Shown here in pieces: positions 1-64,000 of a DNA stretch of 64,000 bases (its first letter is position 1; the number at the start of each line of letters is the position of its first letter). Under the pieces are notes generated by a model, which saw only the letters and a program-made list of their open reading frames with translations, was not told where the DNA came from and made no database searches. The stretch is from Rhodospirillaceae bacterium (GTDB taxonomy: Bacteria; Pseudomonadota; Alphaproteobacteria; UBA6615): the NCBI GenBank assembly GCA_018667335.1, contig JABIVD010000045.1, positions 1 through 64,000 on the forward strand. Reading direction: 5' to 3'. The position numbers and the translations under genes are program-made.

Positions 1-113
1 ATCGCAATCATAGGCCTTTGGTGCGGGGCGAGGGCCCCTGCATCCTATGCATCTCACCATGCGATCAAATGACACTTGTGCGGCTGTTCATTCCGCTGTT
101 ATGAATCGGGGGA

Positions 114-261
114 ACTCACGGAAAAGTGAGTCATCGAGAGGATACAAGTCCCAAAGACGTAAAACGTTTTCCAACAAGTTGAATCAGACCGAAAAAGAGT
201 CTGAAATCCGCGGGCTTACCCCTCGATGTGTTCTTATCAAGATTCACGGTTTCGTGAATCT
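114..261 (+). promoter_or_regulatory. Structured leader with three dyads upstream of the SBP gene
   Basis: Three separate inverted repeats lie between the window start and the binding-protein gene: ACTCAC/GTGAGT at 114-119/126-131, TCAGAC/GTCTGA at 184-189/199-204, and a 9-bp arm pair with a 4-nt loop at 240-248/253-261. The last ends 20 bp before the AGGGAGGG ribosome-binding site at 281-288. They could be operators or hairpins in a long 5' leader; I cannot tell which. No convincing -35/-10 pair was found, and bases 1-113 show no gene I can support. Confidence 0.4.
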
Positions 262-293
262 GTGTGAAACGTGAACACCTAGGGAGGGTGCAC

Positions 294-1580
294 ATGACCC
301 GAAATCTCACAAACCGAGTGCGCGTATGGCTGGTTGCCGGCCTGTTCGCGGCGTCCGTTGTTCTGTCGGGGTCCTTCGCGACCACCGCGCAGGCGCAAGA
401 CAAGGATCCGATCAAGGTCGGCTTCAGTATGGCTCTCAGCGGCGCGCTCGCCGGTGGCGGACAGCAAGCGCTGGTCGCCATTCAGCTCTGGGCCGAAGAC
501 ATGAACAAGAAGGGCGGCCTCTTGGGCCGACAGGTCGAGCTCGTCTTTTATGACGATCAGACCAACCCGAAGAATGTCCCCGGCATCTATTCCAAGCTTC
601 TCGACATCGACAAGGTCGACCTGATCGTCAGCGGTTACGGCACGAACCTGATCGCCCCGGCGATGCCGATCGCGATCGACCGCGAGATGGTGCTCATGGG
701 CCTGTTCGGCATGAATGCCAACGCCAAGTGAGAATATGAGAACTACTTCTCGATTCTTCCCGCGGGTCCCGATCCGGCCGTTGGCTTCTCGGAAGTCTGG
801 TTCCAGTCTGTCAATAAGGCGTTCAAGCCCAAGACGATCGCGTTTATCGCGGCCGATGCTGAGTTTGCGCAGAACCTGAAAGAAGGTGCTGTTCGCAACG
901 CGAAGGCGATGGGAATGGAGATTGTCTACGAGCAGAACTACAACCCGAAGACAGCTGACTTCACGCCAATTCTGCGTGCGGCAAATGCCAAGAAGCCCGA
1001 TGCGATCTACATCGCGTCCTATCCGAACGGTTCGGCTGGGCTCGTGCGTGCACTTGCCGAAGTCGGCACCGATGCGAAAGCTGTCGGTGGCGGCATGGTT
1101 GGTCTGCAGTTCGCCGGCCTGATGGCGGGTCTTGGTCCGATGCTGAACGGCATCGCGAACTACGACTTCTTCGTGCCGGAACCCACGATGAACCTGTATC
1201 CGGGTGCGAGCGCATTGATCGACCGCTACCAGTCGAAGGTGAAGGCTGAGAACCTCAAGGTTGATGCCCTTGGCTACTACTTGGTGCCGTGGGCCTATGC
1301 CAATCTCGATATTCTTGGCCAGGCCGTTGAAGCCGTCGGTTCGCTCGATCAGGTGGCGATCGGCAAGTACATTCGTGACAACGAGTTCACGTCTGTGGTC
1401 GGCAAGATCAAGTTCGGCAAGAACGGTGAGTGGGAACGTCCCCGCACGCTGGTTGTCCAGTATCAGGGCATTACGAACAATGATCTGCAGCAGTTTGCGA
1501 CACCAGGTACGCGCAAAATCTTGCTCCCGGCGGACATTTCCACCGGCGACATTCAGTCGTTCAACTCACTTCGTAAATAA
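294..1580 (+). pseudogene. Branched-chain amino acid-type ABC transporter substrate-binding protein, interrupted by in-frame TGA
   Basis: Periplasmic binding protein of the LivJ/LivK (peripla_BP_6) type, the substrate receptor for the livHMGF transporter that follows. ATG 294 has AGGGAGGG at 281-288. A signal peptide (basic start, hydrophobic core, TTAQA near residue 34) precedes IKVGFSMALSGAL, the usual mature start. A single TGA at 729-731 stops the frame after MNANAK; the same frame continues at once with EYENYFSILPAGP and runs undamaged to TAA 1580. The total of 428 codons is normal for the family. No restart codon with a ribosome-binding site follows the stop. It is either a true nonsense mutation or a one-base sequence error. 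Family assignment is firm; pseudogene status depends on that base. Confidence 0.85.
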
Positions 1581-1590
1581 CAAACGAAAC

Positions 1591-1633
1591 AGGGCAGCGG
1601 GCCGAAATTCGGCCTCGCTGCCCTGCGCTTTTT
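1591..1633 (+). terminator. Hairpin with T-tract between SBP and livH
   Basis: A 9-bp stem (1591-1599 with 1616-1624) continues, after one bulged T, into a 6-bp stem (1600-1605 with 1609-1614). It is followed by five T at 1629-1633. The position between a binding-protein gene and its permeases suits partial termination or 3'-end protection, which would make more SBP than membrane subunits. Confidence 0.75.
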
Positions 1634-1669
1634 CTCCACCGGCGCCCGTTCGGGGTGCGGAGTTCGGCC

Positions 1670-2575
1670 ATGGCCATATTTATTGATCTTCTGCTGAATG
1701 CGCTCGTGATCGGCGTCTTGCTGGGCGGTTTTTACGCCGCGTTGTCGATCGGTCTGTCGATCACCTTCGGCCTGTTGGATGTGGTGAATATCGCCCATCC
1801 CACGATGCTGGTTTTGGGCGCTTTCATTGCGTTCCTGCTCAATTCGACCTGGGGTATCGACCCGGTCCTGGCTGGAATTATCTCAACCCCATTCTTCTTC
1901 GTTCTCGGTTGGCTGATCTATCAGGTCTATTACAACGTGTTCGAAAAGTCGGGCGCGGAATCACTGCGCGGCCTGGCATTTTTCTTCGGGCTGCTGTTCA
2001 TCATCGAAGTTGGCCTGATCATCCAGTTCGGCGTCGACCATCGCTTGGTTGAGGCGCCCTATATCGGCCAATCCTGGAACATCGTCATCGGAGAGGAGAT
2101 CGATGTCGCGATCCCGTTCCGTTTGCTCGTGGCCTTCGTGGTTGCGGCGATTGCGACCCTGGCGATCCATGCCTACCTCACCAAGACCTTCTTCGGTCGC
2201 GCGGTGCGCGCCGTCGCGCAAGACATGATGGCCCTGCGCCTCATGGGCGTGGACCCCATCCGGGTCAAGCGCATCGCCTTCGCGATGGGCGTGGCAACTG
2301 CGGGCATTGGTGGCGCGCTGATGATCATCGTCCTGCCGATTGAACCGTCGCTCGGTCGGCTTTATCTGGGCAATGTCTTTGCCATCGTCGTGCTCGGGGG
2401 GCTGGGTTCCATCAGCGGAACGCTTCTTGCTGCCGTCATCATCGGCATCGCCGAGAGCATCGTTGCAACCTTCTTCGGCCCGTCATGGGCACCGGCCGTT
2501 TCCTTCGGCATTCTGCTTGCGGTCCTGGCGTTCCGCCCCGAAGGGTTGTTTGGCAAGACGGCGGGAGCCCACTGA
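1670..2575 (+). CDS. livH: Branched-chain amino acid-type ABC transporter permease LivH
   Basis: Inner-membrane permease of the HAAT (LivH) family, 301 residues, with about eight hydrophobic segments. The N-terminal LLNALVIGVLLGGFYAALSIG and the later RAVAQD and NVFAIVVLGGLGSISGT stretches are family hallmarks. ATG 1670 is chosen because GGAG at 1659-1662 has good spacing; a GTG 15 bases upstream lacks one. It overlaps livM by one base (TGATG at 2573-2577), so the two are translationally coupled. It pairs with LivM to form the channel served by LivG/LivF. The substrate need not be an amino acid: relatives carry urea, short-chain amides or aromatic acids. Confidence 0.92.
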   Translation: MAIFIDLLLNALVIGVLLGGFYAALSIGLSITFGLLDVVNIAHPTMLVLGAFIAFLLNSTWGIDPVLAGIISTPFFFVLGWLIYQVYYNVFEKSGAESLRGLAFFFGLLFIIEVGLIIQFGVDHRLVEAPYIGQSWNIVIGEEIDVAIPFRLLVAFVVAAIATLAIHAYLTKTFFGRAVRAVAQDMMALRLMGVDPIRVKRIAFAMGVATAGIGGALMIIVLPIEPSLGRLYLGNVFAIVVLGGLGSISGTLLAAVIIGIAESIVATFFGPSWAPAVSFGILLAVLAFRPEGLFGKTAGAH

Positions 2576-3552
2576 TGAAGTACACGTTCGAAATCATCTG
2601 CATGCTCCTGATCGTTGGGCTGTTTGTCCTGACCCAGGTGGTCGGCAACCAGTTCTACTTCTTCATCGGCTTCGTGATCCTGCAATACATGGTCATGGCG
2701 ACCGCCTGGAATATTCTGGGTGGATATGGCGGTTACGTGAATTTTGGCAGTGCCGGGTTCCTGGCCACGGGGGCCTATACGGCGGTCGCACTAATCAACT
2801 TCCTCGACGTTGGTTTGGTGGAACAGATGGTCGCCGGCGGGATCTTCGCGGGTCTCCTGGGTCTCGCGACGGGCTACCTCACACTTCGCCTGCGCGGCGT
2901 CTATTTCGCCATTGCGACCCTGGCGCTCGCGATCATTCTCGAGACGGTCGTCGCCCATTGGGACTATGTCGGTGGCGCAGCCGGGACATCGATCCTGCCC
3001 AAGCGCAAGCCGGAACTCCTCGGAGAACTGATCGTTGACCGCAAGGCTGGCATCTTTGCCAACTACAAGGAATATCTGTTCTTCCTCATGGGGACCGTCG
3101 CGATCATCAGTGTCTGGGTCGCGCGGTATATCGAGAACAGCAAGCTCGGGCGCGGCCTGAATGCGATCAAGGACAGCGAGGAAGCAGCGGAATGCATGGG
3201 CGTTCCGACACTGCGGCTCAAGCTGATCGCAACCACAATCAGTGGCGCCATGATGGGCGTCGCAGGCGCACCTCTGGCGAGCTACCTGACGTTTATTGAC
3301 CCGCTCTCGGCCTTCAATCTGGAATATGCGATCAACGCGATCGCGATGCCGATGATCGGCGGCACGGTCAGCTGGGCCGGCCCGGTGATCGGCGCGTTGC
3401 TGCTGGGGACGGCGCAGCAGGTGTCTTCGCTCTGGATTCAGTCTGAACTGAACTTGTTGATTGTCGGCGTGGTCCTTGTGGTCTTCGTGATCATCGCGCC
3501 GGAGGGAATAATCGGCTGGTTCAGGAAATCACGTCAGGGGTCACGCCGATGA
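2575..3552 (+). CDS. livM: Branched-chain amino acid-type ABC transporter permease LivM
   Basis: Second membrane subunit, 325 residues, LivM family. It has an N-terminal hydrophobic pair, NILGGYGGYVNFGSAGF (the conserved region where LivM proteins read GY.G..SLG), ARYIENSKLGRGLNAIKDSE on a cytoplasmic loop (the probable ATPase coupling segment), and GGTVSWAGPVIGALLLG near the end. The start is the ATG overlapping the livH stop. The stop at 3552 overlaps livG by four bases (ATGA), so livHMGF is one tightly coupled operon. Confidence 0.92.
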   Translation: MKYTFEIICMLLIVGLFVLTQVVGNQFYFFIGFVILQYMVMATAWNILGGYGGYVNFGSAGFLATGAYTAVALINFLDVGLVEQMVAGGIFAGLLGLATGYLTLRLRGVYFAIATLALAIILETVVAHWDYVGGAAGTSILPKRKPELLGELIVDRKAGIFANYKEYLFFLMGTVAIISVWVARYIENSKLGRGLNAIKDSEEAAECMGVPTLRLKLIATTISGAMMGVAGAPLASYLTFIDPLSAFNLEYAINAIAMPMIGGTVSWAGPVIGALLLGTAQQVSSLWIQSELNLLIVGVVLVVFVIIAPEGIIGWFRKSRQGSRR

Positions 3553-4283
3553 GCGACGCACTTCTAAAAATTGACTCCATCTCGAAGCATTTCGGTGGTT
3601 TCACCGCGCTCTCGAACGTCACCACCGAAGTTGCACCAGGTGAGCGGTTCGGTCTGATCGGCCCCAACGGTTCCGGCAAGACGACGATGATCAACTGCGT
3701 GTCCGGGTTGCTGCGCAACGAGGAAGGCAAGATCATCTTCGACGGCAAGGATGTGACGGACCTCAAGCCGCACAAACGCACCGGCGCCGGAATTGCCCGC
3801 AGTTTCCAGATTCCCCGGCCCTTTCACACGATGACCGTGATCGAGAATCTGATGATCCCGGCGGAGTTCGTGGGGCATCATCGGGGCGAGAAGGGTGATG
3901 ACAGGGCCGAGGCCATGGAAATCCTCGAGACCATGGGGATGGCCGAGAAGGCCGATGATACGACTCTGGACCTGACCCAGATCGAGCTGCGCAAGCTTGA
4001 GCTGGCGCGGGCGATGGCCGCCAAGCCGAAACTTTTGATTTCGGACGAGGCCATGGCGGGCCTGACGGGGCAGGAGGTCGATGAGGTGATCGATATTCTG
4101 TTCAAGATGAACGAACGCGGGATCACGATCATCATGATCGAGCACATCATGCGGGCGGTGATGCGTTTCTCTCAGAGGATCATTTGCCTCGACGCGGGCC
4201 AGTTGATTGCCGAGGGAACCCCTGAGGAAATCGTAAAGAACAAGGACGTCGAACGGGCGTATCTGGGCAGCACCGATGGTTGA
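3549..4283 (+). CDS. livG: Branched-chain amino acid-type ABC transporter ATP-binding protein LivG
   Basis: Cytoplasmic ATPase of 244 residues. Walker A is GPNGSGKT at 38-45. The C-loop is atypical (LTQIE at 142-146 instead of LSGGQ) and Walker B reads LLISDE at 162-167, followed by AMAG where most family members have PAAG. Divergent C-loops are common in LivG-type subunits, and the paired LivF carries a canonical one, so the dimer can still hold one consensus ATP site. The gene overlaps livM by 4 bp and livF by 8 bp. Confidence 0.92.
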   Translation: MSDALLKIDSISKHFGGFTALSNVTTEVAPGERFGLIGPNGSGKTTMINCVSGLLRNEEGKIIFDGKDVTDLKPHKRTGAGIARSFQIPRPFHTMTVIENLMIPAEFVGHHRGEKGDDRAEAMEILETMGMAEKADDTTLDLTQIELRKLELARAMAAKPKLLISDEAMAGLTGQEVDEVIDILFKMNERGITIIMIEHIMRAVMRFSQRIICLDAGQLIAEGTPEEIVKNKDVERAYLGSTDG

Positions 4284-5007
4284 GCTTTTTATCAAGAACC
4301 TGAATGCCGGCTATGGCGCAGTCACCGTTCTGAACGACGTGACGATCGATGTCCCAAACGGGCAGACCGTTGCGTTGCTCGGGACCAACGGCAACGGCAA
4401 GTCGACGCTCATGCGTTGTATCTCGGGCCTGATCAAACCGACCGCTGGGTCCATCGAGTTGCATGAAGATGACGGCACGGTCATCGATCTGACGGCGGCG
4501 ACGCCCCAGGAGATCGTTGAGGCCGGTGTCGCCCAGGTCCCCGAAGGCCGTCGGCTGTTCCCCGATTTGACTGTCGAGGAAAACCTCACACTCGGCGCGT
4601 ACCGCAAGGCGGCCCGCGCGACACTTGCGACCAATCTTGATTACGCGTTCACATTGTTTCCCCGGCTTGCCGAGCGGAAAACACAGCTTGCCGGCAGCAT
4701 GAGTGGCGGCGAGCAGCAGATGCTGGCCGTGGGGCGCGCGCTGATGAGCGATCCGCGGCTTCTCCTGGTCGACGAACCGTCAGTAGGTCTCGCGCCGATC
4801 CTGGTCAGTCAGATGATCACGAAAATCGGTGAACTCGGTGAAAGCCGGGGTCTCACGATCCTGATGGCCGAGCAGAATTTCAATCAGGCCATCCGTATCG
4901 CAGACAAGGGCTACATCATCGTCCATGGCGAGATCGCGTTCGCCAGCAAGGATGCGGCTGATCTGCGCGAAAACGACATGGTGAAAACCTACTACCTGGG
5001 CGCATAG
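4276..5007 (+). CDS. livF: Branched-chain amino acid-type ABC transporter ATP-binding protein LivF
   Basis: Second ATPase subunit, 243 residues, LivF family. Walker A GTNGNGKS is at 36-43, the canonical signature MSGGE at 142-146, Walker B LLLVDE at 162-167, and the LivF-type QVPEGRRLFPDLTVEENL around 88-104. It is the last gene of the livHMGF operon and converges on the CoxL-like gene across about 40 bp holding a short weak hairpin (CAGGC/GCCTG at 5012-5025). Confidence 0.93.
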   Translation: MVELFIKNLNAGYGAVTVLNDVTIDVPNGQTVALLGTNGNGKSTLMRCISGLIKPTAGSIELHEDDGTVIDLTAATPQEIVEAGVAQVPEGRRLFPDLTVEENLTLGAYRKAARATLATNLDYAFTLFPRLAERKTQLAGSMSGGEQQMLAVGRALMSDPRLLLVDEPSVGLAPILVSQMITKIGELGESRGLTILMAEQNFNQAIRIADKGYIIVHGEIAFASKDAADLRENDMVKTYYLGA

Positions 5008-5048
5008 CCGCCAGGCGACCGCCTGACGGAGAAATCCCGATTATGTAA

Positions 5049-7388
5049 CTACGCCGCCTTGGGTGACTGCATCAGTTCCCAGATCCGCTCGGGCGTGGCC
5101 GGCATGTCGACATGCGACACACCGAACTCCCGCAACGCATTGGCGATCGCGGCAATGACGACCGGCGGTGCAACCAGCGCACCGGCTTCGCCGGCACCCT
5201 TCACGCCCAGCAGGTTTGTCTTGCAGGGCACCTCGTTGGTGTCGAGCTCGATCATCGGCAAATCATCGGCCCGCGGCATGGTGTAGTCCATGAAGGAGCT
5301 GGTGAGGAGCTGACCGTTCTGGGGGTCGTAGAACGTGTTTTCCAGGATCGCCTGTCCAACACCCTGTGCCACGCCGCCGTGCACCTGACCGGCAACGAGC
5401 ATGGGATTGATCACCTTGCCGACATCGTCGATTGCGCAATAGCGAACGATATCGATCACGCCGGTGTCCTCGTCGATCTCCAGCTCGCAGATGTGGCAGC
5501 CATTGGGATAGCTCCAATTCTCGATCGTGTGGGTGTCCGTCCCGTTGAGCGCACCCTGCAGTTCCTCGGGAATTTCGGTCGAGGTGCGGGCGTGCTTGGC
5601 GACGTCGAACAGGGTCACCGTGCGGTCGGTGCCGGCGACACGGAACTCGCCTTCCTTGAATTCGATATCCACGGCCGCAGTCTCGAGCATTTCCGAGGCG
5701 ATCAGGATGCCCTTGGAGATCACCTCGTCACTGGAGTTCAGTGCCGCGACACTGCCGATATGGCTGGGGCGCGAACCATGACTGCCGCCGCCGCTGGGCA
5801 AGTTGTCACTGTCGCTGGTGTCGATGTGCACCTGATCGAACTCGACACCGAGTTTCTCGGAGATGATTTGCATGAACGACGTGTCGTGGCCCTGGCCCAT
5901 CGGCTGGGTGCCGACCCGCACGATCACCTGGTCGTCTTCGACTTCGACCTCCGCGCTTTCGGTCGGATTGCCGGCCGTGGTCTCGAGATACTGGCTGACA
6001 GCGATGCCGCTGAGTTTGCCGCGCTTACGGGCTTCGGCCCGGCGTGTCTCATGGGTGCCCCAGTCGGCCATCTGCGCCACGAGGTCCATATTCTCCTCGA
6101 AGGAACCGCTGTCGTAGGTCGTGCCGACGGCATTGGTGTAGGGGAAGCGGTCATTGGCGATCAGATTTCGTCGCCGGATCTCCAGCGGGTCGATGCCGAG
6201 GTCGTGGGCAGCAACATCCACCAGCCTTTCCATCACATAGATGGCCTCGGGACGCCCTGCGCCACGGTACGGCCCGACCGGGGCGGTGTTGGTGACGACG
6301 CATCGCACTTCCACATCCGCATGCGGAACGTCATAGACGCTGGTCAGGATTTTCGGGCCGATCTGGGTGGGAACCGAAACACCGGCGGAGCAGGAATAGG
6401 CGCCGATATTGGCGACCGTTTTCACGCGCACGGCGAGAAACTTGCCATCCTTGTCCATGGCCAGCTCGCAATCGGAGATGTGGTCGCGGCCGTGGAGGTC
6501 GCTCAGGAAGGCTTCGGTCCGGTCGCTAATCCAGCGTACGGTTCTCCCGATGCGCTTGGCGGCGACGAGCACGAGGACCTGTTCGGGGTAGGGATGGGTC
6601 TTCATGCCGAACCCACCGCCGACATCGTCGACCAGCACGCGGACATCGGCAGGGTCACATTTCAGGAATGAATTCGCGATCCAGTCACGCAGCATGTGCC
6701 TGTTCTGGTTCGAGGTGTAGACCGTGTAACGGCCGCTGTCGGTGTCGTAGCTGCCGATCGCGCCGCGCACTTCCATGGAGTTCTGGACGATCCGCTGATT
6801 GACCAGGCGGACCGATGATACATGGGCCGCCTCGTCGAAGGCTTTGCCTGTTGCATCAGAATCGCCGATCTGGGCCTGGAACAGGAAGTTGTTGGGAACG
6901 TCATCCCAGAGCTGGATGGCGTCGTCGTCCATCGCGCGGTCCGTCCCGACGACAGAGTCGATCGGAGCGTAGTCCACCTCGACCACCTCGGAGGCGTCGC
7001 GTGCCTGCTCCAGGGTTTCGGCGACGATGAACGCCACGGGGTCGCCGACATAGCGTGCCCGGTCGGATGTCAGGGCATACTGCGGCGGATAGATCAGGGG
7101 GGATCCGTCAGGTTTCGTCAGCGATGCAAAGAATGGCGGCGGTCCGGGAAAGGCGCCGATGCCGTCATCGGCGAGATCCTGGCCCGTAAGGACAGCCAGG
7201 ACACCCGGCATGGATTTCGCGGCGGAGGTGTCGATGGACCGGATATCGGCATGGGCATGCGGCGAGCGGAGCACGAAGCCCATCGTCTCACCCTCGCGCG
7301 GCGGGTCGTCGTTGAATTTACCGCGACCCGTCAGAAGCCTTGGATCTTCGGTGCGCCGCACCGGTTGACCGACACCATATTTCGCCAT
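5049..7388 (-). CDS. Xanthine dehydrogenase-family molybdopterin-binding subunit (CoxL-like, form II)
   Basis: Large catalytic subunit of a CO dehydrogenase/xanthine dehydrogenase-family molybdenum hydroxylase, 779 residues. It shows the ald_Xan_dh_C domain (MAKYGVGQPVRRTEDPRLLTG start), GGGFGMK at 257-263 for the cofactor, PYRGAGR at 373-379, and GVKGAGEAG with the presumed catalytic Glu near residue 734. YRGAGR is the form II pattern; true CO dehydrogenases have AYxCSFR, so CO oxidation is unlikely and the substrate is unknown. The start at 7388 is chosen for GGGGGAAGA just upstream. Partner FAD and 2Fe-2S subunits are not adjacent; the only candidates lie at 58.2-59.5 kb. Confidence 0.93.
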   Translation of the reverse strand: MAKYGVGQPVRRTEDPRLLTGRGKFNDDPPREGETMGFVLRSPHAHADIRSIDTSAAKSMPGVLAVLTGQDLADDGIGAFPGPPPFFASLTKPDGSPLIYPPQYALTSDRARYVGDPVAFIVAETLEQARDASEVVEVDYAPIDSVVGTDRAMDDDAIQLWDDVPNNFLFQAQIGDSDATGKAFDEAAHVSSVRLVNQRIVQNSMEVRGAIGSYDTDSGRYTVYTSNQNRHMLRDWIANSFLKCDPADVRVLVDDVGGGFGMKTHPYPEQVLVLVAAKRIGRTVRWISDRTEAFLSDLHGRDHISDCELAMDKDGKFLAVRVKTVANIGAYSCSAGVSVPTQIGPKILTSVYDVPHADVEVRCVVTNTAPVGPYRGAGRPEAIYVMERLVDVAAHDLGIDPLEIRRRNLIANDRFPYTNAVGTTYDSGSFEENMDLVAQMADWGTHETRRAEARKRGKLSGIAVSQYLETTAGNPTESAEVEVEDDQVIVRVGTQPMGQGHDTSFMQIISEKLGVEFDQVHIDTSDSDNLPSGGGSHGSRPSHIGSVAALNSSDEVISKGILIASEMLETAAVDIEFKEGEFRVAGTDRTVTLFDVAKHARTSTEIPEELQGALNGTDTHTIENWSYPNGCHICELEIDEDTGVIDIVRYCAIDDVGKVINPMLVAGQVHGGVAQGVGQAILENTFYDPQNGQLLTSSFMDYTMPRADDLPMIELDTNEVPCKTNLLGVKGAGEAGALVAPPVVIAAIANALREFGVSHVDMPATPERIWELMQSPKAA

Positions 7389-7503
7389 TTCTTCCCCCTG
7401 CCTGAAATTCATTATTCGGGATATTATGAAACGAACGGGCCGACCGTGCGACACTCAATGCGCGGCGATGGGCCGAATAAGTGGTTTTTTTGGGGGAAAC
7501 ACT

Positions 7504-8451
7504 GTGTCGATACCAAACCAGCGCACCGTCTACCTGAACGGTGAGTACATTCCCGAGAATGAGGCGCGGATTCCGTTCCGCGATCGCGGGGTGAAGTATG
7601 GCGATGCCGTATTCGACACCACGCGCACATTCGGTCACGAGATATTCAAACTGCGTGAGCATCTGGAGCGCCTCTACCGCTCCCTGCGTTACATCGGGAT
7701 CGACCCTGGGATGTCGCTGGACGAGATGGCAGCCGTGACCGAAGAGGTCGTACGCCGAAATCTGCCGACGATTGCCGCAGACGAGGACCTCTGGGTCTCC
7801 CAGCGGATCACCCGCGGGATCGTCGACCCGAACGAACGCTCCGCCTGGCCGGACTATGTGGGGCCGACGGTCATCGTCGAATGCCTGCCGTTGCCGCTTT
7901 CCACCCGCGCCAAGGTCTACCGGGACGGGATCGATATGATCGTATCATCGGTCCGCCGCACCGCGCCGGACATGCTGAGCCCGCGGGCCAAGACCCACAA
8001 CTATCTGAACCTGATCATGGCCGACGAAGAAGTCTCGGCGCAGAACCCCGAGGCCTATGCCCTCATGCTCGACCACAACGGCAACGTCGCCGAGGGACGA
8101 GGCAGCAATGTGTTCTTCGTCTCCGAAGGACGGCTCTATACGCCGCAGGAACGCTATGTGTTGCCGGGGATCAGCCGACAGACCGTGATGGAGCTGGCGG
8201 TGGAGTTGGGCATTCCGTGTGCGGAAAAGGATTTCGACCTCTACGACGCCTACAACGCGGATGAGGCATTCATTTCGTCAACGAGCTTCTGCATCTGCCC
8301 GTGCCGCAGCGTCAGCGGTCGTGTGTTCGGCGATGGCGCCGTGCCGGGACCGGTCACCAGGCGGCTGATGGACGCCTATGTCGAGCATGTCGGTTTCGAC
8401 TGGGTCGAACAATATGCGCGCTACCCGGTCGAGGACGCCCCGCGGCTTTGA
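7504..8451 (+). CDS. Class IV aminotransferase (BCAT / D-amino acid aminotransferase family)
   Basis: PLP-dependent enzyme of 315 residues, fold type IV, cytosolic. The PLP lysine is K163 in RAKTHNYLNLIMA, and NVAEGRGSNVFFV at 194-206 is the conserved phosphate-binding region. RDRGVKYGDAVFDTTRTF near the N-terminus is the usual opening motif. I choose GTG 7504 because GGGGGAAA sits at 7492-7499; upstream in-frame ATGs lack a ribosome-binding site. It is divergent from the CoxL-like gene with 115 bp between. Relatives transfer amino groups from branched-chain or D-amino acids, or act as (R)-amine transaminases; the substrate cannot be fixed by eye. Confidence 0.9.
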   Translation: MSIPNQRTVYLNGEYIPENEARIPFRDRGVKYGDAVFDTTRTFGHEIFKLREHLERLYRSLRYIGIDPGMSLDEMAAVTEEVVRRNLPTIAADEDLWVSQRITRGIVDPNERSAWPDYVGPTVIVECLPLPLSTRAKVYRDGIDMIVSSVRRTAPDMLSPRAKTHNYLNLIMADEEVSAQNPEAYALMLDHNGNVAEGRGSNVFFVSEGRLYTPQERYVLPGISRQTVMELAVELGIPCAEKDFDLYDAYNADEAFISSTSFCICPCRSVSGRVFGDGAVPGPVTRRLMDAYVEHVGFDWVEQYARYPVEDAPRL

Positions 8452-8467
8452 TCCCGGCGCTGATCAC

Positions 8468-9268
8468 CTAGGGCGTTTGCTTCGCGAACCAGTCGGTCAG
8501 GGTCTGCATCGACTTCTCCGCCTCTTCCATCAGGAAGAAGTGGCTCGATTTCTCGAAGATGACCGTCTCGCTGTTGGCGATGCCCGCAGACAATTCGTCG
8601 GTGCCCTGCATCGAACATACCGGGTCCTGGCGCCCGGCCATGATCAGGGTCGGGGAAGTCATCTCGCCCAGCCTGTCGCTGGTGTCATGGGTCAGGGCCG
8701 TGTGATTGAGATTCACATAGGAAATCTTGCTGCGCGCCTCGTTCCCGACCAGCGCCTCGATGCGCGCGATGGCCTCGGGGTTGTCGTTGTAGAAGGCGGG
8801 TGCCACGAACACATGCGCGGAATGGCGGGCCCAATCGGCCCAGTTGTCGCGCCATTCCAGGACTTCGCGCATATTCTCCAGGATACGCTTGCCGATCCGG
8901 TCGACGGCGGGCGTGGAGGCGGCGAGGGTCATCGACTGAATGCGCTCAGGCGCGCGCAACATCATGTGCTGACCGATCAGGCCGCCCAGGGAACGCCCGA
9001 CGACATGGGCCTTGTCGACCCCGAGATTGTCCATCAGCGCGATCATCGTGTCGGCCAGTTCCTCGGTCGTGACCGGCGCGTCGACCGCCGAACTCTCGCC
9101 CGAGCCCGGATTGTCCATCGCGATGACGCGGTACGTGTCCTTGAAGGCTGCAATCTGCGGCAGCCATGCGGTGTGGTCGCCGGCCAGACCGTGGATCAGG
9201 ACGATGGGAAATCCGTCGCCGTCCTCGATGTAGTTCACATCGAAGCGGCCGCAGTTGACGATTGGCAT
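8468..9268 (-). CDS. Alpha/beta hydrolase (tandem copy 2)
   Basis: Alpha/beta-hydrolase of 266 residues, probably a soluble esterase or hydrolase of small acyl or cyclic substrates. The oxyanion motif HGLAGD is at 26-31, the nucleophile elbow GRSLGG gives Ser93, and SSHFF near residue 246 supplies the His. It is a clear paralogue of the next gene upstream (identical length, shared MPIVN-GRFD-NYIE start and HGLAGDHTAWLPQ block). AAGGA precedes the ATG at 9268. The pair reads on the minus strand downstream of an ABC operon but beyond its terminator. Confidence 0.88.
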   Translation of the reverse strand: MPIVNCGRFDVNYIEDGDGFPIVLIHGLAGDHTAWLPQIAAFKDTYRVIAMDNPGSGESSAVDAPVTTEELADTMIALMDNLGVDKAHVVGRSLGGLIGQHMMLRAPERIQSMTLAASTPAVDRIGKRILENMREVLEWRDNWADWARHSAHVFVAPAFYNDNPEAIARIEALVGNEARSKISYVNLNHTALTHDTSDRLGEMTSPTLIMAGRQDPVCSMQGTDELSAGIANSETVIFEKSSHFFLMEEAEKSMQTLTDWFAKQTP

Positions 9269-9290
9269 TGCTGTAATCCTTCTTGCTTGA

Positions 9291-10091
9291 TCAGGCGGCG
9301 TTCTTGGCGAGCCAGGTTTCGATCGTGCTCATGGCCTTCGCGGCTTCCTCCATCAGGAAGAAATGACTGGATTCCTCGAAGAGCGTGAACTCGGCGTTGG
9401 GCAGTTTCTCCATCATCCAGTTCTGCGCGGTCATCGAGCAGATCGGGTCGTAGCGTCCGCCCATCACGAGGGTCGGTGCCTGGATTTCGCCCAGTCGATC
9501 GAGCGCGTCATGCTCGATGCAGGCGGTGGCGAGATTGCTGTAGGAGACCATGTCCCTGTCTTCACCGCTGACCAGGGCCGTGATCTTCTCGATCAACTCC
9601 GGATTGGCATTGAAGAAACCGGGGGACACGAACAGGTAGACTGCGTGGGGTGCCCATTCGGCCCAGCTCGGGCGCCATTCCAGCAATTGTTGCAGGTTGC
9701 CGATGATCTGCGCGCCCAGCGGATCGAGGCGCGCGAAGGAGGCGGCAAGCGCCATCGAGCGCACGCGCTCTGGCGACTTCAGAGCCATGTGCTGGGCGAC
9801 GGCTCCGCCCATGGAGCGCCCGATGATCTGGGCTGAGTCGATCCCGAGCTGGTCCATCAGGCCCAGGGTCGCATCGGCGAGATCCTCTGTGCCGGCGGGT
9901 TCGGAGACGAGGGAGCTGTCGCCCGAGCCGGGGTTGTCGAAGGCGATGACCCGGTAGCGGTCCTTGAGCGCTGCGACCTGGGGCAGCCAGGCGGTGTGAT
10001 CGCCCGCCAGTCCGTGGATCAGGAGGACCGGTTCGCCGGCTCCTTCCTCGATATAGTTGATGTCAAAGCGGCCTGTGTTGACGATTGGCAT
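9291..10091 (-). CDS. Alpha/beta hydrolase (tandem copy 1)
   Basis: Paralogue of the neighbouring 8468-9268 gene, also 266 residues. HGLAGD is at 26-31, GRSMGG gives nucleophile Ser93, and SSHFF supplies the catalytic His. Length is identical and most of the first 110 residues match or are conservative, which points to a local duplication rather than two unrelated recruits. GAGGAGAAA sits before ATG 10091. It is followed by the second copy after 22 bp, so the two form one transcription unit. No signal peptide; substrate unknown. Confidence 0.88.
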   Translation of the reverse strand: MPIVNTGRFDINYIEEGAGEPVLLIHGLAGDHTAWLPQVAALKDRYRVIAFDNPGSGDSSLVSEPAGTEDLADATLGLMDQLGIDSAQIIGRSMGGAVAQHMALKSPERVRSMALAASFARLDPLGAQIIGNLQQLLEWRPSWAEWAPHAVYLFVSPGFFNANPELIEKITALVSGEDRDMVSYSNLATACIEHDALDRLGEIQAPTLVMGGRYDPICSMTAQNWMMEKLPNAEFTLFEESSHFFLMEEAAKAMSTIETWLAKNAA

Positions 10092-10107
10092 GACTGTTTC
10101 TCCTCAA

Positions 10108-10143
10108 TAAAAACGCCGCGAACCCATGGGGCACGCGGCGCTT
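10108..10143 (-). terminator. Rho-independent terminator of the second ABC operon
   Basis: Read on the minus strand, GCGCCGCG pairs with CGCGGCGT across a 13-base loop and ends in TTTTTATT (plus positions 10107-10113 are A-rich). It lies just after the ATP-binding protein gene ends at 10171 and before the hydrolase pair begins at 10091, separating the two units. Confidence 0.8.
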
Positions 10144-10170
10144 TAAGTGTGATTTACGTGCTTGGTCCAA

Positions 10171-11247
10171 TCAGCGGATGCGGTCGCCGTTTTCGGCGAA
10201 CAGGAAGATCGCTTCGTCGGGGAAGCCGACGTCGACCTTCGCGTGACGTTTCACTTCCTGGGTGCCTTCGATGACGGCAACGAACGGCCGTACCGCTTCG
10301 GTCCCGAAGTAAAGCAACGTGTCCTTGCCCAGCGGCTCGACCAATTCGATTTCACTGTTGATGGATGCCCCACCATCAGTCGTGCCGATGGTCACGTTCT
10401 CCGGGCGAATGCCCAGTGAGCCCTTGCCCGGTGCCGTGTTTTTGAACTTCTCGGGCAGCGGAATATTGAACTGCGAGCAGTGGAACTCGAGGCCGCTTGC
10501 GCCGGCAACGAATTCACCCTCGACCAGGTTCATGGCCGGGTTGCCAAAGAAGTCAGCGACAAAGTAGGAGACCGGATCGCTGTAGATCTCCATGGGCGAG
10601 CCCATCTGTACGATCAGTCCCTGGTTCATCACCACGATCCGGTCGGCCAGCGTCATCGCTTCTTCCTGATCATGGGTAACGTAGACAAACGTCTTCTGCA
10701 GTTCGTCGTGCAGGCGATCGCACTCGGCGCGCAGTTCGCGGCGCAGCTTGGCGTCGAGACTGGAGAGTGGTTCATCGAGCAGGAAGTTCGAGGGTTCGGT
10801 CACCAGCGTGCGCGCCAGCGCGATGCGCTGGGACTCACCACCCGAACACTGCGCCGGCATCTTGCCGAGCAGGTGGGTGATCCGGACGAGTTCGGAGACT
10901 TCCTTGACCTTCCGCGCCTGTTCGGGCTGCGGGACCTTCTTCATCCGCAGGCCGAAGGCGATGTTGTCGGCGACATTCTTGTGCGGGAACAAGGCGTGGC
11001 TCTGGAACACCATGCCCAAATCCCGATCGCCCGGTTCCTTTTCGTTGACCACCTCACCGTTGATAAGAATATTCCCGGCGGTTGGGTCTTCGAAACCGGC
11101 AATCATCCGCAATGTGGTTGTCTTGCCGCAGCCTGAGGGGCCGACGAAGACGATGAACTCACCATCCTCGATTGTCAGATCCATACTATTGACGGCAACG
11201 ACGTTGCCGTATTCCTTGCGTAGGTTGACGAGTTCTATACGTGACAC
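10171..11247 (-). CDS. ABC transporter ATP-binding protein, MalK/UgpC type
   Basis: Cytoplasmic ATPase of 358 residues for the importer encoded just upstream. Walker A GPSGCGKT is at 36-43, the signature CSGGE around 134-138 (a Cys replaces the usual Leu), Walker B NFLLDE at 154-159, then LSSLDAKLR. The C-terminal third is a TOBE/OB regulatory domain with GIRPENV, as in MalK, UgpC and PotA. The start is GTG 11247, preceded by AGGAGGT with 8-base spacing; it lies only 6 bp from the permease stop. It is the last gene of a four-gene operon. Substrate unknown. Confidence 0.92.
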   Translation of the reverse strand: MSRIELVNLRKEYGNVVAVNSMDLTIEDGEFIVFVGPSGCGKTTTLRMIAGFEDPTAGNILINGEVVNEKEPGDRDLGMVFQSHALFPHKNVADNIAFGLRMKKVPQPEQARKVKEVSELVRITHLLGKMPAQCSGGESQRIALARTLVTEPSNFLLDEPLSSLDAKLRRELRAECDRLHDELQKTFVYVTHDQEEAMTLADRIVVMNQGLIVQMGSPMEIYSDPVSYFVADFFGNPAMNLVEGEFVAGASGLEFHCSQFNIPLPEKFKNTAPGKGSLGIRPENVTIGTTDGGASINSEIELVEPLGKDTLLYFGTEAVRPFVAVIEGTQEVKRHAKVDVGFPDEAIFLFAENGDRIR

Positions 11248-11253
11248 AGCTCG

Positions 11254-12153
11254 CTACCTCCTCACCATTCCAAAACTGAACCCACGAGCAAGATGCTTGC
11301 GGATTATGAGACCCACCACGATGAGTGGCAGAGTGATACCGACGGACAGCGCCGCTTGGCGTCCGTAGATGCGGCCTTCCGTCGAGCCTTGATACTTCGA
11401 CAATTCGACCGGCAGTGTGACCACTGCGGTCTTCGACAGGAGCAGAGCCAGCAGATACTCGCTCCAGGTCAAAATCAGGATGAACAGGAAGGTTGCCACG
11501 AGGCCAGACCGGACCAGAGGCAGGACCACTTCCCAGATCGTTCGCATGCGGCTGGCACCGAGAATTTCGGCCGCCTGTTCCATTTCACGTGGCACTTCGT
11601 CGATGAAACTCTTCGACATCCATACGGCGTAGGGCAAGGTGGTCAAAAAGTACAACATGACCAATCCGGTGATGCTGTCCAGCAGCCCCAACGCGCTATA
11701 CCAGATCGATATCGGCGCAATGAGCACTATTGGAGGCACCATGCGGAGCATGAGCAATTGGAACATTCGTCCTTCGGATAATATCCCGTATCTCGAAACC
11801 CCGTAGGCGAGCACGGATCCGAACAACACCGTGAGCGTGGTCGAGATTACCGATATGAGGGCGCTGTTGCCGAGCGCGGTCCAGGGCCGCTGAAGCGACT
11901 GGGCGACGGTCTCGAGGTTGCCGGTTTCATCGACGGCGTACTCGCTGACGTCGGCCCAGACCACGAGATAGTTCTGCAGGGTCGCGTTCTCGGAAATATA
12001 GACCGGCGGCCAGGCAAACCACTCCCGGTCCGGCTTGAACGAGGTCGACACCATCCAGAACATCGGGAAGGCCACAATCGTGAGCCAGACAGTCAGGACA
12101 AGGTAACGGAACGCGGAAAATGTGTGGCGCCGCTGTGATTTCGTCATGGACAT
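11254..12153 (-). CDS. ABC transporter permease, MalG/CUT1-like
   Basis: Inner-membrane permease of 299 residues with six expected membrane spans, binding_protein-dependent transport (BPD_transp_1) type. The cytoplasmic EAA loop is visible as QAAEILGASRMRTIWEVVLPL around residues 195-215. The start at 12153 is preferred over 12189 because GAGGA lies 7 bases upstream and the longer form would overlap the previous gene. A long periplasmic insert after the first span (VYISENATLQNYLVVWADV) is typical of MalG relatives. Confidence 0.9.
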   Translation of the reverse strand: MSMTKSQRRHTFSAFRYLVLTVWLTIVAFPMFWMVSTSFKPDREWFAWPPVYISENATLQNYLVVWADVSEYAVDETGNLETVAQSLQRPWTALGNSALISVISTTLTVLFGSVLAYGVSRYGILSEGRMFQLLMLRMVPPIVLIAPISIWYSALGLLDSITGLVMLYFLTTLPYAVWMSKSFIDEVPREMEQAAEILGASRMRTIWEVVLPLVRSGLVATFLFILILTWSEYLLALLLSKTAVVTLPVELSKYQGSTEGRIYGRQAALSVGITLPLIVVGLIIRKHLARGFSFGMVRR

Positions 12154-12163
12154 GGAGCGTTCC

Positions 12164-13165
12164 TCAACCTTCCTGCGGCTTCGATTCATACATCGCGTCG
12201 AGGCTCTTTTTCTCGCGCCGCAACAGCCAGATCGCCGACAGGACGATTCCGGCCATCATGAACAGGATGAGATAGGACAGCACCGCGCCGTAGGAGATGT
12301 CGAAGAACTGCCATGCGTTGATGAAGATGTAGACCGGGACGGTCTCGGTCGCTGATCCGGGGCCGCCCTGGAGCAGGCCCCAGGTCTTGGGGAACTCGGC
12401 CATCGATTCCAGGAAGCGCAGGATCAGTGCCAGCAGGATCACCGGGCGGAGCAGGGGAACCTGAACCTCCCAGAAGATGCGCCACTTGTTGGCACCGAGA
12501 ATCTGGGCCGCTTCCTGTGGTTCCTTGGGCAGGGACGCCAGCCCCGCCATCATGATGATGAAGCTGAACGGGGTCCAGTTCCAGATCTCCAGGAAGGCGA
12601 TAGAGGTGAGCGCCACCTCCTGTTTGTACAGGAACTGGGCCTCGACCCGTGTCTGCGTGATTATGCTGAGGATGTCGTTCAGGGGTCCGTTTTGGTACAG
12701 GATCATCTCGCCCGTGTAGGCGATCACGATCGGCACCGTCAGCATCGGCAGAATGAAGAAGATGTAATAGATGCCCTGTCCGCGGAACGGACGGTACATC
12801 AACAGCGCCAGTGCAAATCCTATGATGAAACACCCGACAGTTACGCCCGTGGCGAACAGCAGAGAGCGGATAATCGCCAATCCGAATTTGGCGTCGCTGA
12901 GGGCGTCTGACCAAAGGTCCAGGCCGACCCATTCCGATGCCTCAAAATAGGAGGAGAAGCCCGTATTTTCGCCCGCATCGAAGATCGAGAAGGCGAAGAA
13001 CGAGAAATAGCCCTGCAGGAGGAGCGCCGGCATCAGGATGAACAGCATCAACGCCAGGAAAGGCGTCAGCACGGCCCATTTGAACCGGCGGATGCCTTGG
13101 GCACGGGTGCGTTCGCGTTTGGAACCAGCCGCAGGGGTAGTGTCAATGGTCGCGTCAGCGGTCAT
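12164..13165 (-). CDS. ABC transporter permease, MalF/UgpA-like
   Basis: First permease of the operon, 333 residues. A basic cytoplasmic N-terminus leads into six hydrophobic spans, and the EAA loop is PQEAAQILGANKWRIFWEVQVPLLRP around 228-253. GAGGTTT precedes ATG 13165. It sits 85 bp downstream of the binding-protein gene, across a strong GC hairpin, and 10 bp before the second permease. It forms the membrane channel with the MalG-like subunit. Confidence 0.9.
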   Translation of the reverse strand: MTADATIDTTPAAGSKRERTRAQGIRRFKWAVLTPFLALMLFILMPALLLQGYFSFFAFSIFDAGENTGFSSYFEASEWVGLDLWSDALSDAKFGLAIIRSLLFATGVTVGCFIIGFALALLMYRPFRGQGIYYIFFILPMLTVPIVIAYTGEMILYQNGPLNDILSIITQTRVEAQFLYKQEVALTSIAFLEIWNWTPFSFIIMMAGLASLPKEPQEAAQILGANKWRIFWEVQVPLLRPVILLALILRFLESMAEFPKTWGLLQGGPGSATETVPVYIFINAWQFFDISYGAVLSYLILFMMAGIVLSAIWLLRREKKSLDAMYESKPQEG

Positions 13166-13184
13166 GTCTTGGAAACCTCGACGA

Positions 13185-13211
13185 CCCCGGGGCGCACTGG
13201 GCGCCCCGGGG
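13185..13211 (-). terminator. Strong GC hairpin between SBP and permease genes
   Basis: A perfect 11-bp inverted repeat (13185-13195 with 13201-13211) with a 5-base loop and no T-tract. The lack of T makes full termination unlikely. Such intercistronic stems downstream of binding-protein genes usually protect the upstream transcript end from 3' exonucleases and raise SBP yield. Confidence 0.6.
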
Positions 13212-13250
13212 CTATGTCAGGAGATCACAGGCAGAAATGCCTGCCGTCGA

Positions 13251-14711
13251 TCAGGTCGGAAGGTCGATGGTCGGAAGCAGCGCCTTGTAGGTCGCAAACT
13301 CTTCCTTCAAACGACGTTTGCCAATACGGCGGACCGAACGGGCCCAGGCATCGGTCGTATCTTTGTTGACCTGCTTGGCCGTCTTGTCACCGGCATAGGC
13401 TTCCGAGAGGTTCCGCTTGAGTTCGGTCTCGAACTCGAGCAGCCCGGTCAGGTAGATCGGCGGGGTCGTGATCTGCAGATTTTGCTCGATCGCGGCCATG
13501 CCGCCCGGCGTATAAGTCTTCGCCGGCAGTGAGCCTTCTTTGAAATGTTCGACATGCCACGGATCGTGGAATGTGTTCACCCGGTCACCAACGATCCGTG
13601 CGCTGTTGTCCGCCGTTGCCATATAAGCAGCAAGATAAGCGGCAGCTTCCTTGCGCGGGCTGTGGCGGTTCACCAGCATCGACACGATCGGCGTCGAGAT
13701 CGAACGCTTGATCAGCTTGCCGCTGAACTTCGAACCCGGAACCGGGCCGTAGGACCACTTGCCGGCAGTCTTCGATTTATCGGGGTTCTCCGCCAGGGCA
13801 ATGATGCCGTCCCAATACTGACAGGAGAAGGCGTTGCCGTTGATGATCCGTGGGATCATCTGCGGGGTACCCCAACCAGCTGCTTCCGGATGGGAAGCGG
13901 ACTTCACGTTGAGGAATGTCTGCACCGCGTACTCGCCGGCATCGTTGTCGATGTTCGGCTCCAGGTCATCCGTGAACGGGAAACCACCGGCGCTGTAGAG
14001 GTACATGTACCACCACGCCAGAGATGACCCACGGTCACGCAGGTTGGCGGAGCCCCAGAGATTGTCTTCCGGGCGGGTGAAGAAGTTCATGAGCTCAAGC
14101 TCTTCTTCCCATGTCTCCGGCCAGGTCATCTCGCGACCGTGCTTGTCCGCGAACGCCTTACGCTCGTCCGGGTCCTCGAACAGGTCCTTGCGGATGAACT
14201 GAACGTGCACGTTGCCATCCGTCGGAACGCCGTAAGTCTTGCCCTTGTAGGTCATGAACTCGCCGAAGTTGCCGACCGCGTTGATCTTGACGCCGGCGTT
14301 CTCGAGATACTGGTCCAGCGGCTCCAGAAGGCCGGCAGAAGCCAGCGACGGGATCATGTTGGAATCGACATGGAATATGTCGAACTCAGGCGACTTCGAA
14401 AGCGCCTCGGCCATCGCACGCTGCGGAATTTCGAACGTCGAGATGTCCTGGATCTTCTTCAGGTCGATACCCGTCGCCTTACCGAATTCCTGCATCGGGC
14501 CGGAAAGGGCCACCTGATAGTTCGACCAGATGATGCCTGTGATATCCTGGCCGCCGGGGACTGCCGCCTTGGCAGCCTTGATGATGGCGTCTTCTGCTGA
14601 GCCCGCGAAGGCCTTGCCGGCCATTCCCGTGCTGGCGGCGGTGACAGCCGCAGCGGCTGCGCCGGTCTTGAGCGCCTGTCGACGCGTGAGATTTGTTTTA
14701 CTGATTTTCAT
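13251..14711 (-). CDS. Extracellular solute-binding protein, family 1, Tat-exported
   Basis: Periplasmic receptor of the second ABC importer, 486 residues, SBP_bac_1-like. The N-terminus MKISKTNLTRRQALKTG followed by an alanine-rich stretch ending AGKAFAG is a twin-arginine signal, suggesting export in folded form. ATG 14711 has GGGAGGAAACAG before it; an ATG 42 bases upstream does not. Length exceeds the usual sugar-binding members (about 400-430). The neighbouring XRE-cupin regulator and lack of sugar-catabolic genes leave the ligand open; polyol, oligosaccharide and compatible-solute relatives exist. Confidence 0.88.
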   Translation of the reverse strand: MKISKTNLTRRQALKTGAAAAAVTAASTGMAGKAFAGSAEDAIIKAAKAAVPGGQDITGIIWSNYQVALSGPMQEFGKATGIDLKKIQDISTFEIPQRAMAEALSKSPEFDIFHVDSNMIPSLASAGLLEPLDQYLENAGVKINAVGNFGEFMTYKGKTYGVPTDGNVHVQFIRKDLFEDPDERKAFADKHGREMTWPETWEEELELMNFFTRPEDNLWGSANLRDRGSSLAWWYMYLYSAGGFPFTDDLEPNIDNDAGEYAVQTFLNVKSASHPEAAGWGTPQMIPRIINGNAFSCQYWDGIIALAENPDKSKTAGKWSYGPVPGSKFSGKLIKRSISTPIVSMLVNRHSPRKEAAAYLAAYMATADNSARIVGDRVNTFHDPWHVEHFKEGSLPAKTYTPGGMAAIEQNLQITTPPIYLTGLLEFETELKRNLSEAYAGDKTAKQVNKDTTDAWARSVRRIGKRRLKEEFATYKALLPTIDLPT

Positions 14712-14803
14712 TCTGTTTCCTCCCAGTTCCTGCCGTATGAATTTTCGATGCACCTAGGCAAGGTTCAGATGGCTGCTTTTGCGCGCCACCGTGTCCGAAA
14801 CGT

Positions 14804-14835
14804 TACAACACTTTTGTACTATAGGAAAAGTTTTC
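14804..14835. promoter_or_regulatory. Two adjacent dyads in the divergent SBP / XRE-cupin promoter region
   Basis: TACAA-N5-TTGTA spans 14804-14818 and GAAAA-N-TTTTC spans 14825-14835. They lie in the 276-bp gap between the divergent binding-protein and XRE-cupin genes, in the only AT-rich stretch there. They are the best operator candidates for the adjacent regulator; assignment is inference. Confidence 0.4.
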
Positions 14836-14987
14836 TTAGAATACGAAACTGTGAAGGAACGCCGGGGGTTTGAGGCGTCTGAAAATCTCTCGGTCCCGGT
14901 TTCGATTCGTTGTGGGGGTTTGAGCCGGCGGTTGTGACGGGACGAGTCGAACTGATAGAGCAGCCCGAGCGTCAGGGGAGAAGTGGC

Positions 14988-15641
14988 ATGGACGATTTGC
15001 GGACCGAACCCGGTTTGATCAACGGGCAGACACTTGGGACGAAAGTGCGCGCCCTTCGCAAGGCACATAGCTGGACCCTGGCCGCGGTCTCGGAAGCGAC
15101 AGGCCTGTCCATTTCCGCCTTGTCGAAAATCGAGAACGATCAGGTCTCTCCGACGTTTGCGAACCTGATGCGTTTGGCCGAGGGCCTGCAGATATCGCTC
15201 AGCGATCTCGTGACGTTGAACGAAGACGAAGGCAGTGTTTCGGCGCGCATGACCGTTAGTCGCAAGTCGGACATCGTTTTCCGGTCGACCCCGAAATACG
15301 ACATGTACGCCCTGTGCGCGGAGCTGCGGCGCAAGCGGATGACGCCGCTGATCGAACGGGTCAAGGCCGATGAACCCAGCCCGCTTGATGGCATGGTCAG
15401 TCATTCCGGCGAGGAGTTTTTCTACGTGCTCAACGGCGCCATCGAGGTGCACACCGAGCATTACGGCCCGGTACGGTTGGAGAAGGGCGATAGCGCCTAT
15501 CTCGACAGCACGATGGCCCACACCCTGGTTGCCATGGATGGTAAGGACGCCGACATACTTATGGTCTGGCTCGGCCCGGCGCCGGTCGGCCAGGAAGACG
15601 GGGCCTCAATGGCCGAGGCGATCCTGAACCAGGATTGCTGA
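14988..15641 (+). CDS. XRE-family transcriptional regulator with C-terminal cupin sensor
   Basis: Regulator of 217 residues. The HTH_3 domain covers about 16-72, with LAAVSEATGLSISALSKIEN forming the helix-turn-helix. A cupin_2 domain follows at about 140-190 (HSGEEFFYVLNGAIEVHTEHY and later DSTMAHTLVAMDG), the probable ligand-binding module, as in PuuR-type regulators. ATG 14988 follows AGGGGAGAAG; the longer GTG-started frame is less likely. It is transcribed away from the Tat-SBP operon, and probably controls it and itself. Confidence 0.9.
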   Translation: MDDLRTEPGLINGQTLGTKVRALRKAHSWTLAAVSEATGLSISALSKIENDQVSPTFANLMRLAEGLQISLSDLVTLNEDEGSVSARMTVSRKSDIVFRSTPKYDMYALCAELRRKRMTPLIERVKADEPSPLDGMVSHSGEEFFYVLNGAIEVHTEHYGPVRLEKGDSAYLDSTMAHTLVAMDGKDADILMVWLGPAPVGQEDGASMAEAILNQDC

Positions 15642-15674
15642 ACAACAACGACAATAAAGTTTTGGGGGGAAGTC

Positions 15675-16463
15675 ATGGACGTACGTCAACTGGACGTGCC
15701 GAACGCGGATGTTATTCAGGTCGGCGAAGGTCCTGACCTCCTGCTGGTGCACTCATTGCTTGCCGAGCGCACCGCGTTCGACAGGGCGCTGCCGGAGCTG
15801 GCGGCCAATCACCGTGTGACGGTACCGAACTTGCCGGGCTATGGGGCCACACCGCCGTTGGACAATCCCAATCCCGACGTGCGCGAATTCGCCGATTTTA
15901 TCACCGGCGTCATGGATGCGGCAGGCCTTCCGCAAGACACGTCGGTGCTGGGCAATGGTGCGGGTGGCTTCATGTGTGTCGCGCTCGGCATTCATCATGG
16001 CGACAGGTTCGGCAAGTTGATCCTGGCCGACACGGGGCCGGGGTTTCCCGAGGCGGCGAAGAAACCGCTGCATATTCTTTCCGAGAAGGTTGAGGCGGAT
16101 GGCATGGACGCCGTCCTCGATGCGGCGATCCTGCGCATGTTCCCGCAGCCCTATATCGATGCCAATCCCGACGTGATCGCCGAACGCAAGGCGGCGCTCG
16201 CGACGGCCGATCCGGCGGCGTTCGCGGCCACTGCGCGGGCGTTGGCCAAAGTCGAGATGGCAGACGAGATCGGCGGGATCCGCAACGAGACATTGGTGAT
16301 GATCGGCCTGGACGACGCCACGACGCCACCCGCAATGTCTTATGCGCTGCATCAGGGCATCCCCGGATCCGAACTCGTCGAGATTCCCGATTGCGGGCAT
16401 TGCCCGCAAATTCAGGCCAAGGATGCGTTCGTCAAAAGTGTCCTGGAGTTCATCGAAGTCTAG
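15675..16463 (+). CDS. Alpha/beta hydrolase-fold protein lacking the nucleophile serine
   Basis: Alpha/beta-hydrolase fold of 262 residues. The frame is intact and the core signatures are recognisable: LVHSLLAER where HG is usual, NLPGYGATPP, and DCGHCPQ carrying the catalytic His near the end. The nucleophile elbow reads LGNGAGGFM (codon GGT at 15957-15959) where the family has G-x-S-x-G; one A-to-G change from AGT would explain it. The protein may be a non-catalytic paralogue, use another residue, or carry a sequence error. It follows the XRE-cupin gene by 33 bp with GGGGGGAAG before the ATG, so it may share that transcript. Confidence 0.82.
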   Translation: MDVRQLDVPNADVIQVGEGPDLLLVHSLLAERTAFDRALPELAANHRVTVPNLPGYGATPPLDNPNPDVREFADFITGVMDAAGLPQDTSVLGNGAGGFMCVALGIHHGDRFGKLILADTGPGFPEAAKKPLHILSEKVEADGMDAVLDAAILRMFPQPYIDANPDVIAERKAALATADPAAFAATARALAKVEMADEIGGIRNETLVMIGLDDATTPPAMSYALHQGIPGSELVEIPDCGHCPQIQAKDAFVKSVLEFIEV

Positions 16464-16466
16464 ATG

Positions 16467-17096
16467 TTATCCGGCGTCCGCGCCCGCCATGCGCAAGGCG
16501 ATGTCGCCATACTGGTTGGCAAGATCTTCGACGGTGAGTGCGCCTTCGGTTCTGAACCAGTAAACGGCAAAGTCGACTATTCCGATGATCGCGAATGCGG
16601 TGGTGGTGACGTTCTCGAACGCAAACACACCGTCTTGTTTGCCCGCGTTAAGAATGTCACGGAGCCTGTCGAGAAAGCTGCGTTGCATCTGTATGAGCTT
16701 GCGACGCCGCGCGGCGGGAAGTCCGCCGATAAGCTGTTCGACGTTATAGAGCCCGGCATTGAGCATCGGCATGATATCGGCGTTGCCGACGTCATGCTGG
16801 ACATGCGCATGTACGAAGCCCCGCAGCTGCGCGACTGGCGAGGACCCGGCCTCGGCAACGCCGTCCGCGGACATCTGATTGAGTTGGACCAGTGTGGTCT
16901 CCAGTGTCGCGAACAGAATTTCGTCTTTGGAATCGAAATGATAGTAGAGCGCGGGGGCGCTGATCCCGATCGCACTGGCGATTGCTTCAAGGCTGGTTCG
17001 CTCATATCCGCGCGTGGCGAACAGGATCGTCGCCTCATGAACAATCGAAGCTTTGGTCTCGCTTGCGTTTCGCGATCGTTTTCGCGCCTGGGCCAT
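16467..17096 (-). CDS. TetR/AcrR-family transcriptional regulator
   Basis: Repressor of 209 residues. The N-terminal TetR HTH spans about 15-62: ASIVHEATILFATRGYERTSLEAIA, then ISAPALYYHFDSKDEIL as the recognition helix region. The C-terminal half (VAQLRGFVHAHVQHDVGNADIM and on) is the ligand-binding and dimer domain, of the TetR_C type often seen with acyl-CoA or fatty-acid ligands. It is divergent from the HyuA operon; a dyad at 17129-17150 lies between them and is the likely operator. It converges on the hydrolase gene with a 3-bp gap. Confidence 0.92.
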   Translation of the reverse strand: MAQARKRSRNASETKASIVHEATILFATRGYERTSLEAIASAIGISAPALYYHFDSKDEILFATLETTLVQLNQMSADGVAEAGSSPVAQLRGFVHAHVQHDVGNADIMPMLNAGLYNVEQLIGGLPAARRRKLIQMQRSFLDRLRDILNAGKQDGVFAFENVTTTAFAIIGIVDFAVYWFRTEGALTVEDLANQYGDIALRMAGADAG

Positions 17097-17128
17097 TCGG
17101 CCACCTCCGTTCGACGTCCAGTATAGTT

Positions 17129-17150
17129 ACTTAATGACCATTAATTAAGT
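17129..17150. promoter_or_regulatory. Nested dyad, probable TetR operator
   Basis: ACTTAAT (17129-17135) pairs with ATTAAGT (17144-17150), and inside it TTAAT (17131-17135) pairs with ATTAA (17140-17144). The element sits 33 bp from the TetR start codon and about 105 bp from the HyuA start, as expected for a site that controls both genes. Confidence 0.6.
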
Positions 17151-17255
17151 TTGGATGTGCTGCATACGGCCTGTTAATCTGGCACCCTTGTGTGTGCGTC
17201 CATCGGTGCCGGACGCACGCATAACTACAAAGGCGCCGTGGGGATGAGGGGCGCG

Positions 17256-19340
17256 ATGCGGTTTGCAGTCGATACGGGTGGTACATTCACTGACTTGATT
17301 GTGGAGGACGATGAGAACGGCCTTCATATGTACAAGGCCTCCACCACGCCGAGTGATCCGATAAAAGGTGTTCTGGACAGCCTGGCGCTGGCAGCCGAAG
17401 ACTTCGGCCTCGGACTGGACGCGTTCCTGGCCAAGGGCGACATGTTCATCCACGGCACGACCCATGCGATCAACGCGATCGTAACCGGGAACACGGCCAA
17501 GACCGCGTTTCTGACCACCGAGGGCCATCGCGATATCCTCGTGTTCCGCGAGGGCGGGCGGATGGAGCCGTTCAACTTCACCGTTCCCTATCCGCAACCC
17601 TATCTGCCGCGCGCGCTCTCTTATGAGATCCCCGGCCGAATTCTGTCGGATGCGTCCGAAATGAATCCGCTCGACGAAGGCCGGGTGGTGGAGATTCTCG
17701 AGGAGCTCAAAGCCAAAGAGGTCGAGGCGATCGCCGTCTGCCTGTTGTGGTCGATCATCAACTCCGCTCATGAGGACCGGGTGGGTGAGTTGATCGAGCA
17801 GCATTTGCCGGGTGTTCCCTACACGCTGTCCAATGTTTTGAACCCGTCTCTGCGTGAATATCGACGCGCGTCATCGGCGGCGATCGACGCCTCGCTGAAG
17901 CCATTGATGAGTGCGTATATGCACAATCTGACGGGGCGTCTTTCTGATGCAGGGTTCGCCGGCCGTGTGCTGATCGCCACCTCCCAGGGTGGCATGATGG
18001 ATGCCAGCGATGTCGCCGAGCATCCGATCCACCTGATCAACTCCGGCCCGTCGATGGCGCCTGTGTCCGGCCGCTATTTCGCCCGCGAGGATGAAGGCTC
18101 GGACACGGCGGTGATCGCCGACACGGGCGGCACGACCTATGACGTCAGTCTCGTACGCCGAGGCCGAATTCCGTGGACGCGCGAAACCTGGATCGGCCAG
18201 CCCTATCGCGGCCACATGACGGGCTTCCCGTCCGTTGACGTCAAATCAATCGGCGCCGGCGGCGGGTCCATCGCCTGGGTCGATGATGGCGGCATGCTGC
18301 ATGTCGGCCCGCAGAGCGCGGGTGCCGTGCCCGGTCCGTCCTGCTACGGGCAGGGCGGCGACAAACCGACCGTGACCGACGCCTCACTCGTGCTCGGATA
18401 TCTCGATCCCGAATTCTTCCTCGGTGGGTCGATGGCCCTCGACCTCGACGGCGCGCGCGGCGCGATCGAACGGGACGTCGCTGGGCCCATGGGGATTGGG
18501 CTTGAGGATGCGGCCGCGGCCATCATCTCCATTGCGACCGAGAACATGGTTCAGGCGATCGTCGATATCACCGTCAATCAGGGCATCGATCCGCGCGACG
18601 CGATTCTGATCGGTGGTGGTGGTGCTGCCGGACTGAACTCGACGGCCATTGGCCGGCGTCTCGGCAGCGAACGCGTGGTTATCCCGGAAGTCGGCGCCGC
18701 GCTGAGCGCGGCCGGAGCCATGATGTCGGATCTCCACTCCCAGTACACCCGGACCTTCTTCGCCACCTCGGAGAACTTCGACGCCGCAGGCGTGAACCAA
18801 ATTCTCGATGGTCTCGAGGCCAGGTGCAACGCGTTCATCGATGGTCCCGGCAAGGGGTCGATCAGCCAGACGATCGAGTTTTTCGCCGAGGCGCGTTATC
18901 CCGATCAGGTCTGGGAAATCGAAGTGCCGCTCGCTGCCCGCCGGTTTGAAAGCGATGCGGACGTGGAAGCACTCATCGAAGAGTTCCACAAGGTTCACGA
19001 GGATCTCTTCGCCATCAACGACCCGGGGTCAGGCATCGAGGTCGTCGGCTGGACCGCGTCGGTGAAGTGTCAGCTGAAGGAGAGCGAAAGCGGCTCCCTG
19101 GCGCCGGCGGAAGAAGACACGTCGATCGATGGCACGCGCAAAGTCTATTTCGCCGAAACCGGATATGTGGATGCCACGGTCCGGCGGTTCGAGGCGATGA
19201 AGACCGGCGAAACATTGCCGGGTCCTGCGATTATTGAATCCCCGTTCACGACGGTGGTGGTGAATCCGGGCGCAACGGCGGAGCGACGGGCATCCGGAAG
19301 CGTATCGATCGTTCCGGGCGTCGCCCCGGCGGCGAAGTAG
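17256..19340 (+). CDS. Hydantoinase/oxoprolinase family protein, HyuA-type subunit
   Basis: ATP-binding subunit of the hydantoinase/oxoprolinase/acetone-carboxylase superfamily, 694 residues. It opens with FAVDTGGTFTD (phosphate loop of the actin-like ATPase fold), has FIHGTTHAINAI around 60-75, a second ADTGGTTYDVSLV near 290, and GGGGAAGLN near 450. Relatives hydrolyse hydantoins, 5-oxoproline or caprolactam, or carboxylate ketones. ATG 17256 has GAGGGG upstream; ATG 17244 is an alternative. It is the first gene of a six-gene operon with two HyuB subunits. Which reaction is catalysed cannot be read from sequence. Confidence 0.92.
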   Translation: MRFAVDTGGTFTDLIVEDDENGLHMYKASTTPSDPIKGVLDSLALAAEDFGLGLDAFLAKGDMFIHGTTHAINAIVTGNTAKTAFLTTEGHRDILVFREGGRMEPFNFTVPYPQPYLPRALSYEIPGRILSDASEMNPLDEGRVVEILEELKAKEVEAIAVCLLWSIINSAHEDRVGELIEQHLPGVPYTLSNVLNPSLREYRRASSAAIDASLKPLMSAYMHNLTGRLSDAGFAGRVLIATSQGGMMDASDVAEHPIHLINSGPSMAPVSGRYFAREDEGSDTAVIADTGGTTYDVSLVRRGRIPWTRETWIGQPYRGHMTGFPSVDVKSIGAGGGSIAWVDDGGMLHVGPQSAGAVPGPSCYGQGGDKPTVTDASLVLGYLDPEFFLGGSMALDLDGARGAIERDVAGPMGIGLEDAAAAIISIATENMVQAIVDITVNQGIDPRDAILIGGGGAAGLNSTAIGRRLGSERVVIPEVGAALSAAGAMMSDLHSQYTRTFFATSENFDAAGVNQILDGLEARCNAFIDGPGKGSISQTIEFFAEARYPDQVWEIEVPLAARRFESDADVEALIEEFHKVHEDLFAINDPGSGIEVVGWTASVKCQLKESESGSLAPAEEDTSIDGTRKVYFAETGYVDATVRRFEAMKTGETLPGPAIIESPFTTVVVNPGATAERRASGSVSIVPGVAPAAK

Positions 19341-19352
19341 GAGGAGAGACCG

Positions 19353-21116
19353 ATGGCTGACAAAATCGATGGCGTGAAGCTGGCCCTCCTGTCCAACCGG
19401 CTGGAAGGCATATCGCGGAAGATGGGCAACACCCTGATGCGTACGGGGCGGTCGGGTGTGCTCAACATCGCGCGTGATTTTTCGTGCTGCATCCTCACCG
19501 CCGACGACCAGCTTGCGGCCGTGGCCGAGAGCCTGCCAATCCACGTCCTGTCGGGCCCGGATATGATGGCGGCAACGATGAAGGAGTATCACCCCGACCT
19601 GAAACGCGGGGACGCGTTCCTGCACAACTCGCCCTATCACGGCTGTTCCCATCCGGCAGATCACACGATCCTTGTGCCGGTGATGGATGATGACGGCGTG
19701 CACCGCTACACCATGGCGGCCAAGGCCCATCAGGCCGATATCGGCAATTCGATTCCGACGACGTATCACGGCACGGCGCGCGACGTTTATGAGGAAGGTG
19801 CGCTGATCTTTCCAGCCGTGAAGGTTCAGGAAAATTTCGAACACAATATGGACATCGTGCGGATGTGCCGTATGCGTATCCGCGTACCGGATCAGTGGTG
19901 GGGCGACTATCTGGCGATGATTGGTGCGGCCCGGATCGGCGAACGTGAACTGCTCGCGCTGGGGCGCGAGGTCGGCTGGGACACGCTCGAGGCATTCAAC
20001 GAGCAATGGTTCGATTATTCCGAAGAACGCATGGTCGGGGCGATCCGCCAACTGCCCGCCGGGTCCGCGACACGCACCTCCACGCATGATGCGATCCCCG
20101 GGACACCGGAGGATGGCATCACCATCACCAGCAAGGTGACCATTGATCCCGACGGCGGCGAGGTGACCGTCGACCTGATGGACAACCCCGATGCCCAGCC
20201 CTGCGGCCTGAACCTGTCGGAAGCGTGCGCGCGGACAGCGGCGATGGTCGGCGTGTTCAATTCGATCGACCATTCCGTGCCTAAGAATGCGGGCTCATTC
20301 CGGCGAATCAAAGTGCTGCTACGCGAAGATTCGGTGTGCGGAATTCCCAAGCATCCGACCTCCTGTTCCGCCGCTACGACCAACATCGCCGACCGGGTCG
20401 CAAACCCGACCCAGTCGGCCATCGCAGAGATCGCTGACGGATTTGGTCTGGCCGAGTGTGGGGCCATTATCCCGCCGGCCGTCGGTGTCGTGTCCGGCAT
20501 GAATGAAGAAACCGGGCAGCCCTTCGTGAACCAGGTTTTCCTCGGCCTGACCGGAGGCGCGGGTGCGCCGGAAGCCGATTGCTGGCAGTCGATCTGCCAC
20601 GTGGGCAACGGTGGGCTTTGCTATCAGGATTCCATCGAGCTCGATGAGCTTCGCCAACCGATCTTCGTCAAGACGCGTACCTTCGCGCCGGACACCGAAG
20701 GGGCCGGGCAGTTTTGTGGTGCCCGTTCCGCCTATACGGAGTTCGGCCCGCGGGTCGGAAATCTTGATATCGCCTATGTCAGCGACGGGGGGATCAACGG
20801 GCCCAAGGGCGTGCGCGGCGGCCTCGGCGGGTCGGTCTCCGGCCAGTATAAAATTACCCGCAACAATGAGCGTGAGGACCTGCCAAACTGCGCCGTGGTC
20901 ACGCTGGTTGCGGGCGAGCTGATCAGCTCCCAGTCATGCGGCGGCGGTGGGTATGGAGTACCGACTGAACGCGATCCCGATACGGTCGCGCGTGATGTGG
21001 TCGAAGACTATGTCTCGGCCGAACGCGCACGCAGCGTCTATGGCGTTGTTCTGGATGGCGTGGGGAATGTGGACGCCGCTGCGACGACGAAACTGCGCGC
21101 CGAAATGACCGCCTGA
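19353..21116 (+). CDS. Hydantoinase B/oxoprolinase family protein (copy 1)
   Basis: Catalytic HyuB-type partner, 587 residues. Family landmarks are GDAFLHNSPYHGCSHPADHTI near residues 85-105, KAHQADIGNS, and INGPKGVRGGLGG near 490. The GCSHPADH and KAHQADIG segments carry His/Asp residues likely to bind metal. AGGAGGAGAG precedes ATG 19353, 12 bp after HyuA. The next gene is a closely related paralogue, which is unusual because HyuA normally has one HyuB partner. Confidence 0.92.
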   Translation: MADKIDGVKLALLSNRLEGISRKMGNTLMRTGRSGVLNIARDFSCCILTADDQLAAVAESLPIHVLSGPDMMAATMKEYHPDLKRGDAFLHNSPYHGCSHPADHTILVPVMDDDGVHRYTMAAKAHQADIGNSIPTTYHGTARDVYEEGALIFPAVKVQENFEHNMDIVRMCRMRIRVPDQWWGDYLAMIGAARIGERELLALGREVGWDTLEAFNEQWFDYSEERMVGAIRQLPAGSATRTSTHDAIPGTPEDGITITSKVTIDPDGGEVTVDLMDNPDAQPCGLNLSEACARTAAMVGVFNSIDHSVPKNAGSFRRIKVLLREDSVCGIPKHPTSCSAATTNIADRVANPTQSAIAEIADGFGLAECGAIIPPAVGVVSGMNEETGQPFVNQVFLGLTGGAGAPEADCWQSICHVGNGGLCYQDSIELDELRQPIFVKTRTFAPDTEGAGQFCGARSAYTEFGPRVGNLDIAYVSDGGINGPKGVRGGLGGSVSGQYKITRNNEREDLPNCAVVTLVAGELISSQSCGGGGYGVPTERDPDTVARDVVEDYVSAERARSVYGVVLDGVGNVDAAATTKLRAEMTA

Positions 21117-22903
21117 TGAAGTCGGCCGGCGAACCGAGGGATCCGGACGCATTCGACGGCGTGCAGCTTGCGCTGTTGTCGAACCGGCTCGACGGAATCG
21201 TCAAGAAGATGGCCAACACGCTGCTTCGGACCGGCCGATCCGGGGTCCTCAACATGGCGCGGGATTTCTCTTGCTGCATCGTCACTGCGAACCATGAATT
21301 GCTGACGGCGACCGAGAGCCTGCCGATCCACGTGTTGTCGGGTCCGGACATCATGGCGGCCTGGATGTGCGAGGTGCATCCGGATCTGAAACGCGGCGAC
21401 GCCTTCCTGCACAATTCGCCCTATCACGGCTGTTCGCACCCGGCGGATCACACGATCCTCGTGCCCGTCTTCGATGACGCCGGGATTCACCGTTTTACGC
21501 TTGTCGCAAAGGCCCACCAGGCTGACATCGGCAATTCGATCCCGACCACCTATCACGCCCGCGCCCGCGACGTTTACGAGGAGGGCGCGCTGATCTTCCC
21601 GGCGGTTCAGGTGCAGCGTGATTACCAGAACATCGACGACATCGTGCGCATGTGTCAGCTGCGGATCCGGGTGCCGGATCAGTGGTGGGGCGACTATCTG
21701 GCCATGGTCGGCGCGGCGCGAATTGGCGAGCGCGAACTGACGGCGCTGGGCGAAGATGTCGGCTGGGATCGGCTCGATGCCTTCGCGGCGCAGTTTTTTG
21801 ATTACTCCGAGGCCCGGATGGTGTCCGCGTTGCGCGAGCTCCCGGCGGGCACCGCATCGCACTCCAGCACCCACGATCCCATTCCGGGTACACCGGAAGA
21901 AGGGATTAAAATTAATGTCACGGTTGCCGTCGATCCGGATGCTGCACGGGTGCACGTTGATCTGCGCGACAATCCCGATACCATGCCGTGCGGGCTGAAC
22001 CTGTCCGAGGCCTGCTCGCGAACCGCGGCGATGGTCGGGGTCTTTAACTCGATCGACCACACGGTGCCGAAGAATGCCGGCGCGTTCCGGCGGATCGATG
22101 TCGATCTGCGCGAAGAGTGCGTCGTCGGCATCCCGAAACACCCAACGAGCTGTTCGGCTGCGACCACGAATGTCGCCGACCGGGTCTCCAACTCGGTCCA
22201 GGCCTCGATGGCCAAGATTTCGGAAGATATTGGCCTTGCCGAATGCGGGGCTTCCAGTCCGCCGGCCGCCGCCGTCGTGTCGGGTATCAACCCCGAGACC
22301 GGCAAGCCTTACATCAATCAGGTGTTCCTGGGCCGAACCTGCGGTGCGGCCAGCGCACATACTGATGCGTGGTGGACCGTCGGGCATGTCGGCAATGCCG
22401 GGATGTGTTTCCTGGATTCCGTCGAACTCGATGAGCTGCGGCTGCCGATCTACATCCATGCCCGGGGTTTTGTGCCGGACACCGAGGGTGCGGGCCGGAC
22501 CTGTGGGGCGCCCCAGGGCTTTGCCGTCTACGGCCCGCGTGTCGGGACCATGTCCCTGATCTATAATTCGGACGGTACGATCAACGGCCCGAAGGGCGTG
22601 CGCGGCGGTCTTGGCGCGGCCACGGCAGGGCAGCACAAGCTGACAGCCAATGGCGCGGAAGAAGAGGTTCCGAGGGTCGGCCAGGTCCATCTCGATGCGG
22701 GAGAATTGATCGTGTCGCGGTCCTGTGGCGGCGGCGGGTTCGGTCCGCCGGCCGAGCGTGATCCGGAGCGCGTGCATTATCAGGTGGCGGAGGGTTTCGT
22801 CAGCCGTGACAGAGCGCGCGATGTCTATGGCGTTGCGGTGGATGAGGATGGTGCCTTGTTGGCCAGGGAAACGAACGACCTAAGAGCGGAGGCAACATCA
22901 TGA
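21116..22903 (+). CDS. Hydantoinase B/oxoprolinase family protein (copy 2)
   Basis: Second HyuB-type subunit, 595 residues, similar to the preceding protein over its whole length (about two thirds of positions by eye). The same GCSHPADHTI, AHQADIGNS and INGPKGVRGGLG landmarks are kept, so both copies look catalytically competent. It starts at the ATG overlapping the previous stop (TGATG) and its own stop overlaps the next gene by four bases. The conserved coupling argues that both copies are made together, possibly as a HyuA-HyuB-HyuB' complex. Confidence 0.92.
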   Translation: MKSAGEPRDPDAFDGVQLALLSNRLDGIVKKMANTLLRTGRSGVLNMARDFSCCIVTANHELLTATESLPIHVLSGPDIMAAWMCEVHPDLKRGDAFLHNSPYHGCSHPADHTILVPVFDDAGIHRFTLVAKAHQADIGNSIPTTYHARARDVYEEGALIFPAVQVQRDYQNIDDIVRMCQLRIRVPDQWWGDYLAMVGAARIGERELTALGEDVGWDRLDAFAAQFFDYSEARMVSALRELPAGTASHSSTHDPIPGTPEEGIKINVTVAVDPDAARVHVDLRDNPDTMPCGLNLSEACSRTAAMVGVFNSIDHTVPKNAGAFRRIDVDLREECVVGIPKHPTSCSAATTNVADRVSNSVQASMAKISEDIGLAECGASSPPAAAVVSGINPETGKPYINQVFLGRTCGAASAHTDAWWTVGHVGNAGMCFLDSVELDELRLPIYIHARGFVPDTEGAGRTCGAPQGFAVYGPRVGTMSLIYNSDGTINGPKGVRGGLGAATAGQHKLTANGAEEEVPRVGQVHLDAGELIVSRSCGGGGFGPPAERDPERVHYQVAEGFVSRDRARDVYGVAVDEDGALLARETNDLRAEATS

Positions 22904-24051
22904 GCGAGATACCTGTATCAGGTCGCTGCGATCCGAAGTTTGCGGCGGTCGAGGACGCGTTTCGGCAGAACATGGCAGCGGGCGACCCCGTCTGTGGTGA
23001 TGAGCTCGGCGCCTGTGTGTCGATCGTCGTTGATGGCGAAGTGGTGGTCGATCTGTGGGGCGGATATCGCGATGCGGCGCGGACCCGGCCCTGGGAGGCG
23101 GACACCATCACTTGCATGATGTCGGTCACCAAGGCCTGTGCGGCGATCGCGCTGCTCAGCCTGATGGACCGTGGCGCCCTCAGCATGGACGACAAGGTGA
23201 GCGATCACTGGCCCGAATTTTCCGGCGACGGGAAGGAAGACATGACGGTCCGCACCCTGATCTCCCATCAGTCCGGCGTGATCTATGCCGATGCGGCCGC
23301 TGCGGATTCGCTCTGGGACGGCACCTCGGTCGAGCGCGCGCTCGAGGCGGCGACACCGGAATGGGAACCCGGGACGGGTGGCGCCTATCACTCCTTCACC
23401 TATGGCCCGCTGATGAACGGGCTGATCCGGCACGTGGATGGCCGCGATGTCGGGACGGTCTGGCGCGAGGACATCGCCGACCCGTTCGGCATCGATTTCC
23501 ATATTGGCCTCAACGACGAAGAGGCCGCGCGCCGCGCCGAATTCGTGGAGACCCCGGGCACGCCGTCACGCGACGGCATCAAGGGGGTGACGGAATCGCC
23601 GTTGCTGCGGGCCTGGCGCCCGATGCCGCGGGGCGAGGATTTCAATTCCGACGACTGGGTGCGCAACCAGTTCGCGTCGGCCAACGGTCATGGCAACGCC
23701 CGCGCCATCGCACGCCTGTATGGCGGTTTGTCCAATGGCGGCCTGATCGACGGAAAGACGCTCCTGTCCGAAGGTTTGCTGTCTGATGCCATTAGCGAAC
23801 ATTGGGATGATCTCGACCGCATGACCAATCGGTCGTTCCGGTTTGCCTGCGGCTTCATGCTGTCCTGCCCGCCATTTCCGTTCGGCGGGTACCGGGACAA
23901 TTTCGGACATACGGGCATCGGCGGCGCTGTCGGTTTCGGCGACCCGGTGCGACATCTGGGGTTCAGCTATTGCTGCAACCGGATGGCACCGATCGCCGAT
24001 TTGGGGCCGTTCGCACCGCCCATGATCGACGCCATGTATGCAGCACTTTGA
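22900..24051 (+). CDS. Serine hydrolase, beta-lactamase/esterase family (class C-like)
   Basis: Serine hydrolase of 383 residues in the beta-lactamase/EstB family. The SxxK motif is SVTK at 75-78, the Tyr motif is YHS at 163-165, and HTGIGG near 343 is the third (KTG-like) motif. There is no signal peptide, so it acts in the cytoplasm, unlike true beta-lactamases; EstB-like esterases and amidases are the closest concept. It overlaps the second HyuB by 4 bp (ATGA) with GGAGG before its ATG. Its place suggests hydrolysis of an ester or amide bond before or after the HyuAB step. Confidence 0.88.
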   Translation: MSEIPVSGRCDPKFAAVEDAFRQNMAAGDPVCGDELGACVSIVVDGEVVVDLWGGYRDAARTRPWEADTITCMMSVTKACAAIALLSLMDRGALSMDDKVSDHWPEFSGDGKEDMTVRTLISHQSGVIYADAAAADSLWDGTSVERALEAATPEWEPGTGGAYHSFTYGPLMNGLIRHVDGRDVGTVWREDIADPFGIDFHIGLNDEEAARRAEFVETPGTPSRDGIKGVTESPLLRAWRPMPRGEDFNSDDWVRNQFASANGHGNARAIARLYGGLSNGGLIDGKTLLSEGLLSDAISEHWDDLDRMTNRSFRFACGFMLSCPPFPFGGYRDNFGHTGIGGAVGFGDPVRHLGFSYCCNRMAPIADLGPFAPPMIDAMYAAL

Positions 24052-24068
24052 ATTCGAGGAGATAAGTC

Positions 24069-24830
24069 ATGCGGTTTGAGGGAAAGGTTGCACTCGTCAC
24101 AGGCGGGTCGTCGGGGATCGGCGCCGAAGCCTGTGTGCGTTTCGCCGAAGAGGGCGCGCAGGTCGCGGTGGTGGCCAGTTCATCGCTGGAACGGGCCCAG
24201 GCGACGGTCGATCGATGCGGCGGCAAGGCAAAGCCGTTCGCCTGTGATGTCGGCGTTGTCGCTCAGGTCGATAAGCTTGTCGGCGATGTCATTGCAGAAT
24301 TCGGTCGGATCGACGTCCTCGTGAACGCAGCGGGTGTGTTCTTCCCGACCCGGGTCGGCGAGACCGACGAGGCTATGTTCGATGAGATGTGCGACGCCAA
24401 TCTCAAGGGGTGTTTCTTTGTATGCGACCGGGTCGGACAGCACATGGTCGAGCGCGGTGGCGGTGGCAAGATCGTCAACCTGGGGTCCGGTGCAGGCGTC
24501 GCGGGCCGGTCGAACTATCTCGTCTACTCGGCGGTGAAGGCGGGGGTCATCAACATGACCCGCTCGTTTGCCGTCGCGCTGGCGCCGCATGGCATTAACG
24601 TGAATTGCCTGGCGCCGGGCAACACGGCGACGCCGATGAACGAAAATGTGCGCACCGAGCCCGAATACGCCGAGATCTATGCGACCATTCAGGACAAGAC
24701 ACCTAGCCCGCGCGCGTTTGCAGACCCGCGGGAGATGGCGGGCACGATCCTGTTCTTATGCTCCGACGATGCACAGGCCGCCTATGGCGCGATGTTGCTC
24801 ATGGATGAAGGTGTGTCGGCCGGATACTGA
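24069..24830 (+). CDS. SDR-family oxidoreductase (tandem copy 1)
   Basis: NAD(P)-dependent short-chain dehydrogenase/reductase, 253 residues. The cofactor motif TGGSSGIG is at 11-18, NAAG at 86-89, and the catalytic S140-Y153-K157 set is seen in LGSGAG and YSAVK. GAGGAGATAAG precedes ATG 24069, 17 bp after the serine hydrolase. It is followed by a paralogue sharing NAAGVFYPT/FFPT and PGNTA-PMNE. It probably oxidises the alcohol, or reduces the ketone, released by the upstream hydrolases. Confidence 0.9.
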   Translation: MRFEGKVALVTGGSSGIGAEACVRFAEEGAQVAVVASSSLERAQATVDRCGGKAKPFACDVGVVAQVDKLVGDVIAEFGRIDVLVNAAGVFFPTRVGETDEAMFDEMCDANLKGCFFVCDRVGQHMVERGGGGKIVNLGSGAGVAGRSNYLVYSAVKAGVINMTRSFAVALAPHGINVNCLAPGNTATPMNENVRTEPEYAEIYATIQDKTPSPRAFADPREMAGTILFLCSDDAQAAYGAMLLMDEGVSAGY

Positions 24831-24860
24831 TTTCAAATTCGCAGAATGAAGGGAAAGACC

Positions 24861-25634
24861 ATGGAACTGAGAAACAAAGTGGCACTGATCAGCGGTGGCT
24901 CGTCGGGTATCGGCGAGGCGATCGCACGCAAATTCGCCTCCGAAGGCGCGACCTGCGCCGTGATCGCGAGCTCGAATATCCGCAAGGCCAACAAGGTCGC
25001 CAAGGAGCTCAAGCGCAAGTCGAAGGGCTATGTCTGCGACGTGACCAAGCCCAAGGAGGCCGAGGCGACGGTCGCGAAGGTGCTCAAGAACCACGGCAAG
25101 ATCGACATCTTGGTGAACGCGGCGGGCGTCTTCTACCCGACCCCGGCCGGCGACACGAAGCCATCCGACATGAACCGCATGGTCGACATCAACCTCAAGG
25201 GCCAGTGGAACATGATCAACGCCGTGTCGCCCCACATGGTGTCGCGTAAGCGGGGCAACATCATCAACATGGCGTCGGTCGCGGGGTTGGTGGCATTGCC
25301 GTCATACGGTCTGTACTGCGCCACCAAGGCGGGGATCATCATGCTGACCAAGTGCATGGCTGTAGAGCTTTCGCGCTCGGGCATCCACGTGAACTCGATC
25401 TCGCCCGGCAACACCGCGAGCCCGATGAACGAGGATATCCGCACCGATCCCGAGCTCAAGCCGGTGCTCGATTTCATGGAAATGCTGACCCCGTCGGGCC
25501 GGACCTATTCCTCAACCGAGGAAATGGCCAACGCCGCATTGTTCCTGGCGTCGCCGAAGACCGGGAACCCGATCTACGGTGCGAACTTCACCTTGGATGA
25601 GGGGTTTGCTGCCGGCTTATTTATCGCTGGATAA
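24861..25634 (+). CDS. SDR-family oxidoreductase (tandem copy 2)
   Basis: Second short-chain dehydrogenase/reductase of the operon, 257 residues. SGGSSGIG is at 11-18 and the catalytic residues are S139, Y152 and K156 (LYCATK). ATG 24861 is chosen over 24846 because AAGGGAAAG lies upstream. It is lysine-rich in 43-75 (KANKVAKELKRKSKG), unlike its paralogue, so electrostatics or cofactor preference may differ. It ends the operon; the stop codon lies inside a perfect hairpin. Confidence 0.9.
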   Translation: MELRNKVALISGGSSGIGEAIARKFASEGATCAVIASSNIRKANKVAKELKRKSKGYVCDVTKPKEAEATVAKVLKNHGKIDILVNAAGVFYPTPAGDTKPSDMNRMVDINLKGQWNMINAVSPHMVSRKRGNIINMASVAGLVALPSYGLYCATKAGIIMLTKCMAVELSRSGIHVNSISPGNTASPMNEDIRTDPELKPVLDFMEMLTPSGRTYSSTEEMANAALFLASPKTGNPIYGANFTLDEGFAAGLFIAG

Positions 25635-25659
25635 ATAAGCTATTTATCATTTGATAAAT
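25615..25659. terminator. Two tandem AT-rich hairpins between convergent genes
   Basis: Hairpin 1 is a perfect 11-bp repeat (25615-25625 with 25630-25640, 4-base loop) that contains the SDR stop codon 25632-25634. Hairpin 2 is a 7-bp repeat (25642-25648 with 25653-25659, loop ATTT). Both share a TTTATC/GATAAA core. They fill the gap between the convergent SDR and GFA genes and probably act as a bidirectional terminator. Confidence 0.6.
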
Positions 25660-25668
25660 TAGGCCCGG

Positions 25669-26085
25669 TTATTCACCCATCGGCGGCATTCCCGGGAAGC
25701 GCGGAAGTGCCTCGTCGAACCTGTCGAAATGCTGGGCGCTGGATTCGAAGATATCCATCTGCGGCGTGAACACGCTCGGGTCGTCCAAGGTGATCGCGTG
25801 CAAGAACACGAGCTCCTCGCCTTCGATCTGACCCATGATCGGGGTGCCGCAGGTCGGGCAGAAAGAGCGCATCGACGTGCCGCCGCGGTCGTTCGTGATC
25901 TTGTACCAGGTGACGTCCCCGGTGAGGGAGAAGGCGGCTGCGGGCAACCCGATTCCGGGCAAATGCGTGCTGCCGCTGGTCATCTGGCAATGGCGGCAAT
26001 GGCAGTTCACAGCGAACAGCGGTTCCGCGTCGCTTTCGTAGCGGACGGCGCCACACAGGCAGCCGCCTTCGATCTTCTTTGTCAT
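25669..26085 (-). CDS. GFA (glutathione-dependent formaldehyde-activating) family zinc protein
   Basis: Small cytosolic zinc-binding protein of 138 residues with the GFA/CENP-V fold. The metal cysteines are all there: CLCG (C9, C11), CHCRHC (C28, C30, C33) and FCPTCGT (C76, C79). Family members were linked to glutathione-formaldehyde adducts, but most are functionally unknown. AAGGA precedes ATG 26085. It lies 22 bp downstream of the DUF899 gene, in the same direction. Confidence 0.9.
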   Translation of the reverse strand: MTKKIEGGCLCGAVRYESDAEPLFAVNCHCRHCQMTSGSTHLPGIGLPAAAFSLTGDVTWYKITNDRGGTSMRSFCPTCGTPIMGQIEGEELVFLHAITLDDPSVFTPQMDIFESSAQHFDRFDEALPRFPGMPPMGE

Positions 26086-26107
26086 CTTAAAAGTCCTTTT
26101 CGAATGA

Positions 26108-26815
26108 TCAGTCGTAGGAATTCCTGGGAAACCAGCCGTCGCGCCCCTCGGGTGTCATATCGAGCAGGTTCCAGACCGGCCAAATCATATCGGCGTGACG
26201 CGGGTGCTGGCCGTCGGCGGCGGGGGCATAGAACAGCTCCGAGCCCCAGCTGTGGAATATCCCATCCGGGGTACGCTTGAACACGTTGATGATCGGAATC
26301 TGGTCGGATCCGTCCCGCTCGGTCACATAGTCGGTGTTGTAGCTGGTGCCGTTCGTGGACAGGAGGCGGACGTTGCGCCAGCCGCGCGCCTGCGCCCAGG
26401 CCCGGAAATCCGCGACGGGCGTCTTGGCGAAGACGGCGAAGTTCATCCGGTCGGTAAGATGCGGCGCGAGGCCGTCGAGACCGTCGATCAGGGACGTACA
26501 CGCCGGGCAGGGATTGCCGCCCTCGGGATACATGAACGAGTAGACGATCAGCGTGTCCTTGCCGGGTGCAAACAGCTCCGAGAAGCGTGTCTGCGTCTCG
26601 CCCGTAGTGGCTGACAGGGCGGCCGACAGGTCCGCAGGGCCCTCGGTGAGCAGATAGTCTTCCTTCAGCGCGCCACCGCGCGGCAGCGTGCGGCGCAGTG
26701 CTGCGACCTCCTCGACCTTGGCGCGCAACTCCATTTCCGCCGCAAGCAAAGTGTCGCGGGCGGCGCGGTACGCACCGGTCTCATTGGGGAACCTGTCGTC
26801 ATGCAGGTGGGTCAT
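26108..26815 (-). CDS. DUF899 family thioredoxin-like protein
   Basis: Protein of 235 residues in the DUF899 (AhpC/thioredoxin-fold) family. YSFMYPEGGNPCPACTSLIDGL around 92-113 carries a CPAC pair (C103, C106) that may be redox-active, and the C-terminal WNLLDMTPEGR is a family signature. No signal peptide is present. GAGGAACG lies before ATG 26815. The function of the family is not established; its genes often accompany GFA-type and other stress genes, as here. Confidence 0.85.
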   Translation of the reverse strand: MTHLHDDRFPNETGAYRAARDTLLAAEMELRAKVEEVAALRRTLPRGGALKEDYLLTEGPADLSAALSATTGETQTRFSELFAPGKDTLIVYSFMYPEGGNPCPACTSLIDGLDGLAPHLTDRMNFAVFAKTPVADFRAWAQARGWRNVRLLSTNGTSYNTDYVTERDGSDQIPIINVFKRTPDGIFHSWGSELFYAPAADGQHPRHADMIWPVWNLLDMTPEGRDGWFPRNSYD

Positions 26816-26832
26816 TGATCGTTCCTCTATAT

Positions 26833-26848
26833 TTAACTAGTAGGTTAA
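26833..26848 (-). promoter_or_regulatory. TTAAC-N6-GTTAA dyad upstream of DUF899-GFA
   Basis: A 5-bp inverted repeat with 6-bp spacer lies 18-33 bp before the DUF899 start codon, in an AT-rich spot of an otherwise GC-rich gap (26816-26890). It is placed where a repressor would cover the start of transcription. ArsR- or MarR-type regulators use sites of this size; none is encoded nearby. Confidence 0.4.
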
Positions 26849-26890
26849 GTATAGGCGGTGCGCTCCAGAACGCAACGGCGACGTGCAGGC

Positions 26891-27646
26891 TCAGGCGATG
26901 TTGGTCGTCACGATGTAAGTGCCGAGAAGCAGGAGCGCCACCAGCAGTATCCGGCGGAACAGGGCTTCCGGGATGCGCTGGCGGATCTTCGCGCCGAAAT
27001 AGTAGCCGCCGAGCGTCGGCAGCGACCCGAGTGCCGAGGCGACCCCGATCTCCGGTGTCAGGAAGCCCCGATATGCAAACGAGATCGCGATCATCGAGGA
27101 GCCGAGCAGGAACAGGATGCCCATGGCCTGGATCATCATGTCCCGGCTCAAGCCCAGGGACTGCATATACGGGACGCCGGGGATGACGTCGGACCCGGTC
27201 ATGCCGCCGAAAATGCCCGTCAATCCGCCGATCACAGGGGACATCCATGTCTCGTGGCGCCCGGGCGAGGGAATGCGCGGCGCGGACAGGGCAAACACCG
27301 CGTAGACCACCAGCAGGACGCCCAACGTCGCGGCCAGATGCGCCGGGTTCGACGCGGCGAGGATCTCGGTCCCGAACCACACGCCGATGCAGACCATAAC
27401 GAACAGGCTCCAGGTCCGCCGCAGGGTCTCGCGCAGGGGCGGCCCGCCGAAGACCTGCCAGATGTTGGTGGTGACCGCGGGAAGGATGATGATCGCGATT
27501 GCGACAGGAAGCTCGATGATGGTCGCAAGCAGGCCGAGCACCACGATCTTCATGCCCATGCCGACCGTGCCCTTCACGAGGCCGCCCAGGAACAGGGCGA
27601 AGAACGCGAAGGCGAACTGAAACGGTGTCAGGTCAAGCATCGGCAT
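26891..27646 (-). CDS. Sulfite exporter TauE/SafE family membrane protein
   Basis: Inner-membrane protein of 251 residues with about eight hydrophobic spans, TauE/SafE (DUF81) family. Two related halves are visible, each opening with a glycine-rich membrane motif (GLVKGTVGMG near residue 25 and LTGIFGGMTGSDVIPGVPYMQS near 150). Members export sulfite, sulfoacetate or similar anions, or are uncharacterised. It follows an SDR gene by 21 bp on the same strand, so a LysR-SDR-TauE unit is likely. Confidence 0.87.
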   Translation of the reverse strand: MPMLDLTPFQFAFAFFALFLGGLVKGTVGMGMKIVVLGLLATIIELPVAIAIIILPAVTTNIWQVFGGPPLRETLRRTWSLFVMVCIGVWFGTEILAASNPAHLAATLGVLLVVYAVFALSAPRIPSPGRHETWMSPVIGGLTGIFGGMTGSDVIPGVPYMQSLGLSRDMMIQAMGILFLLGSSMIAISFAYRGFLTPEIGVASALGSLPTLGGYYFGAKIRQRIPEALFRRILLVALLLLGTYIVTTNIA

Positions 27647-27667
27647 GATGATACGGGGCCTTCGCCG

Positions 27668-28444
27668 CTAGATCTCCCACTCGACGTTGCCGTCCATGCC
27701 GATGTCCTGGCCGGTGATGTGCCGACCGGCGTCCGACGCCAGGAAAACCGCGAGATCGCCCACTTCCGTGGGGTCGATCCAGCATTTGAGCGAGATGAAT
27801 TCGAGAAACTCCGCCTCACGCTCTTCCGGACTGATGCCGCGCTCTTTGGCCTGATTGGCGACGATGCCGCGGCCACGCTCATTGTCGATCAGGCCCGGCA
27901 GGATGGAATTGCAGCGAATGCCGAAGGGGCCGTATTCGCGGGCCACGGTGTGGGTCAGGCCCAGCACGCCGACCTTGGACGCCACATAGGGCGAACGCAT
28001 GGGCAGCGCGACCTTGGCCGAAGCTGTCGAGATGTTGACGATACAGCCGGAACTCTGGGCCTTCATGTGCGGGGCCACGTTCTTGATGCAGTAGAACATG
28101 CCGTTGAGGTTCACCCCGATCGTCCGGTCCCAGTCGGCGTAGGAGATGTCCTCGAGCGCGGCGCGCGGTCCACCGATCCCGGCGTTGTTCACCAGCACGT
28201 CGATGCCGCCCATCGTCTCGACCGCCGCGGCGACCATATTCTCCACGTCCCTGGGCTCGCCCACATCCGCCAGACTGCCGCTCACACGGTCGTCGCTGGC
28301 GACGACATCGTCGAGGAATTCCTGCTGCACGTCACATGTATGAACCCGCGCGCCGGCGGCAACGAAACGATCGACGATCGCGCGTCCGATGCCGGAGCCA
28401 CCCGCGGTCACGATCACGCGCTTGCCATTGATTCCGTTCGACAT
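27668..28444 (-). CDS. SDR-family oxidoreductase
   Basis: Short-chain dehydrogenase/reductase of 258 residues. TAGGSGIG is at 13-20, NNAG at 86-89, and the catalytic S139-Y153-K157 set is present (SPYVASK). The C-terminal VFLASDAGRHITGQDIGMDGNVEW matches the classical SDR ending. AGGGGAATAA precedes ATG 28444. It lies 33 bp after a LysR gene and just before the TauE-like gene; an enzyme-plus-exporter pair is plausible, the substrate unknown. Confidence 0.9.
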   Translation of the reverse strand: MSNGINGKRVIVTAGGSGIGRAIVDRFVAAGARVHTCDVQQEFLDDVVASDDRVSGSLADVGEPRDVENMVAAAVETMGGIDVLVNNAGIGGPRAALEDISYADWDRTIGVNLNGMFYCIKNVAPHMKAQSSGCIVNISTASAKVALPMRSPYVASKVGVLGLTHTVAREYGPFGIRCNSILPGLIDNERGRGIVANQAKERGISPEEREAEFLEFISLKCWIDPTEVGDLAVFLASDAGRHITGQDIGMDGNVEWEI

Positions 28445-28477
28445 GAAGTTATTCCCCTAAGATACTAATAATAAATA

Positions 28478-29401
28478 CTATTTACTGCCTGATAATTCTT
28501 TCCATCGGCCCATGATCGAGGCGAGTTCCTCGCGCAACAAGACCACGAAACGTTCGGCAGCGCTGGTTAGCGGGCGCCGCGTCTGGCGCACCAGATAATA
28601 CTCCACCGGGGCCTTGGGACGCACGATCGGATTGATGATCAGGGCGCCGGTATCTGCTGCGTCGATGACAGATGCGACCGCCGTCAGGGTCGACCATCCG
28701 GAATGGCGGATATATTCGAGCGTGGTGTTGAGGCCATCGGATTCGATCATCGCCTCCACGGTCAGTTCGGCCCGGGCAATCTGGCTGTCGATCATCCGGC
28801 GTATCTCGTGGCGTTCGGTGGGCAGGACGAGGCGCAGGGGCGGTAAGTCCTGCAGCCGTATACGCTCGAAGGGGCGGAGCCCGGACCCCGGTCCGGAAAC
28901 AAGCGCCAGTTCATGCTCGGCGATCAGCGTCGCCTCGATTCCCTCATGTTTTACGGCGCTCGTGACGACCGCGAAGTCCAGTTCACCTGCGACCACCCTC
29001 TCGGTCAAGGTGCCGCCATAGGCCTCATCGAGGGTCAGCTCCACATCGGGATAGGCCTCGGTGAACCGCGACAGGGCCGCAGGCAGCGCGCTGCGCGAGA
29101 CCGATGGCACGGTTCCGACCGTGATCGAGCCCGTGACGCTGCCTGCGAGTTCGCGCACCGCCATCTGGGTGTCGGCGACCGAATTGAGGATCGAGAGACC
29201 CCGGACATACAGGCGTTTGCCCGCGACGGTCGGCTCCACGCCGCGTCGGTTGCGCGTAAACAGCGATACGCCCAGCTCGTTTTCCAGGTTTCTGATCTGT
29301 ACGGATAGACCGGGTTGCGTGCAGTTTGCACGGCGTGCGGCGCGCGAGAAGCTGCCTTCTTCGTATACGGCGACGAACTGTTCAAGCTGGCGGAAATCCA
29401 T
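28478..29401 (-). CDS. LysR-family transcriptional regulator (copy 2)
   Basis: LTTR of 307 residues. The N-terminal winged HTH (MDFRQLEQFVAVYEEGSFSRA then CTQPGLSVQIRNLENELGV) covers about 1-60, followed by the periplasmic-binding-like co-inducer domain from about 90. A CCATA-N9-TATGG box lies 8 bp before its start codon. It is a paralogue of the next LysR (MDxRQ-FVA-YEEGS start, QP-LSVQ-R-LE) and both sit beside LLM monooxygenase genes that are also duplicated. Confidence 0.92.
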   Translation of the reverse strand: MDFRQLEQFVAVYEEGSFSRAARRANCTQPGLSVQIRNLENELGVSLFTRNRRGVEPTVAGKRLYVRGLSILNSVADTQMAVRELAGSVTGSITVGTVPSVSRSALPAALSRFTEAYPDVELTLDEAYGGTLTERVVAGELDFAVVTSAVKHEGIEATLIAEHELALVSGPGSGLRPFERIRLQDLPPLRLVLPTERHEIRRMIDSQIARAELTVEAMIESDGLNTTLEYIRHSGWSTLTAVASVIDAADTGALIINPIVRPKAPVEYYLVRQTRRPLTSAAERFVVLLREELASIMGRWKELSGSK

Positions 29402-29408
29402 TCGCCAA

Positions 29409-29427
29409 CCATAATTCAGGACTATGG
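29409..29427. promoter_or_regulatory. LysR-type box CCATA-N9-TATGG
   Basis: Perfect 5-bp inverted repeat with 9-bp spacer, containing the classic LTTR T-N11-A pattern. It lies 8 bp upstream of the LysR start at 29401, where bound protein would block its own transcription or translation start. The same spacing recurs at 30410 and 31861. Confidence 0.6.
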
Positions 29428-29461
29428 CTACGGCCAGACACCATACGTCTGGGTTTTGGAG

Positions 29462-30400
29462 CTAGGCGGCGACGCCGGGCGCACCGGCGCGGATCGCGGC
29501 CCATATGGCGGCGTTGCCCTGCAGTGTGGTCTCCAGGCGCTCCACGAAGGCGCGTGCGGCGCGGCTCAGCGGATGGCGGGTCTGGTGCACAAGGAAGAAT
29601 TCAAACGCCGTTGCCGGCGACGTGATCGGATTGACGACCAGCGTGCCCGATTTGAGATCGTCGATGACGGTGGACACGGGCAGGATGCCGGACCAGTCCG
29701 AATTTCGGATGAACTCGAGCTCGCCGATCAGCCCATCGATCTCGATGAGGTTTTCGACCGCGATATTTCCGAGTTGTATGTACTGTTCGATCATGTCGCG
29801 CAGGCTGTGCAGGGGCGATGGCATGACAAGTTTGACCGGCGGCAGCGCACGCAGTGAGACAGGCTCCAGATGCTCGAAGCTGCTGCTTGGACCGGACACA
29901 AGAACCAGTTGCTCGGTCGACAATACGCGCATCTCGAGGCCCGTCTGCGTGGCCGGACGGGTCACGATCGCGAAGTCGAGCTGGCCGTCGATCACCCAGT
30001 CCGTCAGCGTGCCGCTGTAGGCTTCGACGACACGAACCTCGACATTCGGCATGTCGGTGGTGAATGCGGGGAGGATTTTCGGCAACGCGCCTTTGGTGAC
30101 GGTCGGGATAAGGCCGATGTTGAGAGAACCGGAGGCCCCGTGCGCCCAGTCGTGCATGTCCTGTTCGGCGTTCTCGATTCCGCCGAGAATCCCCAGGCAA
30201 TGCTCATAGAACCGGCCGCCCTCGGGCGTTGGGCGGACACCACGCGCATGGCGCTCGAACAATTTTACACCCAACGATTCCTCCAGGGTGCGCAATTGCA
30301 CGCTGAGGCTGGGTTGTGCGGTGTTCAGGCGTTTTGCGGCCCGGTTGATGCTGCCTTCCTCGTAGGCTGCGACGAACGCGCGTATCTGGCGCAAATCCAT
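29462..30400 (-). CDS. LysR-family transcriptional regulator (copy 1)
   Basis: LTTR of 312 residues, with the HTH in MDLRQIRAFVAAYEEGSINRA and TAQPSLSVQLRTLEESLGV (about 1-60) and a C-terminal effector domain. It is divergent from the first LLM monooxygenase gene across 150 bp that contain a CTATA-N9-TATAG box. The duplicated LysR lies 60 bp downstream. It most likely senses a substrate of the neighbouring monooxygenases; the ligand is unknown. Confidence 0.92.
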   Translation of the reverse strand: MDLRQIRAFVAAYEEGSINRAAKRLNTAQPSLSVQLRTLEESLGVKLFERHARGVRPTPEGGRFYEHCLGILGGIENAEQDMHDWAHGASGSLNIGLIPTVTKGALPKILPAFTTDMPNVEVRVVEAYSGTLTDWVIDGQLDFAIVTRPATQTGLEMRVLSTEQLVLVSGPSSSFEHLEPVSLRALPPVKLVMPSPLHSLRDMIEQYIQLGNIAVENLIEIDGLIGELEFIRNSDWSGILPVSTVIDDLKSGTLVVNPITSPATAFEFFLVHQTRHPLSRAARAFVERLETTLQGNAAIWAAIRAGAPGVAA

Positions 30401-30409
30401 GTCTGAACC

Positions 30410-30428
30410 CTATATGTAGAACCTATAG
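30410..30428. promoter_or_regulatory. LysR-type box CTATA-N9-TATAG
   Basis: Perfect 5-bp inverted repeat with a 9-bp spacer and T-N11-A, 10 bp before the LysR start codon and 123 bp before the divergent LLM start. One site could repress the regulator and activate the monooxygenase. The same gap also holds a 14-bp palindrome CGGCAGC/GCTGCCG at 30504-30517 of unknown role. Confidence 0.6.
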
Positions 30429-30550
30429 TTTGTATCTAACCTTATTATTGGAACATAACCCATAAACTTTTTAGGGTTTCTGCCGTCGCGTTAACAGGCC
30501 GGGCGGCAGCGCTGCCGGTCGCCTTTGTAAAACAGGTGAGGAAATCCCAC

Positions 30551-31792
30551 ATGGCTAAGCCGAAAGTAATTCTCCAGCTCTATCCGATGTTTCCCTCAGA
30601 CGGCGAAGAGGGCCGCAAGGCGAAACGTCCGCTGGGAAACGATCGCGAGCTCTACAACAAGATTCTGCATGAGTGGGATGAAGTGGTTATCGAGGCCGAT
30701 GAGATGGGTGTGTGGGGGCTCGGAACGATCGAGCATCACCTCCATTCCGAAGGTTACGAGGTCGGTCCCAATCCCGGTGTGCTGAACGCGCGCTGGTCGA
30801 CGCTGGTCAAGAACGCCAACATTGGCGCGCTCGGTTATGTCGTGGCGACCCAGGATCCGATCCGGGTGGCCGAGGAAACCGCGATTATCGATCACATGTG
30901 CGACGGCAAGTTCTTCGTCGGTTTCGCGCGCGGCTACCAGGCGCGCTGGACGAATATTCTCGGTCAGTTCTCGGGCGCCGAGGCGACGGTGTCCGACAAG
31001 AGCGAGGCCGATCACTTCAACCGCAAGGTTTTCGAGGAACGTGTCGAGCAGGTCATTGCGGCCTGGACCCAGGAATCGATCGAGTTCGATGGCGATCACT
31101 ACAAGGCGCCGTTCCCGAAGGATACGGGCGTGCAGAACTACCCGGCACGGGAGATCACCCGTGAGGCCGGCGCCGTGGGCGAGGTCGACGAACAGGGCAA
31201 CATTCGGCGGGTGTGTGTTGTGCCGAAGCCGTACCAGCGGCCGCATCCGCCGGTCATGATCGCGGCCTCGAAAAGCCCGGAATCGATCCAGTTCTGTGCG
31301 CGCAACCGGTTCATCCCGACCTACTTCATGCACACGCTGAGCTTCGTCGAGATGGCCAACCTCTATGTCGAGGAAGGGCGCAAGCACGGGGTTGAATACG
31401 CACTCGGTCAGAACCAGAACATCGTGCGTTGGCCCCATATCACGAAGTCGCGCGAGGAGTATGTGCAGCGTCTGCTGGACTACGATCTCGACATCTACAA
31501 AAACTTCTATGGGCCGTTCTTCCCGCAATTCCCCAATAGCGCCGACGAATCCGAGTATCTGGCGAGCATGGAGAAATCGGGTATTTTCATCGGTGGCACG
31601 GTCGAGGAATCGATCCGCCAGTGGAAAGAACTCTTCGACCAGGTGCCCTCCGAATACATCACGCTGATCTGGCATTGGGCCCAGGTCCCGAAGGAAGTGA
31701 TGATGGAGGAGCTTCAGTTGTTCATGGACAAGGTGTTGCCGGAACTCGAAATCCCCGATTTCGAACCGATTCCCGCCGTCGCGGCGGAGTAG
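30551..31792 (+). CDS. LLM class flavin-dependent oxidoreductase (copy 1)
   Basis: Bacterial luciferase-like monooxygenase of 413 residues (TIM-barrel, FMNH2-dependent, needing a separate flavin reductase). It starts MAKPKVILQLYPMFPSD; the GLGTIEHHLHSEGYEVGPNPGVL block and GYVVATQDPIRVAEETAIIDH form the barrel segments around the flavin site. ATG 30551 follows GTGAGGAAA. It is a paralogue of the 31982-33217 gene and is divergent from LysR. Family members oxidise alkanesulfonates, N-heterocycles, alkanals or nitriloacetate; no reductase gene is adjacent and the substrate is open. Confidence 0.9.
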   Translation: MAKPKVILQLYPMFPSDGEEGRKAKRPLGNDRELYNKILHEWDEVVIEADEMGVWGLGTIEHHLHSEGYEVGPNPGVLNARWSTLVKNANIGALGYVVATQDPIRVAEETAIIDHMCDGKFFVGFARGYQARWTNILGQFSGAEATVSDKSEADHFNRKVFEERVEQVIAAWTQESIEFDGDHYKAPFPKDTGVQNYPAREITREAGAVGEVDEQGNIRRVCVVPKPYQRPHPPVMIAASKSPESIQFCARNRFIPTYFMHTLSFVEMANLYVEEGRKHGVEYALGQNQNIVRWPHITKSREEYVQRLLDYDLDIYKNFYGPFFPQFPNSADESEYLASMEKSGIFIGGTVEESIRQWKELFDQVPSEYITLIWHWAQVPKEVMMEELQLFMDKVLPELEIPDFEPIPAVAAE

Positions 31793-31824
31793 CGGCTCCC
31801 TCTAACCCCACGCGGGACAGGAAA

Positions 31825-31859
31825 AAAGCCCCGTCGCCGGGTTTCGGCGGCGGGGCTTT
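31825..31859 (+). terminator. Terminator between the two LLM genes
   Basis: A GC-rich stem of about 14 bp (left arm from 31825, AAAGCCCCG, to right arm CGGGGCTTT ending 31859, one G-T pair) around a TTTC-type loop. A-run on the left and T-run on the right allow function in both directions. It separates the two monooxygenase genes into independent units. Confidence 0.8.
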
Positions 31860-31860
31860 G

Positions 31861-31879
31861 CTATCGGAAATCACTATAG
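31861..31879 (+). promoter_or_regulatory. LysR-type box CTATC-N9-TATAG upstream of LLM copy 2
   Basis: CTAT and ATAG arms with T-N11-A and the same overall 19-bp geometry as the boxes at 29409 and 30410. It lies right after the terminator and 103 bp before the second LLM start, a usual position for an LTTR activation site. It ties the second monooxygenase to the neighbouring LysR proteins. Confidence 0.5.
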
Positions 31880-31981
31880 AGGATATCGGTTCCTATTATT
31901 GGTCGCTCATAACGTGAACCGGTAGGATCGCGCCTCGTTTTTGAGAATGCGAACTCTAATCATTCCGATAGGTAACGTTTC

Positions 31982-33217
31982 ATGGCCAAACCCAAGGTAA
32001 TTGTTCAGCTCTATCCGATGTTCCCGTCCGACGGCGAGGAAGACCGCAAGGCCAAGCGCCCGCTCGGCAATGACAATGAGATGTATCACCGGATCGTCCA
32101 CGAGTGGACCGACATCATTAAGGAAGCGGACAAGATGGGCGTGTGGGGCCTCGGCACCATCGAGCATCACTTCCATTCCGAAGGATATGAAGTCGGACCG
32201 AACCCGGGCATCCTGAATGCCTATTGGGCCAGCCTCGTGGAGAACGCCCATGTGGGTGCGCTCGGATATGTCATGGCGACCCATGATCCGCTGCGTGTCG
32301 CGGAAGAGACGGCGATCCTCGACCATCTGACCAAGGGCAAGTATTTCGTCGGTTTCGCGCGCGGCTATCAGTCACGCTGGGCCAATGTCATGGGCCAGTA
32401 CACGGAATCCCCGGCGACCGTGTCCGACGGCAGCGCCGCCGACGACCGCAACCGTCAGATCTTCGAGGAACGGGTCAACATGGTGATCGAGGCCTGGACC
32501 CAGGAATCGGTTCGTGTGAAGGGCGAGTTCTACGAAGCGCCGTTCCCGTTCGAAACCGGTGTCGAGGGTTATCCGGCCTACGAAATTGCCCGCGATGCCG
32601 GTGCCGAAGGCGAGATTGGCCCGGATGGCAGTGTCCAGCGCGTTTGCGTCGTGCCGAAGCCTTATCAGCAGCCCCATCCGCCGGTGTTCGTAGCCGCGTC
32701 GAAGAGCCAGGCATCAATCGATTATTGCGCACGCAACGGTTTCATCCCGACCTACTTCATGCCGGACAAGGGCGTGATCGAGATGACCCAGTACTACCAG
32801 AAGGTCGCGAACGAGAACGGGTTCAATGTTCAGCTTGGACAGAAACAGAACCTCGTGCGCTGGCCGCATGTCACCAAGACGTCGGAGGATTTTGATCGCA
32901 AGCTGCGTGAGTATGATCTCGACATCTACAAGAACTTCTACGGCCCGTTCTTCCCGCAGTTCCCGCAGGGCAACGACAGTGAACTGGTGCAGAGCATGAA
33001 GGATTCGCAGCTCTTCATCGGCGGCACGGTTGATGAGTGTGTTGCGGGTTGGAAGAAGATCTTCGATCAGGCGCCGTGCGAGTACGTCACGCTGATCTGG
33101 CATTGGGCACAGCAGCCCAAGGAAGACATGATGGAAGAGCTCCGGTTGTTCATGGATGAAATCCTGCCCGAGCTTGAAGTTCCGGATTTCGAGGATGTTT
33201 CGGCAGCGGCCGAATAG
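31982..33217 (+). CDS. LLM class flavin-dependent oxidoreductase (copy 2)
   Basis: Paralogue of the preceding LLM gene, 411 residues, colinear over its whole length (shared MAKPKVI-QLYPMFPSDGEE start, GVWGLGTIEHH-HSEGYEVGPNPG, and C-terminal SEYITLIWHWAQ/CEYVTLIWHWAQ). It has its own upstream region with a LysR-type box and follows a terminator, so the two copies can be expressed separately. Substrate and flavin-reductase partner are unknown. Confidence 0.9.
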   Translation: MAKPKVIVQLYPMFPSDGEEDRKAKRPLGNDNEMYHRIVHEWTDIIKEADKMGVWGLGTIEHHFHSEGYEVGPNPGILNAYWASLVENAHVGALGYVMATHDPLRVAEETAILDHLTKGKYFVGFARGYQSRWANVMGQYTESPATVSDGSAADDRNRQIFEERVNMVIEAWTQESVRVKGEFYEAPFPFETGVEGYPAYEIARDAGAEGEIGPDGSVQRVCVVPKPYQQPHPPVFVAASKSQASIDYCARNGFIPTYFMPDKGVIEMTQYYQKVANENGFNVQLGQKQNLVRWPHVTKTSEDFDRKLREYDLDIYKNFYGPFFPQFPQGNDSELVQSMKDSQLFIGGTVDECVAGWKKIFDQAPCEYVTLIWHWAQQPKEDMMEELRLFMDEILPELEVPDFEDVSAAAE

Positions 33218-33243
33218 GACATTCGCCACGTTGCGATTGATTG

Positions 33244-33268
33244 GGCCGTCCCATTGGGGCGGCCTTTT
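33244..33268 (+). terminator. Terminator after LLM copy 2
   Basis: A 9-bp stem (33244-33252 with 33256-33264, one G-T pair, loop ATT) followed by four T at 33265-33268. Confidence 0.78.
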
Positions 33269-33333
33269 CATTTCCGGGCGTTGACCGGTCGCGAATGGCG
33301 ATGCGAACGTGACGGTTCGATTTGGGGGAGAAA

Positions 33334-34416
33334 ATGAGCAAGCAACAAGACGCACTCGGTGTGGCAGTGATTGGCTGCGGGCGTATCGGCTCGTTGCGCG
33401 CGAACCTGTCATCCACCCATCCCAGCGTCGGGTTTCTGGCGCTTTCGGATAGGAGTCAGAAACAGGCCGACGTGCTGGCCCAGCGGACGGGGGCGGACCT
33501 CGTCACCACCGACAATCTGGCGGCCATCACCGACGAACGGGTCGGGGCGGTGTTCATCTCCACCCCCGAGCATGACCATCGCGAAGCTGTTGTGCAGGCG
33601 TTGGAGGCCGGCAAGGCGGTGTTCGTCGAGAAGCCGATCGCCCTGACCGTCGAGGATGCAGACGTCATCATCGAAGCGGCCGAGCGCACCGGATCGGAAC
33701 TTCGTATCGGCTACTCGCGCCGCCATGATCGCCGCTGGATGCTGGCGAAGGAGCAGATATTACAGGGCCGGGTCGGGGAAGTTCTGGGTATTCAGTCCCG
33801 GGTCTACAACACGCGCGCGCAGCTGATGGAGATTCTCAAGCGGGCGCCCGACGCCACGCCGGTGAATGATGTGCTCACCTATTACGTGGATATGGCGTGC
33901 TGGTTCCTCGAGGGCATCCGACCCGTCGAAGTGGTCGCACGCAGCCAGTCCAAGGTGTTCAAGGCGATGGGGCACAAGGCGGCCGACGTCACCTGGGCGA
34001 TCATCACCTTCGAGAATGGTGCGGTGGTCAATCTCGGCGTCAGCTACGTCCTGCCGGCGACCTATCCGACCGTCGGGCAGAGCTCCCGCTTCGAGATCAT
34101 CGGCGACGAGGGTGTCATCCTGCTGGATGCCGACAACAAGGACAGCCTGCTGTTCACCGATCGTGGCGCGCCGCACAGCTACGTGCCCGATCACAACATC
34201 AACATGATGTTCATGCAGACCACCTCGGCGGCGGATTTCGCGGTGGGGGATTACTGGGGTGCGGTCGCCAGCGAGACGCGATCCTGGCTCGACCATCTGA
34301 TAACCGGCCGGCCGAGCCCGCACACCACGCCGCGTGAGGCCCGACGCACGCTGGCCGTGACCCTGGCGATCGAAGAGGCGGCGCGGACCGGGGCATCGGT
34401 CGCATTGCCGGACTGA
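33334..34416 (+). CDS. Gfo/Idh/MocA-family oxidoreductase (copy 1)
   Basis: NAD(P)-dependent dehydrogenase of 360 residues, with Rossmann motif GCGRIGS at 14-20, the conserved FVEKPIALT (Lys in EKP) near residue 100, and a C-terminal Gfo/Idh/MocA_C substrate domain. GGGGGAG lies just before ATG 33334. It is followed by a GMC oxidoreductase and a second Gfo/Idh/MocA gene with 11-bp and overlapping junctions, forming one operon. Such enzymes act on inositols, sugars or polyols. Confidence 0.9.
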
Positions 34417-34427
34417 GCGCATCCCGC

Positions 34428-36032
34428 ATGGCAGAACCCGCGCAGTATGATTTCATTGTTGTCGGTGCCGGCAGCGCCGGCTGCGTTCTGGCGAACCGCC
34501 TGAGCGCGGATGGCCGGCATCGTGTCCTGCTTCTCGAGGCAGGCGGTCGCGACACCAGCCCCTGGATCCATGTCCCGCTTGGTTACGGAAAGCATTTCGC
34601 CAATCCCAAGGTGAACTGGATGTATGCCAGCGAGCCGCACCCGGCGTCGGGGAACCGCGCCATCCCCGAGCCTCGCGGCAAGGTGCTGGGCGGTTCGAGC
34701 TCGATCAACGGCCTGGTTTATGTGCGCGGGCATCGGGCCGATTACGACGTCTGGCGCCAGATGGGAAACCCCGGCTGGGGGTTCGATGATGTGCTGCCGT
34801 ATTTCCGAAAGTCGGAGGACCAGCAGCGCGGCGACGACCCGTTCCACGGGGTCGGCGGACCGCTCGCCGTTTCCGACCCGACCGACCGGCATGCGCTGTG
34901 CGATGCGTTTGTCACCGCAGCGGGGGAGTGCGGATACCCCGCGAATGACGATTTCAACGGGCCCGAGCAGGAAGGCTTCGGGTATCTGCAGTTCAATCTC
35001 CGGCGCGGACGTCGTGCGAGCGCCGCCACCGCCTACCTGAAGCCGGCGCGCCGCCGTTCGAATTTGACGATCGAAACCCATGCCCATGTCACGCGCGTGT
35101 TGTTCGAGGGTACGCGGGCGACCGGTGTTGCGTATCTTCGTGGCGGAACAGCCTGCACGGCCCAGGCGCGCGGTGAAGTGATCCTGTCGGGTGGTGCGAT
35201 CAACTCACCACAATTGCTGCAACTCTCGGGCGTCGGCCCGCCGGACCTGTTGCGCCAGCATGGCATCGATGTCGTGCACGGGTTGCCGGGAGTCGGGGCG
35301 AACCTGCAGGACCATTACAACGCGCGGCTCGTGTATCGCTGCAGCCAGCCCGTGACACTCAATGATGTTGTCGGCCACCCGGTGCGGGCCGTTGCGGAGG
35401 GGCTGCGCTATGCATTCGCCCGCCGCGGGTTCCTGACCATGGGGGCGTCCTACGCCGCCGGTTTCTTCCGCCAGGACGAAGCGTCCGCAACCCCGGACAT
35501 TCAGGTTGGGCTCGCATTGTTCAGCACCGACAGGGCGGGCACGAAGCTGCATCCGTTCTCCGGATTTTCTCTGATCGTTCGGTTGTTGCGGCCGGAGAGC
35601 CGCGGCGAGGTCGAGATCGAAAGTGCAGATCCCATGGGCTCACCGGCGATCCGCCCGAACTATCTGGACGTATCGCGGGATGCCGACCTGCTTGTCAGGG
35701 GCATGCAGTCTGCCCGCCTGATCGCGGCGGCACCGGCCATGCAGGCCTTTGCCGACGGCGAGTATTTGCCGGGCGCGGACTGTGCGTCGGACGCCGATAT
35801 GCTCGACTTCGTGCGCGCGAGGGGCGGCACGAGCTACCATCCGGTCGGAACTTGCAGGATGGGCACAGGCTCGGATGCCGTGGTGGATGCGCGCTTGCGG
35901 GTACACGGCCTGGAGCGCCTGCGCGTCGTCGACGCCTCGATCATGCCCCAGATCGTGTCGGGAAATACCAACGCGCCCACCATCATGATCGGGGAGAAGG
36001 CGGCGGACATGATCCTGGAGGATTCGCGATGA
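34428..36032 (+). CDS. GMC-family oxidoreductase (choline dehydrogenase-like)
   Basis: FAD-dependent alcohol dehydrogenase/oxidase of 534 residues. The ADP-binding VVGAGSAGC is at 11-19, [15 protein letters not shown] is the GMC signature 1, and the C-terminal active site pairs the His of [11 protein letters not shown] with the Asn of SGNTNAPT. Relatives oxidise choline, polyethylene glycol, 4-hydroxybenzyl alcohol or sugars. It is flanked by two Gfo/Idh/MocA genes and overlaps the second by four bases. No signal peptide. Confidence 0.92.
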
Positions 36033-37063
36033 ACCGCATCAATGTGGGGGTGATCGGCGCCGGCTGGGTCGGCGGGATTCGCGCCAATGCGTGCGCCATC
36101 CATCCGCTGGTCGACGAATTGCACGTCGCCGAGATCAATCCCGCGCGCGCCGCGGAGATCGCAGCGGAAACCGGTGCCGTGCGTGTCACCGATGATTGGA
36201 AGGAACTGGTCAACAGTCCGCAGATCGACGCCGTGATCATCGCCTCGACCCCGGAATCACAGCGGTTTCCCATTGTGCGCGCCACGTTGGAGGCGGGGAA
36301 GCATGTGCTGATCGAGAAGCCCGTGGCGCCGACGCCGGCAGAGGCGGACGAAGCCATCGCCCTGTGTGACGCGGGAAACCTCAAGCTCGCGATCGGCTAC
36401 ACCCGTCGGTTCGATCCGAAATACGCCTACATCAACAAGGCCATCAAGGCCGGCCAGATCGGTGAGCCCGTGACCTGCCTGGTCAGCCGGAACATCACGC
36501 GGGAGATCGGCGCCAAGATCAAGGGACGCTCCAAGATGTCGCCGGCGGCGATGGGGGGCACCCATTCGATCGACTTCCTGCTCTGGTGCCTGCAGCCGCG
36601 ACTGCCCGTGAAGGTGTATTCGCAGCAATCCGGCAAGTTGTTCAACAAGGTCAGCGATACGCCGGATCATCAGTGGATCATGGTGACGATGGATGACGGG
36701 ACCACGATCACAGCCGGATCGGGCTGGGTTTTGCCGTTGGGCTATCCGCAATATTCCCAGAGCTGGATCGAGATCGTCGGGACCGAGGGTGCCCTGACCG
36801 TCGACGACACCCACCGCGAAATCCAGATGAACACGACCGCGCACGGTATCCGCTATCCTTTGTCTTCGATGCCCGGTGAGCCGGTGGATCATGTGTTCGC
36901 GGGCGCGATGGTCAGCGAGACCAACCACTTCATCGATGCGGTCGCACGCGACCGGCCGGTGCTGGCGAACGCGCGCGAGGCGCGCCTCGTCATGGATGTC
37001 ACGATGGCTGCCGATCTCTCTGCGGAAACTGGTCAACCGGTCGATCTTGGAGTGCGAAGCTAA
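36029..37063 (+). CDS. Gfo/Idh/MocA-family oxidoreductase (copy 2)
   Basis: NAD(P)-dependent dehydrogenase of 344 residues, Rossmann motif GAGWVGG near 9-15 and LIEKPVAPT with the conserved Lys near residue 97. It starts at the ATG overlapping the GMC stop (ATGA). Similarity to copy 1 is family-level ([15 protein letters not shown] and [22 protein letters not shown] correspond to similar blocks). Followed by an IclR gene that probably controls the cassette. Confidence 0.9.
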
Positions 37064-37109
37064 ACGAAGATTCGCGTCGTCGCTGAGCACTGGAAATCCA
37101 GCCCGGTTT

Positions 37110-37126
37110 GTCTCATATTTCGAGAC
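37110..37126. promoter_or_regulatory. GTCTC-N7-GAGAC dyad upstream of IclR gene
   Basis: A perfect 5-bp inverted repeat with 7-bp spacer in the 132-bp gap before the IclR start. The N7 spacing matches the IclR-type dyads at 43001-43034, so autoregulation is plausible. Confidence 0.45.
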
Positions 37127-37195
37127 GAGGGCGTTATCTGACATTCGATAATGACCCGCGGCTCGATTGTCAGGCCCGGAATTGGAAACGGAACG

Positions 37196-37966
37196 ATGGC
37201 CACTTACAAGAACCAGTCGCTGGAGCGCGGATTTCAGATACTCGAGTATCTCGGTGACAGCACCAAGGGGCGTGCCGTGTCCGAAGTGGCGCGCGCGACG
37301 GGCCTCCACCGGGCGACCGCGCATCGGCTTCTCGAGGTGCTCTGCGGCATGGGCTACGCCTACAAGGCCGAGGATCGCCGCTACTGGATCGGATACAACG
37401 CGCAGTTGTTCGGGAACCGTTCGAACATGGTCGCGCGGATCACCCACCACGCGCATCCGTTTCTTGTGACCCTGGCCCATGAGGTCGATGAGACGGTCGC
37501 CCTTGGATTCCTGGAAGGCATTCAGGTGTTCATTGCCGACCGGGTCTCCACCGACCGGGCCCATCGGTCCGCGGTCCAGATTGGTACCTATTTCGACGCC
37601 CATTCGACCAGTCTTGGCAAGGCACTGCTGTCGGTCAGGCCGATCAATGAAGTTCGTGCCAGCTATAAAAATACGCGATTGAGCGCCTATACCGGCAAGA
37701 CGATTACCGATGTGGATTCGTTGTTGCGCGATCTGTCGAAAATCAAGAAACGCGGTTACTCGATTAGCGACGAGGAAGGTTCTCCCGGCATTCGCTCGGT
37801 TTCGGCACCCGTGCTCAACCTGGATGGACGCGCGGCCTGTTCGCTGGCGGTGAGCGGTCCGCGCGCGCGGCTCGACGATTCGAAGATCGAGCGTGTCGGT
37901 GTGCGTTTACAGAATGTTGCGAGTGAGATCGTCGCCCAGGTCGTCAAGCAGGGCGGCGAGACCTAG
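37196..37966 (+). CDS. IclR-family transcriptional regulator
   Basis: Regulator of 256 residues: winged HTH at about 10-65 (VSEVARATGLHRATAHRLLEVL) and a GAF-like effector domain in the C-terminal two thirds (DETVALGFLEGIQVFIADRV; SISDEEGSPGIRSVSAPVLN). The start is uncertain: ATG 37196 gives the normal IclR N-terminus, ATG 37151 adds 15 residues. It follows the Gfo-GMC-Gfo cassette in the same direction. Confidence 0.9.
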   Translation: MATYKNQSLERGFQILEYLGDSTKGRAVSEVARATGLHRATAHRLLEVLCGMGYAYKAEDRRYWIGYNAQLFGNRSNMVARITHHAHPFLVTLAHEVDETVALGFLEGIQVFIADRVSTDRAHRSAVQIGTYFDAHSTSLGKALLSVRPINEVRASYKNTRLSAYTGKTITDVDSLLRDLSKIKKRGYSISDEEGSPGIRSVSAPVLNLDGRAACSLAVSGPRARLDDSKIERVGVRLQNVASEIVAQVVKQGGET

Positions 37967-37986
37967 TTCGGGTTCTTTCCGCGCCG

Positions 37987-38718
37987 TTATTTTCGCGCGG
38001 AAATATCGACCGCGACGACAGGACCGAAGGGCCGGTGGCCGCTGAACGCAATCTTGGTGAATCCCGCACGATCCAGCGCCGCGTAAAATTCCGGTTCCTC
38101 TACAACACCGCCCAGCGCGCTGGCCATGGCCATCGGGTCCGCCAGGATCTCTGGCGGAAGAGGGCCGTTGCGCACGAGGTCGGCCGCCAGCAATTGGCCG
38201 CCGGGGCGGAGAATGCGGGCGACCTCTGCGAAGGCGGCGTTCTTGTCGGTTGCGAGATTGAGCGAGGCGTTGGCGATGACGACATCCGCGATGCCGTCGG
38301 GAAGGGGGAGACGCTCCATGTCCCCGGCGAGCATGCGGACGCTTGCACCGCTGATATCGGATACCGAATTGCGCACGCGGGCCAGCAACTCGGGCGTGAG
38401 ATCCACCGCGACCACGACGCTGTCGGCGGGCAAACGCTCTGCGACAAAGCGCGTGTCGAGCCCACCGCCGCATCCCAGGTCGACCACGATGTCCTGATTC
38501 CAGTCGCCGAGGGCGTCGGCCGGCCAGCCGCAGCCGGAAAACACACCGGCGATCCGCAGTGGCAGCGCGTCGTACCAGGCCGTGGGAACGCCGGCGGCGA
38601 TTGCCTTGTCGCGCGCGTCTTCATGAAACGAGTCCGCCGCCGCTAGCAGAGCATAGCGACGGCGGATCAAGGCTTTGGCCTGGGCCTCCCACGTGGTCGG
38701 TTCAGGCACGCGTGTCAT
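37987..38718 (-). CDS. Class I SAM-dependent methyltransferase (ArsM/UbiE-like)
   Basis: Methyltransferase of 243 residues with DLGCGGG at 80-86 (motif I), VVAVDLTPELLARVR (motif II region) and EVARILRPGGQLLAADL (motif III-IV). The layout resembles arsenite or ubiquinone/menaquinone methyltransferases, but the extra cysteines that define ArsM are not evident, so the substrate is open. It ends a minus-strand run: CoA-transferase, Rieske protein, metallophosphoesterase, methyltransferase. Confidence 0.85.
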   Translation of the reverse strand: MTRVPEPTTWEAQAKALIRRRYALLAAADSFHEDARDKAIAAGVPTAWYDALPLRIAGVFSGCGWPADALGDWNQDIVVDLGCGGGLDTRFVAERLPADSVVVAVDLTPELLARVRNSVSDISGASVRMLAGDMERLPLPDGIADVVIANASLNLATDKNAAFAEVARILRPGGQLLAADLVRNGPLPPEILADPMAMASALGGVVEEPEFYAALDRAGFTKIAFSGHRPFGPVVAVDISARK

Positions 38719-38743
38719 CGAGACACTCCGTACGCGGAGCGGC

Positions 38744-39505
38744 TTAGTGGGGCATGTGGTCGGGGTTCCAGAAGTAACCCGACCGGATCATCTTGGCGAT
38801 ACGGTCGCCATGGGGGATCCAGCAATTTTCATTGAGCTTGGCCTGCTCCTCGAAGTCGCCATCCACACGATGTGTCTGGCAGTCCCATTTGCCGTCGCCG
38901 AGATATTCGACCGTGGCGTAGGACGGACGCGGATCGCCATCCCAGCTCATGCCGACAGCGGCGGCGCAGACGAGGGTCTTGTCGCGCACCTGACGGACAT
39001 AGCCGCCATGGATATGGCCGAAGGACATCACGTCGGCATCGACTTTGCCGATCTTCTCCCACATCTCGTCATCGGTGAGGCGCGGCGGCAGAGCGTCTTC
39101 GTCGCCGATCTCGTCCGGGGTGGCATGGAAGACATGGAAGTTGTGGCCATGCTCCGGCGTGTAGGTGGTGGCGAACGGCAACTTGTTCAGCCAGTCGAGC
39201 TGCTCCTGGGTCATCCGCTCATGGGTGAGGCGGGCCATGTCGAGCATCCACTCGTGATAGATGTTCTTGGGAGTCTTGGTTTCCCAGAACTTGTCGACCA
39301 CCCACATGTCCAGGTTGCCGATCAGGATGTCGACGTTGTTGCGGACATTCATGTAGTAATCGACCACTTCGGCGGGTTGCGGGCCGAGCATGATCAGATC
39401 ACCGATCAGGATTTCCTTGTCGGCGTTTTCCTTATCGACCGCTTCGAGAACGGCTTCCATCTGCGGCACTTGCGCATGGATATCCGCATAAAGAACAAAT
39501 TTCAT
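38744..39505 (-). CDS. Metallophosphoesterase (calcineurin-like, YfcE type)
   Basis: Phosphoesterase of 253 residues. The metal ligands follow family order: D8 and H10 in YADIHAQ, GDLIMLG near 35-41, GNLD near 63-66 (the GNH(D/E) motif with Leu for His, as in some YfcE relatives), FHVFHATPDE, and GHIHGG near residue 185. ATG 39505 follows GAAGAGGAGA with 5-base spacing; 166 bp separate it from the Rieske gene and include an alternative-stem element. Relatives hydrolyse phosphodiesters or phosphomonoesters. Confidence 0.9.
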   Translation of the reverse strand: MKFVLYADIHAQVPQMEAVLEAVDKENADKEILIGDLIMLGPQPAEVVDYYMNVRNNVDILIGNLDMWVVDKFWETKTPKNIYHEWMLDMARLTHERMTQEQLDWLNKLPFATTYTPEHGHNFHVFHATPDEIGDEDALPPRLTDDEMWEKIGKVDADVMSFGHIHGGYVRQVRDKTLVCAAAVGMSWDGDPRPSYATVEYLGDGKWDCQTHRVDGDFEEQAKLNENCWIPHGDRIAKMIRSGYFWNPDHMPH

Positions 39506-39522
39506 TGGTATCTCCTCTTCCC

Positions 39523-39600
39523 CTGGCCGCGCGTTGACGTCGGCGTTGGCTGGATCATAACACGGCATGGGCGTGCATCGTGATGCGCGGCCAGCCAGTG
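39523..39600 (-). promoter_or_regulatory. Leader with two mutually exclusive stems before the metallophosphoesterase gene
   Basis: CTGGCCGCGC (39523-39532) is the exact inverse of GCGCGGCCAG (39585-39594), a 10-bp stem enclosing 52 bases. GGCTGG (39548-39553) can instead pair with CCAGCC (39591-39596), which uses part of the same right arm, and GCATC/GATGC (39575-39586) forms a third small hairpin. The left arm lies 6 bases upstream of the ribosome-binding site. Competing stems suggest an attenuator or riboswitch-like leader; this is inference from base pairing only. Confidence 0.4.
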
Positions 39601-39671
39601 AATTGTTCCCGTGATTTGTACAATTTTCGAATATCCGTGTCATCCGAACAAAAATTCGAAAATAGGCAATT

Positions 39672-40034
39672 TCACTCTACGGTCGTGCCCGTCAGGTAAA
39701 TCTCGCCGTCGCGCTCTTCGAATTCGAGTGGTTTGAGTTTCGCACCCTCACAGGGACCGTCGATGCATTCGCCGCTTTCGATCCTGAAGATCGCGCCATG
39801 CATTCCGCAGCGCAGGAAGCCGCCGTCAGGCGTGAAGAACTGGCCCTGGATATGATCCAGCAGTGCGCCCGCATGGGGGCATTTGTTCAGGTAGAGATGG
39901 AGCGCGCCGTCCTGGCGCACGGCGAAGATGTTCCGCTGCATGCCGTCGACCCGGCCGACATAGCCGCGCGCCTCCATCTCACCGATCTCGTCGGCCGCGC
40001 AGATATGTTCTTCGGTTGTCGACCCGTCGGTCAT
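39672..40034 (-). CDS. Rieske 2Fe-2S domain protein
   Basis: Small ferredoxin-like Rieske protein of 120 residues. The cluster ligands are C52/H54 (KCPHAG) and C76/H79 (RCGMHG), with GDGPCEGAKLKPLEFE closing the fold. Such stand-alone Rieske proteins usually pass electrons to oxygenases or dehydrogenases; no oxygenase alpha subunit is adjacent. It lies 11 bp after the CoA-transferase gene, in the same direction. Confidence 0.9.
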   Translation of the reverse strand: MTDGSTTEEHICAADEIGEMEARGYVGRVDGMQRNIFAVRQDGALHLYLNKCPHAGALLDHIQGQFFTPDGGFLRCGMHGAIFRIESGECIDGPCEGAKLKPLEFEERDGEIYLTGTTVE

Positions 40035-40045
40035 CGTGGCGGCAA

Positions 40046-41272
40046 TCAGCCGATGGCACCGGCATCGCGGAGTTCCGCGATCCGATTGTCGTCGTAGCCG
40101 AGCACCTCGCGCAGGACCTCGTCCGTGTGCTGACCCAGCAGGGGCGGGTGGTGGCGGTACTGGACCGGTGTTTCGGACAGCTTCAGCGGGCTTGCGATCA
40201 GCTGCGCACCGTCCGGTCCGGCCAGCGGATGGGGAACGTTCACGACCATCTCGCGCGCCTTGACGTGCGGGTCCTCGAAGACCTGATCCAGCGTGTTGAT
40301 GGGCCCGCAGCCGATCTTGTTGGCCTCCAGTTCGGCGAGCCAGTGGGCCGAGGTCTGGGTCTTCATAATCGCCTGGAGATGGGCAACGACCTCGTCGCGG
40401 TTTCGCACGCGTGAATCGTTGGTGGCGAACAGCGGCTGGTCGGCCAGCTCCGGCTCGCCGATGATGCCGGCGAAGGTGCGGAACTGGGTATCGTTGCCGA
40501 CCGCGACGACGATATGCCCGTCCGCCGTTTCGAAGACCTGGTAGGGGACGATGTTGGGATGTGCGTTGCCCAGGCGTTCGGCCTGTCCGGAATGGAGGAA
40601 GTTCATGCCCTGGTTCACCAGCCAGGCCACCTGGGTGTCCAGCATGCCGATGTCGATATACTGGCCCTGGCCGGTCACTGCGGCGTGCCGCAGGGCGGCA
40701 TTGACCGCGACGCCGGCGAACATCCCCGACATGATATCGGCGATCGGCACACCGACCTTCTGGGGCTCGCCCTCCGCCTCGCCGGTGAGCGACATGATCC
40801 CGCCCATGCCCTGGATCAGGAAATCATAGCCGGGGCGGGCCGCGTAGGGCCCCGTCTGCCCGAAGCCGGTGATCGAGCAATAGACCAGCTTGGGATTCTC
40901 GTCCTTGAGGTCATCGTAACCCAGGCCGTATTTGGCCAGATTGCCGGTCTTGAAGTTCTCGACGATCACGTCCGCCTTCATGGCCAGCTCGCGCACGAGT
41001 GCCTGTCCGGTCTCACTGGTGAGGTCGACCTCGACGGAGCGCTTGTTTCGGTTGGCGCTCATGAAGTAGGCGCTCTCGCTTGAATCCCCGCCGTCGGGAC
41101 CGGCCATGAAGGGCGGCGCGAAGCGTCGGGTGTCGTCACCGGCGCCGGGGCGTTCGATCTTGATCACATCGGCGCCCAGATCACCCAGCATTTGGGTGCA
41201 GTAGGGGCCTGCGAGAACACGCGTAAGGTCGAGGACGGTTATGCCGGAAAGGGCGCCAACGGGTTCGGACAT
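40046..41272 (-). CDS. CaiB/BaiF family III CoA-transferase
   Basis: CoA-transferase of 408 residues that moves CoA between acyl donors and acceptors through an aspartyl-CoA intermediate. LDLTRVLAGPYCTQMLGDLGADVIKIE is the family opening; the catalytic Asp is in RPGYDFLIQ near residue 165; the EDLRTGNL-type segment is VENFKTGNLAKYGL. TGGAGTGA lies before ATG 41272. It heads the minus-strand unit with the Rieske, phosphoesterase and methyltransferase genes and is divergent from the RutE-like gene. Confidence 0.92.
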   Translation of the reverse strand: MSEPVGALSGITVLDLTRVLAGPYCTQMLGDLGADVIKIERPGAGDDTRRFAPPFMAGPDGGDSSESAYFMSANRNKRSVEVDLTSETGQALVRELAMKADVIVENFKTGNLAKYGLGYDDLKDENPKLVYCSITGFGQTGPYAARPGYDFLIQGMGGIMSLTGEAEGEPQKVGVPIADIMSGMFAGVAVNAALRHAAVTGQGQYIDIGMLDTQVAWLVNQGMNFLHSGQAERLGNAHPNIVPYQVFETADGHIVVAVGNDTQFRTFAGIIGEPELADQPLFATNDSRVRNRDEVVAHLQAIMKTQTSAHWLAELEANKIGCGPINTLDQVFEDPHVKAREMVVNVPHPLAGPDGAQLIASPLKLSETPVQYRHHPPLLGQHTDEVLREVLGYDDNRIAELRDAGAIG

Positions 41273-41496
41273 GATTCACTCCAGATGGGCCGCATTCGTA
41301 TGATGGGCCAAGATTGGTCTCGAACAGCCTCAATAATGCATTCGGTCTGCGCGCTCAACGCCGGCCGCTGCGTTCGTCCAGTGAACCCGGGGTTGATGCG
41401 AATTGACATTGATGGCCGCGTCTCACATGTAGTCACCAACCACGGACACGGTTCGGCGATGCGCCCGCGCCGCCGACGAAAAACAGGGGAAGAAGA

Positions 41497-42150
41497 ATGT
41501 CAGTTGAAGAAGCTCTCGCCGCGGCCCACGCCCAGATAGAGGAAGGCCGCACCCAGATTCAGGCGCTCGACGAAAATTCGCGGAACCTGTTGTTCCTCAA
41601 CGCCCGCAATCACAACTGGTGGCAGGACCGCGACGTCAGCGATGAGCAGCTGCGCGAAGCCTTCAACCTGGCGCGCATGGGCCCGACGAGTGCGAATACC
41701 CAACCGATGCGCGTGGTTTATGTGCGCTCGAAGGAAGCCAAGGAACGGCTCGGACCGGCGGTCAATGAGCGGAACCGGGAAAAGACGATGGAAGCGCCGG
41801 TCACGGCCATCATCGCCTACGACAACACATTCTTTAAGGATTTCCCGAAGTTCAATCCGTTCAACGAGGCGATGCCCAAGCGCTTTGAAGGGAACGAAAA
41901 GCTCGCGGACGGGTTTGGGCGTACCCAGGCCGTTTTGCAGGGTGCCTACTTCATCATGGCGTTACGCGCGATCGGCCTCGACGCTGGCGCGATGGGCGGT
42001 TTCGATGCAGAGGCGGTCGACGTGGAGTTCTTCAAGGACACGCCCGTGAAGTCGATCTTCCTGTGCAACATCGGCTATGGCGATGTCTCGGGCATCAAGG
42101 GGCCGCGTATGTATCGCTATGAATTCGATGAGGTCTGCGACGTCCTGTAG
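41497..42150 (+). CDS. Nitroreductase-family protein, RutE-like (malonic semialdehyde reductase)
   Basis: FMN-binding nitroreductase-fold protein of 217 residues, closest in pattern to RutE, which reduces malonic semialdehyde to 3-hydroxypropionate in uracil breakdown. RNHNWWQDRDVSDEQLRE, GPTSANTQPMRVVYV and EKTMEAPVTAI are shared family blocks. None of the other rut genes is nearby, so assignment to pyrimidine catabolism is uncertain; a generic aldehyde or nitro reductase is the alternative. GGGGAAGAAG precedes ATG 41497. Confidence 0.85.
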   Translation: MSVEEALAAAHAQIEEGRTQIQALDENSRNLLFLNARNHNWWQDRDVSDEQLREAFNLARMGPTSANTQPMRVVYVRSKEAKERLGPAVNERNREKTMEAPVTAIIAYDNTFFKDFPKFNPFNEAMPKRFEGNEKLADGFGRTQAVLQGAYFIMALRAIGLDAGAMGGFDAEAVDVEFFKDTPVKSIFLCNIGYGDVSGIKGPRMYRYEFDEVCDVL

Positions 42151-42170
42151 CGGATAATCGGCCCATATCG

Positions 42171-42198
42171 AAACGGCGGCGCTCTAGCGTCGCCGTTT
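42171..42198. terminator. Terminator between RutE-like and IclR genes
   Basis: AAACGGCGGCGC (42171-42182) pairs with GCGTCGCCGTTT (42187-42198) with one mismatch around a TCTA loop; A and T runs flank it, suiting the convergent genes on both sides. Confidence 0.78.
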
Positions 42199-42203
42199 TG
42201 CGT

Positions 42204-42986
42204 TCAGCGCGGCAATTGTGCGGTGATCTTCCTGGAGGCGTCGTGCAGTACCGGTAGAAAACGTGACGTCATATCGTCGAGCCGCGTCCGCGCGGCGTGC
42301 GTTCCAACATTGAGGGCCGCAAGGATTCGCCCATTGCGATCGAGGATGGGAACGGCGAGGGACCTGAGCCCGATTTCGAGTTCCTGATCTACCAGCGCAT
42401 AGCCTTTCAGTCGCACGGTATCCAAAGCTTCGCGCAGTTCGACGCGATCCGTCTTCGTGCGTTCGGTGAATTGCTGCGGGACAAGCTCGGTCAGATACTG
42501 GTCGAGATATTCCGGTGACTGATGGGCCAGCAGCACCCGGCCGAGCGATGTCACATAAGCGGGCAGGCGGGTGCCGATGCTGAGATTGATGGACATGATC
42601 CGCGTCGCCGAGACGCGCGCGACATAGATCACCTCATGCCCGTCCAGGACGGCGGCGGAACAGGATTCCTGCAGCTCGTGGACGGCTGATTCCATATGTG
42701 GCTGCGCGATCTGCCACCATTCGAGTGAGGAGAGGTAGGCATAACCGAGACCGAGGACATGCGGGGTCAGGGAGAAGCGGCGTCCGGTAGAGCGGATGTG
42801 ACCGAGTGATTCGAGTGTCAGCAGAAACCGTCGTGCAGTGGCACGTGTTGTGCCCGTGGCCTCGGCGACTTCACTGATCGTCATATCGGGTCGCTCGGCA
42901 CCGAAGGCCTGTATGACGGCCAGCCCGCGTTGCAGAGACTGTACGAATTCCGAACCTTCGCGTGGCGGGGCCATTGTCGCGTCCAT
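42204..42986 (-). CDS. IclR-family transcriptional regulator (PcaR/PobR-like)
   Basis: Regulator of 260 residues. The N-terminal HTH (FVQSLQRGLAVIQAF, then TISEVAEATGTTRATARRFLLTLESLGHI) and the effector domain (LGYAYLSSLEWWQIAQPHME; MSINLSIGTRLPAYVTSLGRVLLA) match the beta-ketoadipate-pathway subgroup (PcaU, PcaR, PobR). Start 42986 is likely, with 42974 as alternative. Two identical-spacing dyads at 43001-43034 lie just upstream. It is divergent from the 3-hydroxyisobutyrate-dehydrogenase-like gene. Confidence 0.9.
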   Translation of the reverse strand: MDATMAPPREGSEFVQSLQRGLAVIQAFGAERPDMTISEVAEATGTTRATARRFLLTLESLGHIRSTGRRFSLTPHVLGLGYAYLSSLEWWQIAQPHMESAVHELQESCSAAVLDGHEVIYVARVSATRIMSINLSIGTRLPAYVTSLGRVLLAHQSPEYLDQYLTELVPQQFTERTKTDRVELREALDTVRLKGYALVDQELEIGLRSLAVPILDRNGRILAALNVGTHAARTRLDDMTSRFLPVLHDASRKITAQLPR

Positions 42987-43000
42987 CTGTAAAACGTGAA

Positions 43001-43034
43001 GTTCAATTGGCGAACAATAGTTCGATATATGAAC
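43001..43034. promoter_or_regulatory. Two GTTC-N7-GAAC dyads, probable IclR operators
   Basis: GTTCAATTGGCGAAC (43001-43015) and GTTCGATATATGAAC (43020-43034) have the same 4-bp arms and 7-bp spacer, with start points 19 bp apart (almost two helical turns). The first lies 15 bp before the IclR start. From memory, PcaR-type half-sites have a similar GTTCGAT-leading 15-mer, which fits the regulator's subgroup. The rest of the 224-bp gap shows no further gene. Confidence 0.65.
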
Positions 43035-43210
43035 ATTGTTGGCAATGTCCAGTCCGTTCCCGAGACCCTGCGGTACGTTGCCACCGAGGGGAATGCCGCT
43101 GCCTACAGCGATTGCGCTAGTATCGGCGCTTGATCGGCATTGCATAGAGAAGCGGCCGGCGCCGCTCCCGAGGCGGCGCGGGTTCGCATTCAGGGGGAGG
43201 AGCAGACGTC

Positions 43211-44107
43211 ATGAGCCTAGATGGAACGAAAATCGGCTGGATCGGTGCCGGCAAGATGGGCGGGCCCATGAGCCGCCGCCTGGTCGGCGCGGGTGCCACA
43301 CTCGCGGTCTATGACCCGGTCGCGGCCAATGTGGAGGCCGTTGTGGCGACGGGTGCGCGCGCGGCCAGTTCCAATCAGGATGTCATCGCGGACGCCGACA
43401 TCGTCATCTCGATGATTCCGAACGATGCGGTGCTCGGGGCGATCACGATTGGCGAGGAAGGGATCTTCGCGAACCTCGCGCCGGGCACCATCTACGTCGA
43501 TATGAGCACGGTCTCGCCGGAGGCTTCCGGCGAAGTTTCTGCCGCGGCTGTTGCGGCCGGTATCGATTACTTGCGCGCACCCGTGTCGGGCAGTGTGGCC
43601 CTGGCGGAGGCCGGCAAGCTCACGATCATGGTGTCTGGGCCAAAGGATGCTGCGGACAAGTGCGCGGATGTGTTCGCCGCGATGAGCGCGGAGAACTTCT
43701 ATCTCGGCGTGGACGATCAGGCCCGGTACCTGAAGCTCGTCATCAATCTGTTGGTCGGCACCAGCAGTGCGGTCTTGGCGGAGGCCCTGACACTGGGCAG
43801 AAAGGGTGGCCTCGACTGGGAACAGATGATCGACGTCATCGGGGTCAGTGCCGCGGCGTCGCCATACATCCAGTACAATGTCGTGCCGCTCAAGGCGCGG
43901 GACTTCTCGGCGCAGTTCACGAGCGAGCAGATGGTGAAGGATTCACGCCTGATATGCGATGCGGGTGCCAGCGCGGGCGTCCCCATGGCAATCGGTGGTG
44001 CGATGCTGAAGACTTTCGAAGATACCGTCGAGGCCGGCTACGGCGAGGACAACCTCACCGCAGCCATTAAGCTTCTCGAACAGCGTTCGGGGCTGGACGA
44101 ACTGTAG
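43211..44107 (+). CDS. NAD(P)-dependent 3-hydroxyisobutyrate dehydrogenase-like protein
   Basis: Beta-hydroxyacid dehydrogenase of 298 residues. The Rossmann motif GWIGAGKMGGPM is at about 9-20, the substrate motif APVSGS near 121-126, and the catalytic Lys in ARYLKLVINLLVG near 175. GGGGGAGGAGC precedes ATG 43211. Substrate candidates are 3-hydroxyisobutyrate, tartronate semialdehyde, glyoxylate or 6-hydroxy acids. The glycerate 2-kinase 2 kb downstream would fit tartronate semialdehyde reduction to glycerate, but this is inference. Confidence 0.9.
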   Translation: MSLDGTKIGWIGAGKMGGPMSRRLVGAGATLAVYDPVAANVEAVVATGARAASSNQDVIADADIVISMIPNDAVLGAITIGEEGIFANLAPGTIYVDMSTVSPEASGEVSAAAVAAGIDYLRAPVSGSVALAEAGKLTIMVSGPKDAADKCADVFAAMSAENFYLGVDDQARYLKLVINLLVGTSSAVLAEALTLGRKGGLDWEQMIDVIGVSAAASPYIQYNVVPLKARDFSAQFTSEQMVKDSRLICDAGASAGVPMAIGGAMLKTFEDTVEAGYGEDNLTAAIKLLEQRSGLDEL

Positions 44108-44117
44108 GTCGTTCGGC

Positions 44118-44507
<390 letters not shown>

Positions 44508-44530
44508 TTACGTCGAGATGATCCGCCCGG

Positions 44531-45742
44531 CTACATATTGTGGTAGCCGCGCTCACCATGCAGTGCCAGATCGAGGCCCTGGACTTCTGTCTCTTCGTCC
44601 ACCCGGAACGTCAGGAACATCTTCAGCACCATCACAATAATGGCGGTGAGGACACCAGACCAGACGGCGACGATGATGATGCCGAGGGCCTGAACGCCGA
44701 GCTGGCTGCCGATCGTCATGCCTTCGGCAAGACCGTTGCCGCCGAGCACCACCGAGACGAACACCGCCGTGAGCATCGTGCCCAGCATGCCGCCAACGCC
44801 ATGCACGGCGAACACGTCGAGGGAATCGTCGATCTTGAACCGCTGCTTAATGAGCTGGGTGACCATGTAGCAGACGACACCACCAGCAAGACCCAGGACG
44901 AGACCGCCGACGGGGCCCACCGACCCCGATGCAGGGGTGATCGTTGCAAGGCCGGCCACCATGCCGGTGACCGCGCCGATGAGGCTCGCCTTGCGGTAAC
45001 GGATCAATTCCATGACAGACCAGGCGATGGCACCGGATGCGGCCGCAATATGTGTCACCGTCATCGCCATGCCCGCGGCAGCATCCGCCGCGAGGGCGGA
45101 GCCGGCATTGAAGCCGAACCAGCCGACCCAGAGCATCGCGGCACCGATCATGGTGAGGCCGGGACTGTGCGGCGGCTGTACTTCGCCCGGGAACCCGCGA
45201 CGTGGTCCGAGCATCATCGCCAGAACCAGTGCGGATACGCCTGCAGTCACATGCACCACAACGCCGCCGGCGAAGTCGAGCAGTCCCATCTCGGCGAGGA
45301 AGCCGCCGCCCCAGACCCAGTGCACGACCGGGGCATAGACGATGAGCACCCAGACGAGGGAGAAGGCGATCACGAACGAGAAGTGAATGCGTTCGGGATA
45401 GGCGCCGACGATCAGTGCCGGCGTGATGATCGCGAATGTCATCTGGAACATGAAGAACAGGGTTTCGGGGATCGTTCCCGACACGCTGTCGATGTCGACG
45501 CCTGACAGGAACGACTTACCGAGCCCGCCCCACCAGGCGTTGCCGTCGCCGAACGCGATCGAATAGCCGACCGCGAACCAGAGGATGGAAACCGTTGCCG
45601 CGATGGCAAAACAGTTCATGAGAACGGACAGCACGTTTTGTGATCGCACGAGGCCCGCATAGAACAGTGCGAGCCCGGGTAGGGTCATAAACAAAACCAG
45701 CGCCGTCGAGGTCAGAATCCAAGCCGTATCGGCTCCTTGCAT
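44531..45742 (-). CDS. amtB: Ammonium transporter AmtB
   Basis: Inner-membrane ammonium channel of 403 residues with eleven expected spans. The pore twin histidines are H164 (VVVHVTAGVSAL) and H314 (FAVHGVGGMLGT), and AGGVVVHVTAG is the Amt signature. No separate cleavable signal peptide is evident, the start running straight into the first span. AAGGAGCGG precedes ATG 45742. The leader carries a direct repeat TTGTTAC at 45766 and 45779 (13-bp period). I could not find a convincing sigma-54 promoter in the 222-bp gap. Confidence 0.94.
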   Translation of the reverse strand: MQGADTAWILTSTALVLFMTLPGLALFYAGLVRSQNVLSVLMNCFAIAATVSILWFAVGYSIAFGDGNAWWGGLGKSFLSGVDIDSVSGTIPETLFFMFQMTFAIITPALIVGAYPERIHFSFVIAFSLVWVLIVYAPVVHWVWGGGFLAEMGLLDFAGGVVVHVTAGVSALVLAMMLGPRRGFPGEVQPPHSPGLTMIGAAMLWVGWFGFNAGSALAADAAAGMAMTVTHIAAASGAIAWSVMELIRYRKASLIGAVTGMVAGLATITPASGSVGPVGGLVLGLAGGVVCYMVTQLIKQRFKIDDSLDVFAVHGVGGMLGTMLTAVFVSVVLGGNGLAEGMTIGSQLGVQALGIIIVAVWSGVLTAIIVMVLKMFLTFRVDEETEVQGLDLALHGERGYHNM

Positions 45743-45964
45743 GATTCCGCTCCTTCATATGTTGGTTGTTACGTTTTCTTGTTACTTGCGGGCTGCCGAA
45801 CGAATTGGCGTCATGCGACCACGGGCGCTGCCCGCGGCCTCGAGGAGGCGCTGGTTCATTCGGAATCCCTATAACGGCGTGTGTGCGGTTATGTTTCTTA
45901 TTTGGCCGCCGATAGGCTTCGCGCAGGATAATATCGGGCTGGCAGGCGATCGCAAGGGGCACAT

Positions 45965-47269
45965 GTGAGCAAACTCATCACAACCGGGGCAGAGAAAAGC
46001 CGCGCGCGGGAGATTCTGCGGGGCCTGTTTGCATCGGCTGTCGCATCGGCAGATCCACTCGACTGCGTGCCACGCCATCTTGCCGCCCTTGATGTGGTCG
46101 GCCGGATCGTCGTCGTCGGCGCGGGCAAGGCGTCGGCGGCTATGGCGCTGGCCGTCGAGCGTGAAGCCGAGAAACAGGGATGGACCGATCACCTGGAAGG
46201 TCTCGTGGTCACCCGCTACGGGCATGGTGCCGACTGCGACCGCATCGAGATCATCGAGGCGGCGCACCCGGTGCCAGATGCAGCCGGGGCGGATGCAGCG
46301 CGTCGAATTCAGGCATTGGCCTCGGGGCTCACGTCGGATGACTTATTGCTCTGCTTGATATCCGGCGGCGGCTCGGCGCTCCTCACTGCGCCGGCCGAAG
46401 GGATCAGTGCGGATGAGAAGGCGGCCGTGACCCGCGCGTTGCTGCGCAGTGGCGCGCCGATTGGCGAGATGAATTGCGTGCGCAAGCATATCTCGGCCAT
46501 CAAGGGCGGCCGCCTGGCACGAAGCGCGGTACCGGCGCGGGTACTCAGCCTGATGATCTCGGATGTTCCCGGCGACGACCCTTCAGTCATCGCGTCGGGT
46601 CCGACGGTCCCCGATTCGACGACACGTCATGAGGCGCTCGAAATTCTGACACGCTACGGGATAGACGCGCCGGGATCGGTGGTTGCGTTGCTCAACAGCG
46701 ATGCCGGCGAGACGCCGAAACCCGACGATCCGTTGTTCAGAAATGTGGAGAACGTAATCGTCTCGCGCCCGTCGGACATGTTGGCTGCAGCAGATGCGGC
46801 AGCGCGGGATGCGGGTTGCGCTGTCGTCTCGTTGGGTGCCGACCTCGAGGGTGAGGCGCGAGATCTGGGCGCGCAGCATGCCGCGCTGGCTATGCGGCTT
46901 CAGCAGGAACGCGCGGGAGATTTGCCGCTGGTCATCCTGTCGGGCGGAGAGACCACCGTGACCGTAACGGGTGAGGGGCGCGGCGGGCGCAACGCGGAAT
47001 ACGCTCTGGGACTGGCCCGTGCGCTCGACGGCGCGGCCGGCGTCCATGCCATCGCCTGCGACACGGACGGGATCGATGGTGTTGAGGACAATGCCGGGGT
47101 GATGGTGACGCCCGACACGCTCGAGCGGGCGCGCGCTGCCGGTCTCGATGCATCCGAGGTCCTGTCACGAAATGATGCCTACAGCCTGTTCGCCGCGATC
47201 GATGATCTGGTTGTCACCGGTCCGACCCGCACCAACGTGAATGATTTCCGGGCGATTTTGGTCGCCTGA
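45965..47269 (+). CDS. Glycerate 2-kinase, MOFRL family (TtuD/GckA)
   Basis: Phosphorylates glycerate to 2-phosphoglycerate, 434 residues. The GckA N-terminal domain (RIVVVGAGKASAAMA; CLISGGGSALLTAP) and the C-terminal MOFRL domain (CDTDGIDG, GPTRTNVNDFRAI) are both intact. The start is GTG 45965, since the overlapping ATG 45963 is followed at once by TGA; AAGGGG lies upstream. It would feed C2/C3 hydroxyacids into glycolysis, and may act with the hydroxyacid dehydrogenase at 43211. Confidence 0.92.
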   Translation: MSKLITTGAEKSRAREILRGLFASAVASADPLDCVPRHLAALDVVGRIVVVGAGKASAAMALAVEREAEKQGWTDHLEGLVVTRYGHGADCDRIEIIEAAHPVPDAAGADAARRIQALASGLTSDDLLLCLISGGGSALLTAPAEGISADEKAAVTRALLRSGAPIGEMNCVRKHISAIKGGRLARSAVPARVLSLMISDVPGDDPSVIASGPTVPDSTTRHEALEILTRYGIDAPGSVVALLNSDAGETPKPDDPLFRNVENVIVSRPSDMLAAADAAARDAGCAVVSLGADLEGEARDLGAQHAALAMRLQQERAGDLPLVILSGGETTVTVTGEGRGGRNAEYALGLARALDGAAGVHAIACDTDGIDGVEDNAGVMVTPDTLERARAAGLDASEVLSRNDAYSLFAAIDDLVVTGPTRTNVNDFRAILVA

Positions 47270-47274
47270 ATCGA

Positions 47275-47312
47275 AAAGGCCGGCGTCCCGCTATCGAGGG
47301 ACCCCGGCCTTT
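47275..47312. terminator. Bidirectional terminator between glycerate kinase and deiodinase-like gene
   Basis: A 15-base arm pair (47275-47289 with 47298-47312) with 14 matches, flanked by A on the left and T on the right, between convergent genes. Confidence 0.82.
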
Positions 47313-47345
47313 CTGAAATCAGAAAAGCGGCGCTTGCGCGTTAGC

Positions 47346-48071
47346 TTATGCCGTCTGCTTGCGCGCCTTGCGCTTGGCCATCCAGGTCTGAATATCCAGC
47401 TTGAAATGCATGTAATAGACCTTGGGGAAGATGATCAGGATGTCATAGAGCGCCACCCAGCCGCCCTTCAGGGTCACCGGGATCGTGATCCAGGGGGCCG
47501 CGCCGAGGATTGCGACATGCTCATCGGTATTGATCGTCTCGCGGTTCTGCAGCGCGCGATCCACAAGATGCGCGAACGACCAGTCCGCGCGATAGATGAC
47601 TTGTCCGTCGGGATTGATCACATACACGGTGTTGGGCAGAAGGCCCCACTCGTGATGCCATTTGCCCGCGACGTCATCGACGATGATCTTGCGCTCTTCC
47701 TTGTAATCATCACGGTTGCGCTTGGCATACTCGATCTTCTCGTCGATTGATTCCGCCTGCTTGGCTTTCTCGCCCGGATGCGCCTCGCGCACATAGACCA
47801 CCAGCCACTCGACGTCGGGATATTTCTCCTGAAGCTTTGCATAGGGCTTCACGTTCTTGACGTACATCGGGCAGGTCAGGCTGCCGGACTCGATCACGAG
47901 CCATTTGCCCTTGTAGTCGGCAAGCTTGACGTCGTTCCCGTCCAGATCCGTCAGGGTGTAGTCGAAGTTTACTTCCTCACCAGCCTTCGGGCCGGGGAAG
48001 TAGCCGAGCTCATAATTGCTCATCTTGAAACGCGGATAATTGTATGTGTCGTCGCGTGCGGGTGCGCCCAT
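47346..48071 (-). CDS. Iodothyronine deiodinase-like thioredoxin-fold protein (Cys form)
   Basis: Thioredoxin-fold protein of 241 residues. ESGSLTCPMYVKNVKPYAKL at 61-80 followed by DVEWLVVYVREAHPGE matches the deiodinase layout, in which animal enzymes have FGSxTU-PPF and then FLxVYIxEAHxxDGW; here Cys67 takes the place of Sec. NPDGQVIYRADWS follows the peroxiredoxin pattern. A hydrophobic, basic C-terminal tail (about 185-241) is extra and may bind membrane. AAGGAGAC precedes ATG 48071; M17 is an alternative start. A thiol reductase or peroxidase role is more likely than hormone deiodination. Confidence 0.75.
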   Translation of the reverse strand: MGAPARDDTYNYPRFKMSNYELGYFPGPKAGEEVNFDYTLTDLDGNDVKLADYKGKWLVIESGSLTCPMYVKNVKPYAKLQEKYPDVEWLVVYVREAHPGEKAKQAESIDEKIEYAKRNRDDYKEERKIIVDDVAGKWHHEWGLLPNTVYVINPDGQVIYRADWSFAHLVDRALQNRETINTDEHVAILGAAPWITIPVTLKGGWVALYDILIIFPKVYYMHFKLDIQTWMAKRKARKQTA

Positions 48072-48212
48072 GTGTTCGGTCTCCTTGCGGACTTCGCGGG
48101 GAAGTCCAAATCATTGAGTTGCGCAATTATTACAGCAAAAACGATATGTTTGGTAGCAACAGAAGCGTGAAATCGGGCCCGGATATTCGCTGTTTCACCA
48201 GAAAACCGGGGT

Positions 48213-48992
48213 TTAGACCACCGTCCACCCGCCATCGATGGTCAGGCTGGCGCCGGTGATCAGCTCCGAGGCGGGCGAGGCGAGGAATATGACCGAACCC
48301 GTGACGTCGGAAATCTTACCCAGACGGCCCATGAGAATGCGGTCCATCACGAATTCTTTGAACTCGGGGTTCTCGAACATCGGCTTGGTCATCGGCGTCT
48401 CGATGAAGGTCGGGCCGATGCAATTGCTGCGGATATTCTGCGGTGCCAGCTCGGCTGCGATCGCCTTGCTCATGCCTTCGACAGCGTGTTTGGTCGCGCA
48501 GTAGTTGGTGCGGTTGGGCGAGCCGACATGGCCCATCTGAGACGACATATGAATGATCGAACCGCCGCGGTCGTTCGCGAGCATGCGCCGCGCGGCCGCC
48601 TGGGCGACCAGGAACATCGACTTCACGTTGATGTTGAGCAGGAAATCGAGATGCTCCTCGGTCACGTCGACGAACGGTTCGGGGATGTTGGCACCCGCAT
48701 TGTTCATCAGGATATCGATCCGCTCGAGGCTCTCGATTTGCTCTGTCACCTGCGCGGCATTCGTTACATCGCAAATCACCGTGCGCGCGGTGCCGCCGGC
48801 CTCGGTGATGCGCTCTGCGACTTCGTCGAGATCGCTCTGGGTGCGGCTGACGAGGACGAGTTCGGCGCCTGCGTCGGCGAGCGCCAGTGCGATACCGCGT
48901 CCCAGGCCGCGACCGGCACCGGTGACCACGGCGACGAGCCCGTCGAGCCGTAGGGAGGGCGATTTGTTGTCTTCAGATTCCACAGCACTCAT
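48213..48992 (-). CDS. SDR-family oxidoreductase
   Basis: Short-chain dehydrogenase/reductase of 259 residues. TGAGRGLG is at 24-31, NNAG at 97-100 and catalytic S150-Y164-K168 (NYCATK). Start 48992 is chosen for GGGAAAAT upstream; longer forms lack one. It belongs to the 3-oxoacyl-ACP-reductase-like group that also includes gluconate 5-dehydrogenases. It precedes the deiodinase-like gene by 141 bp on the same strand (with a GGACTT/AAGTCC hairpin at 48089-48107) and is divergent from the cyclase genes. Confidence 0.9.
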   Translation of the reverse strand: MSAVESEDNKSPSLRLDGLVAVVTGAGRGLGRGIALALADAGAELVLVSRTQSDLDEVAERITEAGGTARTVICDVTNAAQVTEQIESLERIDILMNNAGANIPEPFVDVTEEHLDFLLNINVKSMFLVAQAAARRMLANDRGGSIIHMSSQMGHVGSPNRTNYCATKHAVEGMSKAIAAELAPQNIRSNCIGPTFIETPMTKPMFENPEFKEFVMDRILMGRLGKISDVTGSVIFLASPASELITGASLTIDGGWTVV

Positions 48993-49139
48993 CTCATTAT
49001 TTTCCCGTCTCAATGTCGTCAAAACCATCGGATTGGGCACTTGCAATCCGAATTTGGTGCGACCATAACCGAGCCCGTTGCCGGACGTAAGACCGGCAAA
49101 AACATATCAATTCGAGATTTTCAGAAGCGAGGCACCGAC

Positions 49140-50159
49140 ATGGCCAAGAAAGCAACCGCACGTAAACCCGCCGCGAAGAAGAGCGCGCCCCGCAAGGGCA
49201 AGAAGAAGCTGCTCACCAAAGCGGACGTGATGCGCAAATGTAAACAGCTCAGCAACTGGGGCAAATGGGGTCCCAACGATGAGCTGGGTGTTCTCAACTA
49301 CATCACGCCGGAAGACATCGCCAATGCGGCCAAGCTGGTGCAGAAGGGCAAGGTCTTCCGCCTCGGCTTGAACCTCGACGAAAATGGCCCGCAGAACGGA
49401 TTGTTCGGCGGCCGCTGGAACCCGATGCATCAGATGCTCGCCACGGGCACGGATGCAGTGCAGGGCATTCAGGATCCGATCGCCGGCATGCGTTACGCCG
49501 ATGATGCCATCAACCTGCCGACCCAGGCTGCGAGCCAGTGGGACGCGCTCTCCCATGTCTTCACCGATGACAAGATGTGGAACGGCTATGACGCGACCCT
49601 CGTCGACGTGCGCGGCGCCCACAAGAACGGCATCGAGAAATTTGCCGACAAGATGGTTGGTCGTGGCGTGTTGCTCGACGTGGCCCGCTACAAGGGCAAG
49701 GAGCGCCTCGCGGACGGCTATGAGATCACGACCAAGGACCTCGAAGGCACTGCCAAGAAGCAGGGCGTCGAAGTGCGCCGTGGCGACTTTGTGATCTTCA
49801 ACACCGGCCAGATGGCCGATTGCCTGGATAAGGGCGATTGGGGCGGCTACGGGGGCGGCGACGCACCGGGCCTCGGTTTCGAGACCGTTGACTGGATCCA
49901 CGAGAAGCAGATCTCGGGCATTTGTTCCGACACCTGGGGCATCGAAGTGCGCCCGAACAGGAGTGTCCCGGGCCTGAACCAGCCCTGGCATTGGGTGACG
50001 ATCCCGCATATCGGCATCGTCCATGGTGAAATCTGGTACCTGCGCGAGCTGGTTGCCGATTGCGCCGAAGACGGCGTCTATGAGTTCTTCCTCTGCGCAC
50101 CGCCGCTGGTGATCACGCGCGGCACCGGTTCGCCGATCAACCCGCAGGCCATCAAGTAA
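49140..50159 (+). CDS. Cyclase-family metal-dependent hydrolase with basic N-terminal tail
   Basis: Protein of 339 residues in the cyclase/kynurenine-formamidase-like family (PF04199). The usual HxGTHxD metal motif is replaced by QWDALSH at 133-139, as in a large subgroup. NGLFGGRWNP, FNTGQMADCLDKGDWGGYGGGDAPGL and SPINPQAIK at the end are shared with the paralogue. Residues 2-27 are almost only Lys, Ala, Arg and Pro, resembling a histone H1-like tail and absent from the paralogue. ATG 49140 follows GCGAGG. Members hydrolyse cyclic amides, esters or lactones. Confidence 0.88.
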   Translation: MAKKATARKPAAKKSAPRKGKKKLLTKADVMRKCKQLSNWGKWGPNDELGVLNYITPEDIANAAKLVQKGKVFRLGLNLDENGPQNGLFGGRWNPMHQMLATGTDAVQGIQDPIAGMRYADDAINLPTQAASQWDALSHVFTDDKMWNGYDATLVDVRGAHKNGIEKFADKMVGRGVLLDVARYKGKERLADGYEITTKDLEGTAKKQGVEVRRGDFVIFNTGQMADCLDKGDWGGYGGGDAPGLGFETVDWIHEKQISGICSDTWGIEVRPNRSVPGLNQPWHWVTIPHIGIVHGEIWYLRELVADCAEDGVYEFFLCAPPLVITRGTGSPINPQAIK

Positions 50160-50184
50160 ATTTGACCACAGTCATGCAATTTTG

Positions 50185-50213
50185 GGGGTCACGTTCCATT
50201 GGAGCGTGGCCCC
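50185..50213 (+). terminator. Terminator between cyclase genes
   Basis: A 13-bp stem (50185-50197 with 50201-50213, two G-T pairs) with an ATT loop, followed by TTTGCTTT. It ends the first cyclase transcript. Confidence 0.8.
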
Positions 50214-50234
50214 TTTGCTTTGCTATAGTTCCAT

Positions 50235-50240
50235 TATAAT
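50235..50240 (+). promoter_or_regulatory. Consensus -10 element TATAAT for cyclase copy 2
   Basis: A perfect TATAAT lies 54 bp before the second cyclase start and 21 bp after the terminator, in a rare AT-rich patch. The -35 region is weak (CCTTTG at 17-bp spacing), so an activator may be needed. The ribosome-binding site GGGGGAGAG follows at 50281-50289. Confidence 0.5.
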
Positions 50241-50293
50241 AAAATCTGCCCGCGCGAGACGGGTGCAACCGAGAGTTACGGGGGAGAGCAGAG

Positions 50294-51277
50294 ATGCACC
50301 GTTATGACGATCCGAAATTCCAGATGGACATGGACACCATCAAGGAGAAATCCGAGCGCAACAAGAACTGGGGCAAGTGGGGGCCCGACGATGAGTGGGG
50401 CACGATCAACTATGTGGGCGACGAAGAGCGCAAGGCCGCTGCCCAGCTGGTCAAGAAGGGCCAGGTGTTCGCACTCGGCCTGAACTTCGACGGTGACGGC
50501 CCGCAGAACGGATTGTTCGGCGGCCGCTGGAACCCGATCCACACCATGCTCGCGACGGGAACGGACGCCGTTCAGGGCAAGCAGACGGTGCCGGGCAAGA
50601 AGTATCCCAGCCAGTATGCCGACGATGCGGTGTCATTGCCGCTGCAGTGCGGGACCCAGTGGGACGCGCTCGGCCATGTCTTCAACAGCGACAAGATGTG
50701 GAACGGTTACGACGCGACACTGGTCGGCTCGAACGGTGCGGAAAAGAACGGCATCCACAAGATGCGCAACAAGATGGTCGGCCGCGGCATATTGCTCGAT
50801 ATCGCGCGTTGGGCCGGGGTTGATTCCCTCGACGACGGCACGGCGATCGACGCCGATGATCTGGACGCCTGTGCCAAGGCCCAGGGTGTCGAAATCAAGC
50901 GCGGCGACTTCGTGATCTACCGGACCGGCCATATGGAGCGTTGCCTGGCCGCGGGAGAGTGGGGCGGATATGCCGGCGGTGATGCGCCGGGCGTGTCGTT
51001 CCACACCTGCGACTGGATGCACGACATGGAGATCGCAGCGATCTGCGCCGACACCTGGGGTTGCGAGGTCATCCCGAACGAGACCGACGACGTTTTCCAG
51101 CCCTGGCATTGGATCGTGATTCCGCAGATCGGCATCACCATGGGTGAGATTTTCTATCTCAAGGACCTGGCGAACGATTGCGCAGAGGACAATGTGTACG
51201 AATTTATGTTCGTCGCACCGCCGCTGCCGATCACCCGCGGTGTCGGCTCGCCGATCAATCCGCAGGCCATCAAGTAG
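50294..51277 (+). CDS. Cyclase-family metal-dependent hydrolase (copy 2)
   Basis: Paralogue of the previous gene, 327 residues, without the basic tail. QWDALGH at 122-128 is the altered metal motif, and the WGKWGPDDEWGTINY, NGLFGGRWNP and SPINPQAIK blocks are shared. It has its own promoter and terminator and so can be expressed separately. The cupin at 57609 and the HisD-like dehydrogenase next door suggest it opens a ring or ester before oxidation. Confidence 0.9.
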   Translation: MHRYDDPKFQMDMDTIKEKSERNKNWGKWGPDDEWGTINYVGDEERKAAAQLVKKGQVFALGLNFDGDGPQNGLFGGRWNPIHTMLATGTDAVQGKQTVPGKKYPSQYADDAVSLPLQCGTQWDALGHVFNSDKMWNGYDATLVGSNGAEKNGIHKMRNKMVGRGILLDIARWAGVDSLDDGTAIDADDLDACAKAQGVEIKRGDFVIYRTGHMERCLAAGEWGGYAGGDAPGVSFHTCDWMHDMEIAAICADTWGCEVIPNETDDVFQPWHWIVIPQIGITMGEIFYLKDLANDCAEDNVYEFMFVAPPLPITRGVGSPINPQAIK

Positions 51278-51301
51278 CGTCTGCGAATAACTTTTCGGAT
51301 C

Positions 51302-51340
51302 GGGCGGTGCCGGGGTTGCCGGTGCCGCCCGCTCTGTTTT
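51302..51340 (+). terminator. Terminator after cyclase copy 2
   Basis: A 12-bp stem (51302-51313 with 51319-51330, two G-T pairs) with a GGTTG loop, then GCTCTGTTTT. Only 38 bp remain before the HisD-like gene, which has its own GAGGAAG ribosome-binding site. Confidence 0.72.
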
Positions 51341-51378
51341 AAACCACTGCGAATTCCACCAATACGAGGAAGAGTGAC

Positions 51379-52692
51379 ATGGCCATCGAGTTCCTGAAGC
51401 GGGGGATGGACTCCGACGCGACCGACGAAGCCGACGCCAAGGTGCGTGAGATCGTCGAGGGAATTCTCGGCGACGTGAAGTCCCGCGGTGACGCGGCGCT
51501 GCGCGAGCTGTCGGAGAAGTTCGACAAGTGGACGCCCGACAGCTTCCGTCTTTCCGATGCGCAGGTGCAGGAGCTTGTCGATTCTCTGCCCGAGCAGACG
51601 GTCGAGGACATCAAGTTCGCCCAGACCCAGGTCCGCAACTTTGCCCAGATTCAGCGCGACTCCATGAAGGACGTCGAGGTTGAGACTCTTCCCGGTGTGA
51701 CGCTCGGTCACAAGAACATCCCCGTGAACAGCGTTGGTTGTTACGTGCCCGGTGGCCGCTATCCGATGGTCGCGTCGGCGCATATGTCGATCGTGACGGC
51801 CAAGGTTGCCGGGGTGCCGCGCGTGATCGCCTGCACACCGCCGAACGAGGGCGGGCCGCACGCGGCGACGATCGCGGCGATGCATTTCGCCGGAGCCGAT
51901 GAGATCTACTGCCTCGGGGGTGTCCAGGCCGTGGCGGCCATGGGGATCGGCACCGAGACGATAGACCCCTGCGACATGCTTGTCGGCCCGGGCAACGCCT
52001 ATGTGGCCGAGGCCAAGCGCCAGCTCTACGGCAAGGTCGGCATCGATCTGTTTGCCGGGCCCACCGAAGTGCTCGTGATCGCCGACGATACGGCCGATGT
52101 CGAGATGGTGGTGGTCGACCTGCTCGGTCAGGCCGAGCATGGCCCGAATTCACCGGCGGCCGTGATCACCACGTCGCGGGCGCTGGCCGAGGCCATTCCG
52201 GCGGAGATCGAGCGCCGGCTCGTGTTGCTGCCGACGGCGGATGTCGCGTCGGTGGCGTGGCGCGACTATGGCCAGATCATCCTGTGCGGCGACCGCGAAG
52301 AGATGCGCGCCGAGGCCGATCGCCTTGCCTACGAGCATGTCGAAATTCTCACCGAGGACCCGCGCTGGTTCCTCGACAACATGACCAACTTCGGGGCGTT
52401 GTTCATCGGCCCCGAAACCAACGTGGCCTATGGTGACAAGGTGATCGGTACCAACCACACGCTGCCGACGAAGGGTGCCGCGCGCTACACGGGCGGCCTG
52501 TGGGTCGGCAAGTTCATGAAGACCTGCACCTATCAGCAGGTTACCGAGGAGGCGAGCGCGATGGTCGGTGACTATTGCTCGCGGCTGTGCGAGGTCGAGC
52601 GCTTCTGGGGCCACAAGGAACAGGCCGATCTGCGCCTGCGCCGCTATGCGGGCCGGAACATCGGCATCGGGGCGACCGACGCTGCGGAGTAG
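51379..52692 (+). CDS. Histidinol dehydrogenase-family protein (HpsN/sulfopropanediol dehydrogenase-like)
   Basis: NAD-dependent dehydrogenase of 437 residues in the HisD family. The catalytic and zinc residues are kept: Q251 and H254 in QAEHG, E319-H320 in YEHVEIL, D353, H360 in TNHTLPT and H412. No his genes are near, and [21 protein letters not shown] and [10 protein letters not shown] fit the HpsN/2,3-dihydroxypropane-sulfonate 3-dehydrogenase branch as I recall it. A nearby TRAP transporter fits that context in marine bacteria, but sulfonate-cleaving genes (suyAB) are absent here, so the substrate is not settled. Confidence 0.85.
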
Positions 52693-52714
52693 ATTCCCTG
52701 ATCAACGAATAAAG

Positions 52715-52745
52715 AAGGGCGGCCCGCAGGGGTTGCCCTTTTTTT
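52715..52745 (+). terminator. Terminator after HisD-like gene
   Basis: AAGGGC (52715-52720) pairs with GCCCTT (52735-52740), followed by a run of seven T ending at 52745. Confidence 0.85.
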
Positions 52746-52764
52746 GTTCACGTGTCTGTGTTTG

Positions 52765-53910
52765 TCACGTGCCTGCGATTGCCTTGTCCAAGCGATCACT
52801 CTCGGTTGCCAGTGTTGCGAGCAGCGCGCTGACCTGCGGCGCCATCTCCATATGCGGGAGATGTCCGGTATTCGCGAGTAGGTGCACCGCGGCATGGTCC
52901 GGCAAACTGCGCACATGGGATGGTGGGATGATCCGGTCCTGCTCGCCCCAGATGCACAGGATCGGTGCCTTGATCTCGTGGATACGGTCAGCGGAAGCGT
53001 TCAGCTGACGGTCGCCATCGAAGGATGCGGCGGCGATGGTCGCCAGGGCGTCGGGGACGCCGTCCGTGCGCTTGTAGCGCAGGAATTTCTCGATCATGTC
53101 GTGGCTGATCAGTTCCTCGTCGGCAACGAGTTGCGAAAGCGCCAGCTGTGCGCTGTGGCGCTTGTCGGCGGCGATCAGCCGGGTGATGAGTTCGCCATTG
53201 ATTTCGGGACCCAGTCCGGCAGGCGCGATCAATCCAAGCGATGCGGTGCGGGCAGGGTTCTCGAGCGCAAAGGCGATGGCGATGGCCCCGCCCAGTGAAT
53301 GCCCGGCGAGATGGGCGCGGTCGATGCCGAGTTCGGTGAGAAAATCCCCCAGACATCGGACGAAGAAGGCGGGGCTGCCGTCGCCCACATCCTTGCTGCT
53401 GGCGCCGTGGCCGGGCAGATCGATGGCGATGACCCGCCGTGCGTCGGCGATGGCCGGTATGTTGAACATCCAGCTTTCCAGATCGGCGCAGATTCCGTGC
53501 ACCAGGAGCATTGGCGTTCCGGCGCCGCCGGTGTCGAGATAGTTGATCACCCGGCCGCCGGTTTCGATGGTCTGGGGGGCACTGACCTCATCTTCCGGCG
53601 GCTCGGGGACGAACGCAGATTCAAACGTCGCAATGAAGCTATCGATCTCTTCTTCACCGACCGTGGCCGGCGCGACGACGCCAATCAATCCGCCGACGGG
53701 GACGACCTGGCCGGTCGATGCCACATGACGGCGCAGCAGGCCGGAGCAGGGGGCCTCGTGACCGTTGTTCACCTTCTCGGTTTCGATCTCGACGATTTCG
53801 TCGCCCATGGCGATCACGCTACCCTCGGCGACCAGCCATTCGACGATCGTGCCCTTCCGCATGGAGGGCCCCCATTTGGGCATGGTGATTTTCGTGATCT
53901 CGTCAGTCAT
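52765..53910 (-). CDS. Lipoyl domain-alpha/beta hydrolase fusion (AcoC-like)
   Basis: Protein of 381 residues. The N-terminal biotinyl/lipoyl domain (about 5-82) has its lipoylated lysine at K46 in EIETEKVNNG; an acidic linker follows, then an alpha/beta hydrolase with HGICAD near 138, nucleophile S205 in GHSLGG and GHLPHME near the end. This is the architecture of AcoC, the E2 of acetoin dehydrogenase, in which the hydrolase domain acts as acetyltransferase. No E1 or E3 genes are in the window. ATG 53910 lies inside the end of a seven-codon leader ORF. Confidence 0.88.
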   Translation of the reverse strand: MTDEITKITMPKWGPSMRKGTIVEWLVAEGSVIAMGDEIVEIETEKVNNGHEAPCSGLLRRHVASTGQVVPVGGLIGVVAPATVGEEEIDSFIATFESAFVPEPPEDEVSAPQTIETGGRVINYLDTGGAGTPMLLVHGICADLESWMFNIPAIADARRVIAIDLPGHGASSKDVGDGSPAFFVRCLGDFLTELGIDRAHLAGHSLGGAIAIAFALENPARTASLGLIAPAGLGPEINGELITRLIAADKRHSAQLALSQLVADEELISHDMIEKFLRYKRTDGVPDALATIAAASFDGDRQLNASADRIHEIKAPILCIWGEQDRIIPPSHVRSLPDHAAVHLLANTGHLPHMEMAPQVSALLATLATESDRLDKAIAGT

Positions 53911-53926
53911 CGCGGTTGCGTTGCAT
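53903..53926 (-). CDS. Seven-codon leader ORF overlapping the AcoC-like start
   Basis: ATG 53926 is followed by CAA CGC AAC CGC GAT GAC TGA, giving MQRNRDD. A strong GGGGGAG (53940-53934) lies 7 bases upstream, whereas the AcoC-like ATG (53910), which falls inside this mini-ORF out of frame, is 23 bases from it. The overlap suggests translational coupling: ribosomes ending the mini-ORF restart on the overlapping ATG. No homologue is known to me. Confidence 0.35.
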   Translation of the reverse strand: MQRNRDD

Positions 53927-53982
53927 GATGTGTCTCCCCCGGGCTGGCGATGCCCATGACGAAGCCTATCAGGCTGCCGACA

Positions 53983-54013
53983 AAGAAAAAGGGCGACCCG
54001 AGGGCCGCCCTTT
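53983..54013 (-). terminator. Terminator of the TRAP SBP gene
   Basis: Read on the minus strand, AAAGGGCG (54013-54006) pairs with CGCCCTTT (53995-53988), followed by TTCTTTG (plus AAAGAAAAA at 53982-53990). It lies 23 bp after the DctP stop. Confidence 0.8.
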
Positions 54014-54035
54014 CCCAAAACCGAATGAACGATTT

Positions 54036-55121
54036 TTACTTGATGTTGTACTTGTGAACCGGCGTCGCGCCGTTCTCAACAGCCAGTTCCATCAGACGAC
54101 GGAAGGTGGCCTTGCCGGGGAAGCCCTTGGCTTCGTACTCGGCGGCCTTCTCGTTCACCCAAGGCTCGATCACGCGGGCCATTTTGCCGCGCTCTTCGTC
54201 GCCGAGGTCACGAACCGTGACGCCCTGCTTCTTGAGGTTGACGAGTGCGGAGGAGAACTTGCGAACACCCTCGTCCTCAACGGCCACGTTGTAGACGGCT
54301 GTCTCTTCCGTGATGATCTTCTTCACGGAGTCAGGCAGCTTCGCCCACGTGTCGTTGTTGACGGTCACCGGGTAGGCGACAACCGAACCCCAGCCCATGG
54401 TCGTGTAGTACTTCGCAACTTCGCCGAACTTGAAGCCGAAATACGGGGCCGGGAAGATCACGACGCCCGAGAACACACCGGACTGCAGCGCGTTGTAGAC
54501 TTCGTTCAGGTTGGTCTGGACCTTCGCGGCACCAGCATAGTCGAGCCACGGAAGGTTCGGACCGGCAGCACCGATCTTCACGCCCTTGAGCTCTTCCATC
54601 TTGGTCCACGGGAACTTCGTGCCCAGGCCGTAATCGTCGAACGCACCGTTGGCGATGTAGGTCTGGTTATAGTTGTCCGAGAACACCTTGTAGAAGTAGT
54701 CGAACTCCTTATGGATCTGACGCGAGGTCGGACCCATGATCTTCGGATCGCCCGAGATGAACGGGTTGAAGTAGTTCATGTTGTGGACGAACAGCTTGGT
54801 CGGCTCGAAGCACGAGCACATGGCGCCGATGTCGACGAGACCCTTCTGCGTGGATTCCAGAACCTCGAAGAGGTTGGCGATTGTGCCGCCGTAACCCTCG
54901 ATGAACCGAACCTTGTGGTCGGTCTCCGCCGCGACACGCTTGGTCACGTTCGGAACGAAGGTCTTCTGGAGCTGGTTAACACTGGCGAGCGGCGCGGCCG
55001 GATGGCCTGCGGCGATGCGCAGAGTAAAGCTGTCGGCAACGGCTGATGTGGTCGTCGCGGCTGCCGCGACGGCCATAACACCAGCAGCAGCAACAGTTGC
55101 AAGATGCGTGCGTGCTTTCAC
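54036..55121 (-). CDS. dctP: TRAP transporter substrate-binding protein DctP
   Basis: Periplasmic receptor of 361 residues, TRAP (DctP/TAXI-unrelated) family. A signal peptide (VKARTHLATVAAAGVMAV, then TTSAVA-DS) precedes the mature LRIAAGHPAAPLAS. GTG 55121 has AGGGAGACGAT upstream and is preferred to ATG 55160, which lacks a ribosome-binding site. The QIHKEFDYFYKVFSDNYNQTYIANGAF region and the conserved Arg-bearing strand fit ligand binding. It is divergent from dctQM, which is unusual because dctPQM is normally one operon. Ligand unknown; an organic acid or sulfonate is likely. Confidence 0.9.
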   Translation of the reverse strand: MKARTHLATVAAAGVMAVAAAATTTSAVADSFTLRIAAGHPAAPLASVNQLQKTFVPNVTKRVAAETDHKVRFIEGYGGTIANLFEVLESTQKGLVDIGAMCSCFEPTKLFVHNMNYFNPFISGDPKIMGPTSRQIHKEFDYFYKVFSDNYNQTYIANGAFDDYGLGTKFPWTKMEELKGVKIGAAGPNLPWLDYAGAAKVQTNLNEVYNALQSGVFSGVVIFPAPYFGFKFGEVAKYYTTMGWGSVVAYPVTVNNDTWAKLPDSVKKIITEETAVYNVAVEDEGVRKFSSALVNLKKQGVTVRDLGDEERGKMARVIEPWVNEKAAEYEAKGFPGKATFRRLMELAVENGATPVHKYNIK

Positions 55122-55549
55122 TGATCGTCTCCCTATTGAACATTGATTTGTTGTGCACAACGTCAGCGAACGTCAGCGGTAACAGACTGTGCTGAAATTC
55201 ACCTAAGTCGAAGCGCAACAAAGCAGAAATCGGTAACAAAAGCTAGCGGTTATCACGGCGTCATTGCGCTGCCGACTGGCACACACGCCGCCCTCCCGAC
55301 GGCGCTTCCGAAGGCGACCACGCGACCAATGCGTGGCGCCAAGATCAAGGGTGTCCCTCAATTGCGGCGAGACCATCACGCTTGTTTGATGAATTCGTGC
55401 ATCGGTGGGGCAAAAAAAAGGCGTTTAGGCGCAAACGTTGAGTTTACACAGGGTTTCAGTCTGGTAACTTCGCGCGGTGCTCGTTTGGGAGGACCTGCGA
55501 GTCGGATAAAAATACCGCTTGAGTACAGGAGCGGACAGGGAGCCAGTAT
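55122..55549. promoter_or_regulatory. Divergent dctP / dctQM control region with palindrome and direct repeats
   Basis: This 428-bp gene-free stretch holds the promoters for dctP (minus) and dctQM (plus). A 12-bp perfect palindrome GTTGTGCACAAC lies at 55150-55161, 29 bp before the dctP start; its TTGTGCACAA core is GntR-like. Two 8-bp direct repeats CGTCAGCG follow at 55161-55168 and 55171-55178 with a 10-bp period. Hairpins CCACGC/GCGTGG (55318-55336) and CGTTT/AAACG (55422-55437) are also present. No GntR gene is in the window. Confidence 0.5.
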
Positions 55550-56086
55550 ATGGTCGATAACGTCGTAAACACCGTGACGCGTGTGTGCAGTACCGTCGCA
55601 GCATTCTGGGCGATGGCCCTCGCGTTTCTTATCCTTTGGGATATTACGGGTCGTACGTTCTTCAACGCGCCGTTTGATGGAACGATTGAGATCGTCGCCA
55701 ACTCGATGGTCTCGATCCTGTTCCTGCAGCTGCCCTACACGATTTATCGCGGGGCCCATCTGCGCACGACGGTCGTGTATCAGAACCTGAATGATATGGG
55801 GCGCCGGGGCATCGATATTTTCGTTGCGATTATCGGCATCTGGTTTTTCTGGTCGGTCGCGATCGGCGGTTGGGAAGACATGATCATCGGCTGGGAGGTT
55901 GATGAGCGCGAGGGTGAAGGCTCCATTCGGGTGCCGATCTATCCGGTGCGTTCGCTGATCATTGTCTTCGCGATTGTATCGATGCTCGTCTACATGGTTT
56001 TGCTCTGGCACTTCGTGTTCGGCACCGAGCCGATCACGGACGAAGAAGAGGGCAAGGCCGAAGCCATCGCGGGCTCGCAGATTTAA
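55550..56086 (+). CDS. dctQ: TRAP transporter small permease DctQ
   Basis: Small membrane subunit of 178 residues with four hydrophobic spans; ILWDITGRTFFN near the first and YRGAHLRTTVVYQ near the second are DctQ-like. It bridges DctP and DctM and helps couple Na+ or H+ gradients to uptake. GGAGCCAG lies before ATG 55550. Followed by dctM after 74 bp. Confidence 0.87.
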   Translation: MVDNVVNTVTRVCSTVAAFWAMALAFLILWDITGRTFFNAPFDGTIEIVANSMVSILFLQLPYTIYRGAHLRTTVVYQNLNDMGRRGIDIFVAIIGIWFFWSVAIGGWEDMIIGWEVDEREGEGSIRVPIYPVRSLIIVFAIVSMLVYMVLLWHFVFGTEPITDEEEGKAEAIAGSQI

Positions 56087-56160
56087 GCTTTTAGAATCAA
56101 CAACCCGTCCGTCCGGTCGCAAGCGACCGACTGATCAAACGGGACAAGGGGGCGTACAAA

Positions 56161-57513
56161 ATGGATCCGACAACAGCCGTCATATTGATGCTGATCGTAC
56201 TAATCATCGCCGTGGTGATTGGTGTTCATATCGGAATTTCCTTGGGTGTGACCGCGCTGGTCGGAACATGGCTCATGTTCGGCTCATACGAGATGGCTGC
56301 AGGGCAGGTCGGCAGTACGTCCTTCTTCGCGCTGCGCAACTTCGTATTCGCCGTCATCCCACTCTTCGTCATAATGGGCGAATTTGTGAGCAGATCGGGT
56401 TCGGCTGGCGACTTGTACCGGGTGATGAACTTCGGCCTGAAACGTATTCCGGGCCGGCTCGCCGTCGCGACCGTGGCCGGCAATGCGATTTTTGCCGCCG
56501 TGACCGGAACCAGCCTCGCTTCTGCGGCTGCGTTCTCTCGTCTGGCATATCCGGAAATGATCAACGCCGGCTACAGCCGCAAATATGCGCTTGGTTCAGT
56601 GGCGGGCAGCGCCTGCCTCGGCATGTTGATCCCGCCGAGCGTGCTGCTGATCATCTGGGGCATTGTGACCGAGATTTCGATCGGCTTCCTGTTCCTCGCG
56701 GGCATTCTGCCGGGCATCGTACTGGCACTGTTGATGGCCTTCTATAGCGCGGGCACCGCGATCCTGAAGCCTGAAGTGGCGCCGAATGTTGACCTCTCCA
56801 AAGAGAAGCTCACCGCCCAGGAGATGATCAGCGGTGGTGGCGTTATCTTCCTGATTTTTGCCGTGCTCGGCAGCATCTGGGCCGGGTTTGCCACGCCTTC
56901 AGAGGCAGCCGCGCTGGGTGCGTTGTTCGGCCTTGTTCTGGCGCTCATCAAGGGCGTTAGATGGGATGGTATTCGCGAAGCGATTATCGACTCCGGTAAA
57001 GTGATCGCGCCGATCCTGTTCCTGCTGCTGACGGCTCAGATGTACGCCCGGTTGCTGACCACCGGCGGCATTGTCAATTTGATCACGGACACTGTGGGCG
57101 GTGCGGGCATCGACCCGAACGTTGCCATCTTCATCATGATCGTGATCTGGCTGATCCTCGGCACGCTGCTGGATTCGGGTTCGATCATTCTGCTGACCGT
57201 GCCCATCTTCTGGCCGATCGCGCAGAACTTCGGATACAACGAATACGCCTTCGCGATCATGGGTATTCTGGCGATTGAGGCCGGTCTCCTGACCCCGCCT
57301 GTCGGATTGTTGGTCTATGCGGTGAAGGGCGCCGTGGAAGATAAGACGGTGCAATTATCCGAGATTTTTGCGGGCTCAATTCCGTACTGGATATTGATGC
57401 TTCTGGTCCTCGCGGCAGTCTGGATCTTCCCGGAATTGGCGACGGAGCCGATCAGCTGGAGTACCGACATCAAATTCAACCATCAGATCGGGATCAATTT
57501 CAGGGCAGAATAG
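56161..57513 (+). CDS. dctM: TRAP transporter large permease DctM
   Basis: Large membrane subunit of 450 residues with about twelve hydrophobic spans. Conserved blocks are AVIPLFVIMGEFVSRSG, FAAVTGTSLASAAAFSRLAYPEM and the inverted-repeat partner SGSIILLTVPIFWPIAQNFG and TPPVGLLVYAVKG. It carries the transport path. It forms a unit with dctQ, divergent from dctP. Confidence 0.92.
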   Translation: MDPTTAVILMLIVLIIAVVIGVHIGISLGVTALVGTWLMFGSYEMAAGQVGSTSFFALRNFVFAVIPLFVIMGEFVSRSGSAGDLYRVMNFGLKRIPGRLAVATVAGNAIFAAVTGTSLASAAAFSRLAYPEMINAGYSRKYALGSVAGSACLGMLIPPSVLLIIWGIVTEISIGFLFLAGILPGIVLALLMAFYSAGTAILKPEVAPNVDLSKEKLTAQEMISGGGVIFLIFAVLGSIWAGFATPSEAAALGALFGLVLALIKGVRWDGIREAIIDSGKVIAPILFLLLTAQMYARLLTTGGIVNLITDTVGGAGIDPNVAIFIMIVIWLILGTLLDSGSIILLTVPIFWPIAQNFGYNEYAFAIMGILAIEAGLLTPPVGLLVYAVKGAVEDKTVQLSEIFAGSIPYWILMLLVLAAVWIFPELATEPISWSTDIKFNHQIGINFRAE

Positions 57514-57535
57514 CCTGATCACCGGTGTAGAATAT

Positions 57536-57567
57536 CGGCGGCGTTCCTTGCGGAGCGCCGCCGTTTT
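57536..57567 (+). terminator. Terminator after dctM
   Basis: An 8-bp GC stem (CGGCGGCG 57536-57543 with CGCCGCCG 57556-57563) followed by TTTT at 57564-57567. Confidence 0.82.
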
Positions 57568-57608
57568 CTTATGTGAAGCATGACAATAACGAAATAGCGG
57601 GATCGATC

Positions 57609-58151
57609 ATGAGCGATGGAACCAAGACCATGACGCGCGACGAGATGATGACGCGTGTCGCACGTTGGAAAGACCAGAAACCCAACGGACAGATGTTCGT
57701 CGATACGCGCCTGCCCGAGTATGAGCGCGATCTCTATTCGATCATCGGCCAGGGCGTGTCCGAGGATCCCGACAATCCTGTGGCGATCACGGATGTTGAG
57801 GGCTTCCACATGGCCTATATCGGTTGCGAGCCCGGCAAGGGTGCGTCCTTGCACTCCCACCCCACCGTTGAGGTGTTCATCCCGGTGACCGGGAAATGGT
57901 CGATCTACTGGAACGAAGGGGAGGCCGGAGAAGAGGTCATCCTGGAGCCGATGGATTGCGTCTCTGTGCCCCCCGGGGTGATGCGCGGCTTCTACAACGC
58001 CGGGACCGAGCACGCGCTGATGATCGGCATCGTGGGTGGGACAGATGCGACCAAGGTCGAGTGGCCGGCCGAGATTCTCGACCGGGCACGGGCGACCGGG
58101 CTACGGCTTGATGCAGACGGAAATATTCTCGAGGCGTCCGCGGCTGAATAG
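57609..58151 (+). CDS. Cupin domain protein
   Basis: Cupin protein of 180 residues. The metal-binding motif 1 is KGASLHSHPTVEVFIPVTGKW at about 79-99 and motif 2 is CVSVPPGVMRGFYNAG at about 119-134; His and Glu ligands are present. ATG 57609 follows GGGAT; a GTG start 36 bases upstream is possible. It may be an enzyme (dioxygenase or isomerase) or a ligand sensor; the neighbours do not decide. It converges on coxS. Confidence 0.85.
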   Translation: MSDGTKTMTRDEMMTRVARWKDQKPNGQMFVDTRLPEYERDLYSIIGQGVSEDPDNPVAITDVEGFHMAYIGCEPGKGASLHSHPTVEVFIPVTGKWSIYWNEGEAGEEVILEPMDCVSVPPGVMRGFYNAGTEHALMIGIVGGTDATKVEWPAEILDRARATGLRLDADGNILEASAAE

Positions 58152-58189
58152 GGCCGTGCGGTGCTTCAGGTGCGCGCGGCGCTGACGCG

Positions 58190-58666
58190 CTAGGCGTTGC
58201 GTTCGTTCGCGACCCGCTCAATCGCGTCGACGATTGCCTGGTACCCGGTGCAACGGCAGTAATTTCCGGAGATAAACTCGCGGATATCCTCGCGCGATGG
58301 CGTCGGGTTCTTTTGCAGGAGCTCTTCGGCCGTCAGCAGCATGCCGGGTGTGCAGAAGCCGCACTGTACGGCGTTGCGCTCATGAAAGGCCTGCTGCAGG
58401 TCGGCGATCGAACCATCCTCGGAAAGCCCTTCGATGGTCTCGACTTCGGCGCCGTCGGCCTGGGCGGCCAGCATGAGGCAGCCGCGCACGATCTGGCCGT
58501 CGACACGAATGGTGCACGCACCGCAGACGCCGTGTTCGCAGCCCACATGGCTGCCTGTGAGTTCCAGCTCGTAGCGGACGAAATCCACCAGGTTGGTCCG
58601 CGCGGGAACCCGCCGGGTCACCGGTTGGCCGTTGACGGTCAGTGTGATGTCGACGTTCTGATCCAT
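58190..58666 (-). CDS. 2Fe-2S subunit of a xanthine dehydrogenase-family hydroxylase (CoxS-like)
   Basis: Small electron-transfer subunit of 158 residues. Two 2Fe-2S sites are complete: C43, C48, C51, C63 (CEHGVCGAC and RGC) and C102, C105, C137, C139 (CGFC and NYCRC). ATG 58666 is chosen because AAGGGA lies about 10 bases upstream; the ATG at 58675 would be only about one base from it. It follows the CoxM-like gene by 13 bp, and no CoxL-type gene follows, so the two need a partner elsewhere; the only one in the window is at 5.0-7.4 kb. Confidence 0.92.
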   Translation of the reverse strand: MDQNVDITLTVNGQPVTRRVPARTNLVDFVRYELELTGSHVGCEHGVCGACTIRVDGQIVRGCLMLAAQADGAEVETIEGLSEDGSIADLQQAFHERNAVQCGFCTPGMLLTAEELLQKNPTPSREDIREFISGNYCRCTGYQAIVDAIERVANERNA

Positions 58667-58679
58667 TTGCGTCATTCCC

Positions 58680-59534
58680 TTAAGCCGCGAGTGCGGTCAG
58701 CGCGCGCTTCGTGAGCACACGCGCCAGGTGCATTTTCATTTCGGGCGGGCCGTTGAGGTCCGACATCGGGTCGAGGTCGGCATCGAGCGCTGCCTGCGCC
58801 GCCGCGACGGTTTCGTCATTGTGTGGATTGCCGTTCAACACGTCGGCCGCCGCGCTTGCAAGAATGGGGCGATCTCCGGCTCCGAGGAACACGAGGCGCA
58901 TGTCGGAGAATGTGCCGCCGTCAATGCGGCCCTGCACGCCGATACCGACAATCGCGTAGTCGCCGCTTCTGCGTGCAAGCTCCAGGAATGCTGTCCGTTC
59001 GCCGTCGGCAATGCCGGGGACTTCGACGCCGACGAGCAATTCGTCCGGCTGCATGGCGGTCTCGAACAGGCCGAGATAGAAATCATTGGCCGCGACGCTG
59101 CGTGTGCCGTTCCGGCTCTGGAGCAGTATCTTGGCGTCGATTGCCCGGCTCACAGCCGGCAATTCAGCAGCTGGGTCGGCAAAGGCGATCGAACCGCCGA
59201 AGGTCCCTCGATTGCGAATGGCCTGATGGGCCACATGGGGCATCGCCTGGGCGATGAGCGGGGCCATTTTCGCGACGTCGGCAGATTCCAGGACCTGCGA
59301 GTGGCGGGCGAGTGCGCCGATGCGCAGGGTCGTGCCGTCGTTCGTAATGTCCGACAAGCCATCGATATGATTGATGTCGATCAGAACTTCGGGGGCCGAG
59401 AGGCGCATGTTCAGGGTGGCCATGAGGCTCTGGCCACCGGCGAGGATGCGTGCGTCGTCACCGTGCTCGTCGAGCAGATCGAAGACCTGGGCGAGATTTT
59501 CAGCACGAACGTAGGCGAATGGTGCGGGTTTCAA
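58680..59534 (-). CDS. FAD-binding subunit of a xanthine dehydrogenase-family hydroxylase (CoxM-like)
   Basis: Medium subunit of 284 residues. The FAD pyrophosphate loop is ILAGGQSLMATLNMR near 30-43 and the second FAD motif is RNRGTFGGSIAFADPAAE near 112-129; the C-terminal CO_deh_flav_C domain follows from about 175. The start is TTG 59534, preceded by GGGAGAT with 6-base spacing; the ATG seven bases upstream is out of frame. It is divergent from the OsmC-family gene. Confidence 0.9.
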   Translation of the reverse strand: MKPAPFAYVRAENLAQVFDLLDEHGDDARILAGGQSLMATLNMRLSAPEVLIDINHIDGLSDITNDGTTLRIGALARHSQVLESADVAKMAPLIAQAMPHVAHQAIRNRGTFGGSIAFADPAAELPAVSRAIDAKILLQSRNGTRSVAANDFYLGLFETAMQPDELLVGVEVPGIADGERTAFLELARRSGDYAIVGIGVQGRIDGGTFSDMRLVFLGAGDRPILASAAADVLNGNPHNDETVAAAQAALDADLDPMSDLNGPPEMKMHLARVLTKRALTALAA

Positions 59535-59688
59535 CCGGCATCTCCCTGTATCGATTCATTGGACCGAGCGTCGTTGTCTGCCCGGCACATCTGTTTTCTA
59601 AACAACGGTGCGCCGCACGTCTATGCGAACGCTGCGCGCAATCCTATTTAACACCCTTGCGTAATTGTTTTCACTCTAGGAGTACCCA

Positions 59689-60153
59689 ATGGCTGACGCC
59701 AAAGTTACGGTCAAACCGTCGATCTACACAATGCATGGCGTATCCACGTCGCACTCACGCACGGATATCAGCGTGCGTGATGTCACCGTGACGACCGACG
59801 AGCCGCTGGCGCGAGGCGGGACCAACGTTGCGGCATCGCCCACCGAAACGATGATCTCAGCACTCATCGGTTGCACGAACAACGTCACCATCCGCATCGC
59901 GGAACACAAAAAGCTGAATTTCGAGCTCGTCAGCATCGATGCCGACGTGATTTTCGATCGGCGTGGCGTGGTTCTGGCCGAGGAAATTGATGTACCCTTC
60001 CCGGAGATCACGCTGACGATCACAGCCAAGACGGACGCAACGGCCGAGCAACTCAACGAGATGCAGGAAATGCTGCCGATCTTCTGTCCGGTGTCGCGGG
60101 TGTTTCAGGCGGCGGGTACGAAAGTCATCGAGAAGTGGAACATCGTGGACTGA
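59689..60153 (+). CDS. OsmC-family peroxiredoxin/hydrolase
   Basis: OsmC/Ohr-like protein of 154 residues. The two reactive cysteines are C62 (LIGCTNNVTI) and C133 (IFCPVSRVF). Such proteins reduce organic peroxides through a dithiol mechanism. The ribosome-binding site AGGAG is 5 bases from ATG 59689. It is followed by the GST gene after 30 bp, a redox-detoxification pair. Confidence 0.9.
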   Translation: MADAKVTVKPSIYTMHGVSTSHSRTDISVRDVTVTTDEPLARGGTNVAASPTETMISALIGCTNNVTIRIAEHKKLNFELVSIDADVIFDRRGVVLAEEIDVPFPEITLTITAKTDATAEQLNEMQEMLPIFCPVSRVFQAAGTKVIEKWNIVD

Positions 60154-60183
60154 CCGTCCGCACAAACTAACGGGGAGAGGGGC

Positions 60184-60801
60184 ATGTCCCTCACGATCTG
60201 GGGTCGTCACACATCATCCAATGTGCAGAAGCTGCTTTGGGGCTGCGCCGAAATGGGCGTGGACTATTCGCGGCCTGACATGGCGGGCAAATTCGGGTTC
60301 ACCGAGGAGTATCTCTCGATGAACCCGAACCGGGTCGTCCCCACCATCGACGATGACGGGTTCATCCTCTGGGAATCGAATGCCTGCCTGCGCTATCTCG
60401 CCGAGAAACACGGGCGCGGCACGCTGTGGCCGGAAGATCCGCATGTTCGTGCCGACGCGGACCGCTGGATGGACTGGCAAACGGCCACCTTCTGGCCCGC
60501 CTTGCGGCCGGTCTTCCACCAGCTGATCCGCACGCCCCCCGATCAGCAAAACCGCGAATTGATCGACCAGGGGATCAAGGCGTCAGGCGAGATCAGCGCC
60601 GTCCTGGATGCCGCGCTCGCGGATCGACCGTTTGTCGCAGGCGATGAATTCACCATGGGTGACATTCCCATCGGGGGCGTGATCCAACGCTGGTACGACA
60701 TGGATATCGCGCGGCCCGAGCGACCTCATTTGCGTGCCTGGTACGAACGGCTTCAGGAGCGGCCCGGTTATGCCGAGCACATCATGATCCCGCTGCAGTA
60801 G
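60184..60801 (+). CDS. Glutathione S-transferase family protein
   Basis: GST of 205 residues. The thioredoxin-fold N-terminal domain (LTIWGRHTSSNVQKLLWGCAEMG; cis-Pro in NRVVPTI; IWESNACLRYLAEKHG) and the helical C-terminal domain are complete. The SSN near residue 12 probably activates the glutathione thiol. It lies next to an OsmC gene; substrate unknown. Confidence 0.9.
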   Translation: MSLTIWGRHTSSNVQKLLWGCAEMGVDYSRPDMAGKFGFTEEYLSMNPNRVVPTIDDDGFILWESNACLRYLAEKHGRGTLWPEDPHVRADADRWMDWQTATFWPALRPVFHQLIRTPPDQQNRELIDQGIKASGEISAVLDAALADRPFVAGDEFTMGDIPIGGVIQRWYDMDIARPERPHLRAWYERLQERPGYAEHIMIPLQ

Positions 60802-60810
60802 GCGCCCGGT

Positions 60811-61713
60811 TCAATCCTGCTTTGGATTGTTCAACAGATAGTGGGCGATGGCCTCAAGGTCCTCGTCGGTCAGCCATGAGGTCCCGTCGCGAACGACCTC
60901 ACCCATGCTTCCGCCCACCACGTCGCCGTTGGGTTTGGTGCCGAACCGCAGTCCGAAGGCGAGATTGGTTTCGGTCCAACCCTTTTCGCGAAGTGCCTCG
61001 GCAGTTATTTGCGGTGATCGTTCATTTCCGGGCAGCTCCCCGGCGCCATGCAGTGCCTGTTCTGCGTTCCGGCCGCCAAGCGGGTTTCGTGGTGTATGGC
61101 AGGCGCCACAATGCGCCGGACCCGTGACGATATATTTGCCGCGATTCCAGAGGTCGCTTTCGCCGGGCTGTGGCTGAAAAACTCCGGGATTGAAAAACAG
61201 GCGCTTCCAGCCGCGCAACGTCCAACGCTGATTGAACGGAAAACTGATCTCCTGGGGCTTTGACGGTGACGGAATTCCCGGGACTGTTTGGAACGCCGCC
61301 CACAGGTCTGCAACGTCCTGGTCGGTGAGCTTTGTATAGAAGCCAAAGGGAAACGCCGGATAGTAAGGCTTGCCGTTTGGCGAAATGCCGAGACGCAGGG
61401 CGCGGGCAAAATCGTCGAGTGTCCAGTTGCCCAGGCCGTGCGGTTTATCAGGGGTGATGTTCGGGCCGAAGAACGTCCCGAATTGCGTTTGCAGTGGCGG
61501 CCCGCCCGCGAGGAGCGCGCCTCCGGCGGCTTCATTGGTATGGCAAGCGATGCAGCCCGACATGCGCGCGACGTAGGCGCCACGTTCGGCATCTCCTTCA
61601 CGCACGGTGATGATTTCAGAGGGAACCGTCTCGCCGGTCGACAAGAAAACGGTGCCAGCCGTTAGAAATATCGCGAGACCCGCAAGCGCCGCGGCGAACA
61701 ATCCACGCTTCAT
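60811..61713 (-). CDS. Diheme cytochrome c
   Basis: Periplasmic cytochrome of 300 residues. The N-terminus is a signal or membrane anchor (MKRGLFAAALAGLAIFLTAG). Heme sites are CIACH (C54, C57, H58) and CGACH (C202, C205, H206). The layout resembles cytochrome subunits of alcohol or aldehyde dehydrogenases. ATG 61713 avoids overlap with the previous gene; an ATG at 61755 is possible. It is the last gene of the cytochrome operon and converges on GST. Confidence 0.9.
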   Translation of the reverse strand: MKRGLFAAALAGLAIFLTAGTVFLSTGETVPSEIITVREGDAERGAYVARMSGCIACHTNEAAGGALLAGGPPLQTQFGTFFGPNITPDKPHGLGNWTLDDFARALRLGISPNGKPYYPAFPFGFYTKLTDQDVADLWAAFQTVPGIPSPSKPQEISFPFNQRWTLRGWKRLFFNPGVFQPQPGESDLWNRGKYIVTGPAHCGACHTPRNPLGGRNAEQALHGAGELPGNERSPQITAEALREKGWTETNLAFGLRFGTKPNGDVVGGSMGEVVRDGTSWLTDEDLEAIAHYLLNNPKQD

Positions 61714-61724
61714 GGGGATGACTT

Positions 61725-62324
61725 CTACTGCTTCTTGCGAAACTGGGTATGGCACGCACTGCAGGTTTGCGTCAGGCGTGCAAAGGCGGCATTCGGTGCC
61801 ATTGTCGCCAACACCGCCGGATCGTTCATCGGAGATCCGCTGGCAGATCCCATCATCGGGTTGGATCGGCCCATCGGGCTTCCGCCGCTCGACAGTCCAC
61901 CACCTCGCCTGGCCGCGCCCATGCCTGCGCCGCGAGGGTTGTCGGCGGCGTCCGCCAGCGCTCGCGCGTATACCGAAAGGTCATCCGCGAGTTTGGAGAA
62001 TTTATCCCAGTCCTGCCAGATGGCCGGCAACGCCTCACTCGGACCATTAATGCTTCCCTCGGGAAACAGCTTGGTCGTTTGCTCGCCGCCATGGGTCCCG
62101 ATGAACCGGGCGGCAGCGCGGACCTGCTCGGCGTCATAGGGCTTTGTGCCCTGGAACATTTCGGTGATCGTTTTCATCGACTTCCCGACCGACGCCATGA
62201 GATCCATGCGTTCTTTCACGATGCCTGTGGCACCGCCATGGGCATGCGCCAGGCTCGTTGCCGCCATGATCGCGAGGGTGCCGCCGATCAGGTATCCGAC
62301 ATTTCTTTTGGCGGTTTTATGCAT
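61725..62324 (-). CDS. Cytochrome c' (class II) with a Gly/Ser/Met-rich insert
   Basis: Class II cytochrome c of 199 residues: signal peptide (cleavage near ALAHA, residue 27), a four-helix-bundle body and a C-terminal heme site CSACH (C188, C191, H192). Between about 129 and 175 there is a low-complexity Gly/Ser stretch carrying Met at 135, 151, 157, 158, 166 and 175, not normal for cytochrome c', which has short loops there. Met-rich loops can bind Cu(I), so a copper role is possible. It lies 16 bp after the monoheme gene. Confidence 0.88.
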   Translation of the reverse strand: MHKTAKRNVGYLIGGTLAIMAATSLAHAHGGATGIVKERMDLMASVGKSMKTITEMFQGTKPYDAEQVRAAARFIGTHGGEQTTKLFPEGSINGPSEALPAIWQDWDKFSKLADDLSVYARALADAADNPRGAGMGAARRGGGLSSGGSPMGRSNPMMGSASGSPMNDPAVLATMAPNAAFARLTQTCSACHTQFRKKQ

Positions 62325-62340
62325 TTTCCTGATTCTCCGT

Positions 62341-62826
62341 TCAACGTTGAGTCGTCATGGCGGCTTGCCGGTCTTGGATCTTCTTCGGCCATTGCGAGCG
62401 AATGAACGCCAGTGCCGCCCAAATTTCATCGTCCGAAAGCTTGCCGTCATAAGCCGGCATGTCGGTTTCGATCGGGCGCCCGACCAACGCAGACAGGCCG
62501 TACTTGGTGAGATTGAAAAGCGTTTGGTCGTCGTGATGCCAGGTGTGCCCGGACGCGTCATGCGGCGGGGCGGGCAGGCGGCCATTGGCATTGCGCGTGC
62601 GCCAGTTCGGCTGCCCTTCGAGTTTGGCGCCGTGGCAGGCGGCGCAGTTCGCGACGTAGACCTGTTGGCCGCGTTCGACCGACTGGTCTGCCTGGTTGCT
62701 TGCCTGCGAATTATCGTCGATTGCGCCGCCATCGAACGCGACATAGGCAGCCGCACCCACGGCCAGGATCGCCGCGAGACCGATCAGCTTGGTGAGATGT
62801 TTGCGTGCAGCTTTACTCGTTGCCAT
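62341..62826 (-). CDS. Monoheme c-type cytochrome
   Basis: Periplasmic or membrane-anchored cytochrome c of 161 residues. An N-terminal hydrophobic segment (LTKLIGLAAILAVGAAAYVAF) precedes the heme site CAACH (C61, C64, H65), and a Met ligand candidate is in TDMPAYDGKLSDDEIW near residue 130. It is the first gene of the three-cytochrome operon. The ATG at 62826 has no ribosome-binding site and lies at the predicted transcription start of a MerR-type promoter. Confidence 0.88.
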   Translation of the reverse strand: MATSKAARKHLTKLIGLAAILAVGAAAYVAFDGGAIDDNSQASNQADQSVERGQQVYVANCAACHGAKLEGQPNWRTRNANGRLPAPPHDASGHTWHHDDQTLFNLTKYGLSALVGRPIETDMPAYDGKLSDDEIWAALAFIRSQWPKKIQDRQAAMTTQR

Positions 62827-62863
62827 GGAACCTGTTTACAGGTTCCAGTAGCTGGAGTGTCAA
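62827..62863 (-). promoter_or_regulatory. MerR-metalloregulator-type promoter with nested dyads, probably leaderless
   Basis: On the minus strand TTGACA (62863-62858) is followed by a dyad TCCAG-CTA-CTGGA (62856-62844), then GGAACCTG-TAAA-CAGGTTCC (62846-62827) ending at the ATG. A 19-bp spacer leads to TAAACA (62838-62833), the stretched spacing typical of MerR-family (CueR, HmrR, PbrR) promoters; a 17-bp spacer to TGTAAA is the alternative. The predicted start point for the 19-bp reading falls on the A of ATG 62826, so the mRNA may be leaderless. No MerR gene is in the window. Confidence 0.65.
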
Positions 62864-62888
62864 GAAGCAACAGGCCCACGGCCCCCGT

Positions 62889-64000
62889 CTAGGCCCAGAG
62901 TTGCTCCGAGGCCATCCGCGCACCCTCGGTCATCGAGGCGAATTTCATCCAGACGATGTTGCGGTCCACCTGGACCCGTCCGGCGAAGGTGCCGAACCCG
63001 CAATCGCCGCCGACCATCACATTCTCCCGGCCCACGACACTCGCGTAGTTCTGGATCCGGTCACTGACCAGTTCGGGGTGTTCGACGAAGTTGGATGTCG
63101 TGTCGATGACGCCGGGGATGATCATCTTGCCGTCGGGCAATTTTACGTCGCGCCATATCTTCCACTCATGCTCATGGCGGGGATTGGCGCCCGGGAAGGA
63201 GAAGGCCATCGGTTTGGCACCAAGAATGATGTCCACGATATCGATCAGCGGGACGTCTTCATGATGGGGCCCCATGGTGCTGGCCCAGCAGATGTGCATG
63301 CGAACCTTCTCGGCGGGAATGTTTGCCACCGCATGGTTGAGCGCATCCACATGCATCGAGATTTCCTTCCGGAAGTCCTCGAGGCTCAGATGCTTGAAAA
63401 TCGTATGGCGGCTGAGCGCCAGATCCGGGCAGTCGAGCTGCAGGATCAGGCCGGCGTCGACGATGGCCTCATATTCGCGGCGCATCACGTCCGCCAGGGC
63501 GAAGATGTATTCCTCTTCCGAGCCGTAATACAGGTTGGGCAGGAAACGCGAGATCTGTCCCGGTGACGGCGAGGTCATGAAGGCCTCTTCCGTGCCCGCC
63601 GTGCCGACGACGCTCGCGGCGCGGTCGATATCGGCCTGTGCGGAATCCCAATCCTGCCAGTCGACGGGGCCGGAACAGGCGGGACGATGGGACAGGGGGG
63701 TGACGAACGGCGCCAGCATCCGGGCGAGCTCGGGAAATTCCTCGTCGTCCGAACCGACAGGTTTCGGCTGATTGGGCCCGTCATAGCCGGTGAGGCGGTC
63801 CTTCACGTGGATGGTGTAATCCGCGCGGCCCTGTTCACCGTCATTAATGACATCGAGGCCGGCGGCGACCTGCTTGGCCACCACTTCGCCGACCGCGCGT
63901 CCGACTGCGGCATTCATTTCCGCGCCGCCGCCGCCGGGGTTGGTTTCCTCGGCCAATAAGAAATCCACCACGTCCTGTGGGCGCGGCAGACTGCCGGTGT
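62889..64000 (-). CDS. Cobalamin-independent methionine synthase family protein (MetE C-terminal-like), 5' end cut by window
   Basis: MetE/MetH-like protein; its frame is open to the window edge, so the true start lies beyond 64000. The upstream codons read TGSLPRPQDVVDFL, the usual start region of this family, so only a few residues are missing. Zinc ligands are present in the MetE order: HIC in RMHICWAS and the Cys of GGDCGFGT, with FSFPGANPRHEHEW between. Single-domain relatives demethylate or transfer methyl from small thiols or glycine betaine-like donors. It ends 62 bp before the cytochrome start codon, on the same strand. Confidence 0.87.
   Translation of the reverse strand, partial: TGSLPRPQDVVDFLLAEETNPGGGGAEMNAAVGRAVGEVVAKQVAAGLDVINDGEQGRADYTIHVKDRLTGYDGPNQPKPVGSDDEEFPELARMLAPFVTPLSHRPACSGPVDWQDWDSAQADIDRAASVVGTAGTEEAFMTSPSPGQISRFLPNLYYGSEEEYIFALADVMRREYEAIVDAGLILQLDCPDLALSRHTIFKHLSLEDFRKEISMHVDALNHAVANIPAEKVRMHICWASTMGPHHEDVPLIDIVDIILGAKPMAFSFPGANPRHEHEWKIWRDVKLPDGKMIIPGVIDTTSNFVEHPELVSDRIQNYASVVGRENVMVGGDCGFGTFAGRVQVDRNIVWMKFASMTEGARMASEQLWA

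Follow-up and report, generated by a model that had tools for sequence, protein, structure and literature searches.

Results

Genes and Promoter Elements at the Locus

The DNA analysed, hereafter called the window, comprises the first 64,000 nucleotides of contig JABIVD010000045.1 from a Rhodospirillaceae bacterium, a marine alphaproteobacterium. On its minus strand, genes for a class I, a class II, and a diheme cytochrome follow one another in series behind a promoter, as the original prediction of three promoter-driven cytochromes had proposed, and the unit extends to position 60811, past the range of 62341-62863 considered there. The first and second genes are separated by 16 bp, the second and third by 11 bp, and none of the three proteins is covered by a specific NCBIfam model. 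The features of the locus are the following:

62872..62884, minus strand: terminator-like stem-loop with a T-rich tail, located between a methionine-synthase-like gene and the promoter (pattern scan)
62858..62863, minus strand: -35 box TTGACA (sequence; TTGAC is invariant in nine aligned operators)
62845..62855, minus strand: CueR/HmrR-type dyad CCAG-CTA-CTGG within the 19-bp spacer (core shared with the cueR promoter of this genome)
62833..62838, minus strand: -10-like box TAAACA at a spacing of 19 bp (-10 TA invariant at that spacing in nine operators)
62826..62847, no strand assigned: TGGAACCTGTAAACAGGTTCCA, a perfect palindrome of 22 bp that runs across the -10 box and takes in the A of the ATG
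62341..62826, minus strand: class I cytochrome c, CopJ-like, 161 amino acids, first gene of the operon (Pfam PF00034)
61725..62324, minus strand: class II cytochrome c of the c'/c-556 type, 199 amino acids (Pfam PF01322; structure model)
61800..61928, minus strand: Met-rich disordered insert of the class II protein, residues 133-175, located after the third helix and ahead of the haem helix
60811..61713, minus strand: diheme cytochrome c, 300 amino acids (Pfam PF00034; PDB sequence matches 8gy3 and 7w2j)

Read 5' to 3' on the minus strand, the promoter is TTGACA CTCCAGCTACTGGAACCTG TAAACA GGTTCC ATG, and the TTGACA, the two overlapping dyads, and the 19-bp spacer described earlier are all found in it. 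Such a spacer is expected of a CueR/HmrR-controlled promoter, and the CCAG-CTA-CTGG dyad is centred as in CueR/HmrR sites. Compared by hand with the CueR/HmrR consensus ACCTTCCAG-3-CTGGAAGG, which was taken from PMC1526738, the dyad agrees at 13 of 17 positions, the core CCAG-3-CTGG being exact, and with 12 of 15 matches the window operator departs further from the canonical form than any other operator compared. The -10-like box is weak (three of six positions of TATAAT), and a scan for sigma-70 promoters, which admits spacers of 16-18 bp only, calls no promoter here. The stem-loop would part the upstream methionine-synthase-like gene from the cytochrome transcription unit, such patterns being weak evidence with six in the region and 4.2 expected by chance. 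The 22-bp palindrome occurs as a single copy genome-wide, the next best match having three mismatches; it is kept with two mismatches in one genome of the same genus (L145 of G003) and is absent in other relatives. As a single-copy element partly kept in one relative only, it was rejected as a second regulon operator.

Translation Start of the First Cytochrome

The -35 box begins 37 nt ahead of the ATG of the first cytochrome at 62826, and a transcription start about 7 nt past the -10 box would coincide with this ATG. An earlier translation start is impossible because an in-frame TAA is situated four codons 5' of this ATG. Inspection of the sequence before the ATG found no Shine-Dalgarno motif; the second cytochrome gene, by contrast, has AGGA immediately 5' of its ATG, so that of these two genes only the second carries such a motif, and the lack of a ribosome-binding site claimed for the first is confirmed. 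With this geometry, the mRNA of the first cytochrome is probably leaderless and starts at the ATG. The distance of 37 nt recurs in three other genomes (L145, L148, and L152), and it amounts to 57 nt at L144, at L151, and in the paralogue of the window's own genome. Leaderless transcription as a general trait was rejected in view of the 57 nt in paralogues and some orthologues. For the window gene the proposed leaderless start is supported by the geometry, and the probably leaderless form is recurrent among relatives without being universal.

The Operator and the Predicted CueR Regulon of the Genome

A search of the window with the generic pattern TTGACNNTCCN7GGAA yields one exact match, and at up to one mismatch at least one match is obtained in 31 of 100 shuffled versions of the window; as evidence confined to the window, this pattern does not settle the matter. 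The promoter-like match might on this account be coincidental and the cytochromes ordinary respiratory genes, a pattern that is not rare at one mismatch speaking in favour of this view. Such a coincidence is nonetheless extremely unlikely, given that the site is placed in the same manner in front of orthologues and paralogues and recurs before this genome's own cueR. The more specific pattern TTGACNNTCCAGNNACTGGA is matched exactly at two places in the genome of 3.55 Mb, as against about 0.002 expected from base counts. One is the window promoter, and the other is the promoter just upstream of cueR (contig C5), where the operator recurs, again with a spacer of 19 bp. With the looser pattern TTGACNNTCCN7GGAAS, from which the cueR promoter site departs at one position, three exact sites are found in the genome. 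One lies in the window, and the others, C31:90865 and C31:95390, precede a second cytochrome trio and a DUF5676 gene, respectively. One-mismatch genome matches to the pattern are no commoner than those to the reversed control. When nine operators are aligned, the invariant parts are TTGAC, TCC, GGA, and the -10 TA, and the spacing is 19 bp. The multicopper oxidase genes on C19 and C37 of the same genome are not among the genome operator matches.

The second trio on contig C31 is complete, and its class II cytochrome is 78% identical to that of the window. Between its first and second cytochrome genes, an additional gene (1483-1881 in L009, the C31 locus) codes for a small protein containing Cys and His. 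A Crp/Fnr-type gene lies near the further CueR-type site that precedes the DUF5676 gene on this contig, and positions 866-5412 of L009 cover both the trio and that further site.

Three MerR_1 proteins are encoded in the genome and one alone has the CueR metal loop C-x7-C (CHGDDRPDC). This protein scores 170.7 bits with the NCBIfam equivalog model TIGR02044 (cutoff 147.4), and its gene overlaps a gene for a copper P-type (P1B) ATPase that scores 582 with TIGR01511 (cutoff 397). The two other MerR-type proteins were rejected as regulators, both being far below every metal-sensor cutoff. Control by another regulator of the MerR family, or in response to Zn, Cd, Pb, or Hg, has in its favour that promoters of that sort likewise have spacers of 19-20 bp and that the genome holds these two further, uncharacterised MerR-type proteins. 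It is nevertheless very unlikely in the light of their low scores, of neighbouring genes that are copper genes, and of a dyad core which fits CueR/HmrR ACCTTCCAG-3-CTGGAAGG and neither ZntR ACTCTGGAGTCGACTCCAGAGT nor MerR TCCGTAC-4-GTACGGA. The metal-sensing MerR-family promoter of the original prediction is supported by the operator shared with cueR, by the single metal-sensing MerR protein predicted, and by the operators of orthologues. Its copper or heavy-metal response can be narrowed to a predicted copper response by the regulator matching the CueR model, the overlapping copper ATPase gene, and the common operator. Control of the window promoter by CueR and copper is therefore considered highly probable.

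Operators and Copper Genes at Related Loci

In 11 genomes of the same genus or family, the exact operator pattern is found at 13 sites and the reversed pattern at one. Five of these sites precede orthologues of the CopJ-like cytochrome, four precede cueR, one a multicopper oxidase gene, and one a gene for a His-rich protein, and the remaining two are chance-like. The site of the His-rich protein, which is a secreted one, is of the CueR type and located 87 nt 5' of the gene (L142 of G011). Behind two of the four cueR sites, both in family genomes (L140 of G012 and L143 of G014), the gene order is cueR, CopJ-like cytochrome, and copA, coding for the copper ATPase.

For relatives of the class II protein in general, one genome per species was scanned, which gave at least 235 loci. 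The 80 taken for analysis belong mainly to marine Rhodobacterales and Rhizobiales, with some Oceanospirillales and others, and together with the loci of other searches they were clustered at 80% identity into 46 non-redundant loci. An operator-like site (at least 13 of 15 positions) lies within 2.5 kb upstream at 22 of the 46 c' loci, as against one of 920 Markov-shuffled controls, and at three of these 22 (L051, L088, and L116) the site fronts cueR and not the cytochromes. About half of the wider homologues have no recognisable CueR site in the 2.5 kb upstream, and therefore about half of the families may be controlled otherwise. At four loci of Rhodobacterales (L052, L058, L120, and L122), the centre between TTCC and GGAA has six bases, not seven, and this variant, for which a shift of the -10 box may be needed, stands before an L,D-transpeptidase gene. 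Genes for L,D-transpeptidases are present at 55 of 90 scanned loci in copper islands and often are the first gene 3' of the operator.

At 34 of the 46 non-redundant loci the fetched stretch contains at least one copper-type neighbour, by which we mean CueR, copper ATPase, multicopper oxidase, CopB, cupredoxin, or DUF411. The c' gene is followed by the diheme gene at 41 of the 46 loci, and a multicopper oxidase is encoded downstream at 23. The cytochrome module is also present on conjugative plasmids of marine bacteria, plasmid copies being located within copper islands of Thalassobaculum and Leisingera. On the Leisingera plasmid (L129), genes for CcmF-like, DsbE, CcmH-like, CcmI, and DsbD-domain proteins (3456-9807) adjoin the copper island.

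Properties of the Three Cytochromes

The first cytochrome has 60% identity, over 70% of its length, to a cytochrome c from the cop cluster on plasmid pMOL30 of Cupriavidus metallidurans CH34. In the family alignment the motif APPHDxxGHTWHHxD is nearly strictly kept, also in the Cupriavidus protein. The gene of the latter is flanked in the cop cluster by the genes for DUF411 and cupredoxin, and from this order we infer that it is copJ. Together with a class I CxxCH motif and a neighbourhood of copper genes, the APPHDxxGHTWHHxD motif, which as a criterion is defined in this analysis and has no published definition, makes the first cytochrome CopJ-like.

In the class II cytochrome, the haem motif CSACH is situated near the C-terminus, and this C-terminal CxxCH and a four-helix-bundle fold (PF01322) assign the protein to its class. 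AlphaFold2 predicts the helix bundle well; the fold matches cytochrome c' structures, with target-normalised TM-scores of about 0.79-0.86 for the best of them, and residues from about 127 to 165 have low pLDDT and no regular structure. The six Met noted earlier in the loop of this protein are indeed present (residues 135, 151, 157, 158, 166, and 175), a number at the low end of the family. Within the 52 residues before the haem motif, the median Met count is 11 in 83 copper-type sequences, a set that was not dereplicated, and one in 23 controls of the ordinary c' kind, L021 being the sole Met-rich exception among the latter. The Met of copper-type inserts often occur as MMGG repeats. Judged by sequence, the Met-rich insert is a hallmark of the family. 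Another residue, M43, is invariant across 45 homologues; its counterparts in the alignments are Met12, the axial ligand, in cytochrome c-556 (1s05) and residue 16, which belongs to the distal pocket, in the Alcaligenes cytochrome c'. With M43 at the position of the c-556 ligand, the haem is therefore likely to be electron-transferring and six-coordinate (c-556 type), in contrast to the five-coordinate, high-spin haem of cytochrome c' proper, which has no sixth ligand.

The diheme cytochrome matches 8gy3 with an E-value of 3e-54, most of its length being aligned.

Discussion

A Possible Role of the Cytochromes in Copper Defence

The operator, its regulator, the operon layout, the protein family, the Met-rich insert, and the copper neighbourhood can be read from the sequences themselves. 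Taken as a whole, our explanation, namely a promoter controlled by CueR (HmrR), three cytochromes belonging to a copper-defence regulon, and a relay that oxidises Cu(I) as the proposed mechanism, seems rather probable to us, and a copper-handling role of the three cytochromes is held with slightly greater confidence. For CueR binding, copper induction, leaderless start, Cu(I) binding, and electron flow, we infer the following course. Upon a rise of cytoplasmic Cu(I), CueR on the dyad, within a spacer that at 19 bp is over-long, would distort the DNA and so make the promoter usable for RNA polymerase; transcription would probably begin at the ATG and yield a leaderless mRNA. The three cytochromes would be exported and furnished with haem. 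With its Met-rich arm the class II protein may capture Cu(I) in the periplasm, and the electron of this Cu(I) would most likely pass to the class II haem, on to the diheme and CopJ-like cytochromes, and into the respiratory chain, with Cu(I) thereby being turned into the less toxic Cu(II).

It is the presence of a Met-rich flexible arm beside a haem which suggests a reading of Cu(I) capture and oxidation. The redox step, that is, a cuprous oxidase activity, falls somewhat short of an even chance in our estimation, and that the class II and diheme proteins form a haem-based cuprous oxidase under CueR, with electrons of Cu(I) feeding the respiratory chain, is tentative and on balance unlikely. 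As two Cu-oxidase_3 proteins are encoded in the genome, a cytochrome-based oxidase would not be the sole candidate for an oxidase.

Under the same CueR control, the cytochromes might only bind or buffer Cu(I) by means of their Met-rich and His-rich segments, as a periplasmic sponge or as a shuttle towards the multicopper oxidase or a different carrier, without copper being oxidised by haem. This possibility, which we regard as real if somewhat doubtful, is simpler than oxidation by haem and nearly as likely. The conserved special features are the Met-rich insert and the His-rich motif, Met-rich periplasmic copper-binding proteins are already known from work cited in PMC10092412, and the multicopper oxidase encoded downstream at half of the non-redundant loci could carry out the oxidation instead. 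However, binding as such leaves unexplained why haem proteins are retained together, including the diheme partner that is near-invariant in following the c' gene.

Again under CueR control, the cytochromes might be reserve electron carriers through which respiration is restored once the assembly of cytochrome c has been damaged by copper. Going by the title of a report by Durand from 2015, copper is said to be toxic to c-type cytochrome assembly, and the maturation genes of the Ccm/DsbE type near the c' gene and beside the copper island of the Leisingera plasmid fit the idea of such damage. A role as spare carriers is improbable to us, as it leaves the Met-rich insert unexplained and as the replacements would depend on the same damaged pathway.

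A copper-handling role of the kind we favour would link the best-known bacterial copper sensor to widespread cytochromes that are annotated simply as "cytochrome c," and would give them a function, in which a Met-rich arm attached to a haem protein binds Cu(I), and this binding may be coupled to respiration. A clear role would sharpen the annotation of copper-tolerance islands and might provide an alternative to multicopper oxidases in periplasmic copper defence. If the reading as a cuprous oxidase were true, copper detoxification would feed respiration.

Comparison With Known Systems

The original prediction knew of no description of a link between copper or heavy metals and such cytochromes. 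In this respect it holds in part only, since Permina et al. (2006; PMC1526738) predicted CueR/HmrR sites before Vibrio cytochrome genes and proposed these genes as candidates for the copper regulon. Moreover, copJ belongs to a classic copper cluster, and in Cupriavidus it is one of the cop genes whose expression rises under a mixture of metals (PMC11647585). The link is not wholly new; what does seem to be undescribed is the pair of Met-rich class II and diheme cytochromes in copper islands, as in the open-access literature we found no description of a Met-rich cytochrome in connection with copper, of this pair, or of its steady place in copper islands.

The CueR/HmrR regulon of PMC1526738 shares with the system described here the type of regulator, the 19-bp spacer, the dyad, the copper ATPase, and cytochromes as predicted members; its Vibrio members, however, are c553/c554 genes, whereas the window operon encodes three cytochromes, among them a Met-rich class II and a diheme protein. 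CopJ of C. metallidurans CH34 resembles the first cytochrome in identity, in the APPHDxxGHTWHHxD motif, and in the context of cop genes. Unlike the window operon, the pMOL30 cop cluster has a two-component regulator nearby instead of CueR, and no Met-rich c' was recognised adjacent to it.

Cytochromes c'/c-556 have PF01322, the helix bundle, and the C-terminal CxxCH in common with the class II protein, which differs from ordinary cytochromes c' by the Met-rich insert of about 40 residues ahead of the haem helix, and has Met at the distal position where the Alcaligenes protein has Leu16. Relatives of the diheme cytochrome are the cytochrome subunits of alcohol, aldehyde, and fructose dehydrogenases, which are membrane-bound enzymes. 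In contrast to these subunits, which exceed 440 amino acids, it is shorter and has two haem motifs, and unlike the dehydrogenase systems the window operon contains no dehydrogenase gene.

The multicopper oxidase CueO possesses a Met-rich segment that handles Cu(I). It is comparable to the class II protein in the way it may work, both being periplasmic and under actual or predicted control of CueR, with a Met-rich segment for Cu(I), but CueO employs copper cofactors in an unrelated fold, whereas the window protein carries haem.
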